From the NCBI RefSeq assembly GCF_000235425.2, contig NZ_KI912266.1:1347823-1411822 (forward strand): 64,000 nucleotides of DNA, read 5' to 3'. The translations under genes and the position numbers were made by a program. Positions 1 through 64,000 of this stretch are shown piece after piece. This stretch comes from Pseudofrankia saprophytica. Lineage in GTDB: Bacteria; Actinomycetota; Actinomycetes; Frankiales; Frankiaceae. Positions within the stretch are counted from its first letter, which is position 1, and every line of letters begins with the position of its first letter. The notes under the pieces were generated by a model. That model worked only from the letters and a program-made list of their open reading frames with translations. It searched no databases and was not told the origin of the DNA.

Positions 1-2
1 CG

Positions 3-230
3 GCCATCGCTTCGGCCGCCGGCAGCACCGGTGGCGTTGGCGCCGGTACCAGTGCCGTCCGGGGACGCGCTCGCTCCGCGGCCGCCGCGCTGCCCCCGGC
101 GCAGCCTCGGGTCGGCGCGTCGCGCGCAACGACATCGGCCACCAGCACGTCACACGGTGCGGCCGCGCGGCCGCCGGTGACACAGCCCGCGCGCACCAGG
201 GTCCCCGGCGGCTCCACTCGTGGCAGCTGA
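3..230 (+). CDS. C-terminal tail of a truncated protein, possibly a TrbL/VirB6-like membrane protein
   Basis: An open frame enters from the left edge and ends at TGA 228-230. The visible 75 or so residues are Ala/Ser/Thr/Gly/Pro-rich low complexity with scattered Arg, and no fold can be named. The tentative identity rests on context only: the next two genes are an SCO6880-family membrane protein and a VirB4-like ATPase, and in actinobacteria this pair often follows a large multi-spanning membrane protein with a disordered tail. Because all frames are long at this GC content, it could also be non-coding. The start lies outside the window. Confidence 0.35.
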   Translation, partial: AIASAAGSTGGVGAGTSAVRGRARSAAAALPPAQPRVGASRATTSATSTSHGAAARPPVTQPARTRVPGGSTRGS

Positions 231-393
231 ACCGCCGGCGCGCTGGCTGGGCGGGATGGCGGTCCAGCCGCCGGCGCCGTACAGGCCTCCGGATGGCGGC
301 ACGGCCGACAGGACGGCGGCACGGCCGGGGCGGCAGGGGCAGCGGCAGGACATACGGCAACGACCAGGTGGCCTCGCCGAGCCAGACAGCCAC

Positions 394-484
394 GGCTGGT
401 GCGGCTGGTGCGGCTGGTGTTGTGCTACCGGCGGCACTCGCCTATGACCGCGTTGGAGTAGAGACGTCGCGTTGGAGTAAAGAC
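394..484. repeat. Short tandem repeats upstream of the SCO6880-family gene
   Basis: The 261-base gap at 231-491 holds two tandem repeats. A 9-mer (GGCTGGTGC, last copy ending in T) occurs three times at 394-420. A 17-bp unit beginning CGCGTTGGAGTA occurs at 449-465 and 468-484 with one mismatch and ends 7 bases before the ATG at 492. The second repeat is placed where a regulator or the 5' UTR would act. Nothing else is recognised in the gap. Confidence 0.6.
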
Positions 485-491
485 AGGGGTC

Positions 492-1994
492 ATGGTCGCG
501 GAACGCAGCTATAGGTTCGGCCCGCTCGAACGGGGTGGGATCCTGCTCGGCCTGCGCTGGCCGCAACTCGGCCTGATGGTCGGGGTGATGCTCTGTGTGC
601 TCGGCGCGCTGCGCTCACCGTTGCTTCTCGCACCTGCCTGGGTGCTGGTAGCGGTAGCCCTGGGCATCATCGCGTTCATCCGGGTCGAGGACCGTAACCT
701 CGATCAGTGGGTGCCGATTCTGTTCGGCTACACGATGCAGAAGGTGACGGGCGAGACGTTGTTCCGCGGGGGAGTGTTCCGGCTCGGGCCGGACGAAGAC
801 CAGATCACCAGGACCGTTCTGCCCGGCCCACTTGCCAACCTGGTCATGCTGTCGGTCCCCGTCGGCAACGGGCGCTACGTCGCCGTCGTCAAGGACACCA
901 AGAAGCAGACCTACACCGCCGTTCTGCAGGTCCAGGGCAGCCAGTTCGCACTGCTGGAGTCCGGCGACCAGCAGGCCAGGGTGGATGCCTGGGGCGAGCT
1001 GCTCGCCGGGCTCACCGCCGGTGGCGGCCGGCTCGCGCGCATCCAGTGGCTGGAGCGGACGTTGCCGGACTCGGGTGACACGTTGCAGCGGCACTGGCGG
1101 GTGCGGGGCCACCACGACGACTCCTGGGCAGCGGAGGCCTACCAGGAGATCATCGACGCGGCCGGCCCGGTGGCGCAGCGCCACGAGACCTACCTGTCGT
1201 TCCAGCTGCGCGCCCGCGACGCCCGCCGGGCGATCCAGCGGGGCGGCGGCGGCGACCGCGCGGCCTGCGCGGTGCTGCTCGGCGAGCTGCGCACGATGGA
1301 GGCGGCGCTCGCCAGGGCGCAGATCAGCACGGTCGGCTGGCTCCCGCCGCGGGCACTGGCGGCGGTCATCCGCACCACCTATGACCCGTACTCCGTAGAC
1401 ATGATCGACGCGCGCGGCGGCGCCACGCACGACCTGGCCGGTGGTCTGAAGGGCCTGCCGTCGGGGATCGACCCGGCGGTCGCCGGCCCGGTGCGCGCGG
1501 TCGCCTCCTGGGACCACTACCGCACCGACTCCGGTTTCCACACCACCTACTGGATCAACGGCTGGCCACGGGTGCCGTCGCCGGCCGCGTTCCTCGCCCC
1601 GCTGCTGATGGAGACGACCTGCCGGCGGACCGTGTCGCTGGTGGTCGAGCCGTTGCCTGGCCGCAAGGCCGAGCGGGCGGTGAACCGGCGCCGGATGACG
1701 CACCTCGGGGAGCAGGAGATGCGGGACAAGTTCGGCAAGGTGACGACCCAGCGCGACATGACCGAGGCGGATGAGGTGGAGCGACGCGAGCAGGAGCTGA
1801 TCGCCGGCTTCGGCGCGTTCCGGTTCCATGGCTTCGTGACGGTGTCCGCCGACGACCTCGACGGCCTCGCCGACGCCTGCGGCGAGGCCGAGACGCTGGC
1901 CTCGCGCAGTCGGCTGGAGATGGTGCGCCTCGTCGGCGAGCAGGACCAGGGTTTCCACGTCGGTGCGCTGCCGCTCGCGGTGGGTGTGTCATGA
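492..1994 (+). CDS. SCO6880-family membrane protein of a conjugation-like module
   Basis: This 500-residue protein has two adjacent N-terminal hydrophobic segments (about residues 17-41 and 42-63) followed by a long soluble domain, the layout of the actinobacterial SCO6880 family. Such proteins are encoded beside VirB4-like ATPases and are thought to form part of a type IV-secretion/conjugation-like membrane complex; the molecular role is not established. The ATG follows AGGGG closely. The stop overlaps the start of the downstream ATPase by four bases (ATGA), which implies translational coupling. The family call comes from overall sequence character and neighbour, so the function is inferred. 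Confidence 0.75.
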   Translation: MVAERSYRFGPLERGGILLGLRWPQLGLMVGVMLCVLGALRSPLLLAPAWVLVAVALGIIAFIRVEDRNLDQWVPILFGYTMQKVTGETLFRGGVFRLGPDEDQITRTVLPGPLANLVMLSVPVGNGRYVAVVKDTKKQTYTAVLQVQGSQFALLESGDQQARVDAWGELLAGLTAGGGRLARIQWLERTLPDSGDTLQRHWRVRGHHDDSWAAEAYQEIIDAAGPVAQRHETYLSFQLRARDARRAIQRGGGGDRAACAVLLGELRTMEAALARAQISTVGWLPPRALAAVIRTTYDPYSVDMIDARGGATHDLAGGLKGLPSGIDPAVAGPVRAVASWDHYRTDSGFHTTYWINGWPRVPSPAAFLAPLLMETTCRRTVSLVVEPLPGRKAERAVNRRRMTHLGEQEMRDKFGKVTTQRDMTEADEVERREQELIAGFGAFRFHGFVTVSADDLDGLADACGEAETLASRSRLEMVRLVGEQDQGFHVGALPLAVGVS

Positions 1995-4048
1995 CGGACT
2001 CCGAGCCGGCCCGGCCGTCCATCACTGACGGCCGCGGCCACGCGAGCCGAGCGGGCGTCGCCGACGGCGCGAGCGCGGTCGACGACAACGACGGCTTCGA
2101 CGAGGCATACGGCGACGGCCAGTACGACGGGCCCAACGGCCACGGCGAAGGACCTGGAACGGCCGATGGACGGGCGGCCGTGGGCGATGGCGGGTACCAC
2201 GCCGCAAGCATTGGCTACCCCGACGACGACGGCTACGAGTACGACGCCGGCCCGCTGTCCGGTGACACGGCCCCGGATGGGCCGGTCAGGGGACCGGACT
2301 ACGACCCGGGCCGGGACGCGACCGGCTACGTCGACCTCGGCGGAAACCCTCGCGGCAGGCGCCGGGCCGGCCGGCGCGACGGTGGGGGGTCTGCTCGCGG
2401 AGCACGCCGGGCGGAGAAGTCGGCCGCGGCGGCCGAACGGGCCGACCGCGCGGCGACGCGGCGCGCGCAGGCGGCGCTGCGCCGAGGGGCGCAGCCGCCG
2501 CGGACCAGTGGCGCGTTCCGGGGTCAGACGTTCCACAAACTGCGCCTACCAGCGCACATGGAGACGACGGCACAGATCGCCGGGATCTATCCGTTCGTCG
2601 TCGACTCAGGGCTGGACGCGCCGGGCATGTTCATCGGCCGGCACGTCTGGTCGGGCAACTCCTTCGTGTTCGACGTCTTCGAGCTCTACCGCCAGCAGGT
2701 CATCGAGAACCCGAACTTCGCCGTCTTCGGCGCGGTCGGCTCACGCAAGTCATCGCTGCTGAAGACGCTGATGTCGCGCGGCGCGGCGTTCGGCTACCAG
2801 GCGGCGGTGCCCTGTGACCCGAAGGGCGAGTACACCCGGCTCGCCCGCCGGCTCGGCTGCGAACCGACCTACATCGGCCCTGGCATGTCGACCCGGCTGA
2901 ACCCGTTGGACGCGCCGCCCCGTCCGCGCGGCATTCACGACCACGACTGGGCGCGCGAGGTCAAGCGGGCGCGCTCGTCGCTGCTCGCGTCACTGATCGA
3001 GACGGCCAAGGGTGTGCCGCTCACCCCGGCGGAGCACACCGCGATCGACCTGGCCCTCGACGTCGTCAGCCGGCAGATCACCGGCGCGACCACGGACCGC
3101 TGGGCGACCCCGCTCCTCGGGCACGTACTGGACGCGATGACGGAGCCGAGCGAGGCGGACTGCGTCGGTCTGCCGATGACGGCCACCGAGCTGCGCGACG
3201 CCTCCCGGGATGCCACCCTCACGCTGCGCCGGCTCACGGGTGGGGCGCTGTCCGGCCTGTTCGACGGGCCGACGACCTCTCCACTCGACTTCGACCGGCC
3301 GATCGCCGTGCTCAACCTGGAGCGGGTGCAGGGCTCGGACGAGATGATCGCGCTGATCATGACCTGCGCGCAGGGCTGGATGGAGGCCGCGCTGATGCGC
3401 CAGGACGGCGTGCAGCGCTACGTGGTCTACGACGAGTGCTGGCGGCTGATGCGGTTCGCCGGGCTCGTCCGAAGGCTGTCGGCGCAGCAGAAGCTCGCCA
3501 GGCAGTGGGGCTGCGCGAACGCCATCGTGGCGCACCGGATCTCCGACCTGCTGTCCGCCTCCCCCGACTCGGTGGAGATCGCCAAGGGCCTGCTGGCCGA
3601 GACGTCCACCCGGATCCTCTACAAGCAGGCGACCGACCAGGTGGCGGCGACCCAGCAGGCGCTCGGCCTCACCGACGTCGCCGCCGACCTGCTGCCGCGC
3701 CTCGACCCCGGGTTCGCCCTCTGGCTGATCGGGCAGCGGGCGTTCTACGTCGAGCACGTCGTCGGCGATCTGGAGATTCCCGTCGTGCTCAACGGCTCGA
3801 AGATGCACGGCGAGGTCGACGACATCAACCTCGTTCCCGACGACCTCGACCCCGCCGAGCTCGACCCGCCGGGTCTGGGCCCGGAGGACTTCGCCGGTCA
3901 CCTGCCCCCCGGCGGTGGAGACGACGGGATGGATGATCGCCTCGACGGCGACGGCGAGGACGTGTTCGACGTGTCCATCGCCTACCGCGACGACGAGGAG
4001 CCTGACGGCACCGGCGTCCGCGTCCCGCCTGGCTATCCCGGCTTCTGA
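1991..4048 (+). CDS. VirB4/TraC-like ATPase of a conjugation-like module
   Basis: The protein has 685 residues. The first 170 or so are Gly/Asp/Arg-rich and disordered; then comes a RecA-like ATPase domain typical of VirB4-family motors that energise type IV secretion or conjugative pili. The P-loop at residues 247-254 reads GAVGSRKS, so the invariant Gly before Lys is Arg (CGC at 2744-2746). The Walker B strand is intact as VVYDECW near residue 480, and the C-terminal tail is acidic. The gene is coupled by ATGA to the SCO6880-family gene, and the two probably act as partners at the membrane. Whether the altered P-loop still binds ATP is open. Confidence 0.78.
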   Translation: MTDSEPARPSITDGRGHASRAGVADGASAVDDNDGFDEAYGDGQYDGPNGHGEGPGTADGRAAVGDGGYHAASIGYPDDDGYEYDAGPLSGDTAPDGPVRGPDYDPGRDATGYVDLGGNPRGRRRAGRRDGGGSARGARRAEKSAAAAERADRAATRRAQAALRRGAQPPRTSGAFRGQTFHKLRLPAHMETTAQIAGIYPFVVDSGLDAPGMFIGRHVWSGNSFVFDVFELYRQQVIENPNFAVFGAVGSRKSSLLKTLMSRGAAFGYQAAVPCDPKGEYTRLARRLGCEPTYIGPGMSTRLNPLDAPPRPRGIHDHDWAREVKRARSSLLASLIETAKGVPLTPAEHTAIDLALDVVSRQITGATTDRWATPLLGHVLDAMTEPSEADCVGLPMTATELRDASRDATLTLRRLTGGALSGLFDGPTTSPLDFDRPIAVLNLERVQGSDEMIALIMTCAQGWMEAALMRQDGVQRYVVYDECWRLMRFAGLVRRLSAQQKLARQWGCANAIVAHRISDLLSASPDSVEIAKGLLAETSTRILYKQATDQVAATQQALGLTDVAADLLPRLDPGFALWLIGQRAFYVEHVVGDLEIPVVLNGSKMHGEVDDINLVPDDLDPAELDPPGLGPEDFAGHLPPGGGDDGMDDRLDGDGEDVFDVSIAYRDDEEPDGTGVRVPPGYPGF

Positions 4049-4173
4049 GCTCGTTCGCGTCCGGGTGGGCTAGGCCGCGCCTGACGGCCTCCGGCCACGC
4101 GAGGCTCCGCCATTATCGCCGCAGGGTCCCCGGGAGGTCAGCGCCAGCCTATCTTTCGTGGGAGCGACTTTGG

Positions 4174-5016
4174 CTAGAGGCGTTCGCGGCGGCGCAGGCC
4201 GCGCAGCTTGGACAGGGCGGACCAGGTCGGCGGCGGGCCGGTTACCTGGTAGGCGGGCAGGACCCGCTCGACGACGTCGACGAGCATCGCGACATCCAGC
4301 GGGCGCAGCACCACCCCGGCGGACAGCACGTACTCGGCCACGCCCGCGGCCGGCAGCAGGAGAACGCCGTCGACCAGGGCGAGCCCGCCGGGGACGTCGG
4401 CACGCGCGAACGCGAGCACGGTCTGCGCCTGCAGCTGCCAGCCGTCGGGGAGCTCGGCGAGCAGGGCCGTGCTGACCTGTTCACCGGTCCACGCGACCAG
4501 TCCCAGCCGGGCGCGGAGCGGTACCTTGCCCACCCACACGCCGGCGCTGCTCTCCCGGACCGGGCCGCGGTGCGCGTCGGTCTCCACCACCCAGACGCCC
4601 GAAGGCCCGATGATCAGGTGGTCGATGTTGCCGGCCGACTCGGCTGTCGACCGGTCGTGCAGCACCGTGTAGCCGGCTCGGGTCAGCCGGTCGAGCGCCC
4701 TGGCGGTGTGCCGCTCGGCCCCGGCGTCCTGCCGCCAGGCCTCGATCTCCGGCGGGATCCGGTAGAAACGGACCGCCGCGACCACCAGGACCACCAGCGC
4801 GACGGCGATCCCGGCGCGGACCAGCGTGACCGCCGAGAGGTTGAGGGCGAGCCCGACCAGCACGACGGCGAGCACGGCACCGCCCGCGGCGAGGCCGGCG
4901 AGCACGGCGACGCGGATCCGCCGATCGTCCCGTTCGGCCGTGTACAGGGCCCGACGCCGCTGGTACTCCGCCATCGCCGAACGTCCAGGAGTCGCCCGGT
5001 TCCCGCTTCCCGTCAA
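4174..5016 (-). CDS. NERD-domain membrane protein
   Basis: The protein has 280 residues with two N-terminal membrane segments (about residues 35-60 and 65-85). A nuclease-related (NERD) domain follows, recognisable by GYTVLHD, then NIDHLIIGPSGVWVVET, where the Asp and Glu are the usual conserved positions. NERD proteins are loosely linked to DNA processing, but no activity is assigned here. The start used is a TTG preceded by GGGGAGGA only three bases away; an ATG at 4972-4974 is the alternative and would remove 14 residues. The gene converges on the VirB4-like gene with 125 bases between them. Confidence 0.8.
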   Translation of the reverse strand: MTGSGNRATPGRSAMAEYQRRRALYTAERDDRRIRVAVLAGLAAGGAVLAVVLVGLALNLSAVTLVRAGIAVALVVLVVAAVRFYRIPPEIEAWRQDAGAERHTARALDRLTRAGYTVLHDRSTAESAGNIDHLIIGPSGVWVVETDAHRGPVRESSAGVWVGKVPLRARLGLVAWTGEQVSTALLAELPDGWQLQAQTVLAFARADVPGGLALVDGVLLLPAAGVAEYVLSAGVVLRPLDVAMLVDVVERVLPAYQVTGPPPTWSALSKLRGLRRRERL

Positions 5017-5516
5017 CCGTCCTCCCCAGGGTTCCTGCCGGATCGTCGGAGCCCGGGTTTCCGCCTGCCCGGCTTCGCCGAGCTGGCGGGTCTGCTGGGA
5101 GGTCCCCCGATCAGCCTGGTCTGCGTGTCCCGCGAATTCGGCGCCGGCAGGGGTCGGAAGCGGCTCGGTGGAATCCCCATGCTTCCGCCTGGTCTGCGTT
5201 CGTCCGCAGGATCACACGGTAAGGCAAGGACGTCACAGACGGCGCACTGGGCAACGGTTGTCCGTGTCTGCCCCTTGGGCTTGTCGTCACACGCGCGGCG
5301 AAATGTCGCGGCCCACCGGTTTATCCGCCACGCTCGGGGTGTATCGACGCGTCGGGTGACTGGGCGGCACGCCTGGCCGGGCACCTGGAAGGTCAGCGGG
5401 CGGCCAAGCCCGATCGCGGCCGCGCGGAAGTGACGTCGAGTCGGAAGGCGGCCGCGAGAGTGGACGCCAGCTTCCGCCCGTGGCGTGCGGGCCGTGGGCG
5501 ATCCCGGGAGGATCCG
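5017..5516. other. Divergent intergenic region, NERD gene / egtA
   Basis: About 500 bases separate the NERD gene from the egtA start chosen here. Open frames cross it on both strands but have no convincing start, ribosome site or protein signature. It should contain the promoters of both units. No operator or riboswitch was recognised. Confidence 0.5.
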
Positions 5517-7061
5517 ATGCCACCACATCCGACCTCGTCCCCATCCGCGCCGACACCGGTGGCACCGGACGCCGCGCGGGCGGGCGTCCCGGTCGCGGGG
5601 GGCTCCCCGCGCCGCTCGCTCGCCGGGCTGACCGTGGACGACGTGTTGCGCTACGCGGCCAGCTGCCTGCCCGCGCGCCCCGGTCCGCGCACCGTCGGAA
5701 TCGAGACCGAGTGGCTGGTGGTGGACCGGGCGGCGAGTGACACCTCGGTGCCACCGGAGCGGACCTGGGGCGCCCTGGCCGCGCTCATCGGGCGTTCCGG
5801 CGAGGCCAGCCGGCAGGGCTCGCCCGCCGGGGCGACCGAGGCCCCTGGCACCGCCGGCGGGGGCATCCCGACCATCGCGGCCGCGGCAGCGGTGCTCGCC
5901 GGGGGCAGCCGCGTCACCTTCGAGCCGGGCGGGCAGCTGGAGCTGTCGGGACCGCCATCGCCACTGCCGCTGGCGGTCAGCCGGCTGGCGAGCGACCTTG
6001 CCGCCGTGCGCGCGGCGCTCGCCGACGCCGGCCTGGGGCTCGCCGGTCTGGGGCTCGACCCGCTGCGCCCGCCCGTGCGCTGGCTCGCCGCCGACCGCTA
6101 TGCCGCCATGGCGGGCTACTGGGCGGCGAACGGTCACGAGGCCGGCGAGATCATGATGTGCTCCAGCGCGTCGGTGCAGGTCAACCTGGACGCCGGCCAC
6201 GACCAGCCCGACGTCGCCCGGCGCTGGCGGCTCGCGCACCAGCTGCAGCCGGTGCTGGCGGCGATGTTCGCCGCCTCTCCCGCCCGGCTCGGCGCGCTCA
6301 CGGGGTTGCGCTCGGGTCGAACCCGGGTGTGGGAGGCGCTCGACCCGACCAGGACCCGGCCGGTTGGCCACGCGCACATGGCGGCGGCCGACATGACGTG
6401 CCGCTGGGCCGAGTATCTGCTCGCGGCCCGCCTCATGATGATCCGCGCCCCCGAGACGAACGCCCCCGCCCCGGACGGCTCCTCCCCGGACGGCCCCGAC
6501 GGGCCGGGCCAGCGCCCGGCCCTCTCCCGCGACGCGGACGACCACGGCGAGGGCCTGCTCGTACCGGTGCGTGACGGGTCCACGTTCGGAGACTGGCTGC
6601 GCGGCGCCGGGCCGACGAGCCGCCCGCCCACCCTCGACGACCTGGTGCTGCACGCGACGACGGTGTTCCCGCCGGTACGGCCCCGCGGCTGGCTGGAGAT
6701 CCGCTACCTCGACGCGCAGCCGTTCGACCTGTGGATGGTGCCGGTCGCGGTCACCACCGCGCTGCTCGACGACCCCATCGCCGCCGCGGGCGCGGCGGCC
6801 GCGTGCTCCGACGCGGACGAGGGGTGGTCCGCGGCGAGCGCGCACGGGCTCGCCGACGACACGCTGCGCACCGCGGCGCTGACCTGCATGGACCTCGCGC
6901 TCGACGCGCTCGGGCGCCTCGGCGCGGGCGACGACCTGCGCGCGGTCGTCGCGAGGTTCCGGGACGACTACCCGGCCCGTGGCCGCACGCCGGCCGACCG
7001 GCTGGCTGAACGCTTCGCCCAGGTCGGCCCCGCCGGCCTGTTGCGCGAGGAGACCCGGTGA
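5517..7061 (+). CDS. egtA: Glutamate-cysteine ligase EgtA
   Basis: EgtA joins glutamate and cysteine to make gamma-glutamylcysteine, the sulfur donor for ergothioneine. The 514-residue protein shows the GCS2-type motif TVGIETEWLVVD near residue 60, and later the conserved stretches ending in HMAAADMTCRWAEY and WLEIRYLDAQP. The ATG at 5517 is preferred because GGGAGG lies five bases upstream; an earlier in-frame ATG at 5430 would add 29 Arg-rich residues without a ribosome site. The stop overlaps the GTG start of egtB (GTGA), so the cluster is translationally coupled. Cytoplasmic. Confidence 0.92.
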   Translation: MPPHPTSSPSAPTPVAPDAARAGVPVAGGSPRRSLAGLTVDDVLRYAASCLPARPGPRTVGIETEWLVVDRAASDTSVPPERTWGALAALIGRSGEASRQGSPAGATEAPGTAGGGIPTIAAAAAVLAGGSRVTFEPGGQLELSGPPSPLPLAVSRLASDLAAVRAALADAGLGLAGLGLDPLRPPVRWLAADRYAAMAGYWAANGHEAGEIMMCSSASVQVNLDAGHDQPDVARRWRLAHQLQPVLAAMFAASPARLGALTGLRSGRTRVWEALDPTRTRPVGHAHMAAADMTCRWAEYLLAARLMMIRAPETNAPAPDGSSPDGPDGPGQRPALSRDADDHGEGLLVPVRDGSTFGDWLRGAGPTSRPPTLDDLVLHATTVFPPVRPRGWLEIRYLDAQPFDLWMVPVAVTTALLDDPIAAAGAAAACSDADEGWSAASAHGLADDTLRTAALTCMDLALDALGRLGAGDDLRAVVARFRDDYPARGRTPADRLAERFAQVGPAGLLREETR

Positions 7062-8563
7062 CCACGACGGCGGCCGGCTGGGCCGCGGCGCTGGAGGGCA
7101 GCCGTCGCCGGACACTCGCCTACACCGACCTCGACGACGACGAGTTGCTGCGCCAGCATTCGCCGCTCATGTCCCCGCTGGTGTGGGACCTGGCCCACGT
7201 CGGCAACTACGAGGAGCTGTGGCTGATACGGGCGCTCACCGGAGCCGACCCGCTGCTGCCTGGCATCGACGACATCTACGACGCCTTCCGGCACCCGCGG
7301 GCCGACCGGCCCACGTTGCCACTGCTCTCCCCGTCCCAGGCGCGCGCCTATCTCGCCGACGTACGCGACCGGGCGCTCGACACCTTCGCCACGCTTGACG
7401 CCAGGGGCACGCTCGCCCCACCGGACGTCGCGCTGGCCGAGTCGGCGCAAGCGGCCGGAGCGGCCAGGATCGCCGGGCCGGCCGCGCCCCCGGCGGCCGC
7501 CGTCCCCGGTCAGACCACCCTCGACCTGCCAGGCAGGCTGCTCACCGGCGGCTTCGTCTACGGGATGGTCGTCCAGCACGAGCATCAGCACGACGAGACC
7601 ATGCTCGCCACGCTGCAGCTGCGCGCCGGCGAGCCCGTGGTCGACGAGGGCGCGCCCCCGCCGCCCGGCCGGCCGGTACCTGGCGACGACGAGGTGCTGG
7701 TTCCGGCCGGCGAGTTCGTGATGGGCACGAGCACCGACCTCTGGGCGTATGACAACGAACGCCCGGCCCATCGGGTCGCCCTGCCCGACTTCCGGATTGG
7801 CCGGCTGCCCGTGTCGAACCGAGCGCACCTGGCGTTCCTGGCGGACGGCGGCTACGACGACGAGCGGCTCTGGTCCGCGGCCGGCTGGGCGTGGCGGTGC
7901 CGCGAGGGGCTGACGGCACCGCTCTTCTGGCGCCGCGACGGCGCGGGCGGCTGGCTGCGGCGCCGCTTCGGCCGGGACGAGCCGCTCCCGCTGGACGAGC
8001 CGGTGCAGCACGTCTGCTGGTACGAGGCGCAGGCGCACGCCCGCTGGGCGGGGCGACGGCTGCCGACCGAGGCCGAGTGGGAGAAGGCCTGCGCGTTCGA
8101 CCCGGCGACCGGCCGCTCACGCCGCTTCCCCTGGGGCGACCAGGCACCGGCGCCGGAGCACGCGAACCTCGGCCACCGGTCGGCGCGGCCGGCGCCGCTG
8201 GGCGCGTATCCGGCCGGCGCGAGCCCCTGCGGCGCCGAGCAGCTCATCGGCGACGTGTGGGAATGGACCTCCTCCGACTTCGCCGCCTACCCGGGCTTCG
8301 CCGCCTTCCCGTACCGGGAGTACAGCGACGTCTTCTTCCGGCCGCCCGCCGACCCCGCAGACGCCGTCGCCGGCCACGGCGCCGCGAGCGCGGGCGCGGG
8401 TACCCCCACCGACATCGAGCGTGAGTTCCGCGGCTACAAGGTGCTGCGCGGCGGCTCGTGGGCGACCGATCCCGGCGCGGTGCGCGCGACGTTCCGCAAC
8501 TGGGATCACCCGATCAGGCGGCAGATCTTCGCCGGTTTCCGGCTCGCGAGGACAGGTGCCTAG
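7058..8563 (+). CDS. egtB: Hercynine oxygenase EgtB
   Basis: EgtB is the non-haem iron(II) enzyme that uses oxygen to join gamma-glutamylcysteine (or cysteine) to hercynine as a sulfoxide. The 501-residue protein has an N-terminal DinB-like domain with the iron ligands: one His in DLAHVGNYEE (about residue 47) and the HxxxH pair in QHEHQHDET (about residues 172-180). A C-terminal formylglycine-generating-enzyme/sulfatase-modifying domain runs from about 225 to 500 (LPTEAEWEKA, GDVWEWTSS, RGGSW). It starts with GTG overlapping the egtA stop, and egtC begins three bases after its stop. Confidence 0.95.
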   Translation: MTTTAAGWAAALEGSRRRTLAYTDLDDDELLRQHSPLMSPLVWDLAHVGNYEELWLIRALTGADPLLPGIDDIYDAFRHPRADRPTLPLLSPSQARAYLADVRDRALDTFATLDARGTLAPPDVALAESAQAAGAARIAGPAAPPAAAVPGQTTLDLPGRLLTGGFVYGMVVQHEHQHDETMLATLQLRAGEPVVDEGAPPPPGRPVPGDDEVLVPAGEFVMGTSTDLWAYDNERPAHRVALPDFRIGRLPVSNRAHLAFLADGGYDDERLWSAAGWAWRCREGLTAPLFWRRDGAGGWLRRRFGRDEPLPLDEPVQHVCWYEAQAHARWAGRRLPTEAEWEKACAFDPATGRSRRFPWGDQAPAPEHANLGHRSARPAPLGAYPAGASPCGAEQLIGDVWEWTSSDFAAYPGFAAFPYREYSDVFFRPPADPADAVAGHGAASAGAGTPTDIEREFRGYKVLRGGSWATDPGAVRATFRNWDHPIRRQIFAGFRLARTGA

Positions 8564-8566
8564 CGC

Positions 8567-9478
8567 ATGTGCAGACACCTCGCCTGGTTGGGCGCCGAGC
8601 GGACGCTGGCCGAGGTGGTCGCCGAACCGCCGTTCGGGCTGCTGCGTCAGTCATGGGCGCCTCGGCGGCAGCGGCATGGGCGGATCAACGCCGACGGGTT
8701 CGGCGTCGGCTGGTATGCGCCGGCCGTCCGGCCCGAGCCGGCCCGCTACCGGCGAGCAGTGCCGATGTGGACCGACGCCTCGTTCGCGTCGTTCGCCGGG
8801 GCGGTGGCGTCGGGTTGCGTCCTGGCCGCGGTTCGCGACGCCACGGTCGGCATGCCGATCGAGGAGACGGCCACGGCGCCGTTCGCCCATGGGCCGTTGC
8901 TGCTCAGCCACAACGGCCGCGCCGACCCCGCCATCCTGACCGCGCTGCTCGCCGGCCGACCGGACGCGCCGACGCCGGACTCGCGCTGCGACTCGGCGCT
9001 GCTCGCCGCGCTGGTCTGGGAGCGGACGATCGCCGGGGTGGGGCTGGCGGAGGCGGTCGCCGAGGTGGTGACGACGGTCGGGGCCAAGGCGGCCGCCAGC
9101 GCGGGGGCCCGCGAGGCGGGTGGCCAGGTGCCGCCGACCAGGCTCAACGTGCTCGTCACCGACGGCCGCCAGATCGTCGCCACCACCTGGAACGAGACGC
9201 TCTGGTACCGGCTCGGCCCCGCGGGGGTGCTGGTGGCGAGCGAACCAGACGACGACACCGTCGACGGCCCGGCCGGTGCCGGGCCTGGTCACGGCGACGA
9301 CGCCACGGCGCTCCAGGCGTCGGCCTCGGTCTCGATCGAGGAGGCACCGTTTCCATCGGGCGCGGCGGACGCGGCGGGGCAGCCCAGCCCCGGTCCGGAC
9401 GTCTGGGTCGAAGTACCGAACCACCGCTTGTTGGTAGCCGACACACGCGAAGTAACTCTAAGTAATTTGACCTTGTAG
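8567..9478 (+). CDS. egtC: Gamma-glutamyl-hercynylcysteine sulfoxide hydrolase EgtC
   Basis: EgtC removes the gamma-glutamyl group from the EgtB product. It is a class II glutamine amidotransferase-type hydrolase: the N-terminal Cys2 nucleophile is present (MCRHLAWLG), with the conserved INADGFGVGW and LLSHNGR segments. At 303 residues it is slightly longer than many homologues because of an acidic, Ala/Gly-rich insertion before the last strand. It lies three bases after egtB and 41 bases before egtD. The last 40 bases of the gene are much more AT-rich than their surroundings. Confidence 0.92.
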   Translation: MCRHLAWLGAERTLAEVVAEPPFGLLRQSWAPRRQRHGRINADGFGVGWYAPAVRPEPARYRRAVPMWTDASFASFAGAVASGCVLAAVRDATVGMPIEETATAPFAHGPLLLSHNGRADPAILTALLAGRPDAPTPDSRCDSALLAALVWERTIAGVGLAEAVAEVVTTVGAKAAASAGAREAGGQVPPTRLNVLVTDGRQIVATTWNETLWYRLGPAGVLVASEPDDDTVDGPAGAGPGHGDDATALQASASVSIEEAPFPSGAADAAGQPSPGPDVWVEVPNHRLLVADTREVTLSNLTL

Positions 9479-9519
9479 GACGACTACCCTGAGTTGACTA
9501 ACTGACGAAGGACGTCCGC

Positions 9520-10674
9520 ATGACTTCGAGGACACCGCAAGCCACGCGTACCCCGACCCCGGCCGACGTGGCCGCTCTGTTGAAGGCCCGAGGCGGCATC
9601 ACGATCGAACGGCACCTGACCGAGGCGCAGCGCGCGGCGGCGCTGGCGGCCGACGCGCGCGCGGGGCTCACCGCCACTCCCAAGGAGCTGCCGCCCACCT
9701 GGTTCTACGACACGACCGGCAGCATGCTCTTCGGGAAGATCACCGAGCTGCCGGAGTACTACCAGACGAGGACGGAGCGGGGGATCCTGTCGGCGCACGC
9801 CGCGGACCTGTCCGCCGCGCTCGCGACCGCGCTGCCGGGCGGGGGAGCCGACACGCTGGTGGAGCTGGGCTCAGGCACCTCGGAGAAGACACGGATGCTG
9901 CTGGCCGCCCTGGCCGGTACCGGTCGCCTGCGCCGCTTCGTCCCGCTCGACGTCGACGCCGACGCGCTGTCCAGGGCGGGCGCCGCGGCCAAGGCCGCGC
10001 ACCCGGGGCTCGCCGTGCACGCGGTCGTCGGCGACTTCCGCCAGCACCTCGGCCTGCTGCCGACGGCGGGCACCGCGACGAGGACCACCACGCGGCCGGA
10101 GGGTGCCGCTCTCGGCGTCGAGGCGCCGGGTGAGGGCGCGCCGGGCATGGGCGACGCGCCGGCTGGCACGCTGGTCGCCTTCTTCGGAGGCACGATCGGC
10201 AACCTGCGCCCGCCCGAGCGGCACCTGCTGCTGACCGGACTGCGGGAGCGGGTAGGCCAGGACGGCGCGCTGCTGCTCGGGACCGACCTCGTCAAGGATC
10301 CGCGCCGCCTGGTCGCCGCCTACGACGACAGTGCCGGCGTCACGGCGGCGTTCAACCGCAACGTGCTCACCGTGCTCAACCGTGAGCTCGGCGCCGACTT
10401 CGACCTGCGCGGGTTCGCGCATGTCGCCCGATGGGACCCCGAGAACCGCTGGATCGAGATGCGGCTGCGTTCGGTGCGGGCGCAGACCGTGCGCCTGACG
10501 AATCTGGACCTGACCGTCTCGTTCGCCGACGGCGAGGAGATGCGTACCGAGATCAGCGCCAAGTTCGACCGGGCGACGGTGGAACGCGAGCTCACCGCCG
10601 CGGGCTGGCGTCTGACCCACTGGTGGACCGACCCCGAGGACGACTTCGCCCTCTCCCTCGCCATGACGAGCTAG
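9520..10674 (+). CDS. egtD: L-histidine N-alpha-methyltransferase EgtD
   Basis: EgtD trimethylates the alpha-amino group of histidine with SAM to give hercynine, the committed step of ergothioneine synthesis. The 384-residue protein shows WFYDTTGSMLF and ITELPEYYQTR, characteristic of the family, and the SAM-binding motif LVELGSGTSEKT near residue 112. A GAAGGA ribosome site lies eight bases before the ATG. It closes the egtABCD run. No egtE (the C-S lyase for the last step) follows, so that activity must be encoded elsewhere. A strong hairpin lies 20 bases after the stop. Confidence 0.95.
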   Translation: MTSRTPQATRTPTPADVAALLKARGGITIERHLTEAQRAAALAADARAGLTATPKELPPTWFYDTTGSMLFGKITELPEYYQTRTERGILSAHAADLSAALATALPGGGADTLVELGSGTSEKTRMLLAALAGTGRLRRFVPLDVDADALSRAGAAAKAAHPGLAVHAVVGDFRQHLGLLPTAGTATRTTTRPEGAALGVEAPGEGAPGMGDAPAGTLVAFFGGTIGNLRPPERHLLLTGLRERVGQDGALLLGTDLVKDPRRLVAAYDDSAGVTAAFNRNVLTVLNRELGADFDLRGFAHVARWDPENRWIEMRLRSVRAQTVRLTNLDLTVSFADGEEMRTEISAKFDRATVERELTAAGWRLTHWWTDPEDDFALSLAMTS

Positions 10675-10694
10675 GCCGTCTCCTGGCGCTGATC

Positions 10695-10722
10695 CTGCCC
10701 GGGCGGTCACCCGCCCGGGCAG
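10695..10722 (+). terminator. Terminator hairpin after egtD
   Basis: A perfect 12-bp inverted repeat (CTGCCCGGGCGG and its complement) surrounds the tetraloop TCAC. It has no U-tract, as is usual in high-GC actinobacteria. It ends the egtABCD unit. Confidence 0.8.
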
Positions 10723-10862
10723 TCGGGCCGCCCAGGTACCGGGTCGCCACGCCGCGCCGGCCGAGGAACGACCGGTCGAGTTGCCAACCGAAACCGACTA
10801 AAGCCGGCCAGCGATAGTGGTATCGGGTGGGCTAACCTTTGTGATGGACGATCCGGTACGCG

Positions 10863-10880
10863 ATTCATCGGGAGATGAAT
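10863..10880 (+). promoter_or_regulatory. Small inverted repeat before the first WD40 kinase gene
   Basis: ATTCATC-GGGA-GATGAAT forms a perfect 7-bp AT-rich dyad 29 bases before the kinase GTG start. It could be an operator or a leader hairpin; no regulator is known for it. Confidence 0.4.
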
Positions 10881-10909
10881 GACCGGATCGGCCAATCCGG
10901 GGGGCAAGG

Positions 10910-13303
10910 GTGGTCGGTAAGAGCGACGACGCCAAAAACGTGGCGGCGTTGGGCGAGAGCGACCCGGCCACCGTCGGCCCGTACACGCTCCTTGGCCGGC
11001 TCGGCGCTGGCGGCATGGGCACCGTGTACCTCGCCCAACCCACCTCCGACGCGGAGGCGGACAACGACCAGGGCGCCGGAGTCACCGCGCCGCGGCTGCT
11101 GGCGGTGAAGGTCATCCGGTCGGACCTCGCCCGCATTCCCGAGTTCCGCAGGCGCTTCCTGCTGGAGGCGCAGTCGGCCCAGCGCGTCGCTCGGTTCTGC
11201 ACCGCCGAGGTTCTCGACGTCGACACCACCGGCGAACGCCCTTACCTGGTCACCGAATACATCAAGGGACCGACCCTGGCCAGGGCGATCCGGGACCGCG
11301 GGCCACTACCGCCGACAGAGCTGGAACGGCTCGCGGTCGCCGTCGCCTCGGCCATGACGGCGATTCACGCGGCCGGAGTCGTCCACCGGGATCTCAAACC
11401 GGGCAACATCCTCCTGTCGCCGACCGGCCCCTGCGTCATCGACTTCGGCATCGCCCGCGCGCTCGACGCCGCCAGTGCCATCACGACGGCGACGAGCGCA
11501 TCCATCGGCACTCCCGCCTTCATGGCTCCGGAACAGGCCCTCGGTCAGGCCATCACCCCGGCGGTCGACGTCCATGCCTGGGGCGCGGTGATCCTCTTCG
11601 CGGCCACGGGACGCCCGCCCTTCGGCAACCAGGCCACCTCGACGGTCCTTCGTCACGTCGTCCACAGCACCCCCGACGTGACCGCGTTGCCACGGAGGCT
11701 GCGCTACCTGGTCGCCCATGCCATGGCCAAGGACCCGGCTGCCCGCCCCACGTCACGCGAGCTTCTGCTGCATCTCATCGACACCGACCCCTCGGTGATC
11801 GGGCTGGCCGAGCTCACCGACCCGGGTACGGAGGACCGCTCGGCCACCATCCTCGAGGAGGTCACCGGTCGGCCGGAGATCCCCACGAACCTGAACATCC
11901 CCACTCAGGCGTCGATGCCGACGACGGACTCCGAACCGCCGCCGGTCGTCGGCCGCGCAGCGGGCTCGGCGCGGCCGGCCGACCGGCTCCCCGAGGTGGC
12001 CGGCCAGCGCGGTGACGTCCCCGGTTTCATGGGTCGCCCGGCCGTGTCCACCGGCCAGGCCGGGCCGTCCGCTGGCCCGGGGCACCCGACCGACCAGGAC
12101 TCGACGTCGGGCAGCGGCCAGCCCGGCATCGTCACCGGTCCGGCGACCGTCGAGGACCCCGACGTACCCGTCGACGCCACGGCCACCGATCCGCCTGGGC
12201 GGCGCCGGAGTCCGCGGCGCGGCCTGGTCGTCCTGGTCGCCATCCTGCTCGCCGGCGTGGCGGCCGGCGCGGCCGCCGTCATCCTGACCATCAACGCCCG
12301 CCAGGACACGTCGGGCACCCGAGCGGACGCGTCCGGCGCGGGCCCGCTGGCGCCAGCCAGTCCCGTCAGCACCGTCTACACGGGCCACACCGCCCCGGTG
12401 GCATCGCTGGCCTTCTCGCCGGACGGCAGGCTGGTGGCCACCGGCAGCTGGGACACCACCGTCCGGCTCTGGGACATCAGCAGTCCCGCTAGCCCGCTGG
12501 CCGTGGGGGCGCCGCTCACCGGCCACTCCATCGAGGTCCGCGACGTCGTGTTCTCGCCGGACGGCAAACTGCTTGCCACCGCCAGCGACGACACCACCAT
12601 CCGCCTGTGGGACGTCAGCGACCCGGCCCACGCCGAGCAGATCGGCGCGCCGCTGCGGGGCCACACCGGCGGCGTGCGGTCGGTGGCGTTCTCACCTGAC
12701 GGCAAGCTGCTGGCCACCGGCAGCCTCGACACGACCGCCCGGCTGTGGAACATCACCAACCCGGCGAAACCCGTGGCGGTCGGCCGGATCACCGGGCACA
12801 CCGACGCCGTCCGGTCCGTGGCGTTCTCACCCGACGGCAGGCTGCTGGCCACCGGCAGCTGGGACACCACCGTCCGGCTCTGGGACATCACCAACTCCGC
12901 GAACCCCCGGGCCATCGGCGCCCCGCTCACCGGTCACACCGACCAGATCCGGGACGTCGCGTTCTCGCCGGACGGCAGGCAGCTGGCCACCGCCAGCGAC
13001 GACAGGACCATCCGGCTCTGGGACATCGCCGACCCGGTGTCTCCCAGGTCGGACGGGCTGCTCACCGGCGACAGGAGCGCCGTGCGGTCCGTCGCGTTCT
13101 CCCCCGACGGTCACCTGCTCGCGACCGCCGGCGACGACAAGACCATCCGGTTGTGGGGCGTCACCGACCTCGCGCACCCGGTGGCCTACGTTCCGCTCAC
13201 CGGGCACGGCGACGTCGTGTGGTCCGCGGTGTTCTCACCCGACGGCACCCTGCTGGCCAGCGTCAGCTCGGACCGGACCCTCCGGCTTTGGCGCGTCGAG
13301 TAG
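10910..13303 (+). CDS. Membrane Ser/Thr protein kinase with WD40 propeller
   Basis: This 797-residue protein starts with a Hanks-type kinase domain (about 25-290): glycine loop GRLGAGGMGTVY, VKVIR lysine, HRDLKPGN catalytic loop near residue 160, DFG near 177 and APEQALG. It therefore looks catalytically competent. A Pro/Gly-rich linker leads to one membrane span (about 437-463), then seven WD40 blades (about 488-797), each with FSPDG and a RLWD-type end. The propeller is predicted to be extracellular and could sense a ligand or partner. Blades 1-3 resemble blades 4-6 pairwise. The GTG start follows CGGGGGGCAAGG. A second kinase of the same design is encoded at 16879. Confidence 0.9.
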   Translation: MVGKSDDAKNVAALGESDPATVGPYTLLGRLGAGGMGTVYLAQPTSDAEADNDQGAGVTAPRLLAVKVIRSDLARIPEFRRRFLLEAQSAQRVARFCTAEVLDVDTTGERPYLVTEYIKGPTLARAIRDRGPLPPTELERLAVAVASAMTAIHAAGVVHRDLKPGNILLSPTGPCVIDFGIARALDAASAITTATSASIGTPAFMAPEQALGQAITPAVDVHAWGAVILFAATGRPPFGNQATSTVLRHVVHSTPDVTALPRRLRYLVAHAMAKDPAARPTSRELLLHLIDTDPSVIGLAELTDPGTEDRSATILEEVTGRPEIPTNLNIPTQASMPTTDSEPPPVVGRAAGSARPADRLPEVAGQRGDVPGFMGRPAVSTGQAGPSAGPGHPTDQDSTSGSGQPGIVTGPATVEDPDVPVDATATDPPGRRRSPRRGLVVLVAILLAGVAAGAAAVILTINARQDTSGTRADASGAGPLAPASPVSTVYTGHTAPVASLAFSPDGRLVATGSWDTTVRLWDISSPASPLAVGAPLTGHSIEVRDVVFSPDGKLLATASDDTTIRLWDVSDPAHAEQIGAPLRGHTGGVRSVAFSPDGKLLATGSLDTTARLWNITNPAKPVAVGRITGHTDAVRSVAFSPDGRLLATGSWDTTVRLWDITNSANPRAIGAPLTGHTDQIRDVAFSPDGRQLATASDDRTIRLWDIADPVSPRSDGLLTGDRSAVRSVAFSPDGHLLATAGDDKTIRLWGVTDLAHPVAYVPLTGHGDVVWSAVFSPDGTLLASVSSDRTLRLWRVE
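12421..12890 (+). repeat. Near-identical DNA repeats within the WD40 region
   Basis: Bases 12421-12479 and 12832-12890 match at all but two positions. They are 411 bases apart, exactly three WD40 blades, so a three-blade block was duplicated recently or kept alike by gene conversion. Confidence 0.8.
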
Positions 13304-13368
13304 CCCGACAGCGGTTATCTGTCAGCAGGCAGGGTCAAGCGGGTCAGACCGGTGGGTGGTCGGTGGGA

Positions 13369-15222
13369 TCAGCCGCCGAGGAGGCTGACGTCGCGGGCGG
13401 CGCCCGTGGAGGCCGACGTGGCCATCGCGGCGTAGGCGCGCAGCGCCGCCGAGACCTGCCGCTCCCTGCCGACCGGCCGGAAGCCCTGGCCGGCCTCGAG
13501 CTCGACCCGGCGGGCGGCCAGCTCCTCGTCCGGGACCATCAGCGCGAGCCGGCGGGCCGGGATGTCGATCTCGATCCGGTCACCGTCGCGGACCAGCGCG
13601 ATCGTGCCACCGTGCGCCGCCTCCGGCGAGACGTGCCCGATCGACAGGCCCGAGCTGCCGCCGGAGAACCGTCCGTCGGTGATGAGCGCGCACTTCGGCC
13701 CGAGACCGCGGCCCTTGAGGTACGCCGTCGGGTAGAGCATCTCCTGCATGCCCGGGCCGCCGCGCGGACCCTCGTACCGGACGACGATGACGTCACCCGG
13801 CTTCACCCGGCCACCGAGGATCGCCTCGACGGCCTCGTCCTGGCTCTCGACGACGACCGCCGGGCCGGCGAACGCCCACTGGTCCTCGGGGACACCGGCG
13901 GTCTTCACCACGGCGCCGTCCTCGGCCAGGTTGCCGTGCAGCACGGCGAGGCCGCCCTCGGCGGAGTAGGCGTGCTCGACCGAGCGGATGCACCCGTCCG
14001 CGGCGTCGGTGTCGAGGGTGTCCCACCGGTTCGTCGAGCTGAACGGCTCGGTGGTGCGCACCCCGCCCGGCGCGGCGTGGAAGAGCTCGACGGCGTCCGG
14101 CGCGGGGCTGGCGCCGCGGATGTCCCAACGGTCGAGGAACTCGCGCAGGCTCGCCGAGTGCACGCTGTGCACGTTCGGGTCGAGCAGCCCGCCCCGGTCC
14201 AGCTCGCCGAGGATCGCGGGGATGCCGCCGGCGCGGTGGACGTCCTCCATGTAGTACTTCGTCGAGCTGGGCGCGACCTTGCACAGGTTGGGCACCCGCC
14301 GGGAGATCTCGTCGATGTCGGCGAGGGTGACCTCGACACCGGCCTCGACGGCGGCGGCGAGCAGGTGCAGCACGGTGTTCGTCGAGCCGCCCATGGCGAC
14401 GTCGACGGCGAAGGCGTTGCGGAAGGCGGCGGCGCTGGCGATCGAGCGCGGCAGCACGCCCTCGTCGTCCTTCTCGTAGTAGCGGCGGGCGAGGTCGACG
14501 ACGAGCCGGCCGGCCTCGACGAACAGCTCCCGGCGGGCGGCGGCGGTGGCCAGCGTCGAGCCGTTGCCCGGCAGTGACAGGCCCATCGCCTCGGTCAGGC
14601 AGTTCATCGAGTTCGCGGTGAACATCCCCGAGCAGGAGCCACAGGTCGGGCAGGCGGAGCGTTCGATGATGCTGAGGTCGGCATCGCTGACGTCCGGGTT
14701 GACGGCCGCCGTCATCGCGTCGATGAGGTCGAGCCGGGAGCGGACCGTGCCACCCTGGACGACCGCGTTGCCGGACTCCATCGCCCCACCGGAGACGAAC
14801 ACGGTCGGGATGTTGAGCCGCAGCGCGGCGAGCAGCATCCCCGGGGTGATCTTGTCGCAGTTGGAGATGCAGACCAGGGCGTCGGCGCAGTGCGCGTTGA
14901 CCATGTACTCGACGCTGTCCGCGATGATCTCTCGCGACGGCAGCGAGTACAGCATCCCGCCGTGCCCCATCGCGATCCCGTCGTCCACGGCGATCGTGTT
15001 GAACTCGCGCCCGACGCCGCCGGCCGCCGCGACCGAGTCAGCGACCAGCCTGCCCAGGTCCCTCAGGTGCACGTGCCCCGGGACGAACTGGGTGAAGCTG
15101 TTGGCGATCGCCACGATCGGCTTGCCGAAGTCGTCCTCGGTCATGCCGGTGGCCCGCCACAGGGCGCGGGCGCCGGCCATGTTGCGGCCATGGGTGGTCG
15201 TACGGGAACGCAGTGCGGGCAT
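13369..15222 (-). CDS. ilvD: Dihydroxy-acid dehydratase IlvD
   Basis: IlvD dehydrates 2,3-dihydroxy-3-methyl acids to the 2-keto precursors of valine, leucine and isoleucine, using an iron-sulfur cluster and Mg2+. The 617-residue length equals that of the long bacterial form. Cluster-binding cysteines are visible in [12 protein letters not shown] and in [19 protein letters not shown]. The Mg-binding and substrate segments [19 protein letters not shown] are intact. The gene stands alone, convergent with the first kinase gene. No leader peptide or T-box-like element was recognised upstream. Confidence 0.97.
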
Positions 15223-15645
15223 CTTGTGACCTCAGGACCTTCGACTGCCGGGGATCCGGGGCGTCCCCCGGGATGACATTGCGGGCCTCCAGGAAAGCGA
15301 CCGCTGGTCGGCGACCAGGCACGGCGCCTCGGCGTGCGGCCGGCGAGCGCGGCGGGGCGGGGTCGCGCGGCCCGGTCGCTGCACTCGTGGCGGCGCGCGC
15401 CAGGCCCGGGCTTGCCACTGGGTTCGCCAACTGGGTTCGCCAGCGGGCCGCCAGCACGCGGGGGCACGCACCCGATTCGGTTCCGCGCCGCTTATCAGCG
15501 TATCCGCCGCGGCCGCCATCCTGACCTCAGGACGGGGCCGGTCCGAGCCGGCGGCGAGTCAGCTGGTCGACCCGCGCGCCGTCGCGGGCTCCGCGTTCCG
15601 CCGGACCCGCATGACGTCGAGGACGTGGAGGACGCCGCCGAACCG
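15223..15645. other. Intergenic region upstream of ilvD
   Basis: About 420 bases of very GC-rich sequence lie between ilvD and the end of the next minus-strand gene. No convincing gene, RNA or regulatory motif was seen; the ilvD promoter should be here. Confidence 0.45.
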
Positions 15646-16332
15646 TCAGTCGGCGGGGTGCGCCGGAGGGGGTGTGGACGGCCCGGGGGGCGGGACGGCC
15701 CAGGGCAGGCCGGGGGGGCGGGGCGGTTCGATGGCGGTGGGATCGCCGTCTGGCGGGGGAGGCGGGGTGGGCTGCCCTAGCTGGCCGGGCTGACCGGGCT
15801 GACCGGGCTGATGGGCCGGTGGGAAGGCCGGATAGCCGGGGTAGCCAGGGTGCGGGGCATAACCGGGGTGCGGGGTGTAGCCGGGCTGGACAGGCGGCGG
15901 GAAGGCCGGGGGCTGGCCGTATCCGGGGTGACCGTAGCCGGGATGGCCGTAACCGGTCCGGCCAACCCCGGGGTAGGTGGGCGCCGGCGGCCCGCCTGGT
16001 CGAGGGCGACGGGGGAAGCGCTTGCGCAGCAGGCGCTGAATCCACCAGGAGAGTGCCAGCGACGCCAGCGTGCCGAGGATCGGGCCCGCCTGGTGGTGGC
16101 GCCCGCCGCCGTCCGCCGCGCTGAGCTTCGACCCGACGACGAGCAGATAGATCGCCGTGATCGCGATGAAGACGTAGCCGGTGACGAAGAAGTGGAAGAA
16201 CCGCAGGTTCAGCCGGGCGAGCTGGTCGCGCAGGAACACGGCGGGCAGGACCCAGATGCCGACCCCGAACACCGCCGCGGTCAGCGGCGCGAAGATCAGG
16301 AATCCGAAGAACTGCTTGAAGAACTCGGCCAT
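15646..16332 (-). CDS. Small membrane protein with Gly-Tyr-Pro-rich tail
   Basis: This 228-residue protein of unknown function has two or three N-terminal hydrophobic segments (about residues 7-33, 48-67 and a weak one near 85-95), a basic stretch RKRFPRRPRPGG, and then a 120-residue disordered tail with GYGHPGYGHPGYGQ-type repeats and proline runs. Such tails are predicted to be cytoplasmic and prone to weak self-association. It lies 29 bases upstream of nothing obvious and 28 bases downstream of the ABM-domain gene on the same strand, so the two may be co-transcribed. Confidence 0.7.
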   Translation of the reverse strand: MAEFFKQFFGFLIFAPLTAAVFGVGIWVLPAVFLRDQLARLNLRFFHFFVTGYVFIAITAIYLLVVGSKLSAADGGGRHHQAGPILGTLASLALSWWIQRLLRKRFPRRPRPGGPPAPTYPGVGRTGYGHPGYGHPGYGQPPAFPPPVQPGYTPHPGYAPHPGYPGYPAFPPAHQPGQPGQPGQLGQPTPPPPPDGDPTAIEPPRPPGLPWAVPPPGPSTPPPAHPAD

Positions 16333-16360
16333 CGCTCCCCCGGTCGTCTGCCCGGCGCCG

Positions 16361-16741
16361 TCAGGCCGAGCCGACGGAGGCGGAGGCAGCGGACGAGGAC
16401 GAGACGTCCACGCCGGCGACGTGCTCCACGGTCGGCGTGCCGGCGAAGTACGGGCTGATCGCCGCCCGCCAGCGGCCGTAGCCGTCGGAGCCGCGGAACC
16501 CCTCGGTGTGCGCCTCCAGGCTGTCCCATTCGACGATCAGCACGAACGAACTCGGTGACTCGACACCCCGGCTCATCCGCATCGAGCGGCAGCCGGGCGA
16601 GGTCGCGATCTCGTGCCGGACCGTGTGGTACGCGGCGATGAAGTCGCTCTCCGTTCCTGGTTTCACGTTAAACCTTGCGATCTCCGTGACCGCGGACTCA
16701 GGGCCACGGGTGCCGTCCGCGGCCGCCCCGGATGCGCTCAT
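16361..16741 (-). CDS. ABM-domain (antibiotic biosynthesis monooxygenase-like) protein
   Basis: This 126-residue protein carries a single dimeric alpha-beta barrel ABM domain, seen from VTEIARFNVKPG, the pattern ending SPGCRSMRMSRGVESPSSFVLIVEWDS, and AHTEGFRGS. Members include small monooxygenases and haem-degrading enzymes; the substrate here is unknown. The ARFNVKP segment is encoded by a parS-like palindrome and uses unusually AT-rich codons (TTT, AAA). Confidence 0.8.
   Translation of the reverse strand: MSASGAAADGTRGPESAVTEIARFNVKPGTESDFIAAYHTVRHEIATSPGCRSMRMSRGVESPSSFVLIVEWDSLEAHTEGFRGSDGYGRWRAAISPYFAGTPTVEHVAGVDVSSSSAASASVGSA
16659..16674. promoter_or_regulatory. Candidate parS-like site inside the ABM gene
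   Basis: GGTTTCACGTTAAACC differs from the core parS palindrome GTTTCACGTGAAAC at one base of 14. It is about 36 kb from the better parS sites and lies within coding sequence, so it is a weaker candidate for ParB binding. Confidence 0.4.
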
Positions 16742-16878
16742 GCCGCAAGTCTGGCACCCGCCGCGACGGCGCCGCCGGCCAGCCGGACATCCCGGGTGCC
16801 GTCGAAGCGGAGTAACGGCGGGTTGGCACCGAATATCCTCTCAAGCCAGCGGTTTCCCAGGGCGACAGGGGCGTCGGC

Positions 16879-19395
16879 ATGGTGGTCGGAGACGGCACGG
16901 TCGAAGGCCCGGGCGGCGGCGGGGTGGAACCTCTCGACGAGGACGACCCGACCAGGCTTGGTCCCTACGAGCTGCTGGGGCGCCTCGGCCAGGGCGGGAT
17001 GGGCACGGTGTTCCTCGGCCGCCGGGCAGACCCCGACGGGGCTGATGACGGCGAAACGGCGGCAGGCGCCGCCGCCCCGGACAGGGCCGACCCTCGCGGG
17101 AGTGGCCGGGAGCGGCTCGTCGCGGTCAAGGTGATCAGGCCCGACCTGGCGCGCGAGCCGGAGTTCCGGGAGCGGTTCGGCCAGGAGGCGACCGCGGCCC
17201 GCCGGGTCGCGCGGTTCTGTACCGCCGAGGTGTTGGACGTGGACGTCGCGTCCCGCCGGCCTTACCTGGTCACCGAGTACATCGAGGGGCGCACGTTGGC
17301 CGCCGCCGTCCGCGAGGACGGGCCGCTGCCGGGCGTCGAGGTGGAGCGGCTGGCGGTCGCGGTCGCCTCGGCGCTGACGGCCATCCATGCCGCCGGCCTG
17401 GTCCACCGTGACCTGAAACCGGGCAACATCATGCTGTCGCCATCGGGCGCCCGCGTCATCGACTTCGGCATCGCCCGGGCGATGGACGCGACGACCACGT
17501 TCACCCATGCCGGCGTCGGCACGCCCGCGTTCATGGCACCCGAACAGGCGCTCGGCGGCGTGGTCGCCCCGCCAGCCGACATCTACGCCTGGGGTGGGGT
17601 CGTGCTCTACGCGGCCACCGGTCGGCTGCCACACGGCGACGGCCCCAGCCCGGTGGTGCTCTACCGCGCCGTCAACGAGGAACCCGACCTGACCGGCCTC
17701 GACCCGGGCCTGCGGGAGCTGGTCGCCCGGGCGATGGCGAAGGACCCGGCCACGCGCCCGACCGCCCAGGGCCTGCTGCTGCTCCTCGTCGGCGCCACCC
17801 AGCTCGACGACGAGGAGAACAAGGAGGACGACGAGGAAGACGCGCCGCTCGAGCCGGAAGAGCCGGTCGAGCCGGTCGCCGCGACCGCGAGACCCGACGC
17901 GGCGCCACTCCCGCCTTCTCAGCGGCCGTCGTCGGCCAACCCGTCCGCCGGCGCGATCTTCCCAGCCGCGCCATCTCCACGACGGGTCGCGCGGTCGGCG
18001 ATGGAAGAGGCGCTGGCGCTGGCCGCGGACATCGCCCGGGACATCGACGCCGGTCGCGCCGCACTGGCGAGGCCGCGCCCGGCCAGCGTGTCCCCGGCCG
18101 GTCCGGGCACCCACGCCGCCGGCGAGGAGACGACCGCCCGGGCCCTACCGACAGATCCTCGCGGGCGCGCCGCCCCCGCCCGGCCGGCCGCGACGACCGA
18201 CCCGCCCACCCGGGAGGCGACCACCTTCGTTCCGCCTCACCTGGCCGGCGGGACGCGGCCGCCCGACGATGCTCACCGACTCGACGATGGCCGCCCGGTC
18301 GACGGCGGCGCGGACCCGGCCGGCCGCCGCCGGCCGACCAGGCGGTTCGGCGTGCGCCGCGCCGGGCTGGTCGGGCTCGGACCGGCCGTCGACGCGGTCC
18401 CGCTCGGCGAGCCGCTCGCCGGCCACACCGGCCAGGTCACGTCGGTCGCGTTCGCCCCCGACGGCCGGATGCTCGCGACGGCGAGCGTGGACGGCACCGC
18501 CCGGGTGTGGCGGCTCGCCGGCGAGACCGACACCGGCGCGTCCCCGCTGGGTGAACCGCTGCGCGGCCACGAGGGGCGGGTGCTCGCGGTCGCGTACTCG
18601 CCGGACGGGCGCGCGCTGGCGACCGCGGGTGGCGACCACACGGCGCGGCTCTGGCTGCGGGCGGCCACCGGCTCCGAAGCGCGGCCCGCCGTCGACGGCC
18701 ATGGCTACCACCCGCTCGGGATCGCCCACGGCCACTCCGACCAGGTGACCTCGGTGGCGTTCGCCCGCGGAGGCCGGCTGCTCGCCACCGGCGGCCTCGA
18801 CGGGACGGCCCGGCTCTGGCAGCTCGACCTCGACGGCGCCAGCCGGGACGCCGTCCGCCCGCTCGGGCGCCCGCTCGCCGGCCACCAGGGGAAGGTCCTC
18901 GCCGTCGCGTTCTCGCCGGACGGCCAGATCCTCGCCACCGCCGGGACGGACCACACCGCGCGGCTCTGGGACCTGACGTCGTCGGTCCCCCGCCCGCTCG
19001 GCCCGCCGCTCGCCGACCACCGCTGGCACGTGCGGGCGCTCGCCGTGTCACCCGACGGTGTCACCCTCGCCGTGGCCGCCGGCTTCGGCGCCGTCCGCCT
19101 GTGGGACCTGACCGACCCGGCGCATCCGTCAAGCCTCGCCGAGCTGGCCAGCCGGCAGAGCGGCCAGGTCCGGGCGGTCGCCTTCGCCGCCGACGGCCGC
19201 ACCCTCGCGGCCGCCGTCGGTATCGGCGCCGCAGTCAGCCTGTGGAACGTCGAGGACCCGGCGAGCCCGGAGCCGCTCGGCCAGCTCTCGACCGGTCACG
19301 TCGGCACCGTCCGGGCGCTCGCCTTCTCCCCGACCGACGACATCCTCGCCACCGCGGGCGACACCTCAGCCCGCCTCTGGCGCCCCGCGGAGTAG
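16879..19395 (+). CDS. Ser/Thr protein kinase with WD40 propeller, apparently soluble
   Basis: This 838-residue paralogue of the kinase at 10910 has the glycine loop GRLGQGGMGTVF, VKVIRPDLA, HRDLKPGN near residue 175, DFG near 195 and APEQALG, so it should be active. A long acidic and Pro/Ala-rich linker follows (about 310-510, including EENKEDDEEDA), then seven WD40 blades (about 514-838). Unlike the first kinase, no clear membrane segment separates the kinase from the propeller, so the propeller is probably cytoplasmic. The ATG follows GCGACAGGGGCG, and the gene is divergent from the ABM gene. Confidence 0.88.
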   Translation: MVVGDGTVEGPGGGGVEPLDEDDPTRLGPYELLGRLGQGGMGTVFLGRRADPDGADDGETAAGAAAPDRADPRGSGRERLVAVKVIRPDLAREPEFRERFGQEATAARRVARFCTAEVLDVDVASRRPYLVTEYIEGRTLAAAVREDGPLPGVEVERLAVAVASALTAIHAAGLVHRDLKPGNIMLSPSGARVIDFGIARAMDATTTFTHAGVGTPAFMAPEQALGGVVAPPADIYAWGGVVLYAATGRLPHGDGPSPVVLYRAVNEEPDLTGLDPGLRELVARAMAKDPATRPTAQGLLLLLVGATQLDDEENKEDDEEDAPLEPEEPVEPVAATARPDAAPLPPSQRPSSANPSAGAIFPAAPSPRRVARSAMEEALALAADIARDIDAGRAALARPRPASVSPAGPGTHAAGEETTARALPTDPRGRAAPARPAATTDPPTREATTFVPPHLAGGTRPPDDAHRLDDGRPVDGGADPAGRRRPTRRFGVRRAGLVGLGPAVDAVPLGEPLAGHTGQVTSVAFAPDGRMLATASVDGTARVWRLAGETDTGASPLGEPLRGHEGRVLAVAYSPDGRALATAGGDHTARLWLRAATGSEARPAVDGHGYHPLGIAHGHSDQVTSVAFARGGRLLATGGLDGTARLWQLDLDGASRDAVRPLGRPLAGHQGKVLAVAFSPDGQILATAGTDHTARLWDLTSSVPRPLGPPLADHRWHVRALAVSPDGVTLAVAAGFGAVRLWDLTDPAHPSSLAELASRQSGQVRAVAFAADGRTLAAAVGIGAAVSLWNVEDPASPEPLGQLSTGHVGTVRALAFSPTDDILATAGDTSARLWRPAE

Positions 19396-19485
19396 CTCGA
19401 CCGATTCCGACCACCAGCCGGACGGATGACGAGGAAGGCTCAGCCAGGACGAGCCGCCAGGACGGGCTCAGTAGCCCATCGGCGG

Positions 19486-20844
19486 TCAGTTCGCCATGTC
19501 GACGAAGCGGGAGTAGTGACCCTGGAACGCGACCGTGACGGTGCCGGTCGGGCCGTTACGGTGCTTGGCGATGATCAGGTCGGCCTCGCCGGCCCGGGCG
19601 GATTCCTTTTCGACGGTGTCCTCGCGGTACAGCAGGATCACGGCGTCGGCGTCCTGCTCCAGGCTGCCGGACTCGCGAAGGTCGGAGACCTGGGGCCGCT
19701 TGTCGGCACGCTGTTCGGAGGCGCGGTTCAGCTGTGAGATCGCCACGACGGGAACCTCCAGCTCCTTGGCGAGCAGCTTCAGCGACCGGGAGATCTCGCT
19801 GACCTCCTGCTGCCGGCTCTCCACTCTCTTCGGCGAGGACATGAGCTGCAGGTAGTCGAGGATGACGAGGCGAAGGTCATGGCGCTGGCGCAGCCGGCGC
19901 GCCTTCGCCCGGATCTCCATCATCGTCAGGTGCGGGCTGTCGTCGATGAACAGCGGCGCCTCGGCGACCTCGCCCATCCGCCGCGCCAGCCGTGCCCAGT
20001 CGTCGTCGGTCAGCCGGCCGGTCCGGATGTTCTGCAGCGAGACCCGGGCCTCCGCGGACAACAGCCGCATGGTGATCTCCATGCGGCTCATCTCCAGCGA
20101 GAAGATGACGGACGTCATTCCGTGCTTGATGGAGGCCGCCCGCGCGAAGTCGAGACCCAGAGTCGACTTCCCGACCGCCGGGCGGGCGGCGACGATCCAC
20201 AGCTGTCCACCGTGGAGTCCGTTGGTCAGCTCGTCGAGGTCGGTGAAGCCGGTGGGCACGCCGGTGAGGGCGCCCTCGTGGCCGGCGATCGCCTCGATCT
20301 CCTCGAGGGCCGGGTTGAGCAGGTCACCCAGCGGCGAGTAGTCCTCGGTGGTGCGCCGCTCGGTGACCTCATAGACGGCGGCCTGGGCGCGGTCGACCAA
20401 CTCGTCGACATCGTTCGACGGGCCGTAGGCGAGCTGGACTATCTTCGTGCCGGCCTCGGCGAGGCGGCGCAGCACGGCCTTCTCCGCGACGATCCTGGCG
20501 TAGTAGCCCGCGTTCGCGGCGGTCGGCACGCTGGAGATCAACGTATGCAGGTAGCCGGGGCCGCCAACGCGATCCAGCAGGTCACGCCGGCCGAGCTCCG
20601 CGGCGACGCTGACCGTGTCGGCCGGCTCGCCGCGACCATAGAGGTCACCGATGATCTCGAACACCGTGGAGTGCGCCGGCCGGTAGAAGTCGCCCGCGCG
20701 CATCACCTCGATGACGTCGGCGATGGCGTCCTTGGACAGCATCATGCCGCCGAGCACGCTCTGCTCGGCCGGCAGGTCGTGTGGGGGTGTGCGGTCGAAC
20801 TCGACGGGCTGGCCGCCACCGCGCGCGATGTCGGTGACCGTCAC
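19486..20844 (-). CDS. dnaB: Replicative DNA helicase DnaB
   Basis: DnaB is the hexameric 5'-3' helicase of the replication fork. From the chosen start it has 452 residues: an N-terminal DnaG-binding domain beginning near DLPAEQSVLGGMML, then a RecA-like domain with Walker A ARPAVGKST and Walker B LVILDYLQLM. No intein is present. The GTG at 20844 is preferred because GGGGGGTGAGG precedes it; an upstream GTG at 20877 would add 11 residues. Two hairpins isolate it from rplI, so it has its own promoter region, which is rich in candidate control sites. Confidence 0.95.
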   Translation of the reverse strand: MTVTDIARGGGQPVEFDRTPPHDLPAEQSVLGGMMLSKDAIADVIEVMRAGDFYRPAHSTVFEIIGDLYGRGEPADTVSVAAELGRRDLLDRVGGPGYLHTLISSVPTAANAGYYARIVAEKAVLRRLAEAGTKIVQLAYGPSNDVDELVDRAQAAVYEVTERRTTEDYSPLGDLLNPALEEIEAIAGHEGALTGVPTGFTDLDELTNGLHGGQLWIVAARPAVGKSTLGLDFARAASIKHGMTSVIFSLEMSRMEITMRLLSAEARVSLQNIRTGRLTDDDWARLARRMGEVAEAPLFIDDSPHLTMMEIRAKARRLRQRHDLRLVILDYLQLMSSPKRVESRQQEVSEISRSLKLLAKELEVPVVAISQLNRASEQRADKRPQVSDLRESGSLEQDADAVILLYREDTVEKESARAGEADLIIAKHRNGPTGTVTVAFQGHYSRFVDMAN

Positions 20845-20915
20845 CCGCCTCACCCCCCGTCCACGATCTTCCAGCACGGCCCGACAACGCTACGTACCGC
20901 CCCCCGGCTGACCAG

Positions 20916-20964
20916 GCCGGTCAACCAGTGCTGGTCAACCGGGGCCGGTCAACCAGTGCTGGTC
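20916..20964. repeat. 22-bp direct repeats upstream of dnaB
   Basis: A 22-bp unit containing GGTCAACCAGTGCTGGTC occurs at 20916-20937 and again at 20943-20964 without mismatch. Each unit contains the small dyad ACCAG-TG-CTGGT. The 27-bp spacing and position, 70-120 bases before dnaB, suggest an operator. Confidence 0.6.
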
Positions 20965-20985
20965 GACCCAGGCCAGTACCGTGCA

Positions 20986-21001
20986 TCGAACAAATGTTCG
21001 A
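20986..21001. promoter_or_regulatory. LexA/SOS box upstream of dnaB
   Basis: TCGAACAAATGTTCGA fits the actinobacterial SOS box TCGAAC-N4-GTTCGA in every fixed position, and the dyad extends to CATCGAACA-AA-TGTTCGATG (20984-21003). It lies 141 bases upstream of the dnaB start used here. LexA control of dnaB is inferred. Confidence 0.7.
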
Positions 21002-21158
21002 TGAGGCGGCCGGCCTGTGTCAAGCAGGAGCGCTGGGACGGCCGCGCGCGCCGGATGGGGACGAACGTGCGTGCGCCTCCCCGCGCGTCGCCCTCGGAGC
21101 CCCGCGGCGATCCCTGAGTGGCCGACTTTAGGGAACACAGCCCCCGACCAGCAAAAAG

Positions 21159-21388
21159 TTATCCACAGGCATGTGTGGAAAACCTGTGGGCAACGCCGGT
21201 ACGACCTGGGGAGGACCTCGGGACGACGGCCGATGAGCTGTGGACAGACTAGCGGCTTACCGGCCAGGATCGGCTGTCAGGCTGGGCATTCTCCCCGGCG
21301 CCCTGTGGACACAAAAAAAGTTCACCAAAGTCTCCGAACGGGGCCCCTGCAGGGAGAGCGTCGCCTTACGAGGGCCACTTGTGGACCA
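21159..21388. promoter_or_regulatory. Cluster of six DnaA-box-like sites upstream of dnaB
   Basis: TTATCCACA lies at 21159-21167 on the plus strand. On the other strand are TTTTCCACA (21174-21182), TTGCCCACA (21185-21193), CTGTCCACA (21241-21249), GTGTCCACA (21304-21312) and TGGTCCACA (21380-21388). The first is a perfect classical DnaA box, and the CTGTCCACA and GTGTCCACA sites differ by one base from the actinobacterial consensus TTGTCCACA. The density is well above what a GC-rich background would give. Confidence 0.65.
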
Positions 21389-21445
21389 CGCGACGTGCCG
21401 ACGCCGACATTCGATGACACGGACAGGCCGGTCCGGAGACGACGA

Positions 21446-21481
21446 TGCCCGGTGCCCCGGACGTTTCCGGGACACCGGGCA
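21446..21481 (-). terminator. Second terminator hairpin after rplI
   Basis: A 16-bp stem with one mismatch (TGCCCGGTGCCCCGGA against its partner) closes the loop CGTT. It lies next to the hairpin at 21491-21522. Confidence 0.7.
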
Positions 21482-21490
21482 GGTGTCGTG

Positions 21491-21522
21491 CGGGGGCTCG
21501 GCGCCTGGGCGCCGAGCCCCCG
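21491..21522 (-). terminator. Terminator hairpin after rplI
   Basis: A perfect 15-bp stem (CGGGGGCTCGGCGCC and its complement) with a two-base loop begins 18 bases after the rplI stop. It ends the rpsF-ssb-rpsR-rplI transcript before dnaB. Confidence 0.85.
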
Positions 21523-21540
21523 CGTGACCGCTTCCGCGCG

Positions 21541-21987
21541 TCAGGCCGCGGCGACCTTGACGGTCAGCTGGGCGGTCACCTCGGGGTGCAGGTGCACCGC
21601 GACGGTGTGCTGACCGACGGCCTTGATCGGCGAGGTCAGCTGGACCTTCCGCCTGTCCAGCGCCGGGCCGCCCGCCTTCGCCACGGCCTCCGTGACGTCG
21701 CCGGCGGTGATCGAGCCGAAGAGCCGGCCTTCCTTGCCCGCCCGGCTGGTCAGCGTCACGGACAGCGCCTTGAGCTGCGCGGCGATCTCCTGCGCGTGCC
21801 CCAGGTCACGGACCTCGCGGGCCGATCGGGCCCGCTTGATCTGCTCGACCTGGCGCTCGATGCCGCGGGTCGCGATGATCGCAAACTGCTTGGGAACCAG
21901 GTAGTTACGGCCGTAGCCGTCGGCCACCTCGACGATATCGCCGGGGCTGCCGAGACCTGGCACCTCCTGGGTGAGAACGAGCTTCAT
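21541..21987 (-). CDS. rplI: Large-subunit ribosomal protein bL9
   Basis: bL9 binds 23S rRNA at the base of the L1 stalk. The 148-residue sequence has the N-terminal domain MKLVLTQEVPGLGSPGDIVEVADGYGRNYLVPKQFA split as expected by the connecting helix (VEQIKRARSAREV) from the C-terminal domain. Length and start are typical. It is the last gene of the rpsF-ssb-rpsR-rplI operon, 15 bases after rpsR, and is followed by two hairpins. Confidence 0.97.
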   Translation of the reverse strand: MKLVLTQEVPGLGSPGDIVEVADGYGRNYLVPKQFAIIATRGIERQVEQIKRARSAREVRDLGHAQEIAAQLKALSVTLTSRAGKEGRLFGSITAGDVTEAVAKAGGPALDRRKVQLTSPIKAVGQHTVAVHLHPEVTAQLTVKVAAA

Positions 21988-22002
21988 GTCCCGTCACCCT
22001 CC

Positions 22003-22239
22003 TCAGCGCGCGGTGGAGGTGTAGGGCAGCAGCGCCATCTCGCGGCTGTTCTTCACCGCGATGGCGACGTCCCGCTGATGCTGGCTGCAGTTGCCGGTGA
22101 CCCGGCGGGCACGGATCTTGCCGCGGTCCGAGATGAACTTGCGCAGCAGCGACGTGTCCTTGTAGTCGATGTACTCGGTCTTGTCCTTGCAGAAAACGCA
22201 AACCTTCTTCTTAGGCTTGCGCACAGCCGCCTTGGCCAT
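22003..22239 (-). CDS. rpsR: Small-subunit ribosomal protein bS18
   Basis: bS18 pairs with bS6 on the 30S platform. The 78-residue protein begins [12 protein letters not shown] and holds CVFCKDK, then [25 protein letters not shown], the diagnostic S18 core. A CxxC-type pair (CVFC) plus a later Cys-His pair suggests the zinc-binding form. It lies between ssb and rplI. Confidence 0.97.
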
Positions 22240-22432
22240 GGTTGTGCACTCCTAGATTCAGACGAAGTCGGGTGAGGTCCCGGAGACCTCGTCAGGCGCG
22301 AGGCGCCATCGAGGTCCGGGTCCGGTCCCGGGCAGCATCGCGGCCTGGGCGAAGTCGCCAAGCGCGCGGCGGGCAGGCTCAGCCGGCTCGGCGCGCGCCG
22401 GGCGAGAGACGCCCGGACACCACGAACGGGCG

Positions 22433-23086
22433 CTAGAAGGGCGGCTCGTCGGAGTAGCCACCGGACGGCTGCGACCAGGGGTCCTCGACGGAGCCGCCGG
22501 AATAGCCGCCCCCCGAGGAGGACGAGCCACCGCCGCCACCGCCGCGGTAACCACCGCCGCCGCCACCGGGGCCGCTCGCGCCGCCGGCACCGGCCGCGCC
22601 GCCGTTGTAGCCACCGGCGCCAGCGGCGCCAGCGCCAGCACCAGCACCAGCGCTTGCGCCGCCTCGGTACCCACCGTCCGACGGGCCGTCGTAGCCGCCG
22701 CCACCGCCGGGACCGCCACCGCGCGCCGCGCGGACGACCTTGGCCGTCGCGTACCGCAGCGACGGGCCGATCTCATCGACGTCGAGCTCGATGACGGTGC
22801 GCTTCTCGCCCTCACGGGTCTCGAACGAGCGCTGCTTGAGTCGACCCTGGACGATCACGCGCGCGCCCTTGGTCAGCGACTCCGCGACGTGCTCGGCCGC
22901 CTGCCGCCAGATCGAGCAGCGCAGGAACAGCGGTTCGCCGTCCTTCCACTCGTTGGTGGCCCGGTCGAGCGTGCGCGGCGTCGAGGCGACCGTGAAGCTG
23001 GCGACGGCAGCCCCGTTCGGGGTGAACCGCAGCTCCGGGTCGCTGGTCAGATTGCCGACGACTGTGATGACGGTCTCACCGGCCAT
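22433..23086 (-). CDS. ssb: Single-stranded DNA-binding protein
   Basis: SSB coats single-stranded DNA and recruits partner proteins by its acidic tip. The ATG at 23086 gives 217 residues: an OB fold (about 1-110, from [20 protein letters not shown]), then a 90-residue Gly-rich linker with repeats such as [11 protein letters not shown], and the tip YSDEPPF, a variant of the usual DDIPF. The same frame stays open 104 codons upstream, but that part overlaps rpsF and has no ribosome site. The gene is the second of the rpsF operon. Confidence 0.95.
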
Positions 23087-23114
23087 GGGATGTGCCCCCT
23101 GTCCCGCGGGTGTG

Positions 23115-23441
23115 TCAGGCGGCCGGCCGGCGGGCGACGCGCGGCTTCTTCGCGTCGGGCAGCCGGATGACCTTGGTGCGGATAACCGACTCGTTGAGCG
23201 TGAGCTGACGGTCGAGCTCGGCGACGACGTCAGGATCGGCGTGCAGATCGATGACGGCGTAGATGCCCTCGTGGCTCTTGCGGATCTCGTAGGAGAGCCG
23301 GCGCCGACCCCAGACGTCGACCTTCTCCACCGCGCCGCCGCCGTTGCGGACGACGGACAGGAACTGGTCGAGGGATGGCGCGACGGTGCGCTCCTCAAGA
23401 TCCGGATCGAGGATGACCATCAGTTCGTAATGACGTGCCAA
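23115..23441 (-). CDS. rpsF: Small-subunit ribosomal protein bS6, TTG start
   Basis: bS6 binds 16S rRNA together with bS18. The S6 core is clear: [37 protein letters not shown]. The protein is 108 residues if translation starts at TTG 23441-23439, which is preceded by AGGAGGT at about ten bases and places ARHYE at residue 2 as in relatives. No ATG or GTG gives a sensible length. It is the first gene of the operon with ssb, rpsR and rplI. Confidence 0.93.
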
Positions 23442-23642
23442 GGCTGAACCCACCTCCTGTGGACTCGGCGGCCACGGGTTGCACCCATGGCAGGAGGGAA
23501 TGATGCGCGCTCTCGCTACCGCACCCCCGCTGCCGCGCCGTTGGTACCGGGACATCCCTGGTACCGGGGCCGTAGTGGTGGGTCACGGCGGAGAACGCGC
23601 CGACGGCGCCCGCGATAAGGCAAGCACCGTGCCGCGTCGAGC

Positions 23643-23963
23643 TTACTCGACGTGCTCGGCGTCCCGGCCGGGCAGGGCACCCCGGTCACCGGGCTGGCCG
23701 TCCGCCGCCGGCCCATACCACACGGTGCGCGCCCACCCCCAGACGACCGCGAGCAGGCCGACGATCGCGAGCAGGATGAGCAGGCCGCGCAGGTGCCGCC
23801 CGGGCGACGGGTCGACGGCCGCCAGCACGATGACGCACAACACGGCGGCGGCTGCCCCGCCGGCGAGCGGGTAGGCCAGCGCGTTCCTGGCCCGCTCGCC
23901 GTCGCCGGCCGGGCCTCCGGCCGGGCGTCCTTCTAGGTCACCGCCTGTACTCATCGTCCCCAT
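23643..23963 (-). CDS. Small two-span membrane protein
   Basis: From the ATG at 23963 this is a 106-residue protein of unknown function. A polar Gly-rich N-terminus leads to two hydrophobic segments (about 28-48 and 58-76) with a short basic loop between them, then WYGPAADGQ and an acidic end. An ATG three codons later is an equally good start. It lies upstream of rpsF on the same strand with about 200 bases between, and the gap holds a direct repeat of GGTACCGGG. Confidence 0.6.
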   Translation of the reverse strand: MGTMSTGGDLEGRPAGGPAGDGERARNALAYPLAGGAAAAVLCVIVLAAVDPSPGRHLRGLLILLAIVGLLAVVWGWARTVWYGPAADGQPGDRGALPGRDAEHVE

Positions 23964-24133
23964 CCTGGCGCACTCACGACGCGATTCGCCTCGTGGTGGC
24001 CGTATCGGCGGGGCGCGTCGCCCGCCGACGGCGCTCGGCCCGCTCGCCCACGCCGCGCTCCCCAACATGACCGTCACTCTGGGTTACCGTCCGCGCGATG
24101 CCAGCGCACGGACGGGCCGACCCGGGGTAAGGA

Positions 24134-24502
24134 GTGGCGACGGCGGTGGTGACCTCGCATCGGCAGCGGCCGGCGCACGGCGCGGACGAGGCGCCCGTGA
24201 TGCCGTACCCGGCACAGGCCATGGCCACGTTGCTCGCTGGTGTCGTCGTGGCCGGGTTCGTCCTGGTGGCGGGCGGCGCGTTGGCGCCGCCCGCCGGGGG
24301 CACCGAGCCATCCACCTCGGGCCGGTTGGCGGCGCGGCCGACCTCGACGGCGGCCGCGCCGCCACCGCCGGCCGCGGCGCCGACGCCCACGGTCAGTCCG
24401 GCACACGGGCCGGTGGCCCAGCCGCCATCTCCAAAACGACTACCCACAGTGACGGAGAAACTGGTTCGAGGCGGGGGCTCGCCGACGCCCGGTCGGCACT
24501 GA
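24134..24502 (+). CDS. Hypothetical single-span, Ala/Pro-rich protein
   Basis: A possible 122-residue protein with one hydrophobic segment (about residues 32-52) followed by a Ser/Thr/Ala/Pro-rich tail, the layout of a small exported or anchored protein. An AAGGAG lies at 24129-24134, too close for the first GTG, so the true start may be the GTG at 24146. It is divergent from the small membrane protein and convergent with the PIG-V-like gene. Nothing in it is recognised. Confidence 0.4.
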   Translation: MATAVVTSHRQRPAHGADEAPVMPYPAQAMATLLAGVVVAGFVLVAGGALAPPAGGTEPSTSGRLAARPTSTAAAPPPPAAAPTPTVSPAHGPVAQPPSPKRLPTVTEKLVRGGGSPTPGRH

Positions 24503-24565
24503 CCGGCCCGACTGGGCCGACTGGGCCGAGTCCAACCCGACTCGACTCGACGGCATGGTCGTCGG

Positions 24566-25801
24566 TCAGTCGACCCAGCGGCCCTGGGTGAAGGCGACCA
24601 CGAAGGCGGCCATCACCGGACCGGACAGCCACAGGTAGGCGGGCGCCGCCCGGGGGAACCGGCCGGCGAGCCGCGCGAGCAGCAGGTAGACCGGGAACGC
24701 GACCAGCATCGTGCGCACGCCCGACGCGTAGTAGTTGGTCGCGGCCATCAGCACCGTGGCGGTACCGATGAACGTCGCCTCGGCCCACCGGCGGCTGTAC
24801 AGCAACGCGATCGTGACCACGATGCCGAGGACCACGGCCAGCAGCTCGGCCCGCCAGAACCAGGTGAACGTCGTCGAGCCGTCCGGCCCCGGGAAGGCCG
24901 ACTCCCAAGTCGCCTTCCAGCCCGACCATGGCCAGTCGACCCAGCGGTGCCAACCCTCGCGCATCGCGACCGTGTATGCGTTCCACTCCCCGGTCTTGCC
25001 ATGCAGGTACCAGAGGAAGCCGAACACGGGCAGCGGCGGGAGCGCCAGCGACAGCGCCGGCAACGCCAGCACCGGCAGCCCGGCCCGGCGACGTTCGACG
25101 AGGTACAGCACGACGAGCCCGCACCACAGCGGAATGCCGGTGACCCGGGTCGCGGCGGCGCCGGCGGCGAGCGCGCCGGCGAGCCACCACCGGCCGCGCC
25201 GGCCGGCGAGCCACGCGGTGCTCGCGAACGCCAGGAAAAGCGCCTCGGAGTAGCCGGCGAACAGGAACACGGCGTACGGCGCGAAGATCATTGCCAGCAC
25301 CGCCGCCCGGCCGGCGGCCGGGCCGCCGTCGTCCGTGGCCAGCCGCCAGATCGCCGCGGCCGAGACCGCCCCGGCCAGGAACACGACGATCAGTCCCGCG
25401 ACGATCCAGTTCGGCACGACGTAGTGCACCAGCCGGATGGCGAGCGGGAAGGCCGGGAAGTCGACCTCGGTCTTGTCGGAGTAGTGCGGCGAGACGTAGC
25501 CATAACGCGCCACCTTGGTGAACAGGCCGACGTCCCAGCGGTCCCACAGCTCGGTGAACCGGGGCACCTGCCCCAGCGCGCCCTCGACCACGACCCGCGC
25601 CGCGGCGAACGACAGCAACGCGACCGCCACCCGGCTGGCGCACCACAGCGGCAGCGTCGCCCGCGCCGACTCTGGCAGCCGAGCCCACCACCCACTCGCG
25701 GACGACGACAGCCGGGCCAGCGAGGTTGCCGAATCCGGCGGGCCCGGCGGCGCCGACGGGCCCGCCGGGTCCACCGGGTCCACCGGGTGCAGGGGTCTCA
25801 C
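24566..25801 (-). CDS. PIG-V-like GT-C mannosyltransferase
   Basis: The 411-residue polytopic protein resembles the PIG-V mannosyltransferase family, which transfers mannose from polyprenyl-phosphate donors on the outer face of the membrane. The segment FTELWDRWDVGLFTKVARYGY holds the acidic catalytic-loop residues typical of GT-C enzymes, and LFAGYSEALFLAFASTAW and ATRVTGIPLW are family-like. About ten membrane spans are visible. Its ATG overlaps the stop of the upstream GT gene by four bases (ATGA), so the two probably act in one cell-envelope glycan pathway; the acceptor is unknown. Confidence 0.82.
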   Translation of the reverse strand: MRPLHPVDPVDPAGPSAPPGPPDSATSLARLSSSASGWWARLPESARATLPLWCASRVAVALLSFAAARVVVEGALGQVPRFTELWDRWDVGLFTKVARYGYVSPHYSDKTEVDFPAFPLAIRLVHYVVPNWIVAGLIVVFLAGAVSAAAIWRLATDDGGPAAGRAAVLAMIFAPYAVFLFAGYSEALFLAFASTAWLAGRRGRWWLAGALAAGAAATRVTGIPLWCGLVVLYLVERRRAGLPVLALPALSLALPPLPVFGFLWYLHGKTGEWNAYTVAMREGWHRWVDWPWSGWKATWESAFPGPDGSTTFTWFWRAELLAVVLGIVVTIALLYSRRWAEATFIGTATVLMAATNYYASGVRTMLVAFPVYLLLARLAGRFPRAAPAYLWLSGPVMAAFVVAFTQGRWVD

Positions 25802-27843
25802 TGGGGTTCGGGATCAGTCCGCCGCGGCCGGAACAGCGCGCCAGGTTCCAGGACGTCGCCGTCGGGCGCGCCGGTGGGACCGGCCGCGCCGCCGGGAGCG
25901 CCGGGAGCGCCGCCTCCGTCGGTCTGCCCGCGATCGTCGGCGACCGTCGCCGCATCGGCCCAGAGGCCACCGGAGCTGGACGGGCCGTCGACGACCTCAC
26001 CGACGAGGACCCGCGCCGGCCGCCGGTGCGGGCCGTAGGCATCCGCGGCTTCGTCCAGAACGCCGCCGGCCGGGTCGTCCACCCCACTGGCCCGGACGAC
26101 GTCGAGCTCGGGGCGCAGGATCTCGCGGACGACGAGACCAGCGAGTACCAGCAGCACCAGGTCACGCAACGCGACCGCGCCGACGAACCAGCCACGGGCG
26201 ACCCCGCGTGCCCCGTTGGTGTCGTTGTAGATGAAGTGCATGAAGCGCATGAACAGCAGGTAGGCCTCGGCGGCCTGCCAGACCAGGAACGCGCGCCACT
26301 TCGGTCTCGCCAACGCGTACAGCGGCAGCAGCCACAGCGTGTACTGCGGCGAGAACACCTTGTTGGTCACCAGGAACGCGACCACGAGCAGGAACAGGAC
26401 CTGCGGCAGGCGCGGGCGGCGCGGCGCGAACCAGCACAGCCCGGCGATCGCGGCGATCGAGGCGATGAGGGCGATCGAGGTGAGGGCGTTCAGCACCGAC
26501 ACCGAGATGCCGTGGTCACGCACCGCCGTCAGCACGACCGGCGTGGCGATGACCACGACCAGCCAGGCGGCGGCGCCCACGGCCAGCGTCGCCCCGCGGA
26601 CGGCGCCACTCGCTCCACTCGCGCCAGTCGAGACGCCGGCCGAGTCATCCGCCTCGTCGTCCCCGGACTCGTTCCAGCGCGCGCGTACCAGTGGGCCGGC
26701 TGCGACGGCGGCGAGGCCGAACGTGGCCAGCGCGATGACGATCAGGTGCGGACCACCGAACCAACCGGGGTCGTACGCCCCGGACAGCCACTGCACCGCG
26801 AACGCGAGCGAGTCCCAGTCGGCGGGGCGGTGCTCGTTGAGGTCGATGAAGCGCGCCACCGCGTTCTGGGCGCCGCCCGCGTGCCCGTCGAGCATGCCGA
26901 ACCAGCCGCCGGACCCCAGGCTCGACAGGATGCCGTCGTGCGACTTCTTGTCACCGATGAAGTAGCCGGCGATCAGGTAGGTCGGCAGCACGACGACGGC
27001 GACGGTCGCCGCGGTGGCGGCGACCAGCCGGCCGAAGGCCCGCAGCTGGCCGGTGCGCAGGCACAGCATGCCGATCGCGACGAGGAAGAACACCGGGTAG
27101 AGCTTGGTGGCCACTCCGAGGCCGAGCAGGACGCCGGCGGCCACCGGCGCCCGTCTGGACCAGGCGTAGACGGCCAGCGCCCCGAACGCGACCGCGACGA
27201 TGTCCCAGTTGGTCAGCAGGTGCAGCACCATCGTGGGCGCGAGCGCGAACAGCGCCGCGTCCCAGACCCGCCTTCGGCCGGCGGTCTTCGCGACGGCGAC
27301 GACCGCCGCGCAGGCGAAGCAGAGGAAGACCAGCGCGGTCAGGTCGTAGAACAGCGCGGACCGGGCGTCGATGGTCCAGTGGTCGATGACCTGGTCACCG
27401 TTCTCGGTCCGGTAGACCGGCCGCTGCGACGGCGCGACCCGCGAGACGGCGGCCACCACCTCCATGGTGGCGCCGATCAGCGGCGGGTACTCGGTCGGGT
27501 AGTCAAGGTAGGGGACCTTCCCGTCCTTGAGGCCCTCCTGCGAGTAGAGCGCGACGACGTCCGAGTAGCACATCCGCGTGTACTGGTACTCGTGTGTCCA
27601 GTTCCGGGTGTCCCGGCAGGTGGACTTCTGCGCGTAGCCGAGGCCGCACACGACGATCGTCAGTGCGAGCAGCACCCGCACCGGCGTCCACCAGGTCCAC
27701 CGGTCGGGCAGCACCGCGTGCCGCCCCGGCGGCCCACCGATGAGCTCGCTCGCGCCCCGCGCCATCGGATCCTCGAGGCTGGGGCTCACCGCCTCGTCCG
27801 CCGTCATAGCCCGGTCGGTGACCGGTGCGTCGGGGGTCGTCAT
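25798..27843 (-). CDS. GT87-like polyprenyl-phosphate-dependent glycosyltransferase
   Basis: The 681-residue polytopic protein matches the GT87/DUF2029 type: an extracytoplasmic loop with DVVALYSQEGLKDGKVPYLDYPTEYPPL, then KLYPVFFLVAIGMLC and FSPQYTLWLLPLYALARPKW. It should transfer a sugar from a polyprenyl-phosphate carrier. The C-terminal 110 residues are disordered. The same gene follows ponA in Mycobacterium (Rv0051 position) and Streptomyces. It is coupled to the PIG-V-like gene by a 4-base overlap. Confidence 0.85.
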   Translation of the reverse strand: MTTPDAPVTDRAMTADEAVSPSLEDPMARGASELIGGPPGRHAVLPDRWTWWTPVRVLLALTIVVCGLGYAQKSTCRDTRNWTHEYQYTRMCYSDVVALYSQEGLKDGKVPYLDYPTEYPPLIGATMEVVAAVSRVAPSQRPVYRTENGDQVIDHWTIDARSALFYDLTALVFLCFACAAVVAVAKTAGRRRVWDAALFALAPTMVLHLLTNWDIVAVAFGALAVYAWSRRAPVAAGVLLGLGVATKLYPVFFLVAIGMLCLRTGQLRAFGRLVAATAATVAVVVLPTYLIAGYFIGDKKSHDGILSSLGSGGWFGMLDGHAGGAQNAVARFIDLNEHRPADWDSLAFAVQWLSGAYDPGWFGGPHLIVIALATFGLAAVAAGPLVRARWNESGDDEADDSAGVSTGASGASGAVRGATLAVGAAAWLVVVIATPVVLTAVRDHGISVSVLNALTSIALIASIAAIAGLCWFAPRRPRLPQVLFLLVVAFLVTNKVFSPQYTLWLLPLYALARPKWRAFLVWQAAEAYLLFMRFMHFIYNDTNGARGVARGWFVGAVALRDLVLLVLAGLVVREILRPELDVVRASGVDDPAGGVLDEAADAYGPHRRPARVLVGEVVDGPSSSGGLWADAATVADDRGQTDGGGAPGAPGGAAGPTGAPDGDVLEPGALFRPRRTDPEPQ

Positions 27844-28089
27844 ACCGGCCGCCTCATCCGCGCCCCGCTGTCATGCGCCCATTGTGATACACGCTCCGGT
27901 CCGCCCTGACTCCGGCGATCCTGACTCCGACAATGCCTGCACCTTGGCTGGCGGGCTCGCCCGTCTGCCGCCGCCCGGTCGGCCACCCTTCGAGGGCCGA
28001 CGGCGGCGGCCAGGAAGGCCGGCGACGGCGCACGCCGCCGCCACCGGCTTCTCCCTGGTCAGCCCATCCGCCGTCCCCGGTCCGGATCC

Positions 28090-31000
28090 CTATCCGACGT
28101 GGAAGATTCCGCCGCCCCCGGCGGGGGTGGGACTGGGCGTGGGGGCGGCGGTCTCGGTCGTGCCGTCACCGCCGCCGTTGCCACCGCCGTTACCGCTGCC
28201 GTCTCCGCTAGTGCCGCTGTTGGTCCCCCGGCCGCGGTTGATGCCGAGCGGGTCCAGCGGGTTGTAGGTCATGCCGGGCAGACCGGGCAGCTGGCCGTCG
28301 GTCGGCGACGTCGGCAGGTCGGGCGTCGGGGTCGGCGACGGGGAGGCGTTCGTGATCTCGCCGCCGTAGACCGGCGGATCGAACTTCTCGGCCGGCTGGC
28401 CCTTGAGCGCGGCGTCCATGAAGACCTTCCAGATCTTCGCCGGCCAGTCCCCGCCGTAGACGCCCGGGCCCGTGATCGCACCGGCGACATGCGCCAGTGA
28501 CTGGTCCGGCAGTGGATGGCCGTCCTTGTCGACCTTGGCGTCTCCGCGGAACATGTTCACGCAGGCCGCGATGTTGTTCGAGCCCGCTGTGTAGCCGCAG
28601 AACCAGGCGGAGCGGTACTCCTGCACGGTGCCGGTCTTGCCGGCGGCCTGCCGGCCATCGGCGAGCTTCGCGTTGGTCTTGCCGGTGCCGTTCGGGCTCG
28701 CGATCACCTGCTCCAGCGCGTACGTCGCGTCGTTGACGACGTTGGGGGGGAGGACGGTCGCCGCTTCCGACTGGCCCTGGTAGATGACGTGGCCGTCATT
28801 GTTCAGGACCTTGTCGACGATGTGCGGGGTCGTGCGCACACCACCGCTGGCCAGCGTGCTGTAGACCGAGACCATCTCGGTGGCGTGCACCGAGTCCTGG
28901 CCGAGCGTGACACCGGCGACGTTGTCCAGTGGGGACGTGACGCCCAGATCCTTCGCCATCGCGATGACCTTCGAGACGCCGATGCTCTGGCCGAGTGGCA
29001 CGTACACCGTGTTCAGCGATGCCGCGGTGGCGGTGGCGAGATCGGTGTACCGGAAGTTGGGATCGCCCTCGTCGTTGTGGACGACGTAGTCACCCTCCGT
29101 CGTGGTGCCCTTCAGCGTCACCTCGTCCGGCGCCTCATATGTCGATTTCAGGCTCGCGCCGTTGCTCAGCGCCGTTATCAGGGTGACGGCCTTGAAGGTC
29201 GAGCCGGACGGGATCGCCGCCCCGGAGACGTTGTCCAGGTACTGTTCCTGGCCGGTCGTCGGACTCTTGCCGTACAACGAGCCGCCGTACCACGCCAGTA
29301 CCTTGCCGGTTTTCGGGTCGACGGCGACCAGGCCCGTCTTCAGGTTCGACAGCTTCGGGTAGACGGGACCGATCACGCTGTTGACCGCGTTGAAGGCCGC
29401 CGCCTGGCGGCCGTAGTCGATCGTCGTCGTGATCCGCAGCCCGGCGGTGCTGACCTGGTCCTCGGAGATGCCGTGCGCCTCGAGCTCGCGGATGACCTGG
29501 TCCTGAATGTATCTGCCCTGGTCGGAGCTGTTGGAGTTGTTCTTCTTGTCCAGGACGTTCTCCGGGTAGGCCGGTTTCTCCTTCAGCCAGCCTTCGGAGA
29601 TCATCGTGTTGATGACCTCGTTCCACCGCTGCTTGGCCTTGTCCGGGTTCTTCTTCGGGTCGAGGTTGTTCGGCGAGCGGATGAGGCCCGCGATGACGGC
29701 GCCCTCGGCGGCCGTGAGCTGGCTGGCGGGCTTGCCGAAGTAGGCCTGGGAGGCGGCCTCGATGCCGTTCGTCTCCCGCCCGAAGTAGATCGTGTTCAGG
29801 TAGAACTCGAGGATCTGGTCCTTGGAGTACTTCTGGTCCAGCTTGACCGCCATCACGATCTCCTTCATCTTGCGGGAGAACGTGCGGTCCTGGGTGAGGA
29901 AGGCGTTCTTCACGTACTGCTGGGTGATCGTCGAGCCGCCCTGCTGGACACCGCCGCCCTTCACGTTGGCGACCATGGCGCGCGCGATACCGCGGTACGA
30001 GATGCCCGGCTCGTTGTAGAAGTTGTGGTCCTCGGCGGCGAGCACCGCGTGCTGGGCGTCCTTGGAGATCTGCGACAGCGGCACGTTCTGGCGGTCGACC
30101 GTGCCGATCCTGGCCAGCTCCTGCTGGCCGCCGGCGTAGTAGATCACGGAGGTCTGGTCGCCGGTCTTGATCTCGTCGGGCAGCGGCACCTTGGTCATCG
30201 AGTACAGGATCGCGAGCCCGGCGACGACCAGCAGCGCGCTGGACAGCGAGCCGAACACCACCAGCCGACGTAGCCACAGCGGCCGTGCCCGCCACCACTT
30301 GGGCCCATGCGTGCCGAGCCTGCGCCCCGGCTTGGCGCCCGCCGCCGCGGCGGCGCGCCTGGGACCGGTGCCGTCGGGACCGGTCAGACCGTCCGGGCCC
30401 GCCGGGCGGCGGTGGTTGCCGGAGCCCGCCGGCCGACGCGGCCCCACCTGGGTCGCGCCGTCCGAGGCGACGCGGCGATAGGTGGTGGCCTGGTCGTCGC
30501 GATCGCTCAGCTCGATCCGGCTGAGCGCGGCCTGGTCGACGGTGTCGTAGAGGGCGTCCTGCTCGGCCGGGTGCATCGGCCGGCGACCCCGGTCGGAGAC
30601 CCCCCGCGTCCTGCTGTCGACGGCCATGGTGGTGGTGGCCCCGCCGCGCGCGCGGTTGGCCGTGGCGCGCGGGTGATAGGACGGGCGGTCCGACGGCTGC
30701 TCGCCGGCCGCGGCGCGGGCGCCGGTCCGGTCTCCGCGGCCGGCGACCGGCCGGCGGCCGGTGGGGGTCGCGCCGCCAGTCTGGCCGGGGGCAGCACCCG
30801 CTCTGGGAGCGCCCACCGGGCGGGGACCGCCGTTCGGGCCGGGGCGCGGGCCACGGCCGGCGACCGGCCGCTCGGGCCGGGCCGTCTCGTCCGCGCGCTC
30901 GGGCCGACCCATACGGTCGGGCCGGCCCGGCAACTCGTCGAGGTCCGGCCGCTCATACCGGTCAGGTCGTCCAGGGCGAGCACGGCCGTCATAGTCGCGT

Positions 31001-31122
31001 GGGCCGCCGGCGGCGTCATCCAGGTAGCCGCCCGCTGGGGGCGCTGGGCGCCGACGGACCGGTTCCTGATCGTTCGGCAGGCTCAAAGCCGTCCCGTCCT
31101 TCCCGCACCGCGACCGGGGCAA
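28090..31122 (-). CDS. ponA: Bifunctional class A penicillin-binding protein
   Basis: This enzyme polymerises and cross-links peptidoglycan. Of 1010 residues, the first 280 are a Pro/Arg/Gly-rich disordered cytoplasmic region; one span follows (about 280-305). The GT51 domain shows AAEDHNFYNEPG, GGSTITQQYVKN and RKMKEIVMAVKLD. The transpeptidase has SGSTFK near residue 638, SLN, and KTGTVQEYRSAWFCGYT near 826. The tail is Thr/Gly/Pro-rich. The start is uncertain: TTG at 31122 has no ribosome site, while TTG at 31086 has GGAAGGA about ten bases upstream. Confidence 0.95.
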   Translation of the reverse strand: MPRSRCGKDGTALSLPNDQEPVRRRPAPPAGGYLDDAAGGPRDYDGRARPGRPDRYERPDLDELPGRPDRMGRPERADETARPERPVAGRGPRPGPNGGPRPVGAPRAGAAPGQTGGATPTGRRPVAGRGDRTGARAAAGEQPSDRPSYHPRATANRARGGATTTMAVDSRTRGVSDRGRRPMHPAEQDALYDTVDQAALSRIELSDRDDQATTYRRVASDGATQVGPRRPAGSGNHRRPAGPDGLTGPDGTGPRRAAAAAGAKPGRRLGTHGPKWWRARPLWLRRLVVFGSLSSALLVVAGLAILYSMTKVPLPDEIKTGDQTSVIYYAGGQQELARIGTVDRQNVPLSQISKDAQHAVLAAEDHNFYNEPGISYRGIARAMVANVKGGGVQQGGSTITQQYVKNAFLTQDRTFSRKMKEIVMAVKLDQKYSKDQILEFYLNTIYFGRETNGIEAASQAYFGKPASQLTAAEGAVIAGLIRSPNNLDPKKNPDKAKQRWNEVINTMISEGWLKEKPAYPENVLDKKNNSNSSDQGRYIQDQVIRELEAHGISEDQVSTAGLRITTTIDYGRQAAAFNAVNSVIGPVYPKLSNLKTGLVAVDPKTGKVLAWYGGSLYGKSPTTGQEQYLDNVSGAAIPSGSTFKAVTLITALSNGASLKSTYEAPDEVTLKGTTTEGDYVVHNDEGDPNFRYTDLATATAASLNTVYVPLGQSIGVSKVIAMAKDLGVTSPLDNVAGVTLGQDSVHATEMVSVYSTLASGGVRTTPHIVDKVLNNDGHVIYQGQSEAATVLPPNVVNDATYALEQVIASPNGTGKTNAKLADGRQAAGKTGTVQEYRSAWFCGYTAGSNNIAACVNMFRGDAKVDKDGHPLPDQSLAHVAGAITGPGVYGGDWPAKIWKVFMDAALKGQPAEKFDPPVYGGEITNASPSPTPTPDLPTSPTDGQLPGLPGMTYNPLDPLGINRGRGTNSGTSGDGSGNGGGNGGGDGTTETAAPTPSPTPAGGGGIFHVG

Positions 31123-31480
31123 GGTAGGAGGCTCGGTCGCGTTCGGTACATGGCAGCCCAGGATCTCATGCCAGCCCGACCGCCCCGGCAGGCACCCCTG
31201 CCCCGATCACTTGCCTCTACCGCGCTGTCGTCCTCAGGCCCCGGTCACCTGTCGTCCAGGCGGTGGCCGGAGCCCGAAAACCCAGCGTCCGGCACCGGAC
31301 GCCTCCCAGGCAGACGCGTCAGGCCATCGGGAAGTTGCCTCGCGGCGGGTTTGCCGGGCAGGTGCGCTGACTTGCGCCGAAACGGCGACGAGGGCCGGGC
31401 ATCCCCCTCCGGATGCCCGGCCCTCGTCGCCGTGCGTAACCGACCGCATGCGCGGCCGTCTCCTACTCCTCGCCGAGTTC
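31123..31480. other. Intergenic region, ponA upstream / ino1 downstream
   Basis: This stretch of about 360 bases contains the ino1 terminator (31383-31432) and must carry the ponA promoter. No further gene or motif was recognised. Confidence 0.5.
31383..31432 (-). terminator. Terminator hairpin after ino1
   Basis: A perfect 22-bp inverted repeat with a six-base loop (CCCTCC at 31405-31410) begins about 50 bases after the ino1 stop. No U-tract follows. It is among the longest perfect stems in the window. Confidence 0.85.
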
Positions 31481-32554
31481 CTACTCCTCGTTGAGGATGA
31501 AGGCTTCCACCTTGTCCCGGGCGACGCTGTCGCGGTACTGCTCCGGCGGGGACTTCATGAAGTAGCTCGACGCCGACAGGATCGGGCCGCCGACGCCCCG
31601 GTCGAGGGCGATCTTCACGCAGCGGACGGCGTCGATGACGACGCCGGCGCTGTTCGGGGAGTCCCAGACCTCGAGCTTGTACTCCAGGTTCAGCGGCACG
31701 TCACCGAACGCGCGGCCCTCGAGCCGGACGTAGGCCCACTTGCGGTCGTCGAGCCACGCGACGTAGTCCGACGGGCCGATGTGGACGTTGTCCTTGCCGA
31801 GGTCGTGCGAGAGCTGGGAGGTGACCGCCTGGGTCTTGGAGATCTTCTTGGACTCCAGCCGCTCGCGCTCGAGCATGTTCTTGAAGTCCATGTTGCCGCC
31901 GACGTTGAGCTGCATCGTGCGGTCCAGGATGACGCCCCGGTCCTCGAACAGCTTGGCGAGCACCCGGTGGGTGATGGTGGCGCCGACCTGGGACTTGATG
32001 TCGTCACCGACGATCGGCACGCCCGCGGCACGGAACTTCTCGGCCCACTCGGGGACGCCCGCGATGAAGACCGGAAGGCAGTTGACGAAGCCGACGCCCG
32101 CGTCGATCGCGCACTGGGCGTAGAACTTCGCCGCGTCCTCGGAGCCGACCGGCAGGTAGCAGACCAGCACGTCCGCCCGGGTCGAGCGCAGGACCTCGAC
32201 GACGTCCACCGGCTGCTCGTCGGACTCCTCGACGGTCAGGCGGTAGTACTTGCCAAAGCCGTCGTAGGTGTGGCCGCGGGAGACGGTGATGCCCGTCGGC
32301 GCGACGTCAGCGATCTTGATCGTGTTGTTCTCGCTGGCGACGATCGCCTCGGCCAGGTCGCGGCCGACCTTCTTCGCGTCGATGTCGAACGCGGCGACGA
32401 ACTCGATGTCGGAGACGTGATAGTCACCGAGCTTCACGTGCATGAGCCCGGGTACCTGGTCGGACGGGTCGGCGCCGCGGTAGAACTCGACCCCCTGGAC
32501 GAGAGACGCAGCGCAGTTGCCCACGCCGACGATGGCGACACGAACCGAACCCAT
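31481..32554 (-). CDS. ino1: Inositol-3-phosphate synthase
   Basis: Ino1 converts glucose 6-phosphate to 1L-myo-inositol 1-phosphate with bound NAD+, the first step to phosphatidylinositol and, in actinobacteria, mycothiol. The 357-residue protein has the Rossmann motif [16 protein letters not shown] and the core segments [14 protein letters not shown] and [12 protein letters not shown]. The ATG at 32554 is preceded by AAGGAG; an earlier ATG would add 25 unrelated residues. The padR gene ends 71 bases upstream on the same strand, as in other actinobacteria. Confidence 0.96.
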
Positions 32555-32625
32555 GACGGTCTGCTCCTTCTGACTACTCGGGAATATGTGTGCAGGACCG
32601 GATGCGCCGCGCCGGCAGGCGAAGC

Positions 32626-33297
32626 TCACCGGGCCCCTGGGACCTCACCGTCGGGGTCCTGGGACGTTGCAGGGGGTGGCGTCAGCGGCGGAACGAGCGG
32701 CCGAGGCGCCGACGGCTGCGCGGAGGGTTGAGACCCTGGCTCTGGCAGATCCAGATTCGCCGCCCCCGGCCGGGCCTGGGCGCGTTCGGTCTCGATCAGC
32801 TCGGTGAGCCAGCGAACCTCGCGCTCGACGGATTCCAATCCGTGGCGCTGCAGCTCGAGCGTGTAGGTGTCGAACCGCTCCCGGGTGCGCGAGAGCGCGG
32901 AGCGGACCTTCTCGCGCCGCTCCTCGAGCCGGTTGCGCCGGCCCTCGAGGATGCGCAGCCGCACCGCGGCGTCCGTCTTGCCGAAGAAGGCGAAGCGGAC
33001 GCCGAACATCTCGTCTTCCCACGAGGACGGGCCGCCCTCGCCAAGCAGCTCCGCGAGCCGCTCCTTGCCCTCGGCGGTGAGGGTGTAGACGACCCGGCTG
33101 CGCCCACCGATCCGGCTCGCCGCGCCGGCGTCGTCGGCGGTCACGTAGCCCTCGGCCTGCAGCTTGCGCAGGCCCGGGTACAGCGAGCCATAGCTGAACC
33201 GGTGAAAGGCGCCGAGCACGGCCGCGAGCCGCTTGCGCAGCTCGTACCCGTGCATCGGGCTCTCGGCGAGGATTCCGAGCACCGCGAGCTCCAGCAC
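32626..33297 (-). CDS. PadR-family transcriptional regulator
   Basis: The 223-residue protein begins with a PadR winged helix: [23 protein letters not shown], then [17 protein letters not shown], followed by a basic wing and a C-terminal helical dimer region with many Arg/Glu (about 110-190) and a Pro-rich tail. The GTG start follows GGAGGGAGGG. It precedes ino1 on the same strand and is the likely regulator of the pair; an array of repeated half-sites lies 85-165 bases upstream and may be its operator. Confidence 0.92.
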
Positions 33298-33382
33298 CGC
33301 GTGCCCTCCCTCCGCATCGCCGTCGCCGTCTGACCTGCCAGGAACAGCCAGGGCGCCTCAGCTCCGCGCCCTGACCTCTCAC

Positions 33383-33461
33383 CTCGACTGTGTCGGCTCG
33401 ACTGTGTCGGCCCAACATGTCGACTCAACATGTCGTCCGAACATATCGAGGCGATACATCG
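33383..33461. promoter_or_regulatory. Iteron-like operator array upstream of padR-ino1
   Basis: Six units ending in TCG repeat with periods of 14, 13, 13, 13 and 13 bases (TCG at 33393, 33407, 33420, 33433, 33446, 33459). Units 1 and 2 are a perfect 14-bp tandem repeat, CTCGACTGTGTCGG. Units 3-5 carry CATGT and ACAT half-sites that form two overlapping dyads, CATGT-N7-ACATG (33416-33432) and CATGT-N7-ACATA (33429-33445). ATGT/ACAT dyads are typical of PadR operators. Confidence 0.6.
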
Positions 33462-33689
33462 ACCATAGACGAGTCGGGACGACCATGGCAACAGGGGATG
33501 TCTCACTGGCGTCCGGCCAGAGGCACACGAGTGACGCCCGATCTATCTGGCCTGGTCACGCACGGACCCGGAGCTCCTGGCGGATCGGGCCGCCGCTTGC
33601 CCGCCTGGTCCCGGCTCGCGCCGAACGTCACGACAAGCGCTCATTTCGGCTATGGCGGAGCGGTGGGGGGCCGGAGGTACCGTGACTGC

Positions 33690-34124
33690 ATGGGACCGCG
33701 GTCGGTCATCGACTACGCGCTCGTCCGCCGGGCGACGCTGGCCGACCTGCACGCCGGACGGGTCTCCCAGCAGGACGTCTGCGACGCCAACCCGTACCTG
33801 CTGCGGGCGGCGCGCCACCACGGCGAACAGACCAGCAAGAGCTGCCCGGTCTGCCACGCGGGCGACCCCCAGCGTCCGAAGCCCGGCGAGCCGCTCGTGC
33901 ATGTCACGTACAGCTACGGCGACGAACTCGGTTCGACCTCCGGGCGGGCCTGGGCGTCGAGTGACCTCCCCGAGCTGGCCGCCCGGTTCAGCGATCTGCA
34001 GATCTACGTCGTCGAGGTGTGCGCCTCGTGCGGCTGGAACCACCTCGTGACGAGGTACACCATCGGCACCGGGGGCCCGCCGGTCCGGCGCGCCGCTCGT
34101 CGCGCCGCGCCGGACCGGAACTGA
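33690..34124 (+). CDS. DUF5318 zinc-ribbon protein
   Basis: This 144-residue protein of unknown function belongs to the actinobacterial DUF5318 group, encoded next to padR-ino1 and ponA as in Mycobacterium (Rv0049 position). Two CxxC pairs, CPVCH (about residue 54) and CASCGW (about 112), suggest one zinc site. The frame is open far upstream, but ATG 33690 is chosen because GGAGGT lies 12 bases before it and MGPRSVIDYALVRRA resembles family N-termini. It is convergent with the VWA gene, 14 bases away. Confidence 0.85.
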   Translation: MGPRSVIDYALVRRATLADLHAGRVSQQDVCDANPYLLRAARHHGEQTSKSCPVCHAGDPQRPKPGEPLVHVTYSYGDELGSTSGRAWASSDLPELAARFSDLQIYVVEVCASCGWNHLVTRYTIGTGGPPVRRAARRAAPDRN

Positions 34125-34138
34125 CGACCGGACGGAAC

Positions 34139-36025
34139 CTAACGATCCGTAAGGGCGTTGACCATCACCTGGAAGATCGAGTTGGGATCCTGGGCGGGGT
34201 AGTACTTGGAGCCGGTCGCCTCGGAGATCTGGTTCAGGGCGCTCTGGTCGACGTCCGCGCCGTAACCGATCGTGATGATGTGGACGGGCCTTTTCGGGTC
34301 GAACTCGTTCTTCAGCGTCTGGATCAGCTGGGCGAGGGTCAACGTGCTGGACTTGTCCTCGTCCTGTCCGTCCGTCAGCAACACGACCTGGTTGGGCTTC
34401 TCCGGCTCGTACTGCGCGGACAGCGCTCGGAACGCGGCGAGGGCGGTCACGTAGAGGCCGGTGCTGCCCTTCGCCCGCATGCCGTCGATCGCGGTGAGGA
34501 GCGCCTGCTCGCGAGGCACACCGGCCACCGACTCGCTCATCAGCCCGACCGGCACCAGATCTCGGTACGGTTTGGCGCCGTCGAGGCCGGTCGAGAACTG
34601 CCAAAGCCCCAGGCGGCTGTCCTTGGCGAACAGCGGGATCGCCGCATGCGCCGCCGCGACGGCGATCTGTAGCCGGGTCTTGCCACCGCTTTCCGGCACT
34701 ATCAGGTCCATCGACCCGGACGTGTCGAAGACGGCCAGAGTGTTACCGCGCTGGTGAATGCCCAGGAAGGTGCGCCGGGCGCCGTCGATCGTCTTACCGT
34801 CGAGATCGGTGCGTGGCGTGGTCCGTAGCGCCGGGACGAACCCCGCCTTCTCGGTGAGTCTGGAGTTGGTCCGGTCAGGCGAGCGATAGCCCGCGGCGGC
34901 CAGGGTCGCCTGGCCGGAAGATCCGGTCAGCTCGGCCAGGAAGTCCTGGGCGGCGGCCGCGCGGTCGGAGCCGGCGGGCAGCGCCAGCGGCTGGTAGGTG
35001 GCCTCGTCGACGACCAGACCGTCGGTCGGGTAGGCGGCGGCGAGCGGGACCTCCGCCGGATCGTGGCCGTACTGCCCGCCGGGGAGCGCGTCCGCGTCCG
35101 CGTCCGCGTCCGCGTCGTCCGCGGTCGCGGTGCCGGTGCCCATGTTCACCTGGTAGACGAGGCTTTCCGGCAGTACGAGCGCGGACATGTGCGCCGGCGC
35201 ATCCTTGCCCCAGCCGATGTAGGCGGAGACCAGGTCGGTGTCCGAGTCGGTGACCAGGTCGGCGCCGCGCTCGAAGGTGAGGATCGCGCCCTTGGTGTTC
35301 AGGTCGCCGGAGAACTGCTCCGCCGTCAGGGCCGACGACGGTTGGCCCACGTTGCTCGCGACGACGTTGAGAACCGCCGCGAGCCCGGCGGACGACGTCT
35401 CCGGGCTGGGGAATCCGATCTTGAATGTGCCCCACTCCGGATGCCCGCGGTCGGCCCAGAACGAGGCCGAGCCCTCGTTGGCCCGCAGGTCGGCCCAGCT
35501 GAGCTGGCGGCCCGGCCAGCCGAGCGCGGTGGCCATCGGCCGCGGCATCGCGAGCACGACCGGCGAGCTCGCCACCACCGTCCCGCCCTCGCCGAGCATC
35601 TTGGCGCCGGCGGCGCTGGTCTTCGCCAGCGCCATCCAGTCGGCCGACTCGGGTACCCAGACGTCGGGCGCCGCGCCGTAGGCGGAGTCCGTCCAGCCGG
35701 CGGCGATCGCGCTCGCGGTCTGACCGCTGTCGACGGTCTCCACCTTGACCCGGACGCACTTGCCGAGCACCTGGTGGTGTCCGTTGTTGTAGCCCGTGGC
35801 GGCCTGGGTCAGCGCCGTGGTCAGGGCCGGCCCGGTACGCACGCTGATCATCATCGTCGCCGCGCAGGCACCGCCCGCGCCCTTGCCGCCCAGCAGCCGG
35901 GTGCCGGTGAGGTAGCCGCCGCCGGCCAACAGCAGCACCACGAGCGCCGGGATCAGGATCCTCGCCGGTCGGGTGGAGCGCTCATCCGCGACACGATGAC
36001 GGGAACGATGACGTGCATCGGCCAT
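34139..36025 (-). CDS. Substrate-binding and VWA-domain membrane protein
   Basis: The 628-residue protein has a basic N-terminus, one hydrophobic segment (about 22-44) that is a signal anchor, an extracytoplasmic solute-binding-like domain (about 55-400; VWVPESADWM, SWADLRANEG), and a C-terminal von Willebrand A domain (about 425-628) with the metal site DTSGS and VLLTDGQDED. The ATG at 36025 has GGAGGT eight bases upstream. The two-domain architecture is known in actinobacteria, but its ligand and role are not. A (Ala-Asp)5 run near residue 305 comes from a GCGTCC hexamer repeat. Confidence 0.85.
   Translation of the reverse strand: MADARHRSRHRVADERSTRPARILIPALVVLLLAGGGYLTGTRLLGGKGAGGACAATMMISVRTGPALTTALTQAATGYNNGHHQVLGKCVRVKVETVDSGQTASAIAAGWTDSAYGAAPDVWVPESADWMALAKTSAAGAKMLGEGGTVVASSPVVLAMPRPMATALGWPGRQLSWADLRANEGSASFWADRGHPEWGTFKIGFPSPETSSAGLAAVLNVVASNVGQPSSALTAEQFSGDLNTKGAILTFERGADLVTDSDTDLVSAYIGWGKDAPAHMSALVLPESLVYQVNMGTGTATADDADADADADALPGGQYGHDPAEVPLAAAYPTDGLVVDEATYQPLALPAGSDRAAAAQDFLAELTGSSGQATLAAAGYRSPDRTNSRLTEKAGFVPALRTTPRTDLDGKTIDGARRTFLGIHQRGNTLAVFDTSGSMDLIVPESGGKTRLQIAVAAAHAAIPLFAKDSRLGLWQFSTGLDGAKPYRDLVPVGLMSESVAGVPREQALLTAIDGMRAKGSTGLYVTALAAFRALSAQYEPEKPNQVVLLTDGQDEDKSSTLTLAQLIQTLKNEFDPKRPVHIITIGYGADVDQSALNQISEATGSKYYPAQDPNSIFQVMVNALTDR
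35088..35116. repeat. GCGTCC hexamer microsatellite
   Basis: Almost five tandem copies of GCGTCC encode an Ala-Asp run in the VWA-domain protein. Six-base units change length without breaking the frame. Confidence 0.85.
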
Positions 36026-36440
36026 CGGGCGGGACCTCCGCGGGCTGCCTCGGTTAAGGGTCCGCGGCGACGCCGGGCCCCGCCACTGTCTGGCGCGACC
36101 ACGGCCCTCCGGGGACGAGAGGCCGAACATAACGCATAGTGAAGGATCATCGCGACCCTCAACACACGTTGTGACATAGTTGGGCCATCGTTCCCGCCCG
36201 TGGGCCACGTTTCGTGACAGTTGCCCGACGCAGAACGACGATGGGCTGGCTCGCGATGACACAGAGTGGTGTCGTCGACCGCCCCCTGGACAACGGGCCC
36301 CAAGCTGGCACCCTCGGCGACGCGGATTCCGCCAGCCCTCAGGACACCACGCCCGCGCCCCGCCGCCCGGGCACTGAACGGATGCCCAACCAGCACCTCC
36401 CGCACGTTTCCCACCCGACCGGCTTCTAGGCTGCTGGGCT
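36026..36440. other. Divergent intergenic region, VWA gene / MFS gene
   Basis: About 415 bases, with a less GC-rich core near 36120-36190 that probably holds the promoters of the two divergent genes. CAACACACGTTGTG near 36159 is an imperfect dyad. No gene was recognised. Confidence 0.45.
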
Positions 36441-37883
36441 ATGGGATGGGCCGGAAAACTGCGGGAGCTGCTGGGCGTGCCCGGGTTCCGGGCGCTGTAC
36501 GCCGCCAGGCTGACCTCGCAGACCGCCGACGGGATCTTCCAGGCCTGTCTCGTGAGTTACGTGCTGTTCTCCCCGGAACGAGCGGCTTCCCCCGGCGCGT
36601 TGGCCGCCTCGCTGGCGATCGTGGTGCTGCCGTTCAGCGTCATCGGGCCGTTCGCCGGGGTCGTGCTCGACCGGGTGTCCCGCCAACGGGTGTTGGTTGT
36701 GTGCTCGCTGACCAGGGCCGCGCTACTGATGATCCTGGTCACGCTGATCGCCGCCGGCCACACCGGCGCGGACTTCTACGTCATGGCGCTGGCCGTGGTC
36801 AGCGTCAACCGGTTCGTGCTCGCCGCGCTTTCCGCCGGCCTGCCGATAGTGATCGACGTCGACCGGCTGATCGGCGCGAACGCGCTGTCGGTCACGTCGG
36901 GCACGGTGGTGACGCTGGTCGGCGCGGGCGCCGGAAGCGGGCTGCGCAGCCTCACGGGCGGCAGCGACTCCTCGGTCGCACTGGTGGCCGGCCTGGCCGG
37001 CCTCGCCTATCTCGGCGCCGCGACGACGGCCGCGCGGCTGGCGAACCGGCACATGTTCGGCCCCGAGAAGATCATCGGCTGGGCCGGTATCACCACCCAG
37101 TTCCGCCAGGTGGCCCTCGACCTCGCCGACGGAGCGCGGGTGCTCTGGCGCACCGGACCGGTACGGCGGGCACTGGCCGCGCTGACCGCTTCCCGGGCGG
37201 CCTACGGGCTGGTGCTCGTCATGACGATCCTGCTGTACCGCAACTACTTCACCGGAACCGGCGGCGGGCTTGGCGGGCTCGCCGTCACCGTCGCGGCCAG
37301 CGGCGTCGGAACGGTGACCGCGGCCGTGGTCACCCCGAGGGTCACCGGCCGGATCCCCAAGGCCCGCTGGATCATGATCGTGCTCGTCGCCGGCGGCGTG
37401 GTGGAGATCGTGCTCGGTCTGCCGTTCTCGTCACCGCTGTTCGTCGCCGCCGGCCTGTTGCTCGGGTTCTCGGCGCAGGCGAGCAAGATCTGCGTCGACA
37501 CGATCGTCCAGGAGGAGGTCCCGGACGCCTACCGCGGCCGCGCGTTCTCTCTCTACGATCTGCTGTTCAACGTCGCCTTCGTCGCCGCGGCCGCCCTGGC
37601 CGCCGTCGTAGTGCCGACGAACGGCCGTTCGTCGCCGACGATCGTCGCCGCCGGCCTTGGCTACCTGCTCGCGGGCGTCGTCTACTACCGCGCCGCCCGC
37701 CGCCACCTGGTCGACATGCGGATCCGGGCCGTCGGCGCGCCGGCTGGCCCGGCCCTGGACGAATCCCCGGCCATCTCGGTGCCGGTGGGACAGGCGGCGG
37801 CGGGGCAGGCGGCAGGCAGGCCGCCCGCCGCCCGTCCCGCCGCCGACGTCCTCGACGAGCCTGTCTCCGGCCGCCAGCAGTAA
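36441..37883 (+). CDS. MFS transporter
   Basis: The 480-residue protein has about ten to twelve membrane segments and MFS-type cytoplasmic loops (DRVSRQRVLVVCSLTRA between the second and third segments, and PDAYRGRAFSLYDLLFN in the second half). It resembles the MFS subgroup found beside the CCA-adding enzyme in Streptomyces. The substrate is unknown. The last 50 residues are Ala/Pro-rich. It is convergent with the CCA gene, nine bases apart. Confidence 0.85.
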   Translation: MGWAGKLRELLGVPGFRALYAARLTSQTADGIFQACLVSYVLFSPERAASPGALAASLAIVVLPFSVIGPFAGVVLDRVSRQRVLVVCSLTRAALLMILVTLIAAGHTGADFYVMALAVVSVNRFVLAALSAGLPIVIDVDRLIGANALSVTSGTVVTLVGAGAGSGLRSLTGGSDSSVALVAGLAGLAYLGAATTAARLANRHMFGPEKIIGWAGITTQFRQVALDLADGARVLWRTGPVRRALAALTASRAAYGLVLVMTILLYRNYFTGTGGGLGGLAVTVAASGVGTVTAAVVTPRVTGRIPKARWIMIVLVAGGVVEIVLGLPFSSPLFVAAGLLLGFSAQASKICVDTIVQEEVPDAYRGRAFSLYDLLFNVAFVAAAALAAVVVPTNGRSSPTIVAAGLGYLLAGVVYYRAARRHLVDMRIRAVGAPAGPALDESPAISVPVGQAAAGQAAGRPPAARPAADVLDEPVSGRQQ

Positions 37884-37892
37884 CCCGCCCGG

Positions 37893-39443
<1,551 letters not shown>

Positions 39444-39449
39444 CTGCCT

Positions 39450-39455
39450 AGGGTA
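39450..39455 (-). promoter_or_regulatory. -10 element of a leaderless cca transcript
   Basis: On the minus strand TACCCT (TANNNT) is followed by six bases and then GTG, so transcription would begin at the start codon. Confidence 0.45.
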
Positions 39456-39699
39456 GCGGCCATCGTCGGCGCCCCCCACCGGTTTTCTGATCATGACCAG
39501 GACCGGCGCGGCGCACGGTTCCCACCGGGTCCGGTCTCACCGGCTTCGATCCGCCCCGCCGCCATCCGCATGGTTCGCCACCAGCTCAACCACCGCATCG
39601 ACACCGAACCGGCTCCAACCATCGCCAACCGCGTCCGCCTGCCCCAGCCCTCATTCGGACAAGCCGGACAGTCGCCGGGGACGGCTCATCCGATGCTCG

Positions 39700-39705
39700 T
39701 ACGAT
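39700..39705 (+). promoter_or_regulatory. -10 element of a leaderless NUDIX transcript
   Basis: TACGAT is followed by six bases (CGTTTT) and then the ATG at 39712. No ribosome site precedes the ATG, as expected for a leaderless mRNA. Confidence 0.55.
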
Positions 39706-39711
39706 CGTTTT

Positions 39712-40182
39712 ATGCCGGCGCCGTCCTCCTCCCGTGGCCGTCGCCGGCTGCGCCGGACGGAGGAGACGTCGGCCGGTGGTCTCGTGCTGGACGGCCGCTC
39801 CAGCCACGCGAACGCGGCTCTGATCGCCCGGCGGGATCGACGCGGCCGGCTGCTTTGGTCCCTGCCGAAGGGCCACGTCGAGGGCGGCGAGACCAACGAG
39901 GAGGCCGCGGTCCGTGAAGTCGCCGAGGAGACCGGCGTGACAGGGCAGATCGTGGCGCCGCTGGGCACCATCGACTTCTGGTTCGTCGCGGGCCGCTCGC
40001 GCGTGCACAAGACCGTGCACCACTACCTGCTGCTGCGCACCGCCGGCGAGCTGTCCGACGCGGACGTCGAGGTCAGCGCCGTCGCCTGGGTACCGCTCGA
40101 CCAGGTGGCCGGCCGGCTCGCCTACGCCGACGAACGGCGGCTCCTGCAGGACGTTCCCGCGCTCCTGGCGGCCAGCGCGTGA
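39712..40182 (+). CDS. NUDIX hydrolase (MutT4-like position)
   Basis: The 156-residue protein contains a complete NUDIX box, G-x5-E-x7-REVAEETGV ([17 protein letters not shown]), for Mg-dependent hydrolysis of nucleoside-diphosphate derivatives. The substrate is not known. It holds the place of mutT4 between the CCA enzyme and the DUF6049 gene in Mycobacterium. The ATG at 39712 appears leaderless. Its stop overlaps the downstream GTG start (GTGA). Confidence 0.9.
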
Positions 40183-42821
40183 CCCACTCCGGCCCCCGGC
40201 AGCGGGTGGGCAGGCGGCCCGCGTACCTGGCGGCGGCGGTGGCGCTGGTGGCGACGCTGACCGGACTGCCGGCGGCGCCGTCAGCTGCTTCATCCACAGC
40301 ATCCACAGGGTTGTCCACAGCCTCATCCACAGGCAGGACGGCGACGCCTTCCGCCGGCGCCTCGAGCGCTTCTGCCAGCTCGGGGACGGGCGCCGGGACG
40401 GGCGCGGCCGCGGCGGTAACGAAGACCAGCGTCGTCCTGGACAGCTACGTCCCGATCGCTTCTCCGGGGGTCCCGCTCTCGCTGAGCGGACACGTGGACC
40501 TGGCGCCCTCGGACTCGGGGCAGGATCTCGTGGTCGAGGTGGCGGTGATGAACGGTGGTGTCAGTGGCGTTGGCGGCCGCGCCAAGCTCGAAGAGGTGCG
40601 TGACAAGCCGACGAGCGTCACCTACCGCGCCCCGCTGAGCGAGGTGCCCCTCACGCCCGACCACACGTTCACGCTCGATGCCCAACTGGATCAGAAGGTG
40701 AGCAAGACCCAGCTGACGATCTATCCGATGCGGGTCTCGGTCATGAGGTCGGGAACCCTGATCGCCGCCGCCTACACGTTCCTCGTCTGGGCACCGCCGC
40801 AGCCGTCCGTGAAGCCGACCGCGATCTCGACCGTGCTGCCCATCTCGGCCCCCCCGAGACTGCGTTCGGACGGGATGCTGACCGACAACGGGCTGGCCGA
40901 GGACATCAAGCCGGCTGGCCGGCTGGCCAGGCTGCTGGAGGCGCTCGCCCCGACCAGCGGGCAGCGGTCCACGGTCGCGCTCGCCCTCGACCCGACGCTG
41001 TTGAAGACCCTGCAGGTGATGGCCGGCAGGGACACGTACGACGACATCGCGGCCGTGTGCACGACGGTCCGCGCGCCCTGCTATCGCTACGCGAGCCCGG
41101 GCGGCGTGCGGGAACAGCCTCCGAGCGCGGACGCGGCCACCTTCCTGGACCACCTGGGCGCGTTCGCTAGGACCCCTGGCAACACCGTGTTCGCGCTGCC
41201 CTGGGGCGACGTCGACCTCGCCGCGCTCGTCCACGCGGGCAAGCTCTACGACGCCAACTGGGCGGTGAACACGGGTCGCACGGTCGTCGCCGACGTGCTC
41301 GGCCCCGACGTCTCAGCCAACGTGAAGGTCGCCTACCCCGTGGACGGACTGGCCGACGACGCGACGCTGGCGTTCCTCGCCGATCAGACCGTCGGGATGT
41401 CGACCGTCATCCTGGACGACCGGCTGATCCCGGCGACCAGCAAGAACGTGACCCCCACCGCGCTCACCAGCCAGAAGACCTCGGCGGGCCCGATCCACGC
41501 GCTCGCCGCCGACTCGAAGCTGACCGAGCTGGTCACGACGCCAGCAGCCGAGTCGAACGAGCCGAAGGCCCTGGGCGACGTGCTCGCCGAGCTGGCCATG
41601 ATCACCCTTGAGCGAGCGAGCCAGAGCCGTCTCACCGTGCTGGCGCTCCCCCGCGACTGGAACCCGTCGGCCGAGGTGGCCCGGCAGGTGCTGCAGGCCC
41701 TCGGCGCGCAGGCGAACCCCGGCTACCAGCCCTTCTACCAGCCGACGGTGCTGCCCACCGACCCCGTGGGCACGGCGGAGGCAGCGGGCCGGGTTGGAGG
41801 TTCGACCGGGGGTACCGCACCGTCCGCCACCACGACGACCGCGGGTACCACCCGCCGCGAGCCGACCTACCCGCAGTGGGCGGCCGACCGGGAGATCCCG
41901 ACCTCCTATGTCGAGGCGGTCGAGCACCTGCGCGACGAGGCGGCGCTGCTCGACCCGGTCCTGTGCACGCGAGTCGTCTCCGAGGCCAACCCGGTGGTGA
42001 CGACCAACCCCCCGAACTGCAAGCTGCGCGAGACCGTCGTCAAGCCCATGAAGGACACGCTGCTGACCGCGCTGTCGGTGAGCTGGCGCGCCGACCGCCC
42101 CGGTGCCGTGCGACTGAGCCAGGAGGTCGACGGCCGGACCAACCTGATCCGTTCGGGCATCCAGGTCGTCGCCTCGGCCAAGGTCACCCTGACCAGCCGC
42201 GAGGGCACGGTGCCACTGACCGTGAACAACCTCAGCGACACCCATGAGGGCAACGCGTACCCGATGACGGTCATGGTGTCCCTGTCGGCCAACGACAAGA
42301 CCAGGCTGCGCTCGGCGTCCAGGATTCCCGTCACCGTCCAGCCGGGTGGCGTCAAGCAGGTACTGATCTCTGTCAGCTCCGACGCGGCGGGGTCGTTCCC
42401 CGTCTTCGTCCAGGTGCTGACGCCGGATGGCCAACAACGGCTGACGACCCAGCCGGCGCGGATCCTGGTGCGCTCCACCGCCTACGGCACGATCGCCACC
42501 GCGATCACCTACGCCGCCGTCGGGCTGTTCGCCGCCGCGGTCCTGCTGCGCCTGGTCCGCCGGCGCCGCCGGCGCTCAGGCGTAGGTCGCCACGACGGCG
42601 GCGGCTCCAACGGGCCGCCGAGCGGTGGGCCGCCCATCGACGAGCCCCCGGCAGTGGCCGACGTCACCGGAACCGGGCCGCATCCGACGTGGGCCACGGA
42701 GGCCACTGACCAGGCGACAACACCCGTGCGCCGGATCCAGGCGAACGCGGCAGGAACACAACGGACCGAGTCCCAACGCGCCTACGCTGGCGGGGTGCCA
42801 GCCAACCCGAGCGAGCCGTGA
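40179..42821 (+). CDS. DUF6049-family membrane protein upstream of murJ
   Basis: The 880-residue protein has an N-terminal signal sequence (hydrophobic about 14-32), a Ser/Thr/Ala-rich linker, a large extracytoplasmic region and one C-terminal span (about 765-787) with a basic cytoplasmic tail. It takes the place of Rv3909, between the NUDIX gene and murJ, and is presumed to act with MurJ in envelope assembly; no catalytic motif is seen. It is coupled to both neighbours by GTGA overlaps. Codons 38-52 contain an array of DnaA-box sequences with four rare ACA threonine codons. Confidence 0.88.
40290..40331 (+). promoter_or_regulatory. Four-box DnaA-site array inside the DUF6049 gene
   Basis: TCATCCACA (40290-40298), GCATCCACA (40299-40307), TTGTCCACA (40311-40319) and TCATCCACA (40323-40331) lie in the same orientation, with starts 9, 12 and 12 bases apart. 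The third is a perfect actinobacterial DnaA box. The coding frame there uses ACA for all four Thr and TCA twice, although ACC, ACG and TCG/TCC dominate elsewhere. Confidence 0.6.
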
Positions 42822-45367
42822 GCCCGGCCGACGGTCCCGACGGCCCCTCGGGGCCGCGGCACCGCCGGGGGACAGGCCCGACCCGCCGGGACGACCTGTA
42901 CCGCGAGGAGCCCTACCGGGACGACCAGTACCCCGACGCCGAGCACCCGGATGCCGCCGGCTACGGGGACGCCCGCCGTCCCGGCGCGCGGTACCGGGAG
43001 GACCAGTACGGGGACGGTCGCTACCGCGACGGGCAGTACCAGGGCCGTTACCGGGACGAGCACCTCCCGGACGACGGCCCGCGCGGGCCCCGTCGCGCCG
43101 ACGAGCGGTACCGCGAAGATCCATATCAGGACGACCGGTACCCCGGCGATGCCCCGGCGGGCCCGACCCACCGGCTGCCGGCCGCGCCGCGGACGCCCCC
43201 GCCGCCTGTACCACCACCGCCGCCCGTGCCACCGCCCCCACCTGTGTCGACGCCCCCGCCGGCCGCGCGGCCGCGACGGCCCTCGGTGCCTCCCCCGTCG
43301 CCCGCGCCGTCGATGAGGCCGCCCCAGCGCTCGGTACCCCCGGTACCGCCGGTACCGCCGCCGACGCCCAGGCCGACCGCGACGCCCTCCATGCCGCCCC
43401 CGGTCTCACCGCAGGGGCCGACGAGCCGGCTGGGGGGGCCACCGAGCACGCCGCCGCGGGCCGAGGCGCGCCCGACGACGCCGGTCTCCCGCCGCGACGG
43501 GCGGCCGCTCGGCGCGCACCGCGCCGGTGGCCGCCGTGGCACCCCGCCGCCGGAGCCGCCGCGCCAGCCGCGCCAGCGCGCGCAGGAGCCGGTCAGGCCG
43601 GCCCGGCCGCCCAGGCCGGTGCCGCCGGATCGCCCGGTGGCGCGGACGGACCGCGCCGCCGGCCGGACGCCCGACCAGACGATGGTGGTTCCCAGGTCGG
43701 GCACGGGCCCGCGCCCCGCGCGGAAGGCCGCGCAGCCGGGGTCCTCCGCGCCGGCCGGCGGCCGGAAGAAGGGCGGCCTCGGCCGGGCCAGCGGCGTCAT
43801 GGCGCTCGGCACCATCGCCTCGCGGGCGACCGGCTTCCTGCGCACCATCGCGGTCGCGGTCGCGCTCGGCACCGGGGCGGTCGGTGAGGCCTACAACGTC
43901 GCGAACACGATCCCGAACATCGTCTACGACCTGCTGATCGGCGGCATCCTCACCAGCGTCGTCGTGCCGGTCCTGGTCCGGGCCTCCAAGGAGGACCCGG
44001 ACGGCGGTGACCGGTTCGCCTCGTCGCTGCTGACGCTGATGATCCTGCTGCTCGGCGGGGCGACGATCCTCGGCATGGTCCTGGCGCCCGAGATAGTCGC
44101 CCGCTACATCGGCCATCCGGGTCCGGAGCGTGACCTCGGCGCCCAGATGCTGCGCTGGTTCATGCCGCAGATCCTCTGCTACGGCATCGGCGCGACGGTC
44201 GGCGCGATCCTCAATGTGCGTGGCTCGTTCGCGGCGCCGATGTTCACGCCGGTCCTGAACAACCTCGCCGTCATCGCCACCTGCGTCGCCTTCACCTACG
44301 TGATCTCCGGGCCGCGGCCGCCGCAGGTCACCGGCCCGAAGACGATCACCGGCACGCAGACCGCGGTGCTCGCGGGCGGCACGACGCTCGGCGTCGTGCT
44401 GATGACGATCGCGTTGCTCCCGTCACTGCGCAAGGTCGGTTTCCGCTACCGCCCGCGGCTGGATCTCTCCCACCCCGGACTACGCAGCGCGCTTCGGCTC
44501 GCCGGTTGGACGGTCCTCTGGGTGCTCGTCAGCCAGGCCGGCTACGTGGTCATCACCCGGCTGTCGACCGCCGTCACCGCCAACGTCATCTACGCCTACG
44601 GCTACCAGCTCTTCCAGCTCCCGTACGCGATCATCGGCGTTTCCGTGATCACCGCGCTGCTGCCGCGGATGAGCGCGCACGCCGCCGACGGGAAGCGCGC
44701 CCTGGTGCTCGACGACCTGTCGACGGCGACCCGGCTGAGCCTCACCGCGATCGTTCCGGCGGCGCTGTTCCTGCTGGCGCTGGGCCGCCCCATCGCGGTG
44801 GCCGTGTTCAACCACGGCGCCGTCGAGCACGACTCGGCGGTCGCCATCGGCGACACGCTCTCGGCCTTCGCCGTAGCCCTGGTGCCGTTCTCCGTGTTCC
44901 AGCTGCACCTGCGGGTCTTCTACGCCCATCAGGACAGCCGGACGCCATCGCTGGTGAACATCGGTGTGGTGGCGATCAACGTGCTGGCCGCGGTGGTGCT
45001 GAGCCATCTCCTGCCACCGGAGCACCGGGCGATCGCGCTGGCGCTCGCCTTCAACGTCGGCTACCTGGCCGGGCTGTGCGTGACGGTCGCGCTGCTGCGC
45101 CGCCGGCTCGGCGGGATGGACGGCGACCGGGTGATCGCGACGCTCGCCCGGATCGGCGTCGCCGCCGGCATCGGCGCGGCGGCGGCCAGCGCCGTCGCCC
45201 ACGGGCTGCGCGACGTCCTCGGCGACGGGCTCCTCGGCTCCTTCACCGCGGTGTTCGTCGGCGCGCTGGTCGGCCTGCCCCTGTTCGTCGGGACGGTCAC
45301 GCGGATGGGCCTCCCCGAGGTCAGGGCGCTGACGCGGATGGTCTCCCGACGTTTCAGCCGGGGCTGA
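42818..45367 (+). CDS. murJ: Lipid II flippase MurJ (MviN) with long disordered N-terminus
   Basis: MurJ flips lipid II across the membrane for peptidoglycan synthesis. The 849-residue protein has a 310-residue N-terminal cytoplasmic extension: first Tyr/Arg/Asp-rich repeats (RYREDQY, DDRYPGD), then long Pro runs. About 14 membrane segments follow, with MALGTIASRATGFLRT and AYNVANTIPNIVYDLLIGG at the start of the MurJ core. It starts with GTG overlapping the DUF6049 stop. The pseudokinase fused to MurJ in Mycobacterium is here a separate gene 228 bases downstream. Confidence 0.95.
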   Translation: MSPADGPDGPSGPRHRRGTGPTRRDDLYREEPYRDDQYPDAEHPDAAGYGDARRPGARYREDQYGDGRYRDGQYQGRYRDEHLPDDGPRGPRRADERYREDPYQDDRYPGDAPAGPTHRLPAAPRTPPPPVPPPPPVPPPPPVSTPPPAARPRRPSVPPPSPAPSMRPPQRSVPPVPPVPPPTPRPTATPSMPPPVSPQGPTSRLGGPPSTPPRAEARPTTPVSRRDGRPLGAHRAGGRRGTPPPEPPRQPRQRAQEPVRPARPPRPVPPDRPVARTDRAAGRTPDQTMVVPRSGTGPRPARKAAQPGSSAPAGGRKKGGLGRASGVMALGTIASRATGFLRTIAVAVALGTGAVGEAYNVANTIPNIVYDLLIGGILTSVVVPVLVRASKEDPDGGDRFASSLLTLMILLLGGATILGMVLAPEIVARYIGHPGPERDLGAQMLRWFMPQILCYGIGATVGAILNVRGSFAAPMFTPVLNNLAVIATCVAFTYVISGPRPPQVTGPKTITGTQTAVLAGGTTLGVVLMTIALLPSLRKVGFRYRPRLDLSHPGLRSALRLAGWTVLWVLVSQAGYVVITRLSTAVTANVIYAYGYQLFQLPYAIIGVSVITALLPRMSAHAADGKRALVLDDLSTATRLSLTAIVPAALFLLALGRPIAVAVFNHGAVEHDSAVAIGDTLSAFAVALVPFSVFQLHLRVFYAHQDSRTPSLVNIGVVAINVLAAVVLSHLLPPEHRAIALALAFNVGYLAGLCVTVALLRRRLGGMDGDRVIATLARIGVAAGIGAAAASAVAHGLRDVLGDGLLGSFTAVFVGALVGLPLFVGTVTRMGLPEVRALTRMVSRRFSRG

Positions 45368-45595
45368 GAGAACCATCGGGGCGATCCCCGTAAACTAATC
45401 TGGGAACATCGCCAAACGGCCAGCAAGAGCCAACGTGGGTGCGCCAGACTCAGGTCAAGTGGCGCCCAAGCGGGTGACGCGGGCAGACGAGGCCATCGGG
45501 TGCGCCACCAGGCGGCGCGGCGTTGGCATCGTCGGCCGCTGGTGGGGCGAGCGCAGTGGCGACGGCGCCACGTAGCTGGGGACGACGGAGGCGTT

Positions 45596-47464
45596 GTGGT
45601 CGAGGCAGGCAACCGGCCGCAGTCCGCGGACGTCGACAACGACGTGACAGTTAACGCCTCGTCCGGGGCAGACGCGGCGGGCGGTGGCACCCTGCTCGCG
45701 GAGTCCGTCCTCGACCGCCGCTACCGCCTCATCGGTGTGCTCAGCTCCCGCGGCCCGGTCACGCTCTGGCGTGGTGACGACACGGTACTCACCCGGCCGG
45801 TCGCGGTCCGCGTCGTCGAGCATGTGGACGACGATCCCGCCCGCCATGAGGCCGCCCAGTCGCTGCTCTCGGCGGCGGTGAACTCCGGTCGGTTGGTCCA
45901 CCCGGGCGCCGCGTCGACCTACGACGCGACCGTGACGACCACCGAGAACGGCCAGGTCTCCTACGTCATCACCGAGTGGGTCGATGGCCGCACCCTGCGG
46001 CAGCTCGCCGAGGAAGGCCCCCTGCGGCCGGAGCAGGCCGCGGCCGTCGTCCTCGGCGCGGCCCGCGTGATCGCCGCCGCGCACGAGCGCGGGCTGCGCC
46101 ACGGTGGCCTGCGCCCCGGTGACGTGATCATCTCCGGCCACGGCACGGTCAAGGTCATCGACCTCGAGGTCGGCGCCGTGCTGGCGACCATCGACGGAAC
46201 GGCGCCGGCCGGCGGCGAGGACCGCGCCGGCACCGAGGCCGCCGACGTGCGCGCGCTCGGAGGTCTGCTCTACGCCGCCCTGACGGGCTACTGGCCGTTG
46301 CCCGGTGACACGGGCCTGCCAACGGCCTCCTACGGCACGTACGGCCGCCTTCAGAGCCCGCGCCAGCTCAACCACACGGTCCCGCGCGACCTGGACGCGA
46401 TCACCATGGCCGCGCTCAGCGGCGACGAGTCGGCCGGCGAGCCGATCACGACGGCCACCGACCTGATCGCCGAGCTGGAGGCGGTCACCCCGGTCGAGGC
46501 GCTGCACGACACCGGCCTGATGACGTTCGGCGACGAGCCACCGGGCACCGAGGCGATGACGCCGGGCTACGGCGGCTCGGACGGCTACGGCCCCGATACC
46601 GCGAGCCTGCCGTCGACGGCGGGCTTCGCGACCCCCAGCCGGGACGACTACGGCCGCGGCGGCTACGACGACGGTGGCTACCGAGGCGGGCGTTACCAGG
46701 ACGACTACGACGACGGCTACGACCGCCCTCGGCGCGGTGGCGGCTACGACGACAACGGCTACCCGCCACAGCAGCGCGGCTACCCGCCGGCCGGAACCGG
46801 CGGCCAGCGGCCGCGTTCGGGCCATGCCCCGGACAACCGGCAGCAGCCCCGGCGACGCGCGCTTCCGATCATCATCGCGATCGTGGTGGTCGCCATTCTC
46901 GCCGCCGGGATCGTGCTCGCCCTCCAGCTCGGCGGTGGAGGGGACGGCGGTAACGCGGACAACCCGACCTCGTCTCCCACAGGCACCACCGCCCAGCCCT
47001 TCACACCGAGCGGTGTTGTCTCCTTCGACCCGCAGGGATCCGCGCCGTACGACGAGAAGCCCGAGCAGGTCAAGTTGCTGACCGATGGGAACCTGGCTAC
47101 CGAGTGGACGACAGAGGGTTATAACCATCGGGACAACGGCGCCCAGTTCGGCGGCCTCAAGAGCGGCGTCGGCTTCAAGGTCTCGTTCGCGCAGCCAGTG
47201 CACCCCAGCCAGGTAGTGGTCACGGTCGGGACGCTCGCCCCGGTCACCTTCGAGCTGCACGCCGCGAACGCCGATGGCACCGACATCGGCGCGTTCCCGA
47301 TCGTCGGAACCGCGCAGACTGGCACCGCCGGCCAGTCCGTAACGATCCAGATCCCGGCCGACGCCGCGCCCGCGCAGTACTGGGTGGTGTGGCTGACTCA
47401 CGTGCCCACTGGCTCGGACGGCAAGGACAAGGGCTCGATCGCCGAGATCAAGTTCCTGTCCTGA
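45596..47464 (+). CDS. Membrane pseudokinase with extracytoplasmic C-terminal domain
   Basis: The 622-residue protein starts with a kinase fold (about 38-290) that has lost the catalytic residues: the VAVK lysine is Arg (VAVRVV), HRDLKPGN is HGGLRPGD near residue 167, and DFG is DLE near 187. A Tyr/Gly/Arg/Asp-rich linker (about 330-420) leads to one span (about 423-443) and an extracytoplasmic beta domain of discoidin or sugar-binding type. In Mycobacterium an equivalent pseudokinase and outer domain are part of MviN and bind FhaA. GTG 45596 has GGAGG four bases upstream. Confidence 0.88.
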   Translation: MVEAGNRPQSADVDNDVTVNASSGADAAGGGTLLAESVLDRRYRLIGVLSSRGPVTLWRGDDTVLTRPVAVRVVEHVDDDPARHEAAQSLLSAAVNSGRLVHPGAASTYDATVTTTENGQVSYVITEWVDGRTLRQLAEEGPLRPEQAAAVVLGAARVIAAAHERGLRHGGLRPGDVIISGHGTVKVIDLEVGAVLATIDGTAPAGGEDRAGTEAADVRALGGLLYAALTGYWPLPGDTGLPTASYGTYGRLQSPRQLNHTVPRDLDAITMAALSGDESAGEPITTATDLIAELEAVTPVEALHDTGLMTFGDEPPGTEAMTPGYGGSDGYGPDTASLPSTAGFATPSRDDYGRGGYDDGGYRGGRYQDDYDDGYDRPRRGGGYDDNGYPPQQRGYPPAGTGGQRPRSGHAPDNRQQPRRRALPIIIAIVVVAILAAGIVLALQLGGGGDGGNADNPTSSPTGTTAQPFTPSGVVSFDPQGSAPYDEKPEQVKLLTDGNLATEWTTEGYNHRDNGAQFGGLKSGVGFKVSFAQPVHPSQVVVTVGTLAPVTFELHAANADGTDIGAFPIVGTAQTGTAGQSVTIQIPADAAPAQYWVVWLTHVPTGSDGKDKGSIAEIKFLS

Positions 47465-47500
47465 CCTGGGCGTCGGCGAGCACCGTCCCGGCCGCATGCG

Positions 47501-48241
47501 ATGCCTGACCAGACCGGCGAACCCGTACCAGGCAGCTCCCTCGGCGTGCCCGCCAGACCCGGCCAGGCTCAGAGCACGGCCGAGTCGGAGTCGCCCCCGG
47601 CCGATCCTGCCGACGCTGGCTCGGCGTGGTCGGACGACCCGGACGCGGCGCTGCTGCGCAGGCATGTCGACGGCGACCCGGCGGCGTTCGCCGAGCTGTT
47701 CCGGGCCAACGCCGACCGGCTCTGGTCGGTCGCCTACAGGCTGCTGCACGACGCCGAGGACGCGGCCGACGCGGTCCAGGAGGCGATGCTCTCCGCCCAC
47801 CGGCGCGCTGCCGGGTTCCGCGGCGAGTCGACGGTGCGCACCTGGCTACATCGGATCACGGTGAACGCCGCGCTGGACCGCCTGCGCCGCAAGGCCGCCC
47901 GCCCGCTGACCGTGCCGATGCCGACCAGCCCGGACGGGGTCGAGCACGAGCCAGCCGACCCACGCGACGCGCACGCCGAGGGTGAGCTTCGCCTCGACAT
48001 CGAGGGGGCGCTGGCGCGGCTTCCACCGGCGCTGCGGGCCGCCGTCGTGCTCGTCGACGTCGAAGGAATGCCCGTAGCCGAGGCCGCGGCGGCGCTTGGC
48101 GTGCCGGTCGGGACGGTCAAGAGCCGGGCCGCGCGCGGCCGGGCTCGGCTCGCGGAACAGCTCGGGCATCTCCGTCCGGGGAACCAGCAGGCCGTCCGCT
48201 CCGTCTTGGAGAAGGGGGAGGTGATGGACGGTGGGGTCTGA
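47501..48241 (+). CDS. sigM: ECF RNA polymerase sigma factor SigM
   Basis: The 246-residue protein has sigma region 2 (about 55-125; AFAELFRANADRLWSVAYRLLHDAEDAADAVQEAM, then TWLHRITVNAALDRLR) and region 4 (about 170-220; VAEAAAALGVPVGTVKSRAARGRARL). The SigM name follows from its place between the murJ-pseudokinase pair and trxB. The first 45 residues are a variable Pro-rich extension. Its stop lies inside the start of the anti-sigma gene, so the two are coupled. Confidence 0.92.
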   Translation: MPDQTGEPVPGSSLGVPARPGQAQSTAESESPPADPADAGSAWSDDPDAALLRRHVDGDPAAFAELFRANADRLWSVAYRLLHDAEDAADAVQEAMLSAHRRAAGFRGESTVRTWLHRITVNAALDRLRRKAARPLTVPMPTSPDGVEHEPADPRDAHAEGELRLDIEGALARLPPALRAAVVLVDVEGMPVAEAAAALGVPVGTVKSRAARGRARLAEQLGHLRPGNQQAVRSVLEKGEVMDGGV

Positions 48242-49340
48242 CGCGCGCGGTGAGCCGGTGTCGCGCCATCCGGACGGCGAGCTGTTGGACGCCTACGCGG
48301 ACGGCGAGCGCACGCCGGCTTCCGTCGACCGTCATGTTCGGGCCTGCGCCGACTGCCAGCGGGCCGTGGTCGCGCTGCGCAACGTCCGCGTCGAGCTCTC
48401 CCGGCTCGCGCCCGTGGCCATGCCGCCGGATGTCGCCCGCCGCATTCAGGCCGCCCTCTCGACGGCTCCGGCGCCGGCGTCTGGCTCCGGCTCGGATCGC
48501 GCCGGATCGGACGGCCACCGTGACCGCCGAGCCGAGCGGCGCGCGCCCGGCCGGACGCGCCGGCCACCGACCTACGGCGCCACCGCCAGACACCTCGCGC
48601 CCACCCGTGCCCGGTCGTCCGTCCTCCCCCGCTCCACCCGGCCCGAGCGCCTCGCGCTGCTCGCCGTCTGCCTGCTGGTCGTGGCCGCCGGAGCTGGGCT
48701 GTTCGCCGTCTGGGGGCACAACAGCGCCTCCTCCGATCACTTCGCCAGCTCGAGCGCGGCCATGTCCGCGGCTGACAGCGCGGCGGGGGCGGCGGGCGGC
48801 GAGGCGGCCCTTGCGCCGTCGGTGCGGTCATCGGTCGCCAGCAAGGTGATAAGCGTGGCCGACAGCGGCGTCCCGCTGGACCCGGACGCCGTCGCCCAGC
48901 ACGCCAAGGACCTGCTGGCCGGCCGCGTACCGTTCGCCGGCTACAGCAGCCTGGACACCCCCGTGGCGGCCCTGGGACAGGCCACTGGCGGCCCGGCGGC
49001 GTGGGAGGCGGTTCTTACCCCCGGGCTGCTCGGCTGCTACGAGAAGCTCGTGACGAGCTTCGGCGCCGTACTGGCGATCGACCGGGTCAGCTACCGTGGC
49101 CGCGATGCCGTGCTGGTCGTACTGGAGATTCAAGACACATCAGACATAACGGATGAATCTGGTACCTCCGCGACGTCGAGTGATGATGAGCCTGCCGGCC
49201 AGGGCGGAGCTGCCGCCGCGGCCCCGGGCACCGTCCCACCCGGCCAGGACCGAATCCAGCTGACCGTCGTCGATCTCGGCTGCGACGCCGGCCACCTGGC
49301 CGACGACACCTGGTACGCGGGAACGACCACCAAGGCTTGA
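48231..49340 (+). CDS. Transmembrane anti-sigma factor for SigM
   Basis: The 369-residue protein begins with a zinc-finger anti-sigma domain: HPDGELLDAYADGE, then DRHVRACADCQRAV (HxxxCxxC). A long Arg/Pro-rich linker leads to one span (about residues 140-162) and a 200-residue extracytoplasmic domain of unknown fold that may sense envelope state. GTG 48231 overlaps the sigM stop by 11 bases. It occupies the position of mycobacterial Rv3912. Confidence 0.9.
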   Translation: MGSDARGEPVSRHPDGELLDAYADGERTPASVDRHVRACADCQRAVVALRNVRVELSRLAPVAMPPDVARRIQAALSTAPAPASGSGSDRAGSDGHRDRRAERRAPGRTRRPPTYGATARHLAPTRARSSVLPRSTRPERLALLAVCLLVVAAGAGLFAVWGHNSASSDHFASSSAAMSAADSAAGAAGGEAALAPSVRSSVASKVISVADSGVPLDPDAVAQHAKDLLAGRVPFAGYSSLDTPVAALGQATGGPAAWEAVLTPGLLGCYEKLVTSFGAVLAIDRVSYRGRDAVLVVLEIQDTSDITDESGTSATSSDDEPAGQGGAAAAAPGTVPPGQDRIQLTVVDLGCDAGHLADDTWYAGTTTKA

Positions 49341-49426
49341 TAGAGAGGTCCAGGCCGGCAGGCGGCATCCGAAGGCGGCATCCGACGAGGGTGCGTGGAC
49401 GGCCGGCCTGCCACCCGGTGCAGGCA

Positions 49427-49452
49427 GGAATCTCTGATAACCCGGCGCGGTT
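49427..49452 (+). promoter_or_regulatory. SigR-type promoter of trxB-trxA
   Basis: GGAAT (49427-49431), then exactly 18 bases, then GTT (49450-49452). This equals the SigR/SigH thiol-stress promoter consensus, which drives trxB-trxA in Streptomyces. The transcript would start near 49458, about 37 bases before the trxB GTG. Confidence 0.75.
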
Positions 49453-49494
49453 AGCGTGTCAGCGGCTTAGGTCGCGATGTGAAGGGAGCAGGGC

Positions 49495-50466
49495 GTGACA
49501 GCGCAGGACAGCGGGGTCCGGGATGTCATCATCATCGGGTCCGGCCCGGCGGGCTACACGGCGGCCATCTACACGGCGCGCGCCAACCTGCGGCCGCTCG
49601 TGTTCGAGGGCGCGGTCTCGGCGGGTGGCGCGCTGATGACCACCACCGAAGTGGAGAACTTCCCCGGTTTCGCGGAAGGCATCCAGGGCCCGGAGCTCAT
49701 GGACAGCCTGCGCAAGCAGGCGGAGCGCTTCGGTGCCGAGCTGATCCCCGACGATGTGACCGAGGTCGACCTGACCGTCACTCCGAAGGTCGTGAAGGTC
49801 GGCGAGGAAGTCCACTACGCCAAGACCGTCATCATCGCCACCGGCTCGGCCTACCGGAAGCTGGACGTCCCCGACGAGGACAGGCTGCTGGGCCGCGGTG
49901 TCTCGGCCTGTGCCACCTGCGACGGCTTCTTCTTCCGCGACCAGGACATCGCGGTCGTCGGCGGCGGTGACTCGGCGATGGAGGAGGCCACCTTCCTGAC
50001 CCGGTTCGCGAAGTCCGTGACGGTCGTCCACCGCCGGGACAAGCTGCGCGCCAGCGCCATCATGGCGGACCGCGCGGCCGCGAACCCGAAGATCAAGTTT
50101 CGTTGGAACGCGGTCGTGACCGGACTGGAGGGCGACCACAAGCTCTCCGGCGTCCGGCTGCGTGACACGGTGACCGACGCGGACGACAAGCTGGACGTGA
50201 CGGGCATGTTCGTCGCGATCGGCCACGTGCCGCGCTCGGAGCTGTTCCGCGGCCAGGTGACGCTGGACGATGAGGGCTACGTCCTCGTCGATGCCCCATC
50301 GACCAGGACGAACCTGGACGGCGTCTTCGCCGCCGGCGACGTGGTCGACCACATCTACCGGCAGGCGATCACCGCCGCCGGCACCGGCTGCGCCGCCGCC
50401 CTCGACGCCGAGCGCTGGATCGCCGACCACGAGACCGGCGACAGCTCGACCGCGCCAGCGGCCTGA
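49495..50466 (+). CDS. trxB: Thioredoxin reductase
   Basis: TrxB reduces thioredoxin with NADPH. The 323-residue flavoprotein shows the FAD motif [19 protein letters not shown] cut short at the usual place, the redox-active SACATCDG near residue 140, the NADPH motif [12 protein letters not shown] and the second FAD segment [13 protein letters not shown] 49495 follows AAGGGAG at six bases. A SigR-type promoter lies upstream, and trxA begins 34 bases after the stop. Confidence 0.97.
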
Positions 50467-50500
50467 CACGACACCGTCCCCACGACCCAAGGAGAAAGCG

Positions 50501-50827
50501 ATGGCAGGAGCCACCACCCCGGTGACGGACAAGACGTTCGACTCCGAGGTGCTCAAAAGTGACAAGCCCGTACTGGTCGACTTCTGGGCCGAGTGGTGCG
50601 GGCCGTGCAAGATGGTCGCCCCCGTCCTGGAGGAGATCGCGGCGGCTCACGGCGACTCGCTGCGGGTCGTCAAGCTCAACATCGACGAGAACCCGCAGAC
50701 GGCGCGCGCCTACCAGATCATGTCGATCCCGACGATGGCCGTGTTCGTCGATGGCGCGATCGCGAAGAGCATCGTCGGCGCGAAGCCGAAGCGTGCCCTC
50801 CTGAACGACCTCGCCGAGTTCATCTGA
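50501..50827 (+). CDS. trxA: Thioredoxin
   Basis: The 108-residue protein has the WCGPC active site at about residues 33-37, VDFWAEW before it and the cis-Pro loop MSIPTMAVF. The ATG follows AAGGAGAAAGCG. It works with the adjacent trxB product in disulfide reduction. Two hairpins follow the gene. Confidence 0.97.
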   Translation: MAGATTPVTDKTFDSEVLKSDKPVLVDFWAEWCGPCKMVAPVLEEIAAAHGDSLRVVKLNIDENPQTARAYQIMSIPTMAVFVDGAIAKSIVGAKPKRALLNDLAEFI

Positions 50828-50837
50828 TCCCGCCCCA

Positions 50838-50856
50838 CGGCCCGGCCTCCGGGCCG
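50838..50856 (+). terminator. First terminator hairpin after trxA
   Basis: CGGCCCGG-CCT-CCGGGCCG is a perfect 8-bp stem with a three-base loop, 10 bases after the trxA stop. Confidence 0.7.
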
Positions 50857-50880
50857 GTCCCGGCCAGCGAGCCCCCACGG

Positions 50881-50916
50881 CCCGTCGGCTTCGCCCTACG
50901 TGGCGAGGCCGACGGG
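50881..50916 (+). terminator. Second terminator hairpin after trxA
   Basis: A 15-bp stem with one mismatch (left arm CCCGTCGGCTTCGCC) surrounds the loop CTACGT. With the preceding hairpin it forms a double terminator. Confidence 0.75.
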
Positions 50917-51100
50917 CCGAACTCGTTTCCGATCGCTTTCTCGGCCGCTCGAACCGACGCCCGGCCGAGCGGACGACCGGCCCGTGCCCGCAGCGGTCCA
51001 CCCCCCTGGGGCCGGGCGGAATCAGGAGGAGCCAGAACTAGCGGGACGGTCACGCCCGCGGCCCCCGCTCGGCCGGCCGGATCGCCTACGCTGATGTCCC

Positions 51101-52252
51101 GTGAAGCTGCTCCGGCTCGGTGACCGCGGTCCGGGCGTGGCCGATGCGCGCGCGGCCCTGACCCATCTGTCCTTCCTCCCAGCGGCTCCGCGGCAGCCCG
51201 GTGGTGAGGGCTCGGAGACGCCCGGGGCCGACCAGTTCGACGACAGCCTGGACCGTGCCGTGCGCGCCTTCCAGCAGAGTCGCGGGCTGTCGGTCGACGG
51301 GATCATCGGGCCGGACACCACCCGTGCGCTCGACGAGGCACGCCACCGGCTGGGCGACCGGCTGCTCTACTACGCGACCAGCCGCCCGTTCGTCGGCGAC
51401 GACGTCGCGGCGCTCCAGACGCGGCTGTCGAGCATGGGCTTCGACGTCGGCCGCAGCGACGGCATCTTCGGGCCGCGCACGGAGGCGGCCGTCCGCGACT
51501 TCCAGCGCAACCGGGGCCTCGAACCGGATGGCCGCTGCGGTCCGCAGACCCTGCGCGAGCTCAAGCGGTTGGAGCGCACCGTCACCGGCGGCCGCCCGGA
51601 CGTCCTGCGCGAGTCGACACGGCTGCTCGTGCGCGGGTCCTCGCTGCTTGGCACGGTCGTCGCCATCGACGCCGGCCATGGCGGCGAGGACGCCGGCGCC
51701 GTCGCCCATGGACTGAACGAGCGTGACATCGTGGCGGACCTGGCCAACCGGCTGGAGGTCCGGCTGCGGTCGTCCGGCCTGGAGACCTTTCGCGTGCACG
51801 CGGCCGACGAGGCACCGGACGACGCCGAGCGGGCCAGGCGAGCCAACGAGCGTGGCGCCGACCTGCTCATCTCGCTACACGCCGACGCCAGCGACTCGTC
51901 CAAGGCCGAAGGCGTCTCCTGCTATTACTTCGGCAACGCCCATGGCTCGTCGGCGGTGGGCGAGCGGCTCGCGACGCTCATCCAGAAGGAACTCGTGTCC
52001 CGCACGGACATGCTCGACTGCTGGACGCATCCCAAGACCTGGGAGCTGCTGCGCCGGACTGCCATGCCGGCCGTGCGGATCGAGGTCGGCTACCTCACCA
52101 GTCCTCGCGACGCGACGGCGCTCGGCTCGCCGGTGTACCGGGCGGCCATCGCCGAAGCCGTCCTCACCGCCATCCAGCGGCTGTACCTGCCGCCCGAGCA
52201 GGATCCGCCGACCGGTCAGCTCCGGGTCCCCCGGGTCGTAACTCGTTCCTGA
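51101..52252 (+). CDS. cwlM: CwlM, N-acetylmuramoyl-L-alanine amidase family
   Basis: The 383-residue protein carries two peptidoglycan-binding-1 repeats (about 5-75 and 90-150; FGPRTEAAVRDFQRNRGLEPDG) and an amidase_3 domain (about 183-370). Likely zinc and catalytic residues are present: His and Glu in DAGHGGEDAG, His in SLHADA, Glu in RIEVGYLTS. It has no signal peptide, so it is cytoplasmic, like mycobacterial CwlM, which activates MurA rather than cutting the wall. That role here is inferred from position and the missing signal. GTG start. Confidence 0.92.
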   Translation: MKLLRLGDRGPGVADARAALTHLSFLPAAPRQPGGEGSETPGADQFDDSLDRAVRAFQQSRGLSVDGIIGPDTTRALDEARHRLGDRLLYYATSRPFVGDDVAALQTRLSSMGFDVGRSDGIFGPRTEAAVRDFQRNRGLEPDGRCGPQTLRELKRLERTVTGGRPDVLRESTRLLVRGSSLLGTVVAIDAGHGGEDAGAVAHGLNERDIVADLANRLEVRLRSSGLETFRVHAADEAPDDAERARRANERGADLLISLHADASDSSKAEGVSCYYFGNAHGSSAVGERLATLIQKELVSRTDMLDCWTHPKTWELLRRTAMPAVRIEVGYLTSPRDATALGSPVYRAAIAEAVLTAIQRLYLPPEQDPPTGQLRVPRVVTRS

Positions 52253-52668
52253 GGCTTGTTCGGGCCGGCAATTCATGCGGCACGTGTGTCGGTGTCTCAC
52301 CAACTCCGGCGTCACCGTGACCGGGTGTCTCGGACGGCGCAATTCCGGGACGCCACGGGCGAGGAGGTGTGGGCGGCGGGGGCGGTGCGGCGGGCCGTCT
52401 GGCTGCGCGATCCGGCGATTTCCGTCGACGCGCGTTTCACGTGAAACAACGCTCAACTCCTACCCACCCACTCGCCCCTTCGCCTCACCCCAAGCCCGGG
52501 CGAGCCGGTGCGGCCCGGGCTGGCCGTGCATCACGCCCGATTGGTCGCGCAATGCCTGAAGGCAGGGGCGCCCCGCGCCCACATCCACCCCGTCCACCAG
52601 GAAGATTCCTGGTACGGCGCCTAGGCTAGGGCCAGCTACTGGATCCCTCGACGTGCGGAGCGCCAGCA
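52253..52668. other. Intergenic region, cwlM / GNAT gene, with parS
   Basis: About 416 bases without a recognised gene. It holds the perfect-core parS at 52434-52447 and the GNAT promoter; GGAG lies about nine bases before the GNAT ATG. Confidence 0.5.
52433..52448. promoter_or_regulatory. parS site 1
   Basis: CGTTTCACGTGAAACA contains the perfect 14-bp parS palindrome GTTTCACGTGAAAC and matches the 16-bp consensus at 15 positions. ParB loads here to organise the origin region; parB is 1 kb away. Confidence 0.9.
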
Positions 52669-53322
52669 ATGAGTCGTCGCGTCGCGAATATTACGCTCGA
52701 CAACATCGATGACCTGCCCCAGCGGTGTCGCCGGTGCGTGTTCTGGGAACTCGACCCGGTTGCGCGCAGCCGGGCCGAGGAGGCCGGCGGCACTGACCTG
52801 GAGAAGGAAGCCTGGGTCTCTTCGGCGCTGCTGGAGTGGGGAAGCTGCGGGAAAGTCATCTACGTCGACAACGTGCCCGCAGGCTTCGCGATGTACGCGC
52901 CGCCTGCCTACGTGCCTCGTTCGATTGCCTTCCCGACCAGCCCGGTGAGTTCTGACGCCGTTCTGCTGATGACGGCGAAAATCGTCGACGAGTTCGCCGG
53001 GCAGGGGCTTGGGCGCGTTCTCATCCAGGCGATGGCGAAGGACGTCATCCGGCGCGGCTACCGTGCCATCGAGGCGTTCGGTGACCTTCGCCAGGACGAG
53101 GGCACCCGCTGCGTCGTGCCGGCCGACTATCTACTCGCTGTGGGCTTCAAGACCGTCCGTCCGCACCGCCGCTGGCCGCGGCTGCGACTCGAGGTGAAGA
53201 ACGCCGTCACCTGGCGCGAGGACGTCGAGGTCGCCCTGGAACGCCTACTGGGCTCGATGAACCCAGAAGGCATCCTCCGCCCCATCGGCGGCACGCCCTC
53301 CCCGACCCCCGCGCCCGCATAG
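52669..53322 (+). CDS. GNAT-family N-acetyltransferase
   Basis: The 217-residue protein shows the acetyl-CoA loop IVDEFAGQGLGRVLIQAMAKDV (QGLGRVL) typical of GNAT enzymes. The N-terminus has CRRCVFWELDP, and the C-terminal part contains EVALERLLGS. Substrate unknown. A GNAT gene between trxA/cwlM and parB is conserved in Streptomyces. It converges on parB with a long palindrome in between. Confidence 0.88.
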   Translation: MSRRVANITLDNIDDLPQRCRRCVFWELDPVARSRAEEAGGTDLEKEAWVSSALLEWGSCGKVIYVDNVPAGFAMYAPPAYVPRSIAFPTSPVSSDAVLLMTAKIVDEFAGQGLGRVLIQAMAKDVIRRGYRAIEAFGDLRQDEGTRCVVPADYLLAVGFKTVRPHRRWPRLRLEVKNAVTWREDVEVALERLLGSMNPEGILRPIGGTPSPTPAPA

Positions 53323-53398
53323 ACCAAACGCCGGCTTGTGGGTCCCGCGCCAAGCCGAAGGTGGTCTCGCAAGGTTCAAGCGGGACGTAACCGAGCTG

Positions 53399-53436
53399 GC
53401 TCGTAGGGGAGCCTCCGCGGAGGCTCCCCTACGAGC
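53399..53436. terminator. Bidirectional terminator between the GNAT gene and parB
   Basis: A perfect 38-base palindrome: two 19-bp arms (left arm begins GCTCGTAGGGGAGCC) with no unpaired centre. It sits between the two convergent stops and could act in both directions. Confidence 0.8.
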
Positions 53437-53485
53437 GAAGCGAGCACGGGACCGGAGCGCCGTGCCCGCACGGAGCGAACCAATG

Positions 53486-54427
53486 TCACAGCTCGGTCGG
53501 GACCATGGCGGCGACGATGCGTTCCAGGTCCTCGAGGCTCGCGAACTCGACGGTGATCTTGCCGCGGTTGCGGCCCATGTCGACCTTCACCTTGGTGTCC
53601 AGCCGGTCGGCCAGGCGCTCCGCCACCTGGGAGAGTGCCGGCGGCGCCTGGCGCGGCGTCCGGGGCGCCCGCTTGCGCGGGCCCTCGTCGCCCATCGCCA
53701 CGATCTCCTCGACCGCCCGCACGGAAAGCCCCTCCGCGACGATGCGGGTGGCTAGCCGGTCCTGCGCCTCCGAGTCGCCAAGCCCGAGCAACGCCCGGGC
53801 ATGGCCCGCGGACAGCACCCCGGCCGCGACCCGGCGCTGGACGGCCGGCGGCAGGCCGAGCAGCCGGATCGTGTTCGTGACGTGCGACCGGGACCGGCCG
53901 AGCTTCGTGGCCAGCTGGTCGTGGGTGGCGCCGAACTCGCGCAGCAGCTGCTCGTAGGCGGCCGCCTCCTCCAGCGGGTTGAGCTGCTGGCGGTGCAGGT
54001 TCTCCAGGAGCGCGTCGCGCAGCATCGCCTCGTCGGCGGTGTCCCGGATGATGGCCGGTATCTCGGTGAGACCCGCGAGCTTGGACGCGCGCCAGCGACG
54101 TTCGCCCATGACCAGCTCGTACTGATCCGGCAGCACCTCGCGGACGACGATCGGCTGCAGCAGCCCGACCTCGCGCAGGCTCGCCGAGAGCTCCTCGAGC
54201 GCGTCCTCGTCGAAGTTCGTGCGGGGCTGGCGCGGGTTCGGCGTCACCGAGTCCACCGGGATCTCCCGGAACACGGCTCCGTGGACCGGTACCGGATCGG
54301 CACCGATCCGGGAGCCGTTGGTACCCGCGTTACCCGCGTAGCCGTCGTAGCCGCCCGGCGGCGCGGTCGGGATGAGCGCGCCGAGCCCCTTGCCGAGTCC
54401 GCCGACCCGCCGAGCCGGGGGACTCAT
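53486..54427 (-). CDS. parB: Chromosome partitioning protein ParB
   Basis: ParB binds parS, spreads as a CTP-dependent clamp and recruits ParA and SMC. From ATG 54427 it has 313 residues: [10 protein letters not shown] ParA-stimulating N-terminus, [15 protein letters not shown], the CTP/nuclease-fold motifs [21 protein letters not shown] and [14 protein letters not shown], and the helix-turn-helix [25 protein letters not shown]. The frame is open 114 codons upstream, but that part overlaps parA. The start overlaps the parA stop (ATGA). Two good parS sites lie within 2 kb. Confidence 0.97.
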
Positions 54428-55419
54428 CGGGTCGCCGTTCCGCGCGGCGCCTCGACGCCGCGCTCGGCCAGCTCGCGGGCAGCCGCGAGGTAGGAGAGCG
54501 ACCCGCGGGAGACCGGGTCGTAGGTCAGCGCCGACTGGCCATAGCTGGGGGCCTCGGCGAGCCGGACGTTGCGCGGGATCGTCGTGCCCAGCACCCGATC
54601 GCCGAAGTGCTCCTTGACCTCCTGCACGACCTGGTCCGCCAGGCGGGTACGGGAGTCGTACATGGTGAGCAGGATCGTCGTGAGCCGGAGCTCCTGGTTC
54701 AGGTGCGCCTGCACCAGGTCGACGTTGCGCAGCAGCTGGCCTAGTCCCTCGAGCGCGTAGTACTCGCACTGGATCGGGATGAGCAGCTCCCTGGCCGCGA
54801 CGAGCGCGTTCACGGTGAGCAGCCCCAGCGACGGCGGGCAGTCGATGAAGACGTAGTCGACCTCGTGGGTCAGCGACGCGATCGCGCGGCGCAGCCGGCC
54901 CTCCCTGGCCACCATGGAGACCAGCTCGATCTCCGCGCCGGCGAGGTCGATCGTCGCGGGGGCGACGAAGAGGCCGTCCGCCTCGCCGGACTTGGCGATC
55001 ACCTCATCGAGCGGCCGGTCGCCTAGCAGCACCTCATAGATGGACGGCACCCCGGAGCGATGGTCCACGCCGAGCGCGGTCGAGGCGTTGCCCTGCGGGT
55101 CGAGGTCGATGACCAGCACGCTGACGCCGTGCATGGCCAGGGCGGCCGCCAGGTTGACGGTCGTCGTGGTCTTGCCGACGCCGCCCTTCTGGTTGGCCAC
55201 CGCGAAGATTCGCTGTCGGGTCGGTCGTGGGAAGGGTCGTCGCCGTTCCATAGTCAGTGCTTCCACCGCCGCTGCCGCCGCCGCTCCGATCGGGGTCGAT
55301 GGGTCCAGAGGGTCCAGCCCCAGCCCCGTCGACGCTGTTTCACGTGGAACACGCCGGTCCGCGCTCCCGCCGTTGCTCTCGTGTCGTCTGTCCCCGTTGT
55401 TGTTCACGCTGCCTGCCAT
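54424..55419 (-). CDS. parA: Chromosome partitioning ATPase ParA
   Basis: ParA is the dimerising ATPase that moves ParB-parS complexes. It has the deviant Walker [15 protein letters not shown], the Walker A' DLDPQGNAS, and Walker [12 protein letters not shown]. The chosen ATG at 55419 gives 331 residues and overlaps the rsmG end by about 80 bases; ATG 55251 ([14 protein letters not shown]) would give 275 residues without overlap and cannot be excluded. The leader between them is Asn/Arg/Ser-rich and lies over parS site 2. Confidence 0.94.
55336..55351. promoter_or_regulatory. parS site 2, overlapping the rsmG stop codon
   Basis: TGTTTCACGTGGAACA matches the parS consensus at 15 of 16 positions. 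The TGA stop of rsmG is read from the other strand of bases 55340-55342, inside the site. Confidence 0.85.
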
Positions 55420-56098
55420 CGTGCCGATCTCCGACGCTGCGTCGCCCCGCCCCATCAGCCATTCGTTCCGCCGAGACCAGGCGGGTGGGTTCGGCCAGCC
55501 GATCTTCTCCACACTTGAGGACCCGCAAATCCCGCCATCCTTGCGAACGGAGGCCGTCTCGCGCCTCGGCGAGTTCCTCATCGACTCGCGAACCGCGCAT
55601 GGCAAGCATGACACCCCCGGGCCGGACGACTGGAAGCAGCATGCCGCCCAACCGCTCCAACGGGGCCACCGCTCGGGCTACGGCCACATCCCACCGTAGC
55701 CCGTCTTTCCCGACACCGACATCCGGCGCACGCCCCCGCAGCACGGACATCCGGCTCCCACCATCCAGGGCGGCGACCACCTCTCGAAGAAAGACGGTCC
55801 GGCGCTCCATCGGATCGAGGAACACCACCCGCAGATCCGGCCGGGCCAGCGCCAGCGGCACCCCGGGTAGACCGGCGCCGCTACCGACGTCGACGACGGT
55901 CACCCCGGACGGAACGACCTCGGCGAGCACCGCGCAGTTGAGCAGGTGCCGGTCCCACAGCCGGTCGGCCTCCCGCGGACCGATCAGCCCGCGCTCGACG
56001 CCCGCCGTGGCAAGCAGCTCGGCATACCGGATCGCGCTGTCGAGCGCCTCGCCGAACACCTCGGCCGCCATCGGCGGCGGAGTCAGGACCTCACTCAC
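55340..56098 (-). CDS. rsmG: 16S rRNA (guanine527-N7)-methyltransferase RsmG
   Basis: RsmG (GidB) methylates G527 of 16S rRNA with SAM; its loss gives low-level streptomycin resistance. The protein shows DRLWDRHLLNCA and the SAM motif VVDVGSGAGLPGVPLAL, then ARAVAPLERL. From GTG 56098 it has 252 residues. No strong ribosome site was seen; ATG 56071 is possible, and ATG 56212 would add a hydrophobic Val/Pro stretch encoded by simple repeats. The stop codon is part of a parS site. Confidence 0.93.
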   Translation of the reverse strand: MSEVLTPPPMAAEVFGEALDSAIRYAELLATAGVERGLIGPREADRLWDRHLLNCAVLAEVVPSGVTVVDVGSGAGLPGVPLALARPDLRVVFLDPMERRTVFLREVVAALDGGSRMSVLRGRAPDVGVGKDGLRWDVAVARAVAPLERLGGMLLPVVRPGGVMLAMRGSRVDEELAEARDGLRSQGWRDLRVLKCGEDRLAEPTRLVSAERMADGAGRRSVGDRHDGRQREQQRGQTTREQRRERGPACST

Positions 56099-56148
56099 CG
56101 GGCCGCCGCGCAGGCCAACGGGGACGCGGACGGGCACCGGGACAACGG

Positions 56149-56180
56149 GGAACAGGACAAGGAACAGGACAGGGAACAGG
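56149..56180. repeat. Imperfect GGAACAGGACA tandem repeat
   Basis: About two and a half copies of a 12-base unit lie 50-80 bases upstream of the rsmG start, within a longer purine-rich stretch from 56117. Confidence 0.6.
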
Positions 56181-56286
56181 CCGCCGAGCAGCCGCACAAA
56201 CGCCGCACCCACCCAGCATCCACGACGCGCCCGGCAACATGCGCGAAGCCATGCCGACGTACCCGCTCACAGGAGCCATTGGTGAT

Positions 56287-56306
56287 CCGGAGGCAACGGC
56301 CTCCGG
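56287..56306 (-). terminator. Hairpin after the inserted glycosyltransferase gene
   Basis: CCGGAGGC-AACG-GCCTCCGG is a perfect 8-bp stem with a tetraloop. It lies 60 bases after the stop of the glycosyltransferase and before rsmG. Confidence 0.65.
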
Positions 56307-56367
56307 GCCCTCTAGGCAATGCCGGAAGCCTCGGGCCGGCCGGCCAACGACCGACCCAGCCACCGGC

Positions 56368-58359
56368 CTAGCAGCGAACCAGGACGGTGAGGGTCCCGGT
56401 CAGGGCGAAGCCGTGAGCCTCGTCCGGACACCAGCCGGCACGCCGGAGGTCATCCAGGTCCGAGCGAGCGGCCACCGTGTCCGGCTCGAAGACGAAGAGC
56501 AGGATGCGCCGCGGACCGGGCAGGCGAGCCGCGACCCCACGGGCCACCTCGCCCTTGCCCGGTTCGGAGAAGAACAGTGTGTCCGCACGGGGAATCCGGG
56601 CCGGCTCGTCCGGGGCGTCCCGGGCGGGGAGAGCGGCCGGACGCATCGGAGCATCGTCGCTGGCCTCCATGGCATAGATCCAGCCGGGGCGCATCAGCCG
56701 GCCGCCCACCACCACGAGGTCACCCGGCCGGTAGAGCCGGCGTGCCGCGGTCGCGGCGTCGACGGTGAGGTCCAGGCCGCGCAGTCGGTCACGCTGCTCG
56801 TAGAGCCGGCCGTCGCGCGCCGCCGAGGACACCTGAGCTCCGACCCCGACGGCACCAAGCGCCACGACGGCCAGGACCGCCGCCACGCGGCGCAGCGGCC
56901 TCCGCCGTCCCGTAACCAGGCCTACCTGGGTGGGGACCTGGCTCGCCGGGGAACGGGCGTCATCCGCAGCGGTCGTAACCGAAAGCGATGGAGCGATTAC
57001 GTCTCGGCCTAGGGTAGGGGTACCGGCTCCGACGATCTTAAAAAGACGTCGAATCAGGTCGGCGGCACCCGTGACGACGACCAGAACGATCAGTGGGACC
57101 AGGAACAGATTGGTCCGGGTCGGTCCGAAGGGCCAGAATCGGACCGCGCTCGCCGCGAGCATCGCGAGCTGCGCGCCACCGAGCGCGGCGAGCACCTGCC
57201 GGCCGTCGTGCCGCCGGGCAAGCCTCACGACGCCCGCCAGCGCGCACAGGACGACCACCGGGGCGAACAGCCAGACCGACACCCAGGACCCGTCGGTCGG
57301 CGGGTGCAGCAGGCTCGGGTCGTAGCGATCGATACCGGGTGGCGTGCCGGTCACGAAGTCACCCAGCTGGCCGCCGATGAACGAGAGCCCGCCGCCGATT
57401 CCTCGCCCGGCGAGGAACTGCGCGTCCCAGTAGTGCCCCAGTCGTTGGCTGGACTGATGCCCGACGAAGAACAGCGTGTTCGCCCCGGTGAGCACCAGAG
57501 CGGGCGCGGCTTCCAGGGCCCGCCACCCGGCCGCCGCGACGACGCCGGCGGCGCCCTGCCGAGCCCGGGAGGCCCGGCGGGCGCGGACCGCCCCGGCCAC
57601 CACGTCGGCCGCGGCGAGCGGGGCGATGACGAAGACGGCCGGCACGGAGAACAGGCCTACGAGGCCGGCAACCGTACGCCGGGCCAGTCGCCCGCGGTCC
57701 AGGCCACTGTCAGGGCGCTCCGTGCCGCTGTCGGGGATGCTGTCGGGACTGGCGGCAGGGTGAGCATCGCTGGCACGGGTGTTCCCGCGCTCGTCGCCCG
57801 TCCAGAGCAGGACCGCGACGACGGCGGCGAGCGTCTCGACGGTGTACGGCTTGAGCTGGGTGCCGAGGTCGAGAAACGAGCTGTTCAGGCAGGTCCACAG
57901 CGCGGCGAACGCCGCCGGTACCGGTCCGACGAAACGGGCCGTCAGCAGCACGATCCCGACGCCAAGCAGGGGCAGGGCGACGAACCCGGGGAGGCGCAGG
58001 ACCCACGTGTGCCAGCCGAGCAGGTCGCCGCCCAGCCGCTCCATGACCACCCAGCCGGCGGCGGAGGGGGTGTTCGCCCGTGCCAGCTCCGACCAGAACG
58101 AGCCAAGCGGTTCACTGACGAAATGGCCCCGCCAGATCTCGTCGTACCAGAACGGTCGCCGCAGGTAGGCCCGCAGCACGACGTCCAGCGCGACCAGCGC
58201 CAGGCCGACCCCGCCGGCCCACCAGAGGTCGCTTCCGCCGAGGCGGGCGAGGCGGGCCGGCGGGCGACGGCGCGCGCCGCCCGAGGTACGGACGGCGCGC
58301 GCGGACTCGCCGGGCTCGGCCCGCGTCCCCGCCGCGTCGGCCAGGGGAGCGGGCGCCAT
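56368..58359 (-). CDS. GT-C-type membrane glycosyltransferase inserted between jag and rsmG
   Basis: The 663-residue protein has about ten membrane segments and an N-terminal outer loop with YLRRPFWYDEIWRGHF, the acidic pair expected of GT-C enzymes that use polyprenyl-phosphate sugars. The last 150 residues form a soluble extracytoplasmic domain (LVVVGGRLMRPGWIYAM). Acceptor and donor are unknown. The ATG has AGGGG nine bases upstream. The gene separates jag from rsmG, which are normally adjacent, and hairpins flank it on both sides, so it looks like a later insertion. Confidence 0.8.
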   Translation of the reverse strand: MAPAPLADAAGTRAEPGESARAVRTSGGARRRPPARLARLGGSDLWWAGGVGLALVALDVVLRAYLRRPFWYDEIWRGHFVSEPLGSFWSELARANTPSAAGWVVMERLGGDLLGWHTWVLRLPGFVALPLLGVGIVLLTARFVGPVPAAFAALWTCLNSSFLDLGTQLKPYTVETLAAVVAVLLWTGDERGNTRASDAHPAASPDSIPDSGTERPDSGLDRGRLARRTVAGLVGLFSVPAVFVIAPLAAADVVAGAVRARRASRARQGAAGVVAAAGWRALEAAPALVLTGANTLFFVGHQSSQRLGHYWDAQFLAGRGIGGGLSFIGGQLGDFVTGTPPGIDRYDPSLLHPPTDGSWVSVWLFAPVVVLCALAGVVRLARRHDGRQVLAALGGAQLAMLAASAVRFWPFGPTRTNLFLVPLIVLVVVTGAADLIRRLFKIVGAGTPTLGRDVIAPSLSVTTAADDARSPASQVPTQVGLVTGRRRPLRRVAAVLAVVALGAVGVGAQVSSAARDGRLYEQRDRLRGLDLTVDAATAARRLYRPGDLVVVGGRLMRPGWIYAMEASDDAPMRPAALPARDAPDEPARIPRADTLFFSEPGKGEVARGVAARLPGPRRILLFVFEPDTVAARSDLDDLRRAGWCPDEAHGFALTGTLTVLVRC

Positions 58360-58369
58360 TTCAGTAATC

Positions 58370-58490
58370 CCCTAACAACGGCCGCCGGGCGCGCGAAGGA
58401 AGATCCTTATCGCGCGCCCTTGGCCCTCTGATCCCCAAACAACGGCCAAAGGGCACGCGATAAAAGATCATTATCGCGCGCCCTTGGCCT
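58370..58490 (-). terminator. Tandemly duplicated terminator hairpins after khpB
   Basis: Two direct repeats of about 60 bases each contain AACAACGGCC, a hairpin, and TTATCGCGCGCCCTTGGCC. The second stem pairs 58444-58463 with 58471-58489 (one bulge, one mismatch); the first pairs about 58380-58396 with 58408-58425 less perfectly. They end the khpB-side operon before the glycosyltransferase gene. Confidence 0.75.
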
Positions 58491-58491
58491 T

Positions 58492-59028
58492 CTAGACCGG
58501 CATGACGACGACGCAGCGGTTGGGCTCCTCGCCCTCGGACTCGCTGCGCACACCCTCGACGTCCGCGATGACGTCGTGGACGACCTTGCGCTCGAACGGG
58601 GTCATCGGCGCGAGCTTCTCCTTCTTGGAACCGCCGGCGACCCGCTTGGCCACATCGGCGGCGAGCTCGCGCAGCTCGGCGCGACGGCGGGCACGATGGC
58701 CGCCGACGTCGAGCATCAGCCGGCTGCGCTCGCCGGTCTTCTGCAGCACGGCGAGCCGGGTCAGCTCCTGCAGGGCCTCCAGCGTCTCCCCGCTCGGGCC
58801 GATCAGCTTCTCGAGGCCGTCACCGACGACCGCGACGACCGCCCGGCTGCCCTCGACGTCCAGGTCCAGGTCGCCGTCCATGTCGACGATGTCGAGCAGG
58901 CCCTCGATGTAGTCGGCGGCGATCTCGCCTTCCTGCTCCAGGGCAGTCAGCCGCTCCTGCGGGCTCGTCGACGCTTCTGCCCCCGACAAGTCCTCGTCGA
59001 TGGGGGCGGCGAGGTCGGAACTGCTCAT
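58492..59028 (-). CDS. khpB: RNA-binding protein KhpB (Jag)
   Basis: KhpB binds RNA together with KhpA and is linked to cell elongation and wall synthesis. The 178-residue protein has a KH-like domain (IGPSGETLEALQELTRLAV) and a C-terminal R3H domain (MTPFERKVVHDVIAD, then SEGEEPNR). The Jag_N domain of Firmicutes is missing, as usual in actinobacteria. ATG 59028 follows GGAG at eight bases. It belongs to the rpmH-rnpA-yidD-yidC-khpB run. Confidence 0.95.
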   Translation of the reverse strand: MSSSDLAAPIDEDLSGAEASTSPQERLTALEQEGEIAADYIEGLLDIVDMDGDLDLDVEGSRAVVAVVGDGLEKLIGPSGETLEALQELTRLAVLQKTGERSRLMLDVGGHRARRRAELRELAADVAKRVAGGSKKEKLAPMTPFERKVVHDVIADVEGVRSESEGEEPNRCVVVMPV

Positions 59029-59125
59029 CAGCGCAACTCCATGGGTAGGTGGGCCGCCATCGGCGGCGGTCCCTCGTTCAGGGCGCACGAGGTCGGCCGG
59101 CCGCCGGGGGAGCCGTCGCGACCGC

Positions 59126-60436
59126 TCACCGCCGTCCGCCGGGGCGCTTCCCCTTGCCGCCACTCTTGCGCTTCGCGGCCGGGCGCGACCCGCCGACGTG
59201 CCGGGTGACGCCGGCCGGGACAGGAGCCGGGGTCGGCGCGGCCGAGCCGCTCGCCGACGGCGAAGCCTCCGAGTCGGTGATGCCCACGTCCTTCGTGCCC
59301 GAGTCCTTCGTGCCCGAGTCCTTGGCGACGCTGGGCGGCTGCGTTACCCGGTTCGACGCGCCACCGCGCGGCGACCTGGTGCCAGCCGGCGCGGAGCCGC
59401 TCTTGGCGACGGTGGAGCCGTTCGCCGACGTCGTGTTCCGCTTCGTGCCCGCGCCGTTCGCGGTAGCCGGCGGCGTCGCCTTGGTCAGCGAGGTCTGCCG
59501 GGTGCCGGCGGCGGTGCCCTTGCCCTTGGTGCGGGCACCCGGAGCGGGCTTGGCGCCCGGAGCCGGCCGCGACGGGGTCGGGCGGTCACCCGCGGCCGCG
59601 GCGGCGGTCGCGGGGCGCGCGCCGGGCAGCCGGCCGGAGGCGTCCGGCGTCATCGGCGGCATCCGCCTGATGACGTAGAACTGCTGGCCCATGCTCCACA
59701 GGTTGGTGGTGAGCCAGTAGATCAGGACGGCGATCGGGAACCGGAAACCGAAGATGGCCAGCATGACCGGCGAGCCGTAGAGCAGGACCTTCTGGACCAT
59801 CGCCTGCTGCGGGTCGGTCGGCCCGGTGCGGGACATGATCTGGCGCTGGGTGAAGAACGTCGTCGCGCCCATCAGCACGATGAGCACGACAGCGACGATC
59901 TTGACGTGCGTGCCGTTCGCGTGCAGGAAGTCCAGCAGGCTCGACTTCGACGTGAACGAGGTCGCCAGCGAGATGCCGAACACCTTGGCCGAGGCGATCT
60001 GCTCGACCTGGTCGGCGCTCAGGCCCACGCGAGGCCGCCAGATGAGTGAGCCGCCCGGGCCCTCGTTCATCGGCGACAGGTGCGTGAAGACGTGGAACAG
60101 CGCCAGGAACAGCGGGATCTGCAAGAAGATCGGCAGGCAGCCGAGCAGCGGGTTACCGTGCTCCTTCTGCAGGTCCATCATCTTCTGCTGCATGACCTGC
60201 TTGTCGTGCCCGTACTTCTCCCGGATCTCCTTGATCCGGGGCTGCATCAGCTGCATCGTCCGCTGCGACTTCACCTGCCGGACGAACAGCGGGAAGATCA
60301 GGATGCGGACGCAGACGACCAGGAGGACGACAGAGAAGGCCCAGGCGAAGAAGCTGTCCTGGCCGAAGATCGGACCGAAGCCCTTGTGGAAGAAGACAAT
60401 CGCGTTCGCCGCGAGATGGTAAAGCGGATCCAGCAC
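59126..60436 (-). CDS. yidC: Membrane protein insertase YidC
   Basis: YidC inserts and folds membrane proteins with or without SecYEG. The 436-residue protein shows the 60KD_IMP core: FSVVLLVVCVRILIFPLFVRQVKSQRTM, then GNPLLGCLPIFLQIPLFLALF, with five membrane segments. The C-terminal 150 residues are a basic Ala/Pro/Lys-rich tail ending KSGGKGKRPGGRR, likely to contact the ribosome. GTG 60436 is chosen because GGAGGAG lies eight bases upstream. Confidence 0.95.
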   Translation of the reverse strand: MLDPLYHLAANAIVFFHKGFGPIFGQDSFFAWAFSVVLLVVCVRILIFPLFVRQVKSQRTMQLMQPRIKEIREKYGHDKQVMQQKMMDLQKEHGNPLLGCLPIFLQIPLFLALFHVFTHLSPMNEGPGGSLIWRPRVGLSADQVEQIASAKVFGISLATSFTSKSSLLDFLHANGTHVKIVAVVLIVLMGATTFFTQRQIMSRTGPTDPQQAMVQKVLLYGSPVMLAIFGFRFPIAVLIYWLTTNLWSMGQQFYVIRRMPPMTPDASGRLPGARPATAAAAAGDRPTPSRPAPGAKPAPGARTKGKGTAAGTRQTSLTKATPPATANGAGTKRNTTSANGSTVAKSGSAPAGTRSPRGGASNRVTQPPSVAKDSGTKDSGTKDVGITDSEASPSASGSAAPTPAPVPAGVTRHVGGSRPAAKRKSGGKGKRPGGRR

Positions 60437-60440
60437 CGGT

Positions 60441-60812
60441 CTAACTCCTCCAGGCCCCTCGGGCGGACTGTACAGGTACTGGGTCGTACCCACCGCGGGA
60501 TAGCGGCTGGCAGCGCAGCAGGCGCCAGCAGGCAAGCAGGCCGCCTCTTACCCCACCATGCATACGAACGGCGGACAGCGCGTAGGCGCTGCACGACGGC
60601 TCAAATCGGCAGGCGCCGGCCGACCGGGGCGACCAGACGAGCTGGTAGCCGCGGATCAGGGCGGCGAGCAGCCACGCCAGCGGGCCGCGGACGGCGCCGG
60701 AACGGTCACGGGCGACCGCCGGCAGCCACCGGCCGAACGTCGCGGACGCGAGCGTGAGATCGACGAGCGCGAGCGCTCCGAGGGCGCACAGCGCCCAGAC
60801 GGGGCGGCTCAT
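60441..60812 (-). CDS. yidD: Membrane protein insertion efficiency factor YidD
   Basis: YidD is a small membrane-associated protein that assists insertion by YidC. The 123-residue protein contains the family signature IRGYQLVWSPRSAGACRFEPSCSAYA read in parts (RFEPSCS, then RCQPLSRGGYDPVP). It has an N-terminal hydrophobic extension of about 30 residues. Its ATG overlaps the rnpA stop by four bases. Confidence 0.95.
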   Translation of the reverse strand: MSRPVWALCALGALALVDLTLASATFGRWLPAVARDRSGAVRGPLAWLLAALIRGYQLVWSPRSAGACRFEPSCSAYALSAVRMHGGVRGGLLACWRLLRCQPLSRGGYDPVPVQSARGAWRS

Positions 60813-61354
60813 CGTCGGCTCCGGCGCGGCTCGTCCGAGCTCACCGGCCGGCTCACGGCCTCGTCGTCCGGGACGCCGAAGGTCGCGTCCGGCTTGGCCA
60901 CGGCGGCGCGGCCTTCGGCTGGGTTGCCTGACCGGCCCATGACCGGGCGCGGCTTCGCCGTCGTCCCGGGCGTCGTCGCGCGAGCCCGGGCCGGGCGGTC
61001 CCGGCCGGACCGCGTCCGACCGGACCGCATCGCCGCCAGCCCGCGGTCGAGCGCGTCGGCCAGTTCGGCCGAGCTGGCCTCAGCCGACGCGGGCAGCGCG
61101 CGGACGACCAGCAGGGTGCCTGGCGGCACCGAGGCGAGCCGCGAACGGGTCTGTTCCCGCAGGCGCCGACGGACCCGGTTACGGGTCACCGCCGTACCGA
61201 CCTTGCGGCTCACCACGAAGCCGGCCCTGGCCGGGCCGGAGTCACGGGTGCTGAGAGCGTGAACGATCAGCGGCGAACAGCTGAACCGGCGCCCTTCCCG
61301 CCCAATCCGGGCATGCTCGTCCCGGGAGTTGACACGGGCACGGACGGGAAGCAT
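60809..61354 (-). CDS. rnpA: RNase P protein component
   Basis: RnpA supports the RNase P RNA in 5' maturation of tRNAs. The core is clear: GFVVSRKVGTAVTRNRVRRRLRE. From ATG 61354 (MLPVRARVNSRDEHARIGREG) it has 181 residues; the extra length is a C-terminal Arg/Pro/Ala-rich tail of about 65 residues that most bacterial RnpA lack. It lies between rpmH and yidD. Confidence 0.94.
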   Translation of the reverse strand: MLPVRARVNSRDEHARIGREGRRFSCSPLIVHALSTRDSGPARAGFVVSRKVGTAVTRNRVRRRLREQTRSRLASVPPGTLLVVRALPASAEASSAELADALDRGLAAMRSGRTRSGRDRPARARATTPGTTAKPRPVMGRSGNPAEGRAAVAKPDATFGVPDDEAVSRPVSSDEPRRSRR

Positions 61355-61388
61355 CGGAGCCGGTAACCGAGCGCCGGCGATGTCCGCC

Positions 61389-61526
61389 TCAGGCGGACAG
61401 TTCGCGGCGGCCCTTGCGGCGACGGTCGGAGATGATGGCGCGGCCGGCACGGGTACGCATCCGGAGCCGGAACCCGTGGGTGCGGGCCCGCCGACGGTTG
61501 TTCGGCTGGAAGGTGCGCTTGCTCAC
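61389..61526 (-). CDS. rpmH: Large-subunit ribosomal protein bL34
   Basis: This 45-residue protein begins at GTG 61526-61524 and reads [18 protein letters not shown], then [20 protein letters not shown] and RRELSA, which is diagnostic for bL34. It is the first gene of the rnpA-yidD-yidC-khpB run and is divergent from dnaA, the usual order beside oriC. Confidence 0.96.
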
Positions 61527-62034
61527 GTGACGACTCCGGGTAACTGGCGGTCAGGGACGCGACAGGCAGACGCTGTCCGTTCTCAGGCTACGCCAGTGCG
61601 GCTCCCGGTTCGACGCACGCATCGAGAAGAGCGCACCGCACACCCGAAGGACGCTCCCGAGGGACTCCTCGAAAGATCCGGTGGGCACGAGCCGCCCCGT
61701 TAGAGACGACACCCGCTGGCGACGCTCCAGCTTACACAGCCGCGGCCGGGCTCCCCGGCGCCGGACGGGGATAGATGCCGAACGCGCCGAACGGCGCCAA
61801 CGTCTCGCTTAGTTAATCGGCGGGGAAGGGGCTACCGTGCCGGCGGCACGCCGGATGCGGTGTCATGTCCGTACACAGGTTGTGGACGACGATGTGGAGA
61901 ACCCGGTGCGCCGCGCCGTGGTCCCGTCCGAGTCTCACCTGAGTCCACCCGCCGTGCGTCGGCCGAGGGGACGCGACCCCGTCGCGCTCCGAACGCCGCG
62001 TCCGCCGACCTGGCCAACCCGCCGAGGAGCACCC
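61527..62034. other. Divergent region rpmH / dnaA
   Basis: About 508 bases carry the rpmH and dnaA promoters. TGTGGACGA at 61881-61889 is a DnaA-box-like site (one change from TGTGGACAA, the complement of the consensus), suitable for dnaA autoregulation. An in-frame extension of dnaA to 61837 is possible but has no ribosome site. Confidence 0.6.
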
Positions 62035-63579
62035 GTGAACGACCGCGAACCGCCCTCTGCCACGGGTTCCCAGCGCCAGCTACCCCTGGGGGACGACCCT
62101 GACCTGCATGCTGTCTGGCGGCAGGCGGTGGCCGGGGTGGCGGACGGGACGCTGTCCGCGCAGCAGCGGGCCTGGCTGCGGCTGACCAGGCCGCTTGGCC
62201 TGGTGCAGGACACCGCGCTGCTCGCGGCCCCGAACGAGTTCACCAAGGACCTGCTCGACTCCCGGCTGCGCCCGTTCCTGGCCACCGCGCTGACCGCCGC
62301 GTACGGCCGGGAGATCCGGGTGGCCGTCACCGTCGAACATCAGACGGATCCCGAGCCGATGACCGGCCCGATGGTGCTGCCGTCGGCGCCGGTGGCGGTC
62401 ACCCGCGAGCGCGAGGACCCGGCCCACGACGGGGCCGGCCGCGGGGGCGGGGCGCCGGAGCAGTTCCTCGACCCGTCGGCGCCGCCGATCCAGCGGGTGG
62501 CCACCGGGCTCGGCCGCGACCCGGAGCCGCGGCCGTCCGAGCCGGCCCGGCTCAACCCCCGGTACGTCTTCGAGACGTTCGTCATCGGCGACAGCAACCG
62601 GTTCCCGCACGCGGCCGCCGTGGCGGTCGCGGAGGCGCCGGCGAAGGCCTACAACCCGCTGTTCATCTACGGGGACTCGGGACTGGGCAAGACCCACCTG
62701 CTGCACGCGATCGGCCACTACACGCTGAAGCTCTACCCGGACTCCCAGGTGAAGTACGTCAGCACCGAGGAGTTCACCAACGACTTCATCAACTCGATCC
62801 GGGACGACCGGCAGCAGGCCTTCCAACGGCGCTACCGGGACACCGACGTGCTGCTGGTCGACGACATCCAGTTCCTGGAGAACAAGGAGCGGACGCAGGA
62901 GGAGTTCTTCCACACCTTCAACGTCCTGCATGACACCGAGAAGCAGCTGGTCATCTCCTCGGACCGCTCTCCCAAGCAGCTCTCCGCGCTCGAGGACCGG
63001 CTGCGCAGCAGGTTCGAGTGGGGGCTGATCACCGACGTCACGCCGCCGGACCTGGAGACCAGGATCGCGATCCTGTCGAAGAAGGCGGCCACCGAGCGGC
63101 TGCCGGTCCCGCCGGACGTCCTCGAGTACATCGCCACCCACATCCAGCGCAACATCCGCGAGCTCGAGGGCGCGCTCATCCGGGTCGCCGCGTTCGCCAG
63201 CCTGAACAAGTCCCATGTCGACCGCACGCTGGCCGAGATCGTGCTGCGCGACCTCATCCCGGACGCGACCAGCAGCGAGATCACCGCGACCTCGATCATG
63301 AACGCGACTGCGGCGTACTTCGGGGTCTCGATGGAGGACCTGTGCGGCACGTCCCGCAGCCGCGTGCTGGTGACCGCCCGCCAGATCGCGATGTACCTCT
63401 GCCGGGAGCTGACGGACCTGTCGCTGCCGAAGATCGGCCAGCAGTTCGGTGGCCGCGACCACACCACCGTCATGCACGCCGACCGCAAGATCCGCGGCCT
63501 GATGGCGGAACGCCGCGCCATCTACAACCAGGTCACCGAGCTGACCAACCGCATCCGCGCCGAGACCCGGCACCTCTAA
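62035..63579 (+). CDS. dnaA: Chromosomal replication initiator DnaA
   Basis: DnaA binds DnaA boxes at oriC, opens the duplex and loads DnaB. The 514-residue protein has domain I (about 10-90), a short linker, the AAA+ domain with [17 protein letters not shown] and Walker [15 protein letters not shown], and the C-terminal DNA-binding helix-turn-helix with [27 protein letters not shown] 62035 has GAGGAG five bases upstream. The next gene should be dnaN beyond the right edge. Confidence 0.97.
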
Positions 63580-64000
63580 CCCCGGCCAGTGGCCAGTGGC
63601 CACTGGTTCCGCCGCTCCACGTCCCGCCGACGGGCCATAGATACCCCCAGGCTGTGGATATCGCTGGGTATGAACAGGCGTTGGCGTGAGCTTGCGCGCT
63701 CCGTGGACTCTCGTCGCCGCGTTCGCGGGCGATGGACGTTTCTTCCTGATTCTGAATGACTAGTCATCTGCTTCCGAGTGACTAGTCTGCCCAGGTCAGC
63801 TGGGCGCCGTACCCATTGCATCGGCCGGAGATCCGGCGAACGAAGCACTTCTTTCGCAACTGGCCCAGTCCGTCAGGAACAAACCACCGGGGCGCCCACA
63901 GCGGCCGCGAGACCACTTGGGTGGTATTCACCCACAGCTTGTGGACAAGCCTGTGGATGAACTGGGGGCGGGCTGCGGACAACCCTGCGGACGGGCTGTG
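63580..64000. other. Left part of oriC (dnaA-dnaN intergenic region)
   Basis: DnaA-box-like sites: TGTGGATAT (63653-63661), TGTGGACAA (63940-63948, perfect), TGTGGATGA (63952-63960), TGCGGACAA (63974-63982). The palindrome CCAGTGGCCACTGG lies at 63593-63606, just after dnaA. A less GC-rich stretch near 63735-63790 holds the palindrome ATGACTAGTCAT (63756-63767) and a repeated TGACTAGTC 22 bases later. The region continues past the edge. Confidence 0.8.

Follow-up and report, generated by a model that had tools for sequence, protein, structure and literature searches.

To our knowledge, the matching of helicase supply to initiation has been little studied outside a few models. In Streptomyces, Smulczyk-Krawczyszyn et al. 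reportedly described in 2006 DnaA-box clusters near oriC, one of which titrates DnaA. The closest described systems are mycobacterial: in M. tuberculosis DnaA was found in vitro on five regions, including one upstream of dnaB, and in M. smegmatis the five homologous regions are bound in vivo (PMC7738170). In the excerpts available of that paper, a DnaA mutant with less binding upstream of dnaB shows lower dnaB expression, and Caulobacter crescentus is cited as a further bacterium in which DnaA binds there. In E. coli the datA locus, >450 kb away from oriC, stimulates the hydrolysis of DnaA-ATP (PMC4451416, as excerpted). Expression of dnaB has also been connected with DNA damage. An excerpt of PMC8151990 counts dnaB among the genes with an annotated or putative SOS box and describes M. 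tuberculosis dnaB as overexpressed under mitomycin C in a recA-lacking strain with pafBC silenced, the response being partly PafBC-dependent; because it is seen without recA and depends partly on PafBC, the mycobacterial damage response of dnaB is not plain SOS.

We analysed a 64,000-nucleotide stretch of the Pseudofrankia saprophytica chromosome (the window, by which we mean the whole of this stretch), in which DnaA boxes are crowded into the DNA between rplI and dnaB. The genes and boxes, in window coordinates, are as follows.

19486-20877, minus strand: dnaB, replicative helicase (463 aa), an ORF recognised by eye
21159-21167, plus strand: DnaA box TTATCCACA, exact, the convergent box adjoining the promoter-like sequence P1; TGTGGAYAA in 24/24 loci (L001-L024)
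21174-21182, minus strand: DnaA box TTTTCCACA, one mismatch
21185-21193, minus strand: DnaA box TTGCCCACA, one mismatch
21207-21215, minus strand: degenerate DnaA-box-like 9-mer TCCTCCCCA, in register, with a TCCCCA core
21218-21226, minus strand: degenerate DnaA-box-like 9-mer TCGTCCCGA, in register, with a TCCCGA-like core (TCCYRA)
21239-21247, minus strand: DnaA box CTGTCCACA, one mismatch
21304-21312, minus strand: DnaA box GTGTCCACA, one mismatch
21380-21388, minus strand: DnaA-box-like TGGTCCACA, the outermost, one mismatch
21541-21987, minus strand: rplI, the upstream neighbour of dnaB, an ORF recognised by eye

All six DnaA-box-like 9-mers reported for this region in the initial annotation were recovered between 21159 and 21388, one exact on the plus strand and five with one mismatch on the minus strand, which is that of dnaB; its two one-off matches to TTGTCCACA are CTGTCCACA and GTGTCCACA. 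Its distance from oriC, 41 kb, also holds (~40.6 kb to the dnaA start and ~42 kb to the dnaA-dnaN gap that holds oriC). It had placed the cluster between the rplI terminators and dnaB; the cluster does lie between the two genes, and what it calls terminators are GC-rich inverted repeats visible by eye at ~21448-21523, which a terminator scan did not call. The degenerate 9-mers TCCTCCCCA and TCGTCCCGA were absent from its list, and its reading missed the phasing of the boxes, the two promoter-like sequences (P1 and P2) and the SOS palindrome.

The six-box cluster is real and far above chance. At genome density 0.021 sites are expected per 230 bp, and the probability of six or more is ~1e-13. 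Sites with <=1 mismatch number 909 in the whole genome against 893 for the reversed pattern, so that there is no overall excess; exact sites number 34 against 26. Boxes above chance upstream of a gene are what a DnaA-regulated promoter should have, and a box cluster outside oriC is what a titration locus should have; both are found at dnaB.

Dense DnaA boxes would likewise befit an auxiliary or relic replication origin, and GC content does fall to its minimum, 0.59, at 21150-21249, compared with 0.61-0.80 in the other 100-bp windows of 20800-21600. The trio-like reading of CTACTACTA used here draws on the idea of the DnaA-trio. Against an origin, the window holds no such CTACTACTA run and no AT-rich stretch, whereas the dnaA-dnaN gap does carry a trio-like run and then AT-rich DNA. 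Beside the boxes themselves neither a trio-like run nor an AT-rich unwinding element was found (GC >=0.59 in 100-bp windows). We set aside a second origin, to which we give next to no chance, on the lack of both features. In the dnaA-dnaN gap, past the window end (L101:988-1018), the trio-like run CTACTACTA follows TTATCCCCA.

We then compared the cluster among relatives. We searched for DnaB in 58 genomes, of which 35 belong to the family of the window (f1), and took the DNA around 25 of the f1 matches (L001-L025); rplI has a match upstream of dnaB in 27 of the 30 loci L001-L030. Of the 25 family loci, 24 (L001-L024) have the convergent box, and L025, whose DnaB is 75% identical, lacks both the array and the palindrome. 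Within the 24 loci, a box lies 14-15 bp before the convergent box in 23, the exception being L023, and a box with <=1 mismatch lies 11-13 bp further in 17; L002 has N at this place, and L008-L012 and L023 are without it. Beyond these, a box with <=2 mismatches stands 64-66 bp from the position of the box at 21182 in 24/24 loci, and beyond it comes one more (<=2 mismatches), at a distance of 65-67 bp in 19 loci and of 75 bp in the remaining five. The degenerate 9-mers are kept as well, the TCCCCA core of TCCTCCCCA in 24/24 loci and the TCCYRA core of TCGTCCCGA in 21/24, each at an offset equal within 2 bp. Loss in close relatives was seen only for the outermost box, at 21380-21388, which is missing from L002 and L003, the two nearest by DnaB, and may be a chance occurrence.

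A DnaB relative is present in 294 of the 295 class genomes searched. Among the class matches listed, we chose 60 loci from 21 families other than f1, placed the dnaB start codons by alignment to the DnaB of the window and cut the DNA to 400 bp upstream of dnaB. The resulting 24 kb contain 197 boxes (<=1 mismatch) and the remaining 195 kb of the 60 loci, mostly coding, contain 48; loci of one family are not independent. Thirty shuffles of the upstream DNA gave a mean of 6.1 boxes (sd 2.1, largest 10), and the reversed pattern gave 16. At least one box was found in 59/60 loci and at least three in 37/60, with 155 boxes oriented along dnaB and 42 against it. Further, 75 of 80 named loci, mostly from Streptomyces and overlapping partly with the 60-locus sample, have at least two boxes within 420 bp. 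No box with <=1 mismatch was found at L088, L027, L193 and L202, of which L193 covers only ~270 bp upstream and L027 and L202 appear to be one contig. An array extending beyond the class was considered and rejected. In the other classes of the phylum, 20 loci gave 18 boxes in 8.0 kb, compared with 3 for the reversed pattern; the excess is weaker there, ten loci have no box, five have two or more, and there is no general array.

Gene order around dnaB varies across the class. Among the 60 loci, 26 have rplI at 1.6-3.6 kb from dnaB and 14 have it within 0.8 kb, and in 20 it was not found within the stretch covered. The boxes remain at dnaB where rplI is 1.6-3.6 kb off or not found; kept even without an adjacent rplI, the array therefore follows dnaB. 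This bears on the titration alternative already raised in the initial annotation, which we take as a datA- or DBS-like titration or inactivation locus, in which the array would absorb DnaA near oriC and delay initiation, its position at dnaB being incidental. Such a locus would have no need to track dnaB through changes of gene order.

The boxes are also ordered relative to one another. We collected the distances of 9-140 bp between same-strand boxes and let every value count once per family. The 127 values in 19 groups fit a 10.8 bp period (nR2 62), a fit that none of 2000 uniform draws reached; this null supposes that spacings are uniform, and the genome of L026/L039 is counted twice. With same-strand spacings at this period, the boxes therefore face one side of the helix.

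At its dnaB-proximal end the array meets a promoter-like sequence, P1.

21149-21154, minus strand: P1 -35-like TTGCTG, 4 nt past the convergent box
21125-21130, minus strand: P1 -10-like TAAAGT, starting 37 nt from the box start

The layout box-N4-TTG-N21-TAnnGT follows the convergent box in 23/24 family loci, and Streptomyces loci have an equal layout with the -10 likewise starting at 37 nt. We scored such docking by two automatic rules, whose counts exclude by-eye readings in missed families. The stricter rule, which required TTG and TAnnKT at 16-18 bp and took offsets of 37-38 for convergent and 39-40 for direct boxes as docked, found a docked box in 44/89 loci from seven families, including 8/8 in family f18, presumably that of Streptomyces, and left the docked promoter unrecognised in 45/89, among them all nine loci of f17. 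Docked offsets drew 45 matches, whereas the remaining strand-offset bins averaged 1.0; the bins at 51-52, 62-63 and 72, also full, correspond to the boxes that come next in the array. When the -10 only was required, 34/60 class loci from 11/21 families had a docked box and 26/60 had no recognised docked promoter. Under this rule the peak for direct boxes is highest at 51 (25 loci), the docked offsets 39-40 hold 10 and 7, and we take the peaks at 51 and 62 to be the boxes that come next in the array. A standard promoter scan called no promoter in the region, P1 included. Wherever a promoter was recognised, the proximal box lies just upstream of the -35-like element, and this position relative to promoter elements is conserved in the family (23/24) and in the class (34/60), as expected of a promoter-bound regulator. 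A titration locus would not need a fixed distance to a promoter-like sequence.

The convergent pair itself might instead be the intrinsic terminator of the rplI operon, a hairpin with a T-run in which the boxes are incidental, and TCCACA-CATGCC-TGTGGA-TAACTTTTTG did score as terminator-like, with 1 found against 0.5 expected in shuffles. The stem, however, is only 6 bp, the Streptomyces loci shown have the convergent box without a T-run after it, and the phased boxes upstream are left unexplained. We rejected this reading as very unlikely.

If the array acts on P1, the sign of its action has to be considered. DnaA autorepression is a known mode of regulation, and boxes lie <100 bp from the start codon in several families, so DnaA might repress dnaB from the array in a negative feedback. 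The proximal box, however, is upstream of the -35-like element, where sites are more usual for activators. The mycobacterial mutant with reduced binding, moreover, under-expresses dnaB in the account excerpted from PMC7738170. We regard repression as improbable and activation as the most likely direction of regulation, a judgement that hinges on a single mutant from another genus.

A second promoter-like sequence, P2, stands between P1 and dnaB and is overlain by a palindrome.

21018-21023, minus strand: P2 -35-like TTGACA
20994-20999, minus strand: P2 -10 candidate GAACAT, overlapping the palindrome, our direct reading of the letters
20986-21001, without strand: LexA/SOS-type palindrome TCGAACATTTGTTCGA, over P2 and between P1 and dnaB

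Among the matches listed for the 9.98 Mb genome, TCGAACATTTGTTCGA is one of six exact copies, and sites with one mismatch number 78 against 23 in the control. Two of the five other exact copies listed are inside ORFs (L031, L033), and a motif match alone therefore proves little. The GAACn4GTTC core recurs upstream of dnaB in 24/24 loci L001-L024 (24/25 family loci with L025), and TTGAC stands upstream of the palindrome in 23/24. The same core is found upstream of recA in 22/22 family loci and upstream of lexA in 10/11 family loci outside the genus of the window; within 400 bp upstream of lexA in that genus it was found in 0/7 (L107, L269, L273, L274, L275, L280, L282). Genes that we recognised by eye as ku and ligD have a one-mismatch copy of the palindrome next to them. 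The dnaB region thus carries an operator matching the LexA motif of these genomes, as a member of the LexA regulon should. Outside the family, the palindrome is exact in 4/60 class loci (0.07 expected) and has <=1 mismatch in 13/60 (1.1 expected). Its distance from the array varies from 81 to 321 bp, whereas that from the array to P1 is fixed.

DnaA boxes also occur beside other genes. Downstream of the SOS box in the recA promoter (L126-L147; G000:C2:49685-49711), 22/22 family loci have one DnaA box or more and 15/22 have two that are 18 bp apart; outside the family a box is found in 5/8 loci. With DnaA boxes downstream of the SOS box of the family recA, initiator and damage control may therefore be coupled at genes besides dnaB. 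An exact DnaA box upstream of lexA (C2:35339) was discarded as part of the system, being present in only 3/30 lexA loci (this genome, L280 and L282); one-mismatch boxes lie upstream of lexA in five more (L261, L262, L263, L265, L275).

A genome scan for similar clusters gave a mixed answer. Close pairs exceed the control, which tells against the singularity of the cluster: same-strand pairs of TCCACA cores within 30 bp number 62 against 20 (28 of them from one tandem repeat), and convergent pairs number 10 against 4. Many of the close pairs are isolated; single core pairs occur at oriC, in the rpmH-dnaA gap and upstream of recA. The tandem repeat has a 27 bp unit containing TCCACA in ~29 copies (G000:C2:1710155-1710916). 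In favour of the cluster, places with multiple boxes are few, several of them near oriC. The multi-core places, besides the tandem repeat and the coding array given below, are these.

C1:1031875-1032010: multi-core place
C1:1299660-1299739: multi-core place
C1:1534295-1534324: multi-core place
C1:2235414-2235452: multi-core place

There being several, the dnaB cluster is one of a handful and not unique. Another array lies in coding DNA of the window.

40290-40331, in frame within ORF 40179-42821: coding DnaA-box array TCATCCACA, GCATCCACA, TTGTCCACA, TCATCCACA

The protein is weakly conserved, and the array falls close to its N-terminus. In 10/10 family loci three box positions, separated by 21 and 12 bp, are retained, the third box being weak in one locus; these are this genome and nine relatives, 10 of 16 loci, the others being short of the N-terminus or outside the family. 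Thr codons are ACA in 38/40 cases inside the array and in 53/744 outside, a test that is independent only for the other nine since the stretch was picked by motif in this genome. The pattern looks like selection at the DNA level inside a gene.

The coding array also lends something to titration, as a conserved array inside coding sequence, where promoter control is less likely. Further, 10 of the 34 exact TTRTCCACA sites fall within G000:C1:1.03-1.67 Mb, the 0.64 Mb around oriC (binomial P 4e-5, for an interval chosen post hoc), and a DnaA-titrating cluster near oriC is reported from Streptomyces. The titration alternative keeps its premise, a cluster outside oriC, but does not predict docking on a promoter, and as the main role of the cluster we find it rather unlikely. 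The cluster has the look of a promoter module more than of a loose sink, and it may titrate DnaA in addition.

We conclude that the cluster is probably a DnaA-responsive control region of dnaB, most likely an activating one, with P2 under a LexA-type palindrome in the family. DnaA would bind a helically phased row of boxes ending in the convergent box upstream of the P1 -35-like element, and would most likely activate dnaB transcription there, so that helicase supply would follow DnaA activity. In the family, P2, ~130 bp downstream and under the LexA-type palindrome, may open upon DNA damage. The use of P1 and P2, activation by DnaA rather than repression, and binding by LexA are what we infer from the sequence. 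The suggestion of the initial annotation that DnaA couples dnaB supply to initiation gains from the array staying with dnaB, from its fixed distance, in many loci, to a promoter-like sequence and from DnaA binding in mycobacteria (PMC7738170, as excerpted).

More speculatively, the arrangement could be an ancestral initiator-to-helicase circuit of the class Actinomycetes, with a phased array docked on the P1 -35 and, in several lineages, a LexA-controlled P2 that adds helicase under damage; we put this forward as a possibility on which we would not rely. Present with dnaB in most sampled loci and docked in many, the array would amount to a simple circuit for a whole bacterial class. The SOS palindrome at dnaB suggests a tie between damage and helicase supply, and DnaA-box clusters near oriC should be checked for promoters before they are named titration sites.

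The clusters reported from Streptomyces in 2006 are also near oriC and in a mycelial actinomycete. In a literature search that covered few subscription papers, DnaA upstream of dnaB led to PMC7738170 only, the phased array, the docked box and the paired elements were not described, and nothing was found on a LexA/SOS box at an actinobacterial dnaB or on DnaA boxes at a recA promoter. That DnaA binds at dnaB was known before; what is new is the geometry shared across the class and the pairing with an SOS palindrome. The mycobacterial dnaB region, at which DnaA is bound both in vitro and in vivo, resembles the one described here in its DnaA sites in front of the gene, but the excerpts of PMC7738170 describe no phasing, promoter-docked box or LexA site there; here the boxes are phased, one is docked on a promoter-like sequence, and a LexA-type palindrome is present. 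The SOS box of M. tuberculosis dnaB is annotated or putative in the excerpt of PMC8151990, whereas the palindrome here is perfect and kept in 24/25 family loci. Caulobacter crescentus likewise has the initiator at the helicase promoter, in a different phylum, a likeness taken from the citation in PMC7738170. Finally, datA of E. coli and the clusters of B. subtilis are box clusters outside oriC, as here (PMC4451416, as excerpted); datA differs in its greater distance from oriC, the dnaB cluster lying ~42 kb off, and in its effect on DnaA-ATP.
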